DNA of 32,129 bases from Acidobacteriota bacterium (GTDB taxonomy: Bacteria > Acidobacteriota > Terriglobia > Terriglobales > Acidobacteriaceae). The notes under the pieces are model-generated. The model was not told the origin of the DNA. It worked only from the letters and a program-made list of their open reading frames with translations, and did not search any database. Where the stretch lies: positions 1 through 32,129 of the forward strand of contig JAJZIJ010000030.1 in the NCBI GenBank assembly GCA_021810625.1, in the 5' to 3' direction. Shown in pieces: positions 1 through 32,129 of the stretch. Within the stretch, counting starts at the first letter, position 1, and each line of letters begins with the position of its first letter. Made by a program: the position numbers and the translations under genes.

Positions 1-169
1 CGCTGCTCATGAACGTCCATCGCTCCCCACGCCATCCCCGCACCCTCCACGTTTGCGCTTCACTTCGCGCCAAAGTGTAAAGCATCTCCCGGGACGTTGT
101 GTTAAGTATGTCTTGAGACTGTACAAAACGAGACCTGGGGCACCCCGGTACTCTATGCGATGGAAGCCC

Positions 170-1897
170 TTACGTGATCGAGGCAAAGATGCGTGGCGGC
201 GTGGGAACTCCTTTTTGTTCCGGCGCGGCAGTCACCATTGCAGCAGGCTTGGGCTGGCGCTCGCGGGGCGTGTTGGAGGCCTCTTCCAGGCGGAATTGCG
301 AGACCATGCGATCCAGTTGCAAGGCCAGAGAATTGAGGCTCTGGCAGGCTGTGGCGGAGAGATGCGCGCCCTCGGCAGTTTCGGCCACGGTGTTGGCGAT
401 GGCGTCCATGTTGCGATTGATCTCTTCCGTGGCGCTGGTCTGCTGCGTGGCGGCGGTGGCAATCTGGCTGACCATGTGCTGCACCTGCTCGGCGGAGGTG
501 ATGATTTGCATCAGCGACTCGCCCGCCCGCTGCGCGCTCAACACGCCCAACTGCACCTTTTCTTCGCTGGAGGTCATGGCGGCGGCGGCCATGCGCGTCT
601 CCTGTTGAATGGCCTGCACCGTAGTCTCAATTTCCTTTGTGGCCTGCGCGGTGCGCTCGGCGAGTTTGCGCACCTCCGTGGCGACCACGGCAAATCCCCG
701 GCCATGTTCGCCCGCCCGTGCCGCTTCAATGGCCGCGTTCAGCGCCAACAGATTCGTCTGCGTGGCGATCTCCTCAATCATGCTGGTAATGTGACCGATC
801 TGGCCGGAGCGCTCATTCAGGCTGGAAAGTTTGTCTCCGGCCTCATGCGCATATTCAGCGACGGAGCGGATCACATGAATCGCCTCGTCTACGATCAGTC
901 CACCATTGCGAGCCACTTCGCCCGCCTCCAGCGTGCGCTCGGCGGCGCGGTGGGAACTGTCGCGAATCTCGCGAATGGTGGCGGCCATCTCCTGCATGGT
1001 GGCAGCCATTTGTGATGTCTGATGCTTCTGCGTCTCCGTGCTGGTGGCTGATTGCTGCGCGATGGCAGCGATGCCTTCGGCGCTTTCCAGCACCTGCCGC
1101 GAACTGTGCATAACGCTGGACAACGTCTGTGCAATCCGCGCCAGCGAGTGATTCAGGATTTTTCCCATCTGGCCCAGATCGTCGGAACTGGTGATCTGGA
1201 CGCGATGCGACAGGTCGCCTTCGCCGAGCCGCTTCATGGCGTACTCCAGCGGATGCAGGCTGCGCCGGATGGAGTACGCAAACCAAAAGGAGACTCCCAG
1301 CCCGGCGATACACATCAAGGCCAGGATCAGAATAAGCAGGCGCTGGCTGAAATGGACGGCACGCAGCGCATCCTGTGCCCAGCGTTCGCCGCGCAGACGG
1401 CTGCTGCTGGCCAACGCGCTCTCCAGAACCTCGCGCTGTCCGACAATCGGCAGCACGCGCGCTTTGTACATATCCCATGCATCCAGCTTGCGGCCCGCCT
1501 CGCTCAGAGCGCGGGTCTGCTCCCACGCGGCCATCAGGTCTTGCTGTTTTAGAGCCAGTTGTATCAGAGTGTTTGCATCTGCGGGGATCAGCTTCTGATA
1601 CTGCTCGCGCAGTTGCATAATGCTGACATTGTCCTGGGCGATTAAGTTCTCCTGATCCGCCATCGCGTCGGGATCCACCACGTCGATGTGCAGTTGCATG
1701 GCATTGCTCTGATCCTTGGAGATGGATTGCATCTGTCCGGCCATATACAGGCCTGGCAGCGAATCATGCACCAGCACGCCAATGGCCTGCTGCGTGCGTC
1801 GCGTGCTCAGGTAGGAGGCGATGCCAATGGTGGCATTCAGCGCTACCAGCAGCAGGCAAATCAACAGAATTTTTCGGCTTAACGTCCAGTACGGCAT
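170..1897 (-). CDS. Methyl-accepting chemotaxis protein
   Basis: Transmembrane chemoreceptor of 575 residues. It should sense a periplasmic signal and pass it to a CheA/CheW array. Visible in order: a first membrane segment (about residues 9-30), a periplasmic helical domain of about 170 residues of four-helix-bundle type, a second membrane segment around [18 protein letters not shown], a HAMP linker (GEGDLSHRV), and a long cytoplasmic coiled coil. The hairpin tip is near-invariant ([19 protein letters not shown]). There is no C-terminal CheR/CheB-tethering pentapeptide of NWETF type. The start at 1897 (MPYWTLSRK) is chosen because GGGAG lies about 10 nt upstream and the first membrane helix follows at once; the frame is open for 76 more codons upstream, but that part is arginine-rich and unlike a receptor. 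No other chemotaxis gene is nearby, so it is an orphan receptor. The ligand is unknown. Confidence 0.93.
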
Positions 1898-2145
1898 ATC
1901 GTGTAGGCTCCCGTTTTCAGCTCGATTGCAGGAATTACCGTGTGCAGGTTCCAGTTCCGGCGGTGATTGTGATACAACACTGCCAAACCTCTGTATCGGC
2001 AGAAGAGGGCGGGTCTTCACCATGCAACTGCGCCGGATGGTAGAATCCGGCCTGAAGCATCTTGGAAATTCCGCAACGTATGCAGCATATCCCCCACCCC
2101 GCGCGCACCTCCGGCGTGCTGGCAACTGGTTGACTGGAGTCGATA

Positions 2146-3225
2146 ATGGCAGACGATAAAGAACGCACCCGCGCAGTAGAACTGGCGCTGGCTCAGATTG
2201 AAAAGCAGTTTGGCAAAGGGTCGATCATGCGCCTCGGCAGCAAAGAGGCGATTGTTCCCATTGCGGTCATTTCCACCGGGTCGATCTCTTTCGATGCCGC
2301 GCTGGGTGTCGGCGGCCTGCCTCGTGGCCGCGTCATTGAGATTTTTGGCCCGGAATCCTCCGGCAAAACCACCATCACGCTGCAAGTCATCGCCGAGGCG
2401 CAAAAGGCTGGCGGTCTGGCTGCGTTCGTCGATGCCGAGCACGCGCTCGACCCCATCTACGCCCGCAAGCTCGGCGTCGATATCGACAACCTGCTGATCT
2501 CGCAGCCAGATTACGGCGAGCAGGCATTGGAGATTACCGAGGCGCTGGTGCGTTCGGGCGCCATTGACGTTCTGGTCGTTGATTCGGTCGCCGCGCTGGT
2601 GCCGAAGGCGGAACTCGACGGCGAGATGGGCGATTCGCACATGGGCCTGCAAGCGCGCCTGATGTCGCAGGCGCTCCGCAAGCTGACCGGAACGGTCTCG
2701 AAATCCCGTACCAGCCTGATCTTCATCAACCAGATTCGCGAGAAGATTGGCGTGATGTTTGGCAACCCGGAAACCACCACCGGAGGTCGCGCGCTCAAGT
2801 TTTACGCCTCCGTGCGCGTGGATATTCGCCGCATCGGTGCCGTCAAGGAAGGCGATACTGTCGTCGGCTCGCGCACCAAGGTGAAGATCGTCAAGAACAA
2901 GGTCGCTGCGCCCTTCCGCGAGGCGGAGTTTGACATCCTCTACGGCGAGGGCATCTCCCGCGAGGGCGATGTGCTCGACCTGGCCGTGCTGCACAATATC
3001 GTCGAAAAATCCGGCGCGTGGTACAGCTTCAGCGGCGAGCGCATCGGCCAGGGCCGCGAGAATGTCCGCCAGCACTTCAAGGACAACAGGGAGACCTTCG
3101 CCCGCGTGGAGAGCCAGTTGCGCCAGAAACTCGGCATCGCCGGCAAGGGCGATGTCGAAATTCCCGCCGTCCCCACCAACGGCGCCGCCACCGCCCAAGA
3201 GGTCGTCAAAGCTGGCAAGAAGTAG
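2146..3225 (+). CDS. recA: RecA recombinase
   Basis: RecA of 359 residues, the ATP-dependent strand-exchange protein that also stimulates LexA self-cleavage in SOS-proficient bacteria. Walker A is GPESSGKT at residues 68-75. The core follows the family closely throughout (for example [17 protein letters not shown] and [20 protein letters not shown]). Length and ends are normal. The start has GGAG 8 nt upstream. It is transcribed divergently from the chemoreceptor across 248 bp. That gap holds a TAGAAT hexamer (2041-2046) that could be a -10 box, but the -35 is poor and I see no recognisable LexA operator. The gene ends 20 bp before a strong hairpin that doubles as part of the fic control region. 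Confidence 0.98.
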
Positions 3226-3245
3226 GTTCTTTGTGCGAATGGCAA

Positions 3246-3284
3246 AAAAATGAGCGATAGAGATGTCATCTATCGCTCATTTTT
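3246..3284 (+). terminator. recA terminator hairpin made of the GAGCGATA repeat
   Basis: A near-perfect inverted repeat: arms 3246-3261 and 3269-3284 pair over 16 bp (A-run, TGAGCGATAGA / TCTATCGCTCA, T-run) around a 7-nt loop. Ending in TTTTT and lying 20 bp after the recA stop, it has the form of a rho-independent terminator. Its stem carries the same TGAGCGATA word as the next palindrome, over the fic start, so it may serve as both terminator and protein-binding site. Confidence 0.8.
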
Positions 3285-3289
3285 CTGCA

Positions 3290-3324
3290 TATAATGAGCG
3301 ATAGGATGTAGGCGTATCGCTCAT
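3290..3324 (+). promoter_or_regulatory. fic promoter overlapped by an inverted repeat (candidate operator)
   Basis: A perfect -10 hexamer TATAAT (3290-3295) lies between two palindromes. The second has arms ATGAGCGATA (3294-3303) and TATCGCTCAT (3315-3324) around 11 nt; its right arm runs into the fic ATG at 3323. With the upstream hairpin there are four TGAGCGATA half-sites, starting at 3251, 3271, 3295 and 3315, alternating in orientation and 20-24 bp apart, about two helical turns. This looks like an operator for cooperative repression; autoregulation by the winged-helix tail of Fic is my inference. I see no convincing -35. Confidence 0.6.
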
Positions 3325-4435
3325 GACCTGGAATTGGCAAAAGCCGGATTGGCCGAATTTTCAATGGGAGCGCTCCCGGCTCGCCCATGCGGAAGAGCAA
3401 TTTCTGCTTGGCGCGGGCGTTGCTCTGGGCACGGTGAAGCACTTGAACGGGGCCGCGCGCGACCAACTGATCGTCGAGGCGATCAGTGGAGAAGCGCTGA
3501 CAACTTCGGAGATTGAGGGCGAAATCCTCAATCGGGCCAGCGTGCAGTCCTCCATTCAGCGGCAGTTGGGGCTGGCATTCGATCCACGCCGCGTCACGCC
3601 TGCCGAGCAGGGCATCGCGGAGATGATGGTCGATCTCTACCGGACATTCCCCGCGCCTCTTTCTGGCAGGATGCTGTTCTCCTGGCATTGCAGGATGACC
3701 CTCGGCAGGCAAGATCTGGCGGACATCGGAAGGTATCGCGCCAGCCGGGAACCCATGCAGGTTGTTTCCGGGAAGATGGGCGATCCGAGGATACATTTCG
3801 AGGCTCCGCCTTCAAAACAAGTTCCTGCGGAAATGAAGCGTTTTATCGCGTGGTTCAATCGAACCGGGCCACGCGGCGCAGACCCTCTGCCCGCCATTAC
3901 GCGTGCAGGCATGGCGCATTTGTATTTCGAGTCGATTCATCCATTCGAGGATGGCAACGGTCGCATCGGGCGCGCCATTGCGGAAAAAGCGATAGCGCAG
4001 AGCTTTGGTCAGCCGATCCTCATTGCTTTAGCCACCACAATCCTCGCGCATCAGAAGAGCTATTACGACGCTTTGGAAAATGCCAATAAGCAGAATGAGA
4101 TTACGGCGTGGCTGACTTGGTTTGCTGCGATTGCTCTCGAAGCGCAACGCCGGACGCTGGCACAGGTGGAGTTTCTCATCGCCAAGACAAAGCTGCTGGA
4201 TCGGCTGCGCGGTCAGATCAATAATCGGCAAGAGAAAGCGCTCCTGCGCATGCTCAAGGAGGGCACCGATGGTTTCAAGGGCGGCTTGAGCGCGGGCAAC
4301 TACAGCACCATCACTGGAGCTTCTCCGGCTACAACCACTCGCGACTTGGCTGACCTGACAGAAAAGGGCGCTCTCATCCGCACCGGCGAGCGCAAACACG
4401 CCCGCTATGCGCTCGACCTCTCAATGCCTGAATGA
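3323..4435 (+). CDS. Fic family AMPylase with N-terminal inhibitory motif and C-terminal winged helix
   Basis: Fic-domain protein of 370 residues. Such enzymes usually transfer AMP from ATP to a hydroxyl side chain of a target protein. The catalytic motif HPFEDGNGRIGR (residues 206-217) is complete, with catalytic His206 and phosphate-binding Asn212 and Arg214. The N-terminal part contains T61-SEI-E65-G66, which fits the inhibitory [S/T]xxxE[G/N] helix, so this should be a class II, self-inhibited Fic protein. The N-terminus (WNWQKPDWPNFQW) resembles the DUF4172/Fic_N family. The C-terminal 70 residues look like a winged helix (ATTTRDLADLTEKGAL), suggesting DNA binding. The start ATG lies inside the right arm of a palindrome. 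The gene converges with the HEPN remnant, 4 bp between stop codons. Target protein unknown. Confidence 0.93.
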   Translation: MTWNWQKPDWPNFQWERSRLAHAEEQFLLGAGVALGTVKHLNGAARDQLIVEAISGEALTTSEIEGEILNRASVQSSIQRQLGLAFDPRRVTPAEQGIAEMMVDLYRTFPAPLSGRMLFSWHCRMTLGRQDLADIGRYRASREPMQVVSGKMGDPRIHFEAPPSKQVPAEMKRFIAWFNRTGPRGADPLPAITRAGMAHLYFESIHPFEDGNGRIGRAIAEKAIAQSFGQPILIALATTILAHQKSYYDALENANKQNEITAWLTWFAAIALEAQRRTLAQVEFLIAKTKLLDRLRGQINNRQEKALLRMLKEGTDGFKGGLSAGNYSTITGASPATTTRDLADLTEKGALIRTGERKHARYALDLSMPE

Positions 4436-4439
4436 AGGG

Positions 4440-4814
4440 CTATTCATCGTTGCCAGTATCCGATAATTTCTCGGAAACCGGAACATTGTGGTTCTCGAAC
4501 CATCTGTCATATTCTTCAAGTTGATCCAGTTCTTCCCGGCTGAGATTAATTCCAGAGGAAACGTGGGAAACGATGTTGCGCTTTTCATTGACAAAGTTTA
4601 ACCAAGCTAACCGTGCCGCTTTATTTCCAGATTTTCCGTAAGCAAGAATCGGTTCAAAAATCGACCAGTTTTCCAGTGCAATTTTGGAATAATCAACGAG
4701 ATCAAAATAGTTTTCCTTGCTGCCTCTCTGCTGATTGTCGTCCTCACAACGCTGGCTTACCTTTAACCGAACTGGTTTTGGTACGCCAACCGTCCACCAA
4801 CCTGGATCGTCCAC
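4440..4814 (-). pseudogene. 5'-truncated HEPN-domain gene (Swt1-type HEPN C-terminus)
   Basis: Open frame of 124 codons that I read as the C-terminal HEPN domain of a larger protein. Visible are WW-x-VGVPKPVR (residues 6-16), NYFDLVDYSKIALENW (35-50) and the Rx4H motif R79-NIVS-H84, the usual RNase signature of HEPN domains. From memory this order matches the Swt1-type HEPN domain found at protein ends; a match from memory, not a search. The only start is a GTG at 4814 without a ribosome binding site, right next to the IS481 scrap beginning at 4820, so the N-terminal part seems to have been lost there. Base composition differs sharply from the surroundings: 42% G+C in 4501-4560 and 38% in 4621-4680 by hand count. 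A small intact HEPN protein is possible but less likely. Confidence 0.6.
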
Positions 4815-4819
4815 CCCGC

Positions 4820-4861
4820 ACTCTCAACCCAATCCATCAAATACCGGGACTAAACAACTAG
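4820..4861 (+). mobile_element. Remnant of an IS481-family transposase 3' end
   Basis: Positions 4820-4860 match the reverse complement of 31960-32000 with a single mismatch (the base pairing with 31963). They encode the transposase C-terminus TLNPIHQIPGLNN followed by TAG at 4859-4861. The rest of the element, including the inverted repeat expected after the stop codon, is missing. The scrap abuts the moeA stop codon (4858-4860, other strand) and the broken 5' end of the HEPN gene. Confidence 0.8.
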
Positions 4862-6255
4862 CGCAGCAGGATGCGGACGTAACTTCCGGCGGAGAGTACA
4901 GGCTGATCCTCCGGCGCGACCAGATAGCAATTGGCGCGGGCGTTGGCGGCCAAATCTCCAGAGCCATGCCAGGAAATCGGCATGACGGTTGGCTCGGCAA
5001 ATTGCGCGTTCTCTTGGGAAAATCCGGGCGCGTGTTTCGGCGCGCGATCCAACCATGCGGGCAGAAAGCGCGTCAGGCCCGCCGCGTGACGAACCTCCTC
5101 CGTGAGCCGCGCCATCGCGAAGAACGGCTGCCCTTCCCGCTCACCCGCCAGAGCCATGAGCAGTGGATACGCGAAGAGGGCAAACGTCACCATTGTCGAA
5201 AGAGGATTTCCCGGCAGGCCAAAGAAATAGCGCGCCGGATAGTCATCTCTGGCGGGGATGCGACCAAAGACGAGCGGCTTGCCGGGCTGAATGCGTACCT
5301 CCGTGAAGAAAAACTCCGCGCCCAGATTGGCGAGAACTTCTTTGACAAGATCATATTTCCCCATCGACACGCCTCCAGAGAGCAGGAGCAGATCGGCGCT
5401 CAGATTGGGATGAAGCGCAGCGCGAATGCCGCCGATGAGAGACTCCCGCTGGTCGCGCGCAATGGGCAGGCGGAGTGGAATAGCTCCGGCCTGAGCAACG
5501 AGCGCGGCAGTGGAATGACTGTTGGAGTTGTAGATTTGATGCGTGGCAATGGGCGCGGACGAGGCTCCAGGTTCGAAGTCGGGTTCGACGAGTTCATCGC
5601 CAGTGGCGAGGATGGCGACTCTGGGTCGCGCATACACGGGCAGGCTGCTGAGTCCGCAACTGGCGGCAACGGCGATGTGCGGAGCGCCAAGGCGCGTGCC
5701 GGATGCAACCAAAGCATCGCCCCGACGCGCCTCGCCGGCGCGGGGTACGACGTTGGCTCCGGGGAGCAATGTGCGGCCCGCAGCGGGGCGAAGGCTTGCG
5801 CTGTCGGCAGACGTGCCAGCAATCTCTTCCGCATGTTCGACCATCAGAACCGCATTGGCTCCCGGAGGCAGTGGCGCTCCGGTCATAATCTCGACGGCCT
5901 CCCCGGCGACGAGCGCGGAACGATGGGCAGGCCATGCCTCCCCGGCGCGAACTTGCCCAACGATGCGAAGCGGAGAGCCAACCTCTGCGCCCTGCAAATC
6001 CTCAGCGCGCACGGCGTAGCCATCGCGTGTGGCGCGATCAAAGGGCGGCTGATCCCGATCCGCGAGAATAGGCGCGGCCAGCACGCGACCCAGCGCGGCG
6101 GCAAGCGAGACCATCCCCGATGTAGGCGAGGGCTGTTGCAACACGAGAGACGACTGCGCCATCACAGCGGCCAGCGCCTGCGCAAAGGAAAGCGCTGTGG
6201 AAGACGCAGAAGAAAGCGATGGACTGGCGGCGGAGTTTCGGTTCGTGGCATTCAT
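4858..6255 (-). CDS. moeA: Molybdopterin molybdenumtransferase MoeA
   Basis: MoeA of 465 residues, the cytoplasmic enzyme that inserts molybdate into adenylylated molybdopterin to give molybdenum cofactor. Family signatures: PPFDRATRDGYAV (residues 70-82), AVEIMTGAPLPPGANAV, TGDELV, LLSGGVSMGKYDLVKEVL in the MogA-like domain, and FGLPGNPLSTMV. The C-terminal domain IV is present and ends in SYVRILLR, so the gene looks complete although its stop codon touches the IS481 scrap. The N-terminus has about 20 extra Ser/Ala-rich residues before the usual start of homology (SFAQALAAV), so a slightly later start cannot be excluded. No other molybdopterin gene is in the window. A two-tier hairpin precedes the start. 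Confidence 0.95.
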   Translation of the reverse strand: MNATNRNSAASPSLSSASSTALSFAQALAAVMAQSSLVLQQPSPTSGMVSLAAALGRVLAAPILADRDQPPFDRATRDGYAVRAEDLQGAEVGSPLRIVGQVRAGEAWPAHRSALVAGEAVEIMTGAPLPPGANAVLMVEHAEEIAGTSADSASLRPAAGRTLLPGANVVPRAGEARRGDALVASGTRLGAPHIAVAASCGLSSLPVYARPRVAILATGDELVEPDFEPGASSAPIATHQIYNSNSHSTAALVAQAGAIPLRLPIARDQRESLIGGIRAALHPNLSADLLLLSGGVSMGKYDLVKEVLANLGAEFFFTEVRIQPGKPLVFGRIPARDDYPARYFFGLPGNPLSTMVTFALFAYPLLMALAGEREGQPFFAMARLTEEVRHAAGLTRFLPAWLDRAPKHAPGFSQENAQFAEPTVMPISWHGSGDLAANARANCYLVAPEDQPVLSAGSYVRILLR

Positions 6256-6274
6256 GCGAGGGCGATGCCTTTCT

Positions 6275-6323
6275 CGCGCAAAGGAAACGGCCTCTGCGTG
6301 GAATCAGAGGCCGCGGTTGCGCG
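6275..6323 (-). promoter_or_regulatory. Two-tier stem-loop in the moeA leader
   Basis: Outer arms CGCGCAA (6275-6281) / TTGCGCG (6317-6323) and inner arms GGCCTCTG (6289-6296) / CAGAGGCC (6305-6312) pair perfectly, separated by an asymmetric internal loop and closed by an 8-nt loop. The structure lies between the TPR gene stop and the moeA start, ending about 19 nt before the moeA ATG, with AAAGG in between. There is no T-run, so it is not a typical terminator. It could be an mRNA leader element; I cannot assign it to a known riboswitch class. Confidence 0.4.
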
Positions 6324-6346
6324 TACTGCGGGAATCATACAGCCAA

Positions 6347-7459
6347 TCAATGACCGCCTTTTTTGTACGTTGTGTGGACGGTCTCTCCGGCTGCATCCAG
6401 AACGCTGCGGACATCGTTGGCCAGTGGGCTATTGGGCGCAAGCTCCAGAAATTTCCGATAGGCATCAGCGCAGCCCGGTGGAAGAACGATCTTCTGCGTC
6501 TTCGGATCGACGGTGGCCTTCTGCACCAGGCTTTGGCCCTTGATGTAATAGGGCATCGGCTTGGTGGGATCAGCAGCAATCGCCTTGTCGGCTGCGGCAC
6601 CAGCAGCATCGCTCTGGCCAGCTTGATAGAGAACAACAGCCTCATTGCCATAGTACATGGCGGCATTGGTGGGCTGTGCCTTGACTGCTGCTTCATAGGC
6701 CGCTACGGACAGGTCGTTCTTGCCGGATTTTGCATAGGCCTCGCCCAGATTGTTGTCTGCGGAGGCAATGATCTCCGGCGTGGAATTCTTATCTGCCTGT
6801 AACAAACCAAGAGCCTTCTGGTAGTTGGTAACGGCATCAGCATACTTCTTGGCCGCCAGATCGCTGTCGCCCAGTTCGTACCACAGGAGACCTGAATCCG
6901 GCTTGATCTGGGTGGCCTGCTGGTCGAGAGTGATGGCCTGATCGACATTGCCTGCCTGCCGCGCGGCGCGAGCCTGGAGGATCAAGCCATTGACGTTCTT
7001 GATCTGTGCGTTTTCCTTTATGATGGCCGCGTTTTTGGCCATAGCATCCGCCACTGCCTTGCGCGCTGCTGGCGACAACTTATCCAGGAATGCCTTGCGC
7101 GAGAGATCGAAATCCACGGGAGTGTCTGTTGCCTCTGCAAAGTGAACGTTGCGCTGCATGTCGATGACGTTAGGGATGTTTCCCACCGATGCCTTGGAGG
7201 CGGCTGCGTTTGTGGCATTCGGCATCTGCTGCAACATGATGGTGTAGGTGCCAGGGGCAACCTCTCCCGTATAGTTGCCGTTGGCGTCGGTGGTGAAGGT
7301 ATACTTCACCTCATTGGTCGCGTTTGCCACAAGGATCTTGGCATTGGCAACGGGCATGGACAGCGGATCCTGAACGTGACCGTGGATTTTCGCCTTCGGT
7401 TGCGCCCATCCGGGAATGGCTGCCGCAAGAATGGCTGCCAGACAGATTTTCTTCAGCAT
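6347..7459 (-). CDS. Secreted TPR protein with N-terminal carboxypeptidase-regulatory-like domain
   Basis: Exported protein of 370 residues. A signal peptide (MLKKICLAAILAAAIPGWAQ) is followed by a beta-sandwich domain at about residues 24-95 (HVQDPLSMPVANAKILV ... TDANGNYTGEVAPGTYTI), the CarboxypepD_reg type common in Bacteroidota and Acidobacteriota. A helical stretch and several tetratricopeptide repeats follow at about 160-330 (for example LWYELGDSDLAAKKYADAVTNYQKAL). A C-terminal part ends in YRKFLELAPNSPLANDVRSVLD. The start at 7459 has AAGGAG about 7 nt upstream; the frame is open 18 codons further but lacks a signal there. It lies upstream of moeA on the same strand with an 91-bp gap holding a hairpin, so co-transcription is possible. 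Probably periplasmic; partner unknown. Confidence 0.8.
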   Translation of the reverse strand: MLKKICLAAILAAAIPGWAQPKAKIHGHVQDPLSMPVANAKILVANATNEVKYTFTTDANGNYTGEVAPGTYTIMLQQMPNATNAAASKASVGNIPNVIDMQRNVHFAEATDTPVDFDLSRKAFLDKLSPAARKAVADAMAKNAAIIKENAQIKNVNGLILQARAARQAGNVDQAITLDQQATQIKPDSGLLWYELGDSDLAAKKYADAVTNYQKALGLLQADKNSTPEIIASADNNLGEAYAKSGKNDLSVAAYEAAVKAQPTNAAMYYGNEAVVLYQAGQSDAAGAAADKAIAADPTKPMPYYIKGQSLVQKATVDPKTQKIVLPPGCADAYRKFLELAPNSPLANDVRSVLDAAGETVHTTYKKGGH

Positions 7460-7588
7460 TTCTCTCTCCTTACCGTGTATCGTTCGCCGTTTGAGCGCAA
7501 CGTGCATCCTCAAAACAATGACACTTCATTATAAGATGCTGCGCAAGTACACCGCCCAGGGAAACCGGCATCTCGAATCCAGGAATAC

Positions 7589-7594
7589 TATAGT
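7589..7594 (+). promoter_or_regulatory. Candidate -10 box of a leaderless dinB transcript
   Basis: TATAGT ends 6 nt before the dinB ATG at 7601, so a start site 7 nt after the -10 would be the A of the ATG. No Shine-Dalgarno sequence precedes this ATG. The -35 region is poor. An alternative TATAAG hexamer lies further upstream near 7530. Confidence 0.4.
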
Positions 7595-7600
7595 TGCCAG

Positions 7601-8668
7601 ATGAGCGTTCGCAAGATCGTCCATATCGATATGGACGCATTTTATGCTTCCGTCGAACAGCGAGATGATCCGCAACTGCGCGGCAAGCCAGTCATTGTCG
7701 CCTGGCGGGGCAATCGTTCGGTCGTCTGTGCTGCTTCGTATGAAGCCCGGCGCTTCGGCGTGCGCTCGGCCATGCCTGCGACACGCGCAGAGAGGCTGTG
7801 CCCGGATGCGATCTTCGTGCCTCCAGATTTTTCGCGCTACCGAGCCGTTTCGCGCAGCGTGCGAGAGATATTCCAACAGCACACAGATTTAGTCGAGCCG
7901 CTGTCGCTGGACGAGGCGTATCTCGACGTGACCGAGAACAAGACTGGCTTGCCGACCGCAACGCGCGTGGCCCGCGCCATTCGCCAGCAGATTCGCGAGG
8001 AGTTGCATCTGACCGCTTCGGCAGGCGTCGCGCCCAATAAATTTCTGGCGAAGATTGCCTCGGACTGGCGCAAGCCCGACGGACTTTTTGTCATCCAGCC
8101 TGAAGAGGTGGATACATTTCTGCCGCCCCTGCCCGTGGAGCGTTTACCTGGTGTCGGCAACGTGACAGCAGGGAAGCTGGAGAAGCTGGGCATCCAGACG
8201 GTCGAGAACTTGCTCGCTTTGGACATGCCCACACTCGAAAGCCACTTTGGGCGTTATGGTTTTCGCCTATATGAACTTGCTCGCGGCATCGACAACAACG
8301 CAGTCATCCAAAACCGACCGACGCAGTCGATCTCCGCCGAGGACACATTTGAGCGCGACATGCTGCTGGCAGAAATGGAGCCGATAATTCGCAATCTGGC
8401 AGAAAAGGTTTGGGCGGCCTCGCGCAAGGAATCGCGGATCGCCCGCACCGTGGTGCTGAAGCTGAAGACGGATGCCTTCAAGATGCTTACGCGGAGCCAT
8501 TCGCCCAGCTTGCCACCTGCGTCGAGCGAGGAATTGACCAGCATCGCGCTCCTGCTGCGCGAGCGAGTTGGCCTCGGTTCCCAGCAGCGCTTTCGCCTGG
8601 TTGGTGTTGGCTTGAGTAACTTTCGTGAGCCTGAAGATATTCCTGCACAGTCGGCTCTTTTCGAGTAG
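7601..8668 (+). CDS. dinB: DNA polymerase IV (Y-family)
   Basis: Translesion DNA polymerase of 355 residues. The palm starts HIDMDAFYASVE with metal-binding Asp10; the second acidic pair is LSLDEAYLDV (Asp104, Glu105). Tyr15 occupies the steric-gate position, by comparison with Phe13 of the E. coli enzyme. Further family motifs are SAGVAPNKFLAKIASDWRKP and the helix-hairpin-helix LPGVGNVTAGKLEKLGI. The protein ends QSALFE, a QxxLF-type sliding-clamp motif. Length is normal. It is divergent from the TPR gene. No ribosome binding site is visible; translation may be leaderless. I see no LexA box, so damage control cannot be inferred from the sequence. Confidence 0.96.
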   Translation: MSVRKIVHIDMDAFYASVEQRDDPQLRGKPVIVAWRGNRSVVCAASYEARRFGVRSAMPATRAERLCPDAIFVPPDFSRYRAVSRSVREIFQQHTDLVEPLSLDEAYLDVTENKTGLPTATRVARAIRQQIREELHLTASAGVAPNKFLAKIASDWRKPDGLFVIQPEEVDTFLPPLPVERLPGVGNVTAGKLEKLGIQTVENLLALDMPTLESHFGRYGFRLYELARGIDNNAVIQNRPTQSISAEDTFERDMLLAEMEPIIRNLAEKVWAASRKESRIARTVVLKLKTDAFKMLTRSHSPSLPPASSEELTSIALLLRERVGLGSQQRFRLVGVGLSNFREPEDIPAQSALFE

Positions 8669-9274
8669 CGCTTGATTGGGTCATCAAGGTTGATTCCCTG
8701 TGGACATAACCATTCGGAAAAGGCTCCCCGCGACCAGACCTGGAACCGTTTTTGGAATCGTTGCGCGCCTGCGGCAGCAGATCGGGCGCGTTGCACATCA
8801 ACTCCATTTCACCCGCGATGACGATCTCCGCATTGCCGGATTGAATGGCCCGCGCCCCCATCGCGCCGGGCGGCGGCGCGAAAAATTCTTCCAAGGAACC
8901 AAAAAATTTTCTACCGGGGTTTGAGCTGCGGAAACGATCCCGACCTCGCCCATGCAGGCGCCTCCATGCGTTTCAGGGTAACGAAAAAAATATACGGCGC
9001 AGCGACACTCCTGCCCTGGACGAAGGGAACAATGTCAAAACATATTTTTCATTCAATGCTTTATCCCCTTATTCCATGCATGTTTTCGCTGCATCCCTAC
9101 ATTCGACACCCGTGGACTTGCAGGCATTCCCGCCGCGTGTTGCGCGTAATTTTCTCGTGGATTTTCCTGCGAATGGAGACTCGTTGCAGCGTTGGATCGG
9201 ATGTATCGACAGAAAAAATCGCAACGTGAGAACATGAGCGTCAAAAAAAATATGCAAAAAACATCATTTTTTTC
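8669..9274. other. Gene-poor decayed region between dinB and the lysine-rich peptide gene
   Basis: About 600 bp without a convincing gene. After dinB there is a small hairpin without a T-run (CTTGAT 8671-8676 / ATCAAG 8683-8688), then a thiolase scrap at 8763-8857. From about 8930 to 9270 the sequence turns AT-richer with several A-runs and no recognisable coding or RNA signature. It leads into the strong promoter at 9275. Confidence 0.5.
8763..8857 (-). pseudogene. Fragment of an acetyl-CoA acetyltransferase (thiolase) gene
   Basis: Read on the minus strand, about 32 codons give ARAIQSGNAEIVIAGEME and then LMCNAPDLLPQAR. This closely follows the thiolase core segment AxxAIxSGDAEIVxAGGMExMSxAPyLLPxAR, recalled from the family. 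The glycine before ME has become Glu. Nothing thiolase-like can be read in frame before or after, so it is a relic. It lies 95 bp beyond dinB on the opposite strand. Confidence 0.6.
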
Positions 9275-9303
9275 TTGACATTGATTTTTTGTGAATCTAT
9301 ACC
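9275..9303 (+). promoter_or_regulatory. Strong sigma-70-type promoter of the lysine-rich peptide gene
   Basis: A consensus -35 TTGACA (9275-9280) and a -10 TATACC (9298-9303) are separated by exactly 17 bp, inside a T-rich stretch. A start near 9310 would give a leader of roughly 58 nt before the ATG at 9368. Confidence 0.75.
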
Positions 9304-9367
9304 TTCGTGTAACTGCAATATTTATATTGCAGACTCGATGTCACATCGAAAAGGGAGAATAGACACC

Positions 9368-9439
9368 ATGGCAACCAAGAAAGCAGCCAAGAAGGCACCG
9401 AAAAAGGCAGCCAAGAAAACTGCAAAGAAAAAGAAGTAG
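9368..9439 (+). CDS. 23-residue lysine/alanine-rich peptide, histone H1-like
   Basis: A 24-codon gene too short for ordinary gene callers. It begins MATKKAAKKAPKK and ends in four lysines. The peptide contains 13 Lys, 6 Ala, 2 Thr, 1 Pro and the initiator Met, with repeated KKAAKK and KKAPKK units as in eukaryotic histone H1 tails and bacterial Hc1/AlgP-type tails. A nucleic-acid-binding or nucleoid role is inferred from composition alone. The support for a real gene is unusually good: a consensus promoter at 9275-9303, a Shine-Dalgarno (AGGGAG, about 11 nt upstream of the ATG), and a perfect 18-bp terminator hairpin 15 bp after the stop. It is a single-gene transcription unit. It could be a relic tail of a longer histone-like protein, but the complete signals argue against that. 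Confidence 0.75.
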   Translation: MATKKAAKKAPKKAAKKTAKKKK

Positions 9440-9454
9440 TTCAACCCAACAGGC

Positions 9455-9495
9455 AAAAGATTCGGGGGATGCATAAGCATCCCCCGAATCTTTTT
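9455..9495 (+). terminator. Rho-independent terminator of the lysine-rich peptide gene
   Basis: Perfect 18-bp arms (9455-9472 and 9477-9494), each containing GATTCGGGGGATGC or its complement, around the loop ATAA. The stem is flanked by AAAA and TTTTT, so it could terminate in both directions. It separates the peptide unit from rsmE. Confidence 0.93.
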
Positions 9496-9546
9496 GTGCC
9501 CGATGGATGTCTGCTAGGCTGCAAGAGAGACCTGCACGAGAGAACC

Positions 9547-10293
9547 ATGACACGCCGCCGCTGGATCGCCGACCAATGGGATGAAACCTCCGCCACGCTG
9601 ACGGGCGCGCAAGCCGAACATCTGGCGCGAGTTTTGCGCGCCCGCGTTGGCCAGGAGTTCGATATTGTCGCAGGCGGCGTGGTGCGGCGCGGCACGGTGG
9701 AAGCCATCCATCCAAACACCGTACTCTTCCAACTGTGGGAGGCCATCGAAAGCGCGGCCTCGCTTCCGCTCACCTGCGCGCTGAGTATTTTCAAGTTCGA
9801 CCGCTACGAGTGGGCCATCGAGAAACTGACGGAATTGGGCATCGCCACGATTGTTCCGGTGATTGCGCGGCGAACGGAGAAACATCTGGCCCAGGCAGCC
9901 GAGGCTCGCGTAGAGCGCTGGCGACGCATTGCGCGCGAGGCCGCGCAGCAATCCCGGCGCACGGACGTGCCTGCCATTGCCGATCCGGTCGCGCTGGAGA
10001 AGATGAACCTGCCGACGCAAGGCGCGTGGAACCTGTTGCTCTCCGAAGTGGAAGAGGAAACGACGCTGTGGGCTGCGCTCACAAACAATATGGAAACGCG
10101 CGCTGCGCTTTCCGCCGTTCACATGGCGATTGGCCCGGTGGGGGGATGGACGGAGCCGGAGATGCAGTGGTTCGCCCGGCAGCAATGGCGTCCGGTCAGC
10201 CTGGGGCCGCGCATTTTGCGCGCCGAGACAGCGGCCATTGCCACAGCCAGTATTCTGGCGGCCTGGCTGGAAGAGGCGCATCTGCAATTGTGA
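9547..10293 (+). CDS. rsmE: 16S rRNA (uracil-1498-N3)-methyltransferase RsmE
   Basis: RsmE of 248 residues, which methylates N3 of U1498 in 16S rRNA with S-adenosylmethionine. The N-terminal PUA-like part contains AEHLARVLRARVGQEFDIV. The C-terminal SPOUT domain carries the knot motifs MAIGPVGGWTEPE and LGPRILRAETAAIATASIL. Start at 9547 (MTRRRWIADQW) is chosen because homology begins there; the 26 codons upstream come from the terminator hairpin. The ribosome binding site is weak (GAGAGA). It converges on dnaJ, unlike many genomes where rsmE follows dnaJ or prmA on the same strand. Confidence 0.93.
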   Translation: MTRRRWIADQWDETSATLTGAQAEHLARVLRARVGQEFDIVAGGVVRRGTVEAIHPNTVLFQLWEAIESAASLPLTCALSIFKFDRYEWAIEKLTELGIATIVPVIARRTEKHLAQAAEARVERWRRIAREAAQQSRRTDVPAIADPVALEKMNLPTQGAWNLLLSEVEEETTLWAALTNNMETRAALSAVHMAIGPVGGWTEPEMQWFARQQWRPVSLGPRILRAETAAIATASILAAWLEEAHLQL

Positions 10294-10299
10294 AAGGGA

Positions 10300-10318
10300 C
10301 GAGGCTCCAGCCCCTGAG
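10300..10318 (-). repeat. REP-like palindromic repeat copy
   Basis: On the minus strand this reads CTCAGGGGCTGGAGCCTCG. It differs at one base from 19841-19859 and shares the CTCAGGGGCT core with the cluster at 26114-26345. It lies between the convergent rsmE and dnaJ genes. Confidence 0.6.
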
Positions 10319-10357
10319 AAAATACGGCCTCACGCAAAAGTCTGATTCGGAAATTCG

Positions 10358-11488
10358 TTAACTGAAGATGTCCTTCATGCGACGAAAAATGGTGCGCGAG
10401 GAGGGCGTGTTCTCCACCGTAATCGTCTCGCTGAGTTGACGCATCAACTCCTTTTGCATCTTGTTCATCCGGGTTGGAACCTGCACGACCACCTGCACAA
10501 CCAAATCGCCGCGACCGTGATTGTTGAGCGCGGGCACGCCTTTGCTTCTCATACGAAACTGTCTGCCACTCTGGGTGCCTTCGGGAATCTTCAGCTTGGT
10601 TTCGCCTTCCAGCGTGGGGATGGTGAGTTCCGCGCCCAGCGCCGCCTGCGGAAAGGAGATTGGCAGCACGTAATGCAGGTCGTTGCCCTCCCGCTCAAAG
10701 AACGGATGCGCCTGCACGGAGATGACCACGTAGAGATCACCTGACGGCCCGCCAAAGCGCCCCGCATCGCCCTCTCCCTGATAGCGGATGCGCATCCCAT
10801 CTTCAATGCCCGCAGGAACGGTGACAGGAATGGCGCGCTCTTTGCTCTGACGTCCATCCCCACGGCAATCCCGGCATGGCTCGGCGATGATACTGCCCGT
10901 TCCGCCGCAGGCGCCGCAGGTACGAGCCACGGAAAAAAATCCCTGCTGATACCGAACCTGTCCGCGCCCGCCGCACTGAGCGCAAGCGGTGGGGCCACGT
11001 CCGGCAGCAGCGCCGCTGCCGTGGCAGGTGGCGCAGGGTTCCATGCGACGAATCTTGATTTCCGCCTGCTTGCCAAAGACGGATTCCTCAAAGGTAAGCG
11101 AAAGATCGAAGCGCAGGTCTCGACCCTTTTGCGCGCGCGAGCCGCCGCGACTTCCTCCCATGTTGAACATCTCGCCAAAGATGTCGCCGAAGATGTCGCT
11201 GATATCCTGTCCGGCAAATCCGGAAGGATCAAAGCCGCCCGCGCCATTCAATCCGGCATGGCCGTAACGGTCATACGCGGCGCGTTTCTCCGGGTCAGAG
11301 AGCACCTGATATGCCTCGCTGGCCAGCTTGAACTTTTCCTCGGCTTCGGGATTGTCCGGGTTGCGGTCTGGATGATGCTGCATGGCGAGCTTGCGATAGG
11401 CGCTCTTCAGCTCCTGCTCGGAGGCACCCTTTTCGACACCCAGAACCTCGTAATAATCGGCTTTGTTCCCGCGTGTGGATCGACTCAT
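10358..11488 (-). CDS. dnaJ: Chaperone DnaJ
   Basis: Type I DnaJ of 376 residues, co-chaperone that delivers substrates to DnaK and stimulates its ATPase. It has the J-domain with HPD at residues 39-41, a short Gly/Phe-rich linker ([16 protein letters not shown]), and four CxxCxGxG-type zinc repeats ([32 protein letters not shown]). Two C-terminal substrate-binding domains follow. The start codon overlaps the grpE stop by 4 bp (ATGA), so the two are translationally coupled. dnaK is not in the window. Confidence 0.96.
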
Positions 11489-12102
11489 GCCTGATGCTGC
11501 CTCGGATTGCTGACCACGCGCACCAGCGCCGGACGCAGCAAACGCTCGCGCAGCGTGTAGCCGCGACGCACCTCTTCCATCACCTGATGGTCGGGCAAAT
11601 CCGAGCGCTCCACCATCTCCAGCGCCTCATGCACACGCGGATCGAAAATGGCATCTTTGGTGACGACTGCCTGCACGCCGAGCGAGCGGAGAATCTCCTC
11701 CATCTGACGCACGATCAGCTCAATGCCAGAGCGCAACTGCTCCACCGAGCCATCGGCCTGTAACGCCAGATGGAAGTTGTCCAGCACGGGCAAAAACTGC
11801 TCCACGGCATTGACCAGAGCGTAATCGCGAAACTCCACCCGCTCCCGCGCTTCGCGCTTGCGCGCGTTGTCGAACTCGGCCTGCAAACGCGCCAGCCGAT
11901 CCAGAAATTGATCGCGCTCCGCCTTCAGCAAATCACGCTCCTCGCGCAGCGCGGAGATTTCACTGGCCGCCTGCGTGGAGGAAGACGTTGGGGAGTCCTC
12001 GTTTTCCGCTACCGCGCTGGAAACGGCGCGCTCTTCGGCGGAAGCAGGCGCGGGATCCGCCGCAACCGACGATTCATGCGATTTTGTGGACGAACGCATC
12101 AT
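11485..12102 (-). CDS. grpE: Nucleotide exchange factor GrpE
   Basis: GrpE of 205 residues, which releases ADP from DnaK. It has an acidic, Ser/Ala-rich N-terminal tail (about 1-50), a long coiled coil (about 50-90, [20 protein letters not shown] then [17 protein letters not shown]), and the C-terminal beta-domain typified by [38 protein letters not shown]. Two consecutive ATG codons are possible starts and no clear ribosome binding site is visible. Upstream is a tandem AAAAACTTAAA direct repeat of unknown meaning. A terminator-like hairpin separates it from hrcA. Confidence 0.95.
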
Positions 12103-12161
12103 AGGTTTAAGTTTTTCAATTTAAGTTTTTCGATACCGCAAAATTCTGGTCATTGACCCTG

Positions 12162-12189
12162 AAAAAAATCGCCGCAGAAACCATGCGGC
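12162..12189 (-). terminator. Terminator-like hairpin between hrcA and grpE
   Basis: On the minus strand GCCGCA (12189-12184) pairs with TGCGGC (12176-12171) around a 7-nt loop and is followed by GATTTTTTTC. It lies 63 bp after the hrcA stop and would end or attenuate hrcA transcription ahead of grpE. Confidence 0.65.
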
Positions 12190-12251
12190 TGCTCTTTCGA
12201 CCCATGTCTTGATTGTACCCAGTCAGTATGAAGAGCGGGAAACTGCGCCGT

Positions 12252-13358
12252 TCAGAATGCTTTTTGCATTCGCTCAAAGAGCGAAGCCACGTAGGTGACA
12301 CCGCCAATCGCGTTTTCATACTGCATCCGCGTCGGGCCGATCACGGCCACCGTGCCCAGGCAATCCCCGCCCCAACGCGCCGGAGCCGCAATCAGAGCCA
12401 GATTCTGCATCTCTGGCATGGCCTCTTCCAAACCCACCACGACGCAGACTGAATTCTGATGATCGTCCACATACGCATGGAGCAGATCAATGACGCGCTG
12501 CTTCTCTTCGAGCGCAGCCAGAATTTGCCGCAAGCGCTCCCGATCCGCTTCGCTGGCGATTAGATTGGATGCTCCATCGACAAAAACCGATTCCTCCTGC
12601 ATCGCAAGATCAAGCGCGCCCTTGCGACAGAGATACTCCAGCGAACGCAGCCAGCGGTTATACTCGCTGCGATCCTGCTCCATGCGCAGGCCCAGCTCCA
12701 CGCGGATGCGCTCCATGCTCCAGGCATGGAAGTTCTGGTTCAGATACTGCGCGGCAGCCTCCAGTTCCCTGGAGGTCAAATCGTGGTCAAGCGCCAGCAC
12801 GCGATCCCGCACCTGGCCCACGGTGGTCACCACAACGGCCAGCACCTTGGCGCGGGCCAGCCGCGTAAAGTGGACATGCTCCAGCAAATCCCGCTCGGCA
12901 GAGGCCGAGGTTCGAGTCAGGGCCACGCCCACTCCTCCCGAAAGCAGCGCCAGAATATGCGAGGTGCGCGAGAGAAACTGCTCCGCGCTCATCACACCGC
13001 TCAGGGACTCGTCAATCTGCTCCTGCGCGAGCGTCGGCAGCAGATCGCCAGAGGCCATGCCGCGACGCAAAAGCTGCTCCACATAATAGCGAAAGGCTCG
13101 CGGCGTCGGGATTCTTCCAGCGGAGGTGTGTGGCTGCTCAAGATATCCGGCATCGGAGAGTTCGACCATCACATTGCGCACCGTCGCCGGACTCATGCCC
13201 TCCCGGTTCTGCTGGCGCGCGATGGACTGCGAGGCAACCGGCTCTCCGGTGGCAATGTAGTTTTCGACCACGGTGGTCAACACCAGTCGCTCCCGCGGAC
13301 TGACGCGATCTGCGGTGGAAGAACGTCCTCTCTCATCTGGAGTTGACTTCGCTGCCAT
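12252..13358 (-). CDS. hrcA: Heat-inducible transcription repressor HrcA
   Basis: HrcA of 368 residues, the repressor that binds CIRCE elements upstream of chaperone genes and is held active by GroEL. The N-terminal winged helix is clear: RERLVLTTVVENYIATGEPV, then SPATVRNVMVELSDAGYLEQPHTSAGR with the recognition helix. The GAF-like core and the C-terminal GPTRMQYENAIGGVTYVA follow. Start at 13358 (MAAKSTPDERG) has GGGGAC about 10 nt upstream; 22 further upstream codons look non-coding. I find no CIRCE (TTAGCACTC-N9-GAGTGCTAA) upstream of hrcA or grpE, so its targets probably lie elsewhere, for example at groES/groEL. Confidence 0.95.
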   Translation of the reverse strand: MAAKSTPDERGRSSTADRVSPRERLVLTTVVENYIATGEPVASQSIARQQNREGMSPATVRNVMVELSDAGYLEQPHTSAGRIPTPRAFRYYVEQLLRRGMASGDLLPTLAQEQIDESLSGVMSAEQFLSRTSHILALLSGGVGVALTRTSASAERDLLEHVHFTRLARAKVLAVVVTTVGQVRDRVLALDHDLTSRELEAAAQYLNQNFHAWSMERIRVELGLRMEQDRSEYNRWLRSLEYLCRKGALDLAMQEESVFVDGASNLIASEADRERLRQILAALEEKQRVIDLLHAYVDDHQNSVCVVVGLEEAMPEMQNLALIAAPARWGGDCLGTVAVIGPTRMQYENAIGGVTYVASLFERMQKAF

Positions 13359-13524
13359 ATATTGTGTCCCCGCTCGGAGCCGTGGGCGCGACGATCCATG
13401 CGCTGTTGCATCGTCGCCAGCCAACCGCTCTTATTTTCGGATACTAGGAAGAGTGGCCGTTGAAGTCAAGACCGCAGCGGCGAACGGTAATGACGGGATA
13501 AGAATCACGCGCATGAATCTGTAG

Positions 13525-13558
13525 AAAAAAACGGGTGCCACGTCAAACGCAGCACCCG
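13525..13558 (-). terminator. Rho-independent terminator of the aldolase gene
   Basis: On the minus strand CGGGTGC (13558-13552) pairs with GCACCCG (13538-13532), extended by weaker inner pairs, and is followed by a run of T (13531-13525). It lies 68 bp after the aldolase stop. Confidence 0.85.
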
Positions 13559-13626
13559 CTTGTAATTTCTCCCATGCCTGCTGATCGCCCGTACCCCGGG
13601 TCGTCAGCACTGTCTATGCGTGAATG

Positions 13627-14637
13627 TTACGCCAAAGCCGCAGCACTTGTCGCCCCATAGCGAGCGAACCACGGTGTCGCCGGCTTCAGCGATGCATTTA
13701 CGTTGGCAATGTTCTTGATGCCTTGATCGTTCAACCATGCCTCAAAGGCTGCGGCTCCCTGTTTGGCGTAGATGGCGATGCCATCCTTCCATGTGGCGCG
13801 ACCACACAGAACGCCGCTAAACTGGGTTCCGCTTTCGCCAGCCAGTTCCAGCGTCTCGGTAAAGACTGCGTTGCTGACACCCGCCGAAAGATAGATGAAC
13901 GGCTTCTGCGTAACTGCGGCTGCATTGCGGAAGTGCTGCAACGCCTCCTGTCGCGTGTAGGCGGCCTCGCCTTTGAATGCCTTGGTGCCAGCGACAAATT
14001 CCATCTGGATTGGAACCTCCACCTTCAGCACGTCCACGCCATATCTCTCCTTGCCAAACTCGGCCATCGCGCCCGCCACAATCTCCGGCTTCTTTTTGGC
14101 ATAGGCCAGACTCTTCTCATCGCCGCCATCCACGTCGTAGCCGATGAACTCCAGAAAAAACGGGATGTCCAGGGCGCGACACTCGTCGCCAATGCGCTCC
14201 ATGCAAGCCTGCTTGTGGTCGTTGATGGACTTCTTCTCGAAGGGCGTGTAATACAGCAAAACCTTGATGCAGTCGGCCCCGGCCTCTTTGAGGCGACGCA
14301 CCGACCAGTAATCGAGCAAATCCGGCAGACGGCCCGGCGTGGTGGCATCGTAGCCCGTCTTCTCGTAGGCCAGCAGCAGACCCTTGCCATTGCGCTTCTT
14401 GCTGGCAGGAAGACCAAACTCCGGGTCCAGCAAAATCGCCGACGCATGGCGGGTCAACACCTCGGTCACCAGCGTCTTAAACTCCTCCAAAGCGCTGGCC
14501 GGTACACTGGCCACGCCTTTTTCTTTTGCCAGGGACTTCTGCAGGGAACCCCGCTGATCCATAGCAGCGGCGGCGATCACGCCGCGTTCATCGGAAACCA
14601 TCTTCATTCCAGCAAGTTTGCCGGGGGTAAGTTTCAT
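13627..14637 (-). CDS. lacD: Tagatose-1,6-bisphosphate aldolase (LacD type)
   Basis: Class I aldolase of 336 residues. The LacD family cleaves tagatose 1,6-bisphosphate (and often related ketose bisphosphates) to glyceraldehyde 3-phosphate and dihydroxyacetone phosphate through a Schiff base. The N-terminus KLTPGKLAGMKMVSDERG and AAMDQRGSL are characteristic. DVLKVEVPIQMEFVAG carries the likely Schiff-base lysine. IYLSAGVSNAVF and GVLCGRATWKDG are phosphate-binding segments. Start at 14637 is supported by CAGGAG about 10 nt upstream. No lactose or galactitol genes are nearby, so the physiological substrate may be fructose bisphosphate or a sulfosugar-related compound. A strong terminator follows it. 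Confidence 0.85.
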   Translation of the reverse strand: MKLTPGKLAGMKMVSDERGVIAAAAMDQRGSLQKSLAKEKGVASVPASALEEFKTLVTEVLTRHASAILLDPEFGLPASKKRNGKGLLLAYEKTGYDATTPGRLPDLLDYWSVRRLKEAGADCIKVLLYYTPFEKKSINDHKQACMERIGDECRALDIPFFLEFIGYDVDGGDEKSLAYAKKKPEIVAGAMAEFGKERYGVDVLKVEVPIQMEFVAGTKAFKGEAAYTRQEALQHFRNAAAVTQKPFIYLSAGVSNAVFTETLELAGESGTQFSGVLCGRATWKDGIAIYAKQGAAAFEAWLNDQGIKNIANVNASLKPATPWFARYGATSAAALA

Positions 14638-14671
14638 ACAAATGCACTCCTGTTTTTGATGTGCGGTACAT

Positions 14672-14710
14672 TGATGCGCGTCCAAATACGCGATCCCTGA
14701 TGCGCGATCC
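14672..14710. promoter_or_regulatory. Direct repeats upstream of the aldolase gene
   Basis: TGATGCGCG-TCC (14672-14683) and TGATGCGCGATCC (14698-14710) start 26 bp apart with a weaker copy AAATACGCGATCCC between them. They lie 35-73 bp upstream of the aldolase start, where a regulator could bind. The rest of the 14638-14951 gap holds only a hairpin without T-run (CATCCCG 14884-14890 / CGGGATG 14893-14899) and no gene. Confidence 0.35.
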
Positions 14711-14951
14711 ATGCGACGAGCAGGGAAACATCCCCGCATGTCGAGCTACAACCAGTGTATATGAGCGTTGCGGGGCGTGGAGAGACACGGGGGAAACTCT
14801 GGAGTGAACCATCAGGGCTGGATGGGAAGAAGATGGGCTTCCATCTCGAATCAAAATGGCTTTCATGCGTAGGGGACATCGCCCATCCCGTCCGGGATGC
14901 GGCATTCCGAATACAAATCCGAGAGAGCACGACAGGGAGAGCGCGACAGGG

Positions 14952-15230
14952 TCAAATATCGCGCAGCAGGTCAGAGAGGCTCAGGCCAAACCCCAGCGCG
15001 ACCACTTCCATCATGGGCAGAGAGATAGACTTGCGCCCCCGCTCCAGATCACTGATGTAGCTACGATCAATCCCCAGATAGATGGCCATCTGCAACTGGG
15101 TCATGCTCTTCGATTTCCGCAGGAAGCGCAGTTTGCTGCCAAAACGCTGCGTAACGCCGACGGCGGGCTGACGAGGAACGGCATATCCAGCCGAAGGGGA
15201 CGTATCGCATATGGGGGAAACCTGTCTCAT
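14952..15230 (-). CDS. XRE-family helix-turn-helix regulator
   Basis: Small DNA-binding protein of 92 residues. A loose N-terminal tail of about 28 residues is followed by a single Cro/C1-type helix-turn-helix domain: RFGSKLRFLRKSKSMTQLQM, then AIYLGIDRSYISDLERGRKS with the recognition helix RSYISDLERG, then LPMMEVVALGFGLSLSDLL. No effector domain follows, so it acts as a stand-alone regulator. AGAGGTG lies about 8 nt upstream of the ATG. A 15-bp palindrome 44 bp upstream could be its own operator. Target genes unknown. Confidence 0.88.
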   Translation of the reverse strand: MRQVSPICDTSPSAGYAVPRQPAVGVTQRFGSKLRFLRKSKSMTQLQMAIYLGIDRSYISDLERGRKSISLPMMEVVALGFGLSLSDLLRDI

Positions 15231-15273
15231 TTCAATTCACCTCTGTGTTACTGGAACCCGTCAACTGCGTTAC

Positions 15274-15288
15274 CAACGGAATCCGTTG
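15274..15288. promoter_or_regulatory. Palindrome upstream of the XRE regulator
   Basis: CAACGGA-A-TCCGTTG is a perfect 7+1+7 palindrome 44 bp upstream of the XRE start, the usual place for an autoregulatory operator. The remainder of the 15231-15609 gap is AT-richer around 15420-15460 and shows no gene that I can support. Confidence 0.4.
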
Positions 15289-15609
15289 CGCCGGGACAAC
15301 GTGCATGCCTGTGGCAGAATTTTGGGTACTGACATAAGTAACTTCTCAGAAATTCCATCCCGTTCAAGCGACATTTAGAAGCTTCTGTTCTCGTCGCATC
15401 GGCTGCATCTGAAACCTCCCTCTTACATGTCTATATCCATTGGACATAAATTTTTGATCATCCGCGAACAACATTCTGCCTAAAAGCGATATCGGAGTCC
15501 CATCTCGGCACAATACCGCCTATAGACGACATTCCGGCGATAGCCGACACAAACATCGAATGACCTGAGTAATGTCAGAAGGAGTTACCCACAATTTCGG
15601 AGAGAGCAC

Positions 15610-15855
15610 ATGCACACCTCGTATTTGTTTGCCGGGTTTTTCCTTGGTTCCATCTGCGGTTCCATTTGCGGGCTGCTGCTGGCGCTGCTGCTGTTGCACG
15701 CCCGCGCCCAAAGCCTTGCGGAAGAAAGGACATCTCCACGCGCAGCCGTTCCGCAGAAAGAGGCGGTTGCCCACGCGGAGAGCTGGGTCAGAGTTTCGCC
15801 GGATCCGTGGCGATACGCGCACCCGTCCACGGCGATCAGCGAAGCGGCGAAGTAG
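15610..15855 (+). CDS. Possible small single-pass membrane protein
   Basis: Open frame of 81 codons. The N-terminus forms one hydrophobic helix with glycine spacing (FAGFFLGSICGSICGLLLAL then LLLH, about residues 7-30). A hydrophilic tail of about 50 residues follows (SLAEERTSPRAAVPQKEAV). A GGAGAGA sequence lies about 7-10 nt upstream of the ATG, which supports translation. It has no recognisable family. Other frames across the region look like high-G+C artefacts. It lies tail-to-tail with the RNase PH gene, 61 bp apart. Confidence 0.5.
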   Translation: MHTSYLFAGFFLGSICGSICGLLLALLLLHARAQSLAEERTSPRAAVPQKEAVAHAESWVRVSPDPWRYAHPSTAISEAAK

Positions 15856-15916
15856 CCGCCCGTTGCGCGCACCGTTCATGGCCGGGGGTCTGTGGCCAGG
15901 ATTTGACAGCGAAACT

Positions 15917-16663
15917 CTAGCCACCCAATGCATTTTTTTGCACACGGAACAACATCTCCATGCCGAGTTCCGCAACATGCATCATCTCGCGCAGTCGCAC
16001 AGCAGAGAAGGTCTGCCGCTCCGCCGTCGCCTGTATCTCCACCAGGCCGCCATCGGCGGTCATCACCAGATTCATGTCCACCTCGGCGCGCGCGTCCTCT
16101 TCATACGCCAGATCCAGCAGCACCGTATCCTCAACCACCCCCACGCTGGTGGCCGCAACCATCTGGCGCATGGGGGATGCAGGCAGCGTGCCAGCGGCAA
16201 CCAGCTTGTTGAGCGCCAGCGCCAGCGCCACCGCCGCGCCGGTAATGGCTGCGGTGCGCGTGCCCCCATCGGCCTGCAACACATCGCAATCCAGAACAAT
16301 GCTGCGCTCGCCGAGCGCCTTCAAATCCACGGCGGCCCGCAGAGAGCGGCCAATCAATCGCTGGATTTCATGGGTGCGTCCGCCAATTTTCCCCCGCTCG
16401 GCCTCGCGCGCGGTGCGCGTCAGGGTGGAGCGCGGCAACATGCCATACTCCGCTGTCACCCAGCCGCGCCCGGAATTGCGCATCCATCCGGGCACCGTCG
16501 GTTCCACCGTCGCGTTGCAGAGCACGCGGGTGTTGCCCACCTCAATCAGGACAGAGCCTTCGGCGGTGGCAACAAAATCGCAGGTTAAACGCACGGGACG
16601 CATCTGGTTCACAGCCCGGTTGTCGGAGCGGAAGTATGGGGAGGTCGTTGCAGAAGGGGCCAT
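15917..16663 (-). CDS. rph: Ribonuclease PH
   Basis: RNase PH of 248 residues, a phosphorolytic 3'-5' exoribonuclease that trims tRNA 3' ends. Family signatures: [20 protein letters not shown] at the N-terminus, [35 protein letters not shown], the RNA-binding [27 protein letters not shown] stretch, [20 protein letters not shown] and VDMNLVMT. Start at 16663 ([11 protein letters not shown]) puts homology about 10 residues in, as expected; the frame is open for 98 further codons without family similarity. A TACAAT hexamer (16671-16676) ends 7 nt before the ATG, compatible with a very short leader. Confidence 0.96.
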
Positions 16664-17072
16664 GTCCTCGATTGTACCGGGAATATTCTTTGGAATTTCC
16701 TGGGCGGGATGGAGCGATACCCGCAGGCGCGGAGAGGAACCGCGCGAGGCAGCGCCGATACGGGAATTTCCATCCCGGCAGGGTTCCGATATGGGAATCG
16801 CTTGGAACCCCTTGTCCACACAGGGATATGCCACGGAAGTTTCGAGAGGGGCCGCGATCATGGGACGCGCCAAAGTTCCGAAATGAAACAAGCGGTACAG
16901 GGGCAGGAAGGGCGCGAAAGCGCGATCTTTGGCCTGTTTGAATGTCTTATCTATCACTTAGAGGAACCGTACCGGTTTGGCACGCAACGTGTATATCAGA
17001 GTGGCACTGGGATGAAGTCCGAACCTGGAACAAAAGAGCTAATAGCTAGTAGCTAAAAGAAAGGAGTCCGCG
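16664..17072. other. Intergenic region between rph and the sigma-54 regulator gene
   Basis: About 410 bp between divergent genes. Two TGGCAC words (16978-16983, 17002-17007) recall a sigma-54 -24 element but lack the matching -12 element. The region ends in three AGCTNNN heptamers and the ribosome binding site of the next gene. No small gene or RNA is recognisable. Confidence 0.4.
17037..17057 (+). repeat. AGCTNNN heptanucleotide array, upstream copy
   Basis: Three consecutive 7-bp units AGCTAAT, AGCTAGT, AGCTAAA, ending 3 bp before the AAGGAG ribosome binding site of the sigma-54 regulator gene. A longer array of the same kind sits at 19161-19237 in front of the following gene. Confidence 0.7.
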
Positions 17073-19157
17073 ATGCCAAAGACGCAACGGTTGCAAAAAC
17101 AGAACGCTGTCGTTCCTTCCGCCGCCCCCTTCGCGCTGGCTCCTGTCTCTCCAGCTCCCGCCGCTCCAAGCCCGTCCGCGTCCGCCATGCAGCTTGTGTC
17201 CGCACGCCCATCTTCTATGAGCCGGGCTTCAAGCCGGACTTCGCATCTGGCGCATGATGCCCGCAACTGGCTCACCGTCCTGCGCATCCACTGCGACCTT
17301 TTGGAGCAATCCGGGGCCGTGGCCAAGGAACGCCGCGCCTGGCTCCAGGAATTGTCCGCAGCCATCGACCGCGGCCAGAGCCTGGTCAGTTCTCTGCTCG
17401 CCGCAGCATCCGCGTCTCTTGCTCCCGTCGATTCCCCTGCTGGGAAAATTGCAATTTCTTCTGTTGAGTTCACCCCAAAAACTTCTCTTGCCGAGACCGA
17501 GGGCATCCCTGGCTGCATCGCGAAGCCAGCGCCTCCCCTGACCTCAGCGCCCCCCGTGGCTTCACGCGGTCGAAGCGCCTGCCGCGCCTCCGAACCCCAA
17601 ACCCCGTGTGCCGCTCCGCCTTCACAGCCGCACCTGGAACGTCCCTTGCATCTTCTGGAAAGGAAACCGCGTACAATGCTCAGCACAAGCACCACCACAC
17701 TCAGTATGCCTGTCAACTCGCTTCCATCCCCCGCTCCCGACCGCTCCGGCATGCTGCATCTGCTGGTGGTCGATGATGAAACCTCCATCCGCACTGCGGC
17801 AGCCGAGATTGCCCACAACCACGGCTTTGCCGTTCACACGGCCTCCAGCACGGCGGAGGCCCGCGCCGCTCTGGAGGCGCACATGGCCGATCTCGTCCTG
17901 CTCGACCTAAAGCTGCCCGGCGGAGGCGGCCTGACCTTGCTGGAGGAGATTCGCACGCTCTATCCGGAGACGGTGGTGATCGTGATGACGGCCTACGCGA
18001 CCGTCGCCTCCGCCGTGGAAGCCATGCGCAGCGGAGCCAGCGAGTATCTGACCAAGCCCTTCACGCTGGACGAACTGGGCGAGGTGCTGGAGCGTGGCGC
18101 CGAGCGCCGCCACTTCGACATGGAAAGCCGCCGCCTGCGCGAAAAACTGCGCACGCCGGATGGCTTTGGCACCCTGATTGGCCGCAGCCCGGAGATGGAA
18201 CGGATGTACCGCATCCTGTCCAAGGTGGCCAACACCACCCATCCGGTGCTCATCCTGGGCGAGAGCGGAACGGGCAAGGAGATGGTGGCGCGCACCATCC
18301 ACTACAACGGCCCTCATGCCAGCCAGCCCTTTATCCCTGTCGATTGCGGATCGCTGGTGCCCACGCTGATTGAAAGCGAACTCTTTGGCTACGTCAAGGG
18401 AGCCTTCACCGGCGCGAACCGATCCAAGGACGGGCTGCTGGCCACTGCCGAGGACGGCACCGTCTTCCTCGATGAGATCGGCGAGCTGCCACTCGACCTG
18501 CAATCCAAGCTGCTGCGCGCCCTGCAGGAAAAAGAGATTCGTCCGGTCGGCTCCACGCAGCGCGTCCCCATTCGCGCGCGGATTCTGGCCGCCACCAACC
18601 GCGACCTGCCCACGATGGTCGAGCAGGGCCGCTTCCGCAAAGACCTCTACTTCCGCCTGAATGTCGTCAACGTCAAGCTGCCGCCGCTGCGCGACCGCCG
18701 TTCGGACATCCCCATTCTGGCCGCCCATTTTCTTGACCGGCTCTGCCGGGAGAATCACCGCGCCTACACGCTGAGCGACGACGTTCTGCGGATCATGAAT
18801 ACTTACGACTGGCCCGGCAATGTTCGAGAACTGGAAAACATGATCGAGCGGGCCTGCGCGCTCTCCTCCGGCCCGCTGCTCCATTTGGGCGACCTGCCGA
18901 CGCAATTGCAGGAGCACCGCGCGCAGACGCAGCGCCTGACCCAGGCGGCACAAGAGGCCCAGGAGGCAGAAATGGATCGGGCCGCCTCCGATCCCGGCGT
19001 TCTGACCATTGCCGAGATGGAGAAACAGGCCATTCTGAATACCATCCGCCAGCTCAACGGCGACAAGCTGACGGCGGCCAAGCTGCTGGGCATCGGCAAG
19101 ACCACGCTGTATCGCAAACTCAAGGAATATGGCATTGCCGACATCGAAATACAGTAG
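17073..19157 (+). CDS. NtrC-type sigma-54 activator with extra N-terminal histidine-kinase dimerisation-like domain
   Basis: Transcription activator of 694 residues. C-terminal two thirds are a standard NtrC-family regulator: receiver (about 228-345, Asp234/Asp235, phosphoacceptor Asp278, Thr306, Lys328), AAA+ domain with Walker A GESGTGKE (396-403), GAFTGA (443-448) for sigma-54 contact and Walker B GTVFLDEIGE, and a Fis-type helix-turn-helix (TAAKLLGIGKTTLYRKLKEYG). Unusual is the N-terminus: after a Pro/Ala-rich stretch, residues 57-110 resemble a kinase H-box and dimerisation hairpin (HLAHDARNWLTVLRIHCDLL, His61), then a 110-residue low-complexity linker. There is no kinase ATPase domain. 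AAGGAG 7 nt before 17073 supports the full-length start; an internal ATG at 17676 could give the classical form. Likely co-transcribed with the next gene. Confidence 0.9.
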   Translation: MPKTQRLQKQNAVVPSAAPFALAPVSPAPAAPSPSASAMQLVSARPSSMSRASSRTSHLAHDARNWLTVLRIHCDLLEQSGAVAKERRAWLQELSAAIDRGQSLVSSLLAAASASLAPVDSPAGKIAISSVEFTPKTSLAETEGIPGCIAKPAPPLTSAPPVASRGRSACRASEPQTPCAAPPSQPHLERPLHLLERKPRTMLSTSTTTLSMPVNSLPSPAPDRSGMLHLLVVDDETSIRTAAAEIAHNHGFAVHTASSTAEARAALEAHMADLVLLDLKLPGGGGLTLLEEIRTLYPETVVIVMTAYATVASAVEAMRSGASEYLTKPFTLDELGEVLERGAERRHFDMESRRLREKLRTPDGFGTLIGRSPEMERMYRILSKVANTTHPVLILGESGTGKEMVARTIHYNGPHASQPFIPVDCGSLVPTLIESELFGYVKGAFTGANRSKDGLLATAEDGTVFLDEIGELPLDLQSKLLRALQEKEIRPVGSTQRVPIRARILAATNRDLPTMVEQGRFRKDLYFRLNVVNVKLPPLRDRRSDIPILAAHFLDRLCRENHRAYTLSDDVLRIMNTYDWPGNVRELENMIERACALSSGPLLHLGDLPTQLQEHRAQTQRLTQAAQEAQEAEMDRAASDPGVLTIAEMEKQAILNTIRQLNGDKLTAAKLLGIGKTTLYRKLKEYGIADIEIQ

Positions 19158-19160
19158 AGC

Positions 19161-19237
19161 AGCTTTTTGCTTTTAGCTTTTAGCTGCTAGCTCCTAGCTG
19201 TTAGCTAGAAGCGAATGGCTAGTAGCTAGAAGCTAGT
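19161..19237 (+). repeat. AGCTNNN heptanucleotide array, downstream copy
   Basis: Eleven back-to-back 7-bp units in strict register, nine starting AGCT or differing by one base in those four positions: AGCTTTT, TGCTTTT, AGCTTTT, AGCTGCT, AGCTCCT, AGCTGTT, AGCTAGA, AGCGAAT, GGCTAGT, AGCTAGA, AGCTAGT. It starts 3 bp after the stop codon of the sigma-54 regulator gene and ends shortly before the ribosome binding site of the next gene. Confidence 0.85.
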
Positions 19238-19265
19238 ATGGGCTTTGAAAAATACGGAGGACACG

Positions 19266-19769
19266 ATGAGTCAAAATATGCTGTTAGTCACCAACATTCC
19301 GGGCGCGGAGAACTGTGCCGCCGCCATCACCCGCCAACTGGGGCTGGGCGTGGAACTGGCCTCCAGCGGACGCGCCGCCCTGGCTGCGCTGCGCCGCCGC
19401 GAATATGCCGTTGTGGTGCTGGATGACAGCCAGATCGAAGCCGATCCGGCTGGGGCCGACGTGCTCTGGCAGCAGGCGGGCCTGGCGATTCCCATTCAGG
19501 TCAACCTGGCCATCTCCGGCTGCGGGCGCGTGCTGCGCGAGATTCGCGCCGCCCTGCTGCGCCGGGAACGCGAACAGGCTCTGGCGCTGCGCGCGGCCAC
19601 CCATGTCATCGGGGGAGAGATCAACACCACACTCACCGGACTGCTGTTGCAGACGCAGTTGATGCTCTCGGAGCCGTCGATTCCCTCCACGTTGCTGCCC
19701 AAGCTGCAACAAGTGGCGCAACTGGCGGGAATGTTGCGCCAGCAACTCTGCCCGCGACCCGGCGCATAA
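19266..19769 (+). CDS. Receiver-like protein with C-terminal dimerisation-like helices
   Basis: Protein of 167 residues. Residues 4-95 fit a receiver fold (LLVTNIPGAENCAAAITRQL ... YAVVVLDDSQIE, with Asp53 at the phosphoacceptor place), although the N-terminal acidic pair is missing and no conserved Lys follows, so it may be a degenerate receiver. Residues 100-161 resemble a histidine-kinase dimerisation hairpin (THVIGGEINTTLTGLLLQTQ, then LSEPSIPSTLLPKLQQVAQL) with His113 in the H-box position. There is no ATPase domain. Start at 19266 has CGGAGG 5 nt upstream. It follows the sigma-54 regulator by 108 bp and shares with it this combination of domains in reverse order, which suggests the two proteins interact. 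Function otherwise unknown. Confidence 0.75.
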   Translation: MSQNMLLVTNIPGAENCAAAITRQLGLGVELASSGRAALAALRRREYAVVVLDDSQIEADPAGADVLWQQAGLAIPIQVNLAISGCGRVLREIRAALLRREREQALALRAATHVIGGEINTTLTGLLLQTQLMLSEPSIPSTLLPKLQQVAQLAGMLRQQLCPRPGA

Positions 19770-19840
19770 GCGCCGCAGCCCAACGCATCAGACCGCGCAT
19801 CAGGGAATCTCGAAACAATCCCTTATTGCGAGGCAACCTC

Positions 19841-19859
19841 CTCAGGGGCTGGAGTCTCG
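19841..19859 (+). repeat. REP-like palindromic repeat copy
   Basis: CTCAGGGGCTGGAGTCTCG, one base different from the reverse complement of 10300-10318. It lies in the 274-bp gap between the signalling pair and the giant repeat protein, which otherwise contains only the terminator at 19971-20014. Confidence 0.6.
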
Positions 19860-19970
19860 TGTTGATTTTGCTGGGATACCGGACGGGCCGATGAAAGCCG
19901 CGTCTCCTTCACGACGGAAGCCGCGCTCCCTTCAAAACGCCGGCTTGCGCGGAGATTCCCTCCCGCATGC

Positions 19971-20014
19971 AAAAGCCCCACGGCATCGGCGCAATGCGCC
20001 GATGCCGTGGGGCT
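19971..20014 (-). terminator. Rho-independent terminator of the giant repeat-protein gene
   Basis: Perfect 19-bp arms (20014-19996 and 19992-19974 on the minus strand, containing AGCCCCACGGCATCGGCGC) around a 3-nt loop, followed by TTT. It begins 30 bp after the stop codon at 20044. Confidence 0.88.
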
Positions 20015-20043
20015 GGGATCATCTTCTACGGCAATACTGCCAA

Positions 20044-23000
20044 TTATTGCACGTTAACCGTGAGGCCCAAGGTCTGGGTCGGGGCGAATGGAGATCCCGC
20101 GCATGAAGCCGCTGTCACCGTCGTGTTCGTTTTGCCCGCAGGCGTAATCATGCCGTAGGTGCCCCCGGCGCAGCCGGAGATGCCCGCCGCCAGCGCTCCC
20201 GTCATCAGCACCAGCAGGCAGAGTTGCAACATCCGCTGCCGCGCCTTCGAGAGATTCCGCTTGCGCCCGAAAGCTGCCAGCCCTGCCATGCTCCCCGGCC
20301 ACCAGAAGGCCAGCGCTGGAAGAATCGGACTCAGCGGGCTTTGTTGTGAGCCGAACGGCCTGGGCATGGCCTGCACCTCCGCCACATTGGTGTTGATGGT
20401 CAGTAGAACGCTTTGCGCCCCACTGCCACCCAGCGTCACGCAGGTACCCGCCACCTGCCCGCTCTGCGTGAAGGAGCAGGCCGCAGCCCACGGCAGGTTT
20501 TGACAGCTCAAGCCAACCGACCCTTGATAGCCGTTCATCGGAGTAAGGATCAGCGTGGTCGCTCCAGACTGCCCCGGCGCCCCAACGTTCACCGTGGCGG
20601 GTGGGGTTGTGGCGGTGAGGGTAAAGTACGGCCCCGACGGTGTCGCCGTGATGGTCACCGGCACCTGCGGCGAGGTCGAAGGCGCATAGTTGCTGCCCGC
20701 TCCGGAAGTGGGCGCTCCATACGTAGCTGTAATGTTGTCCGTCGTGCCCACCGGCAGATTGTTGGTGTTCATGCTCGCCACGCCGTTGATTAACACGCCG
20801 TTACCGATGTATGTCCCGTTATCGTCGAAGGTCACTGTACCATTGGCCACCGGGCTGCCGCTGGAAGTCACCGTCGCCGTCAGCGTCACATTGCCGCCGG
20901 AAACCGTACTGGTCGGATTGGCGACGAGCGTCGTCGCCGTCGTCAAGCCCGTGACGGTCGAAGTCGAGGACGGAGAGGGCGGGGATCCCATGTATGTCCC
21001 CTGGGTCGGGTAGCTGGCCGTCAGGGTGTTGCTGCCAGCGGGCAGCGATGTGGTGTTGAGTACCGCCACTCCGTTGCCATTCACCGGCGCCGTGCCAATA
21101 AGGGTTCCATTGTTGTAGAAGTTCACGGTTCCACTGGTTACCGGGCTGCCATTCGAGGTCACCGTCGCCGTCAGTGTCACATTCTGCCCATAGCTGGAGT
21201 TGGGCGGATACACGTTGAGCGAGGTCAAGGTCGGCGCGCCTGTGATCGTTACCGGCGTTGTCGCCGAGGTCGAACCCGTATAGCTGCTGTTGCTTGCGTA
21301 GCTGGCCGACACGTTGTTGGTGCCCATCGGCAGCGATGTGGTGGAGAAGGTCGCCACGCCGCTGGAGCTCACAGGAATACTGCCGCTGATGGGGGATCCA
21401 TTGTCAGAGAAGATCACCGTGCCGCTGGTCACGCCTGCGCCGTTCGCAAGCACCTGCGATGTCAGCGTCACTTTGCTTCCATAACTGGTGCTGGTTGGAA
21501 GCGCGGTGATTGACGTTGTCGTCGCGGGCGGCCCGGTAATGGTCACCGTCGTTGTTCCTGAGGAAGTCCCATAGTCTGCGGTCGCTCCATAGCTGGCCGT
21601 AATCGTGTCGGTGCCAACGGGCAGCGTGGTGGTGTTGCATGCCGCCTGGCCCGTGGAAGCGTTCACCGTACCGGAGCAACTTCCTCCACTCCAGGAGAAC
21701 GTGACCGTACCCGTGGTGGTCACAGGATTGCCATTCGAGGTCACTGTCGCGGTCAGCGTCACGCTGTTGCCCACGCTGGTTTTGGTCGGATTTGCCGCCA
21801 CCGTCGTCGTGGTCGATGCGGGCGTGATGTTCTCCGTCGTGGCCCCCGATGAGGGTCCGTAGTTGCCCTGGGCCGGGTACTTGACCGTCAGGCTGTCGTG
21901 GCCCGCAGGCAGCGCGCTGGTGGGGAGGGTCGCCTGGCCACTCGCATTCAACGCGACCGGGCCGCCGATGGCCACCCCACCGTTGTAGAACTGCACCGTC
22001 CCGCCCGGCGTTCCCGACGCGCTGCTTACCGTCGCCGTCAGCGTCACCGGCGCGCCATAGGTCTGGGGATTCGGAGAGGCCGAGAGCGTGGTGTTGGTCG
22101 AGGTTGGCGTGATCGTGTACGGCACGGATGCCGAGTTCGATCCCGCGTAATTGCCCGTGGGCGTGTAGGTGGCCGTCAGCTTGTAGGAACCCACCGACAG
22201 CGTGGAAGTATTCAGGGTCGCCACGCCATTGGTCATCGGCTGGGGAGAGCCGATGGGCGCTCCCGTGTTGGAGTAGAACTGCACCGTGCCCGTGGGCGTT
22301 CCGCTGCCGCTCGTCACCTTCACCGTCGCCTGCAGCGCCACGTTGCTGCCATACGGCGCGGTGCTGGACGGAGTTGCCGTCAGCACGGTCGTGGTCGGGA
22401 TCGGCGTGCCATAGGTATATTGATCCGCCGGGGCGTTGATCGGAGAAATGGCGGTGCCACCGGGGCAACCCGGCTCAGCTACCTGGACATCCACCGTACC
22501 GTTGGCGTGCGGAGGCGAGGTCGCCGTGATTTCCGTTGACGAGACAACGGTGAAGGTGGTCGCCGGGTTGCCGGGGCCAAAGTCAGGAACCGCGCCGGGA
22601 TTGGGACACCCGGATTTTGCTATGGCGGTGAAGCCTGTTCCCTTGATGATGATCCCCGTGGTTCCGGCAGGCCCAATCGACGGAGTGACACTGGTCACGG
22701 TAATCGGATTGGTGTAGCCGAAATTTTCTTTATTGCTCGGGACGCCTCCGACCGTCACCTGCACGGGCACCGACGAGCCGACCGTTCCCGCAGGCGCGTA
22801 CACCGTGATGCTCGTCGGGCTACTGGAGAGGACAGAAACCGTAACACCGTTAAACGTGACCGTGGGACTGCTGCCAAAGCCCGTCCCCTGGATGGTTACA
22901 GTGGCACCGCCCCACATCGGAGCACTATTCGGGCTAAGTCCGGTGATCGACGGCCCCACAACGTAGGTATACGGTTCGCTGTTGCTGGTGCCTCCCGGCG

Positions 23001-25821
23001 TCTTCACCGTCACGGGCTGCGTGCCACTGCCCGCCGGCGCGTACGCCGTAATGTCTGTTGGCGAATTTATTGTATAACTGGTCGCCGGAGTGGCACCGAA
23101 CATAACCGATGTCGCGCCGTCAAAGTTCGTCCCCACGATATCCACGGAGGTTCCCCCCGCAGGCGGGCCTTGCGACGGGCTGATGCTGGTTATCGTCGGG
23201 ACTGACCATGTGGAATCGCCGTTCAGTTGCACCTGCTGGGTGGTTCCTGCCACATTCAGGTTGTTGTCGGGGATGTTCACCGTGCCCGTCGGTGGCGGAT
23301 AGGTCAGGCCGCCAACGGTGGGCGCAAAATCCACACTCAGGACGCAGCTTGAGCTGGGAGCCCAACTACTCTCATTGGTAAGACAGGTGCCCCCCGGGCC
23401 ATTCAGGTCAAAGTTGGTCGTGATGTTCAGCCCTGTATAGTCCAGCGGCTGATTGCCGATGTTGAGAAACGTCACCGGATTGGGGGGGGTACTTGTGTTG
23501 GTACTCTGCCCCTGAGCCGTAGTCGGGAACGTCAACGACTGCGTACATCCGTTGATCTTGATTACGCGGTTGTTGCCGGTATCCGCGACGTAGAGCGTGC
23601 AGTTCCCATCGAAGAGTACCTGCACAGGCCCAGCCAGTGGCGTGCCGCCAAGCGCAGCCGTGTCTATGGGAATCGCTGTCTGTACTCCGCCTGGCGTGAT
23701 CATCAGCAATGTTTGGGTGCCACTCGTGTTCGCGAGATAGATATCCCCTGCTGCATCTATGGTCGCTCCCTTGACGCGACTCAGACCGGACGACGGTATC
23801 GTCTTGCTTACCCCGCCCGCCGGGATCTCTGCCACCACCTCGGGGCTGGAGCCGTTGTCCGTGTAGTACACATCCCCCACGCCATCCACCGCCAGGCCTT
23901 CGGGATTACACAGGTTGGTAATCACCGTTCTCTGTGTCCATGTGCCGGAAGATGCCCAATCCCCGCCCAGCATCAGCGTGTACTCATTTACGAACGGGTT
24001 ATTGTGCCCTTGGCTATTGTCTTCCTCAATGTAAAGATTCCCTGCGCCATTTACCTTCGCGTTGTCGGGACTAGCGGCGCCGCCGGGAGCGTACGGAACC
24101 GCATCCGTCCCGGTGCCATACGTCGAGCCGCCAACATTCATCACACTCGCAGGCACCTCCATCACAAAACCAGCGGCGTTGGTGGGGCCGCCGCCGTCAT
24201 CCGTAATGAAGAGATTCCCTACTCCGTCCACATCCAAGCCGTAGGGCTGAACCAAGTTGGCGCCGGTCACGGGTACGTTTGTCTGCGTCCCCCCGCCCGG
24301 CGGGATCCGCAGCACGCTGGGAGCGCCAGCTCCGGCAGCGGCGGGACAACCGGTCACTGTCGTTCCATTGTTTCCTATGTAAAGATTCCCTGCTCCATCC
24401 ACCGCCAGACCCTTGGGACAGCCCAGGACAAAGCCGCTCTGTATGGGCACCACGGACTGCGTCCCCGGCCAAAAGAACCCCAACGGGCCAGTGCCCGTGC
24501 CCCAGATGTACGTTGTGGCGAACGCTGCTCCGCTGGAGTTGATCAGCTGCACGCCGCCCAGTCGCGTGCCCGGATGCAAGGGCGAGAACTGCACCCCAAG
24601 GGTGCAGGTATCCCCCGCAGCATAGGATTGGCCAGCCGTACACGGATTGCTGCCCCCCGCCACGGGGAAAAACTCCGCCCCTGGCTTCGTTGATGGCAGT
24701 CCGCGCGTCGTCACAAGCACGCTACTCAACGTGCCTGTGGTCTGAAAGGTGTAGGTCAGCGTTTGCGTCGAGGTCGTGCTACCCGCAGGTTCCGGGCCAA
24801 AGTTGACGCTCTGGGAAATCTCCACCGCCTGCTTGTTGCCGCTGTTTGCAATGTACACGTCTCCTGCGGCATCCACCGTCACGCCACCAGGACTGGACAT
24901 GCCGGTGCCCAGTGTCGTCACCGTCCCGCTCGGCAGCACCTCTTCCACTTTGCTGTTGCCTGTGTCCGCGACGTAGAGATATGTTTCCTGCGTGCCGCCC
25001 GTCGTCGTGACAACATTCACCGCCACATCATGGGGGTTGGCTACAGGAACGGTCACCACCGTCTGCGTCCCGCCAAATGTCGATGTCACGCCCGCATCTT
25101 CAACTATTTTGCTATTGCCGGTATCCGCGACGTAGACGTTCATCCCACTCGATGTTGATGCCACCGCCACGCCGTAGGGGCCCGAAAAGCCGCTGCCCAC
25201 CAGGATATCCGCCGCGCCGCCTGTAGGCACCTCCACCACGCGGCTATTGCCGGTGTCCGCGATGTAAATATTGCCATTGGGATCCACCGCCACGCCATTC
25301 GGAGTGAGCAGGCCAGACGGCCCCGTGATGTTTGTGGTCACCACAGTCTCCGTCCCAGTGCCGCCCGCAAGCAAGCTCGCAGGCACCTCCACCACGCGGT
25401 TATTACCGCTGTCCGCAATGTAGAGATTGCCGCTTCCATCCACGGCCAAGCCTGTGGGCTGACACAGGAGCGAGGGCGAGCTGCCGTTGCATTTGGTTGT
25501 CGGCATCAACGAATTGCTTATCGTCACTGTCGTCTGCGTCCCGCCCGGCGTTAGCTCCACCACCTGGTTGTTGACGAAGTCCGAGATGAAGACATCTCCC
25601 CCGGCATTGACCGCCACGCCGTCAGGATTGTTCAAGCCAGTCGCGGGCAGCGTGGTCTGATATCCGTTGAAGGTGGCAGTCTGCGCCTGTGCTGCCGGCA
25701 TCGCTAGCGCCACAAGAAATGCGGCTGGAAGCAACAGGGTTGCGCGGCAGGCGCGGAAACTCCGGCTGCGGACGACAGAGGAAAGCGACAGAAAGCGCGA
25801 TACGAACACTGATGTGGACAT
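20044..25821 (-). CDS. Giant secreted NHL / TIG / Ig-like repeat protein
   Basis: Exported protein of about 1,925 residues. A signal peptide (hydrophobic core LLLPAAFLVALAMPAAQAQ, ending near residue 47) is followed by NHL beta-propeller repeats (about 60-360, consensus GVAVDPNGNIYIADTGNSRVVEV). A beta-sandwich insert (365-475) and a second NHL block (490-780) come next. Then follow an ASPM/HYDIN-like domain (785-870), three IPT/TIG domains (about 870-1140) and six Ig-like domains of about 98 residues (1140-1730, such as NVTLTATVTSNGSPVTSGTV). The C-terminal 190 residues hold a cysteine-bearing Ig-like domain, a membrane segment (LQLCLLVLMTGALAAGISGC) and a short tail. Start at 25821 is chosen because the upstream 32 codons lack a signal. 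It is probably a cell-surface or adhesin-like protein; ligand unknown. Confidence 0.88.
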   Translation of the reverse strand: MSTSVFVSRFLSLSSVVRSRSFRACRATLLLPAAFLVALAMPAAQAQTATFNGYQTTLPATGLNNPDGVAVNAGGDVFISDFVNNQVVELTPGGTQTTVTISNSLMPTTKCNGSSPSLLCQPTGLAVDGSGNLYIADSGNNRVVEVPASLLAGGTGTETVVTTNITGPSGLLTPNGVAVDPNGNIYIADTGNSRVVEVPTGGAADILVGSGFSGPYGVAVASTSSGMNVYVADTGNSKIVEDAGVTSTFGGTQTVVTVPVANPHDVAVNVVTTTGGTQETYLYVADTGNSKVEEVLPSGTVTTLGTGMSSPGGVTVDAAGDVYIANSGNKQAVEISQSVNFGPEPAGSTTSTQTLTYTFQTTGTLSSVLVTTRGLPSTKPGAEFFPVAGGSNPCTAGQSYAAGDTCTLGVQFSPLHPGTRLGGVQLINSSGAAFATTYIWGTGTGPLGFFWPGTQSVVPIQSGFVLGCPKGLAVDGAGNLYIGNNGTTVTGCPAAAGAGAPSVLRIPPGGGTQTNVPVTGANLVQPYGLDVDGVGNLFITDDGGGPTNAAGFVMEVPASVMNVGGSTYGTGTDAVPYAPGGAASPDNAKVNGAGNLYIEEDNSQGHNNPFVNEYTLMLGGDWASSGTWTQRTVITNLCNPEGLAVDGVGDVYYTDNGSSPEVVAEIPAGGVSKTIPSSGLSRVKGATIDAAGDIYLANTSGTQTLLMITPGGVQTAIPIDTAALGGTPLAGPVQVLFDGNCTLYVADTGNNRVIKINGCTQSLTFPTTAQGQSTNTSTPPNPVTFLNIGNQPLDYTGLNITTNFDLNGPGGTCLTNESSWAPSSSCVLSVDFAPTVGGLTYPPPTGTVNIPDNNLNVAGTTQQVQLNGDSTWSVPTITSISPSQGPPAGGTSVDIVGTNFDGATSVMFGATPATSYTINSPTDITAYAPAGSGTQPVTVKTPGGTSNSEPYTYVVGPSITGLSPNSAPMWGGATVTIQGTGFGSSPTVTFNGVTVSVLSSSPTSITVYAPAGTVGSSVPVQVTVGGVPSNKENFGYTNPITVTSVTPSIGPAGTTGIIIKGTGFTAIAKSGCPNPGAVPDFGPGNPATTFTVVSSTEITATSPPHANGTVDVQVAEPGCPGGTAISPINAPADQYTYGTPIPTTTVLTATPSSTAPYGSNVALQATVKVTSGSGTPTGTVQFYSNTGAPIGSPQPMTNGVATLNTSTLSVGSYKLTATYTPTGNYAGSNSASVPYTITPTSTNTTLSASPNPQTYGAPVTLTATVSSASGTPGGTVQFYNGGVAIGGPVALNASGQATLPTSALPAGHDSLTVKYPAQGNYGPSSGATTENITPASTTTTVAANPTKTSVGNSVTLTATVTSNGNPVTTTGTVTFSWSGGSCSGTVNASTGQAACNTTTLPVGTDTITASYGATADYGTSSGTTTVTITGPPATTTSITALPTSTSYGSKVTLTSQVLANGAGVTSGTVIFSDNGSPISGSIPVSSSGVATFSTTSLPMGTNNVSASYASNSSYTGSTSATTPVTITGAPTLTSLNVYPPNSSYGQNVTLTATVTSNGSPVTSGTVNFYNNGTLIGTAPVNGNGVAVLNTTSLPAGSNTLTASYPTQGTYMGSPPSPSSTSTVTGLTTATTLVANPTSTVSGGNVTLTATVTSSGSPVANGTVTFDDNGTYIGNGVLINGVASMNTNNLPVGTTDNITATYGAPTSGAGSNYAPSTSPQVPVTITATPSGPYFTLTATTPPATVNVGAPGQSGATTLILTPMNGYQGSVGLSCQNLPWAAACSFTQSGQVAGTCVTLGGSGAQSVLLTINTNVAEVQAMPRPFGSQQSPLSPILPALAFWWPGSMAGLAAFGRKRNLSKARQRMLQLCLLVLMTGALAAGISGCAGGTYGMITPAGKTNTTVTAASCAGSPFAPTQTLGLTVNVQ

Positions 25822-26113
25822 AAGAGGAAACCCTCGCAGAATCAAAATGCAACGCACCAAAGCATCAGAACCGGATGCCACAACAGACATAGCAAACGCG
25901 CACAGAGAAAGACACAATCCGCAATTTCCGGCTCCGTCTTGAGGTTGTCAAGAAGACGTGCATCGTTTATAGCACGAATTTGTATAAATTTTACAAAATT
26001 TTTTATCTATTTTTTAGGCGAAGATGTGGAGAAAATAGCGCCGGATGAGAAAATCCCTCGCACAACACAGGTGGAATGGAAGAATCTGCGTCGCAATGTG
26101 GTTTGACAATGCT

Positions 26114-26345
26114 CCCTCAGGGGCTAAAGCCCCACAGATTTTGCGGAACTTGACGGACGGGCTGAAGCCCGTCCCCTTCAAGGCAAACTCAAAATGCGCC
26201 ACTACCCAGAATTGTCATTCCGGGCGAAGCAGACGCAGTGGAACCGCGTCCCCGGCTGCTGAGAGACTCTTGGTTTTGAAGGGGCGGGACTTTAGTCCCG
26301 CCGTAATGTCAACAATCAAACCAATGGGGCTTTAGCCCCTGAGGG
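26114..26345. repeat. REP cluster with an outer inverted pair
   Basis: Four hairpins of the same type. CCCTCAGGGGCTAAAGCCCC (26114-26133) and its exact reverse complement (26326-26345) bracket GGACGGGCT-GA-AGCCCGTCC (26155-26174) and GGCGGGACT-TT-AGTCCCGCC (26283-26302). Between them lies GTCATTCCGGGCGAAGCAG (26214-26232), which resembles another dispersed repeat type. The remaining 25822-26405 gap includes an AT-rich stretch (25970-26030), probably the promoter region of the giant repeat protein, in which no clear -35/-10 pair could be assigned. Confidence 0.85.
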
Positions 26346-26405
26346 ATGGGCCTTTCAGTCTGCGCCACCACCCAATTCCGGGCGCATGACAATCCTGAAT
26401 TTTTC

Positions 26406-27959
26406 CTATTTCTCGCTCGCCTGCTGCCGCAGGGCATGGGTGACAACACGCCACATCTCTTCCCGTGGCGCGGGCTTGCCCGTCCAAAGCTGGAACTGCT
26501 CCGCGCCCTGATGCACGAACATCTCCGCTCCGGTAATCACATGCAGGCCTTTCTTGCGCGCCATCTGCAACAGCGGCGTTTCGATAGGGTTGTAGACCAG
26601 ATCGAAGACCAGCTTGGCATTCAATTCTTTTTCTTCCAGAATGGTTCGCTGCTTGTTGCCCGCCATGCCTGTCGGTGTGGCATGGACAATCACGTCAAAG
26701 GCGCTCTTGGCCACCAGATCGCGCCGGATCGCCTTGGCTCCCGATTCCCGCGCCAGCTTTTGCGCCGTCTGCGGCGTACGGTTCAGAATAAAGACTTCTG
26801 CGCCCTTCTCGCGCAATCCAAAGACCGCCGCGCGGGCCGCGCCTCCGGCTCCCAGCACCAGCACCCTGGCCTTGCGCAGCGGCAACCGCTGCTCCAGTGG
26901 ACGCACCACGCCCTGAACGTCGGTGTTGTAGCCAATCAGCTTGCCATCCTGCGCCCGAACCACAGTGTTGCACGCGCCAATCTTCTCTGAGAGCGGATCG
27001 GTACGATCCAGATGCTTCAATATCTCCTGCTTCCAGGGCATGGTGACGGCTACTCCATGCACGGGAATTTTGCGAATCAGCAGCAGCAGATCGCTCAATT
27101 TTGTGGTCTGCAACGCCAGAAATACGGCATTCACCGTCTCCCGGCGAAAGGCGGTGTTCATCATGACAGGCGAGAGCGAGTGTTGGATGGGATTGCCTGC
27201 CACGCCGTAGACGCGAGTGGCGGCATCCACCTGATCCAGCCGATAGGTCTCCAGCAATGTGCGCGCGGCAATCTGGCCCGGCCCGGTCTCTTCCCCCGCC
27301 GTGGCTGCGGCAAAGGTAAAGATGCTGCCCGCTCGCACTCCCAGCACGCGGCTGATAATGCCATAATCGCCCATGCAGATGCCCACCACGCGAGCCTCGT
27401 CACGCTTCTCTTCCAGAAAGCGCATCATGGTCACGTTGTCGGCCAGACACTTGGCCGTCGGGACAACCTTGATGAACTCCGGCTCAAAGGGCCGAATCCG
27501 CTGATAGACCTTCTCCAAGTCCTTGGTCGCGGCAAAGTCGTGATAGGAGATCACCAGCGCTGCGCCATGCGCTCGAAATTTCTTGATCCCCGCAGCCTTG
27601 AGCGACTCCGCCGTCTGTAGCTCCACATCCACGATCTGGCAGCCCGCCGCCACCGCCTTGGATAAAATCTCCATCTCGGCAGCAATCGTGCCCTTAAATT
27701 TGCCACCATTGGCGGCGCGGCGACAGGTGGCAATCGCCGTAGCCTGACGGTGATCGCGCATAAATTGCTTCAGCTTCGGCAGCGCCAGCAGAGGCTTGGG
27801 AATGTAATCCAGACGAAATTCGAGAAAGGTATTCTCGCGCACCGCCTCTTCCGCCCGGTCGATCATTTCCTGCGGGGTATTTCCGATAATGGCCACGCAA
27901 ACCCGCGTCAGGCGGGATTGCAGATACTGCATGGGATACAGCGTGCTTACATTCTTCAT
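26406..27959 (-). CDS. aroDE: Bifunctional 3-dehydroquinate dehydratase / shikimate dehydrogenase
   Basis: Fused shikimate-pathway enzyme of 517 residues. Residues 17-240 are a type I dehydroquinate dehydratase: EFRLDY, catalytic His140 in ISYHDF, and the Schiff-base lysine in EFIKVV (Lys164 by position). Residues 249-510 are shikimate dehydrogenase: GNPIQHSLSP for shikimate, catalytic Lys310 in VTMPWK, GYNTD (Asp347), and the NADP-binding GAGGAARA (370-377). The same fusion order is found in plants, chlamydiae and some other bacteria. It starts at 27959 or at an in-frame ATG nine codons later; neither has a clear ribosome binding site, but A-rich sequence precedes the first. It is divergent from the M3 peptidase. 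A perfect palindrome CCGCAATTGCGG lies just upstream (27979-27990). Confidence 0.95.
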   Translation of the reverse strand: MKNVSTLYPMQYLQSRLTRVCVAIIGNTPQEMIDRAEEAVRENTFLEFRLDYIPKPLLALPKLKQFMRDHRQATAIATCRRAANGGKFKGTIAAEMEILSKAVAAGCQIVDVELQTAESLKAAGIKKFRAHGAALVISYHDFAATKDLEKVYQRIRPFEPEFIKVVPTAKCLADNVTMMRFLEEKRDEARVVGICMGDYGIISRVLGVRAGSIFTFAAATAGEETGPGQIAARTLLETYRLDQVDAATRVYGVAGNPIQHSLSPVMMNTAFRRETVNAVFLALQTTKLSDLLLLIRKIPVHGVAVTMPWKQEILKHLDRTDPLSEKIGACNTVVRAQDGKLIGYNTDVQGVVRPLEQRLPLRKARVLVLGAGGAARAAVFGLREKGAEVFILNRTPQTAQKLARESGAKAIRRDLVAKSAFDVIVHATPTGMAGNKQRTILEEKELNAKLVFDLVYNPIETPLLQMARKKGLHVITGAEMFVHQGAEQFQLWTGKPAPREEMWRVVTHALRQQASEK

Positions 27960-28215
27960 TTTATTTTTATTTTCTTTACCGCAATTGCGGAATCCTACCT
28001 AGACTGCGCTCCAGATGCAACCCCTTCCCTGTGAATTTCCTGGAAATATGAAGGAAATCGTCCCTCCTGTCCCAAAAGATGGATATTCACTTCATCCCGC
28101 CCGGCACAAAAGACCCCTCCCTGCCGGGGAAGTTGTTGCAGCAATCAACAATGATACTCTGTGCCTTCCCCGCTCTTTTCGGGGACGCACCCCATTCCCG
28201 ATGGAGATACCGCAC

Positions 28216-30333
28216 ATGCTTGGCAAACTCCTACTCCTGACCGCGTGGCCCAGCCTGCTCGGCTTGGCCGCCGTCCTTCCCGGTTCTCTGCTCCCCGGTT
28301 CGCTGCCCTCCGGTCCCAGTCCGGTAGCTTCGGCAGCCGACCCACTCCACGCCTGGGCTGGCCTCAACCATCCGACGCATCTGGAAGCCTGGGTTCACAG
28401 CCATCTGGACTCCCAGCAACAGGCCATTCAGCAATTGCTGGCCAATCGGGAGACTCCCACCATCGCCAACACACTGGCACCTTACGACCGCGCCGTTGCC
28501 GAGCTGAGTCTGGCCGGATCCGAGGCCGGATTGATGTACTCTGTCTCCCCAAACAAGGCCGTGCGCGACACCGCCGAGACCCTGATCCAGAAGGTAAGCG
28601 AGTCCACCGTTGCGCTCTCGCTAAACCAGCAAGTGTATCGCGCTTTGGCCGCTCTCGACGCAACAAAATCCGATCCGGCCACACAATACTACCTCCGCCG
28701 CACACTGCTGGAGTATCGGCTGGCTGGAGTCGATAAGGATGAAGCCACCCGCAAGCGCGTCCAGCAGTTGCAGGAGCGGATCACGCAACTCAGCCTGACC
28801 TTTGGACGCAACGTGCAGGAACATGTCAACACCGTCACGGCCACGCCCGACGAACTCGCTGGCCTGCCTGCTGATTTCCTCGCCCGCCATGCGCCCGCTG
28901 CCGCCGCTCACGCCGCCAATGGCGGCCCAATCCAACTCACCACCGACTACCCCGACTACATGCCGGTGATGACCTTTGCCCACAGCGCCGACCTGCGCCA
29001 TCGCATGTTTCTGGCCTACAACACCCGCGCCTTCCCGGCTAACAAGCAAGTCCTGCTTGACTTGCTCGCTGCGCGGCAGGAACTGGCCACCACGCTCGGC
29101 TTCTCCACCTGGGCCGATCTGGCGACCGCCGACCAGATGATTGGCTCCGCCGCCAATGTGCGCAGCTTTCTGGCCGAGTTGGACACAGCCTCCAAACCCG
29201 GCGCAATGAAGGAATCCGCGCAGGTGCTCGCCTTTGCGAAGCAGCAACAGCCGGGGCTGGCCGCCATCCCCGCCGACAGCGCCCTCTACTGGTACGAGCA
29301 GTACCGCGCAAAGGTCTACCATTTCGATTCGCAATCCGTCCGGCCCTATTTCCCCTATGACCGCGTGCAGCAGGGCGTGCTCGACACCGCCGCCCGACTC
29401 TTCCATGTCGAGTTTCACCCCGCGCTCCACGCCGCCGTCTGGGATCCCTCCGTCACCGCCTGGGATGTCTACGATCCCAGCCCGCAGGGCCAGCATCCGG
29501 GCAAGTTGATTGGGCGCTTCTATCTGGACATGCACCCTCGCGAGGGCAAGGACAAGTGGTTCTCCGCCTACCCGCTGGTGCCGGGCATTCGCGGCCAGCA
29601 GGTTCCAGAAGCCGCGCTGATCTGCAACTTTCCCGGCGGCGAGGCGGGCAATCCTGGCCTGATGCAATACTCCGACGTGGTCACCTTTTTCCACGAGTTT
29701 GGCCACCTGATGCACGCCATTCTGGGCGGCCAGCAGCAATGGGCTGGCATCAGCGGCATCACCACCGAGGGCGACTTTATCGAAGCGCCCTCCCAAATGC
29801 TCGAAGAGTTTTTTCACAATCCGGCGCTGCTGCAAACCTTTGCGCGCCATTACGAGACTGGCGAACCCATTCCCACCGCGCTGGTGGAGCGGATGAACCG
29901 CGCCAGCGCCTTTGGTCGGGGTAACTGGGTGCGCACGCAGCTTTTCTATACGCGATTTGCGCTCGACCTGCATGACCGCCCTCCGGCCAGCATCGACCTG
30001 GACGCGCTGATGCGAGCCGACTACGCTGCCGCGCTCCCCTACACCTGGGTTGATGGCAACCGCATGTACGCTTCGTTTACGCACCTGACCGGCTACTCGT
30101 CGAATTACTACACCTACTTGTTCGACAAGGTGATTGCGCTGGACTTCTTCGACCAGTTCGACCAGAAAAATCTGCTGGATGGGGCCACGGCGATGCGATA
30201 TCGCAAGACGATTCTGGAGCCAGGCGGCTCCGAGCCGGGCGCGGAGATGGTAAAAAATTTCCTGGGCCGCCCGCAAAATCTGCGCGCCTTTGAGCAATGG
30301 ATGGGCGAGGAGTTCGACAACCCCGAAAAATAA
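28216..30333 (+). CDS. Secreted M3-family metallopeptidase (oligopeptidase F / thimet type)
   Basis: Zinc oligopeptidase of 705 residues. The active-site motif HEFGHLMH begins at residue 493, with zinc-binding His493 and His497 and catalytic Glu494; a third ligand should lie in the downstream EAPSQMLEEFFHNP segment, as in the family. The N-terminal helical part (residues 45-200) and the C-terminal helices are complete, so the fold is full length. Unlike cytoplasmic PepF or OpdA, it starts with a signal-like hydrophobic stretch (MLGKLLLLTAWPSLLGLAAV, then a Pro/Ser-rich linker ending ASAADP), so it is probably periplasmic. Start at 28216 is chosen because GGAG lies 9 nt upstream; an ATG at 28201 is also in frame. 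Substrates are likely short peptides. Confidence 0.93.
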   Translation: MLGKLLLLTAWPSLLGLAAVLPGSLLPGSLPSGPSPVASAADPLHAWAGLNHPTHLEAWVHSHLDSQQQAIQQLLANRETPTIANTLAPYDRAVAELSLAGSEAGLMYSVSPNKAVRDTAETLIQKVSESTVALSLNQQVYRALAALDATKSDPATQYYLRRTLLEYRLAGVDKDEATRKRVQQLQERITQLSLTFGRNVQEHVNTVTATPDELAGLPADFLARHAPAAAAHAANGGPIQLTTDYPDYMPVMTFAHSADLRHRMFLAYNTRAFPANKQVLLDLLAARQELATTLGFSTWADLATADQMIGSAANVRSFLAELDTASKPGAMKESAQVLAFAKQQQPGLAAIPADSALYWYEQYRAKVYHFDSQSVRPYFPYDRVQQGVLDTAARLFHVEFHPALHAAVWDPSVTAWDVYDPSPQGQHPGKLIGRFYLDMHPREGKDKWFSAYPLVPGIRGQQVPEAALICNFPGGEAGNPGLMQYSDVVTFFHEFGHLMHAILGGQQQWAGISGITTEGDFIEAPSQMLEEFFHNPALLQTFARHYETGEPIPTALVERMNRASAFGRGNWVRTQLFYTRFALDLHDRPPASIDLDALMRADYAAALPYTWVDGNRMYASFTHLTGYSSNYYTYLFDKVIALDFFDQFDQKNLLDGATAMRYRKTILEPGGSEPGAEMVKNFLGRPQNLRAFEQWMGEEFDNPEK

Positions 30334-30411
30334 ATCGAAGTCGGGGCGATTGAACTCGCGCCCGTGGAGTTACACGGGGCGGAGGTTTTTCTGTTCCTTG
30401 GGTTTTCCTTT

Positions 30412-30696
30412 TTACGCGCCTGGGATTTCCGTGATGACGAGCGTCTCTTCCGGCTTCAGGTAGCCTTTGCGACGGAACCAGTCTTCCATCGCATCGCGGA
30501 GTTGCGGCAGCGGCACGCGGGTTCCGGCTTCCATCCAGCCATCGGCGATGGGCAGCGTGTCGTCCAAGATGGCATCGTTGGTAAAGTTGCGCATGGCGAA
30601 ATTGTCGATCCAGTGAATCGGGCAATCTTGAACTGGAGAATCCATCGCCTGCTCCTGCGCGGCGATCTTCTGCACTCGCAGCTTGCGCAGAAACAT
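30412..30696 (-). CDS. Conserved-looking hypothetical protein
   Basis: Protein of 94 residues that I do not recognise. It is soluble with no signal peptide, membrane segment or known motif. It has features of a folded protein: NFTNDAILDDTLPIADGWME, and a C-terminal ALPQLRDAMEDWF-like helix followed by GYLKPEETLVITEIPGA. The ATG at 30696 follows the stop of the upstream gene (30698-30700) with a TGAG-ATG arrangement, so translation is probably coupled and the two products likely work together. Confidence 0.65.
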   Translation of the reverse strand: MFLRKLRVQKIAAQEQAMDSPVQDCPIHWIDNFAMRNFTNDAILDDTLPIADGWMEAGTRVPLPQLRDAMEDWFRRKGYLKPEETLVITEIPGA

Positions 30697-30697
30697 C

Positions 30698-31075
30698 TCA
30701 GCCCGCCACAGGCAGTACAGGCAGATTGGCCGTGTCCCGCGCCTCTTGCATCACCGTCTCCAGATGCGAAAGCACCTCCTCGACGGTCATGGTGTACATC
30801 TCGCGCCCGCTGTCGTAGCCGCTCTCAATGGCCTGCTTCAAATAATGTCCGGCAATCTGCGCGGCCAGACGATCTGTAATTACATGACCGGTGCGCTTTT
30901 TGAACTCCACCCAGGCCGGATGCGGCATGGCGATCCACACCTGGCGGCCCTGGACATCGAAGCGGACATCGACGGCATCGGCATGGCGCGTGGCGATAGC
31001 CACAATGTTGGCCTTCCAGACGCAATGCAGCTTCTCGCCGCTCCAGTGATCGATAACGCTAAAGTTTTCATACAT
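30698..31075 (-). CDS. Conserved-looking hypothetical protein, partner of the following small gene
   Basis: Protein of 125 residues, not recognised. The N-terminal half is predicted beta-rich (VIDHWSGEKLHCVWKANIVA, FDVQGRQVWIAMP), the C-terminal half helical (DRLAAQIAGHYLKQAIESGY, TVEEVLSHLETVMQEARD). There is no signal peptide or membrane segment. No strong ribosome binding site precedes the ATG at 31075. It is the first gene of a coupled pair on the minus strand, convergent with the M3 peptidase and divergent from the DksA-like gene. The N-terminal part could be a small DUF-type sandwich domain; no function is assigned. Confidence 0.65.
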   Translation of the reverse strand: MYENFSVIDHWSGEKLHCVWKANIVAIATRHADAVDVRFDVQGRQVWIAMPHPAWVEFKKRTGHVITDRLAAQIAGHYLKQAIESGYDSGREMYTMTVEEVLSHLETVMQEARDTANLPVLPVAG

Positions 31076-31290
31076 GCATCCAGCCTACTTGCACGCAACG
31101 GCCCGCCGCAAGTGGGATTCTCCGGCTTAACTACGCCTCTGGCATATCCCCGCCAAATGCCCTGTCGGAAACAAACGCGCGCGCCACGCCAACCTTTTCT
31201 CCATCCATGCGCGTCCAACCATGAGGCACGACGGTGGAAAGTCCAACAAACAATACAATGGAAAATTGGGACAACGCAAACGAGGCAGGC

Positions 31291-31692
31291 ATGACATTAA
31301 CCCCGCAAGCCCGGAACCAATACGAAACATCTCTGCTTCAGCGCCAGCGAGAGTTGGAGCAGGGATTGACCCATACGGTCAAGCAGGCGCTGGAAAGCGC
31401 GCCGGAGGAGGCACAGGATATTGGGGATCAGGCGGTCTTCAGCTACCAGAAGGAGATGCTCTTTACGCAGGGAACCCGCCATCATGTGCAATTGTCCCAA
31501 GTACGCAAAGCGCTCCAGCGCATCGCCGACGGCAGCTTTGGTCTTTGCCTACACTGTTCCTCTCCCATCGACAGCAAGCGCCTACAGGCGCTGCCTTGGA
31601 CTTCTTCCTGCATTGAGTGCCAGGAGCGCATCGAAAAGGGAGAGGGCAAAGGCGATATCAGCGATATTCGCAATGCGAACGCGGGTGCATAG
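31291..31692 (+). CDS. DksA/TraR-family zinc-finger protein
   Basis: Protein of 133 residues with a long N-terminal coiled coil and a C-terminal C4 zinc finger: Cys86-x2-Cys89 (CLHC) and Cys107-x2-Cys110 (CIEC), as in DksA. The coiled-coil tip keeps the DxxDxA pattern that DksA uses inside the RNA polymerase secondary channel (D43-IG-D46-Q-A48). A role in modulating transcription, perhaps with ppGpp, is therefore plausible. Start at 31291 is preferred because AGGCAGG lies just upstream; ATG at 31258 and GTG at 31234 are in frame and would add 11 or 19 residues. It is divergent from the unknown gene pair. Confidence 0.85.
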   Translation: MTLTPQARNQYETSLLQRQRELEQGLTHTVKQALESAPEEAQDIGDQAVFSYQKEMLFTQGTRHHVQLSQVRKALQRIADGSFGLCLHCSSPIDSKRLQALPWTSSCIECQERIEKGEGKGDISDIRNANAGA

Positions 31693-31797
31693 TATGCATG
31701 GCATGTGTGGCCGGGCGAAAAAGGCAGGACGAACCGATCCTCAACCGCAGGCTGTTTAGGGAAACACTGCACAAGTATCGCAAGAAACTTTCAGCGA

Positions 31798-31803
31798 TAT
31801 AAT
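31798..31803 (+). promoter_or_regulatory. Consensus -10 box for a leaderless start
   Basis: TATAAT ends 6 nt before the ATG at 31810, so transcription would begin at or next to the ATG. No convincing -35 is present. Confidence 0.45.
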
Positions 31804-31809
31804 CGGGGG

Positions 31810-31893
31810 ATGTCAGAAAAGATCGGTGGGCCTTATCCCTCGGCGGCATTTTTCTGCGAACGAGTCCTGCGCGAAACGGACGGCGCCCCTAGG
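31810..31893 (+). pseudogene. N-terminal fragment of an unknown gene interrupted by IS481
   Basis: The frame starts at an ATG directly after a -10 box and gives MSEKIGGPYPSAAFFCERVL followed by RETDGAPR. It then runs into the IS end at 31894 and stops at 31938 after IS-encoded residues. The sequence vaguely recalls the start of the small DUF6941-type proteins (CDxVxxExDG pattern), but I do not insist on that. The rest of the gene would lie beyond the insertion, outside the window. Confidence 0.5.
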
Positions 31894-32129
31894 TGTGGTG
31901 GCTCAATAGGTTATTCCCCCCGAGGCCGGAGCGGCTGATGGGAGGAGACTGGCCCAGACTAGGTGTTTAGTCCCGGTATTTGATGGATTGGGTTGAGAGT
32001 AAATCTGTCTGGGGTAAGTGTCCAGAGTTTGCAGAGATATTCGTAGGGCGTGAGTCCTTTGAGAGTCTTGAGTCTTTTGGCGAAGTTGTAGGCTGCGATG
32101 AAGTCGGACAAGTGCGCTTTGAGTTGGTT
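31894..32129 (-). mobile_element. IS481-family insertion sequence, one end, continuing past the window
   Basis: The end TGTGGTGGCTCAATAGGTT (31894-31912) closely follows the terminal repeat of Bordetella IS481 as I recall it (TGTGAAGATTCAATAGGTT). It is preceded by CCTAGG (31888-31893), which fits the known NCTAGN target preference and 6-bp duplication of IS481. The 3' end of the transposase gene follows 65 bp inside. The element runs off the right edge, so the other end and the second target copy are not visible. Confidence 0.85.
31959..32129 (-). CDS. IS481-family transposase, C-terminal part
   Basis: The last 56 codons of a DDE transposase with its start beyond the window. It contains HLSDFIAAYNFAKRLKTLKG, LTPYEYLCKLW and the ending TLNPIHQIPGLNT, typical of IS481-family transposases. 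The catalytic DDE residues lie outside the visible part. The last codons share 40 of 41 bases with the scrap at 4820-4860 in the opposite orientation. Confidence 0.92.
   Translation of the reverse strand, partial: NQLKAHLSDFIAAYNFAKRLKTLKGLTPYEYLCKLWTLTPDRFTLNPIHQIPGLNT

Follow-up and report, generated by a model that had tools for sequence, protein, structure and literature searches.

What does a locus produce that consists of little more than a promoter, a run of lysine codons and a terminator? We asked this of a short frame in a 32,129-nucleotide contig of an Acidobacteriota bacterium (Terriglobia, Acidobacteriaceae; JAJZIJ010000030.1 in assembly GCA_021810625.1), the whole of which is called the window here. 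An initial annotation had read the locus as a stand-alone gene for a lysine-rich peptide. Our comparison of the window with related genomes points, with a probability of roughly 55%, to a class-wide small-RNA gene that would both encode a polycation resembling a histone H1 tail and have a role at the RNA level.

Anatomy of the unit in the window

On the two strands of the window, the micro-ORF was the sole frame of 15-60 amino acids with at least 40% lysine, and none of 40 dinucleotide shuffles of the window yielded such a frame, which rules out a chance occurrence. Perfect hairpins of at least 14 bp were present at three places, versus none in 10 shuffles; besides the terminator of the unit, they lie at 19974-20014 (19 bp) and 3246-3284 (16 bp). 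The RNA of positions 9311-9495 has a predicted folding energy of -63.6 kcal/mol (z -8.64).

Table 1. Features of the unit and its downstream neighbour, in window coordinates
Feature	Positions	Strand	Basis
Promoter: TTGACA (-35, 9275-9280), 17-nt spacer, TATACC (-10, 9298-9303)	9275-9303	+	Read from window sequence
Leader hairpin 1, CTGCAATA/TATTGCAG	9313-9332	+	Predicted fold; covariation in 49 family sequences
Leader hairpin 2, TCGATG/CATCGA	9335-9349	+	Predicted fold; covariation of outer pairs
AAGGGAGAATAG, ribosome-binding and conserved RNA motif	9351-9362	+	Single copy in genome; near-invariant in 49 aligned sequences
Micro-ORF MATKKAAKKAPKKAAKKTAKKKK, 23 aa	9368-9439	+	Frame kept across class; pN/pS 0.07-0.53
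Short 3' untranslated stretch up to terminator stem	9440-9454	+	Window sequence
AGGCAA motif, starting within 3' untranslated stretch	9451-9456	+	Recurs in family loci
Intrinsic terminator, perfect 18-bp stem (18-nt arms 9455-9472 and 9477-9494, loop 4), U run 9491-9495	9455-9495	+	Fold; hairpin scan
rsmE (16S rRNA methyltransferase), downstream neighbour, outside unit	9547-10293	+	PF04452

These features bear out the initial description of a complete unit, standing alone with its own promoter, ribosome-binding motif, frame and terminator: the Shine-Dalgarno sequence proposed there corresponds to AAGGGAGAATAG, and both arms of the perfect terminator stem could be located. The consensus promoter claimed for the unit held for the TTGACA hexamer and the 17-nt spacer, but the -10 element TATACC is weak, matching the consensus at 4/6 positions and drawing no call from a promoter scanner; most relatives have TATACA as their -10. 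The peptide contains 12 lysines rather than the 13 first counted, and the two 5' leader hairpins had not been described.

Support for the leader hairpins came from covariation in the 49 family sequences, in which 34 cells changed on both sides of a pair compared to 10.7 in shuffles, and 89% of cells were paired compared to 21-42% when the pairing was slid. Hairpin 2, which some relatives lack, mostly fails to pair at its innermost position. We infer that the leader hairpins stabilise the RNA against decay.

The motif AGGGAGAATAG is near-invariant at the unit. Across 20 genomes it was found at 49 sites, one per genome at the unit and 29 elsewhere, the latter a mild excess over the 15 sites of a reversed control. 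Its rarity away from the unit led us to reject it as a widely used ribosome site, and it may in part serve as an ordinary one. In many family loci, whether or not they have the frame, AGGCAA stands ahead of the terminator. Some predicted folds leave the GGGAG/GGCAA stretch open, and others pair part of it.

Distribution across the class and selection on the frame

The initial annotation had suggested looking in related genomes for short lysine/alanine-rich frames followed by a terminator; in our comparison the unit recurs across the class. A DNA search gave matches in 75 of 100 relatives, many of them short or within longer lysine/alanine-rich genes, so that loci were read singly. Three loci without the unit (L024, L025, L030) and one with an unrelated 48-codon H1-like frame (L026) were left out; in the last (G046:C47), the frame follows AAAGGGAGAATAACC and lacks the promoter of the unit. 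Family loci share an order of elements that begins with a T tract and continues with CTTGACA-N17-CTATACATTC (present in most aligned loci), the hairpin TTGCAAC...GTTGCA, often a second hairpin, AAGGGAGAATAGA, the frame and a terminator, most commonly GGGGACGC...GCGTCCCC. The frames are 12-30 amino acids long, and in some loci the whole frame is just MATKKKAKKKKH or MATKKKAKKKKKH.

Comparison across genomes demonstrates that this unit is conserved. A model of upstream DNA only (R1, built from 49 family sequences, each ending before the start codon) had matches in 353 of the 398 genomes of the family, covering 76 of 79 genera, with almost always a single match per genome. Among 299 genomes drawn from the class, 122 were matched, of which 71 belong to the family and 51 do not. 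We read 30 of these 51, picked by score and spread over families, and all 30 loci had a lysine-rich frame of 10-76 amino acids at or right after the R1 match, with peptides such as MKNATKKAAKKKAAPKKKKK, MKCATKKAAKKKPAGKKKGK and MKKAKKKKKR; the frame of 76 residues (L128, G559) has been expanded by repeats. Outside the class, a second model (R2) matched 45 genomes at E 0.1, mostly through its promoter part only, and none of the 10 of these genomes that were read contained the unit. One of the loci read outside the class (L231) had a lysine-rich 13-codon frame starting from an internal ATG, by eye inside a longer gene.

A sample gathered by RsmE homology was independent by method and not by organism, as it shares several assemblies with the genomes read earlier. 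From 334 relatives 80 were kept, and the 75 loci with 250 or more bases upstream were counted: unit and frame were present in 70, another two carry N within the frame, and three are without the unit in the 500 bases scanned, the unit of L243 sitting further upstream. The cultivated strains Silvibacterium bohemicum S15 and Terracidiphilus gabretensis S55 are among those with the unit. In the sister genome, a 6.6-kb contig (L032, G001:C190) bears a further, diverged unit next to an rsmE of its own, which is either a paralogue or contamination.

Frame-bearing loci numbered 143 and comprised 120 distinct sequences, with an overall composition of 55% lysine and 29% alanine; aspartate, glutamate, phenylalanine, tryptophan and isoleucine are absent from all of them, and valine and leucine total 15 and 2 residues, respectively. 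Uncorrected pN/pS ranged from 0.067 (13 sequences of 13 amino acids) to 0.53 (frames of 23 amino acids, where the value is inflated by comparison without gaps). Together, these sequence comparisons show that the lysine frame is under purifying selection. Its stop codon is TAA in 92 distinct frames, TAG in 28 and TGA in none. GCA is the first alanine codon in 116 of 120 frames, compared to 185 of 498 other alanine codons, a bias that may stem from translation initiation or from an RNA motif.

Loci without the lysine frame

In four genera, designated g31, g92, g44 and g43, the lysine frame is gone from every genome read (15, 10, 4 and 1, respectively), and the remainder of the unit is kept: TTGAC and GGGAG are present in 30/30 loci, and a terminator in 28, the two exceptions being one locus at a contig end and one with a weak U run. 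No frame of at least 8 codons opens within 60 nt after GGGAG in 18 of these loci. In the other 12, no frame reaches 20% lysine, and only one stops before the end of the terminator (g31, 11 codons, GTG start). Six of the 15 g31 loci have an ATG 17-21 nt after GGGAG that opens an arginine/glycine-rich frame running through the terminator; these loci and the one with the GTG frame may still make some product. A protein search of the frame-less genomes returned lysine/alanine stretches within longer frames, in a search that missed the known gene in four of five positive-control genomes.

Mapped onto a 52-row RsmE tree, the presence or absence of the frame requires three changes, forced by well supported branches, and because the frame is class-wide we read these changes as losses; g43 lies on a long branch and its placement is unsure. 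At E 2, five g44 genomes and one g43 genome yielded no unit, indicating that the whole unit can also be lost.

The strongest competitor to a dual role, which we nevertheless consider unlikely, is a gene for the peptide only, whose transcript would be the mRNA of a polycation and whose frame-less relatives would be remnants or make another product. Selection on the frame across the class is in keeping with it, as is the pattern of the 3' AGGCAA motif, seen in loci of the family, with none noticed in the f6 loci among those read outside it. Against it, the promoter boxes and GGGAG of g31 and g92 have stayed in place while the promoter spacer between these genera has fallen to 28% identity (-10, 98%; -35, 79%), and in the 10 g92 loci 32 of 33 columns starting at GGGAG are invariant.

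The initial annotation had named, as the finding that would turn the locus into an RNA gene, relatives in which the frame is disrupted while promoter and terminator persist. Such relatives exist in g31, g92, g44 and g43, and there the RNA is what was kept; elsewhere across the class the frame persists. The original peptide-gene reading is thus supported as to a stand-alone unit and a peptide kept class-wide, and unsupported as to a product that is peptide only, given the frame-less genera.

What the unit may encode

In the dual reading that we favour, a sigma-70-type promoter would drive a probably abundant transcript of ~185 nt that ends at a strong terminator and has 5' hairpins expected to shield it from decay. 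Translation from the AGGGAG site, in most lineages and in that of the window, would give a lysine/alanine polycation, mostly of 12-26 residues. The peptide is too simple to fold, and given its composition, which is that of H1 tails, its likeliest activity is electrostatic binding to nucleic acid, polyphosphate or another polyanion, as with the tails of histone H1. Because the frame has been dropped in several lineages that retain the other parts, the transcript would also have a role independent of the frame, presumably carried by the stretch from the leader hairpins to the terminator with its GGGAG and GGCAA motifs. That the window copy is dual rather than peptide-only we infer from other genera, whose putative RNA role is carried over to it. 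In a further step, to which we give slightly less than even odds, the RNA would be the core function and the frame a detachable, protamine-like poly-lysine module, lost several times from a selected RNA.

Some nine in ten of the genomes sampled from a major soil family (353/398) have the locus, which is too short for usual annotation. If made, the peptide would count as one of the smallest polycations conserved in bacteria and would offer a natural model of the H1 tail in minimal form; if the frame is indeed a detachable module, it would, at 10-16 residues in many lineages, rank with the shortest autonomous genes that are conserved. Lineages that kept and lost the frame are natural experiments in which peptide and RNA function can be tested directly in cultivable soil strains.

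Two properties of dual-function RNAs were evident here: the loci read have the anatomy of an independent small unit with promoter and terminator, and the frame is selected to code (pN/pS and absence of acidic residues, above). A study of VcdRP of Vibrio cholerae describes a dual-function small RNA with a 29-amino-acid frame (PMC8672173); the unit resembles it in its predicted small transcript, short frame and separate, here putative, RNA role. It differs in that the peptide is a pure lysine/alanine polycation and that whole genera retain the RNA without the frame. By analogy with VcdRP, the unit may be a dual-function RNA. Peptide-coding bacterial sRNAs, according to PMC5521070, contain frames of 10-50 amino acids under selection to stay coding; the present frame likewise lies within a predicted small RNA and is selected to code, and it departs from them in its odd composition and in the class-wide conservation of one unit.

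A known Rfam, Pfam or NCBIfam member was rejected as an identity for the unit. Window positions 8660-9600 gave seven Rfam matches with E no higher than 1, none of them near the gathering score, and 20 relative loci gave none at E 0.1. Five peptides searched against each of Pfam and NCBIfam produced nothing above cut-off. The likeness to histone tails proposed initially holds for the composition of H1 tails, which the peptides, 10-76 residues long, share with the lysine/alanine-rich HC2 histone H1-like nucleoproteins (PF07382); it does not extend to the HC2 profile, whose cut-off of 40 bits was not reached by the five peptides tried (no match for four of them, and 7.7 bits, chance level, for the 76-residue peptide). 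No publication on the gene was found in searches of an open-access library, and the matched passages of PMC7074687 held nothing on it.

A tiny protein that binds the ribosome or helps to assemble it, instead of a general polycation, is an improbable identity for the peptide. The peptide is basic, very short and apparently strongly expressed, and it adjoins rsmE in part of the family; against this stand the lack of a match to known ribosomal families among the five peptides searched against Pfam and NCBIfam, a range of 10-76 residues in loose sequence that fits a fixed rRNA pocket poorly, and the loss of the peptide in some genera. A pure RNA gene with an incidental frame would explain why the RNA parts outlast the frame, but pN/pS values down to 0.067, 120 distinct sequences without one acidic residue and a frame in all 30 out-of-family loci read make it very improbable.

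Attenuator leader peptides have a short frame rich in one amino acid followed by a terminator, which the unit also has, and rsmE lies downstream and co-directional in the window, as it does in 14 of the 18 family loci linked to rsmE. Comparison of loci shows, however, that the downstream gene changes, and no constant co-directional partner emerges: a helicase-like gene (by eye) is convergent in 24 family loci, rsmE in the other four of its 18, an RmuC-like gene (by eye) in four of five, and among 16 out-of-family loci, whose neighbours differ again, 10 are convergent by eye. No lysine gene was recognised by eye among the neighbours. Since neighbours vary and are often convergent, attenuation was rejected as a general account, and we find it hardly credible. 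Upstream, a thiolase gene precedes the unit in 44 family loci; in the window it has decayed to fragments on the minus strand (8742-8864 and 8903-9043), next to an intact unit.

Least probable of all is a type I toxin or antimicrobial peptide, which the peptide's small size and cationic nature, and the dedicated promoter and terminator, might suggest and which was rejected on composition, as a peptide set without phenylalanine, tryptophan or isoleucine would be expected to form neither a membrane helix nor an amphipathic face, and on its nearly constant single copy per genome.

Two further details concern individual frames. In one locus (L078, G369), codon 4 of the frame is a TAG stop; the sequence is a draft whose promoter spacer contains N. 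Some of the short peptides form a subgroup with a terminal KKH (L021, L031, L034, L036-L038 and other family loci), and no other peptides contain histidine.
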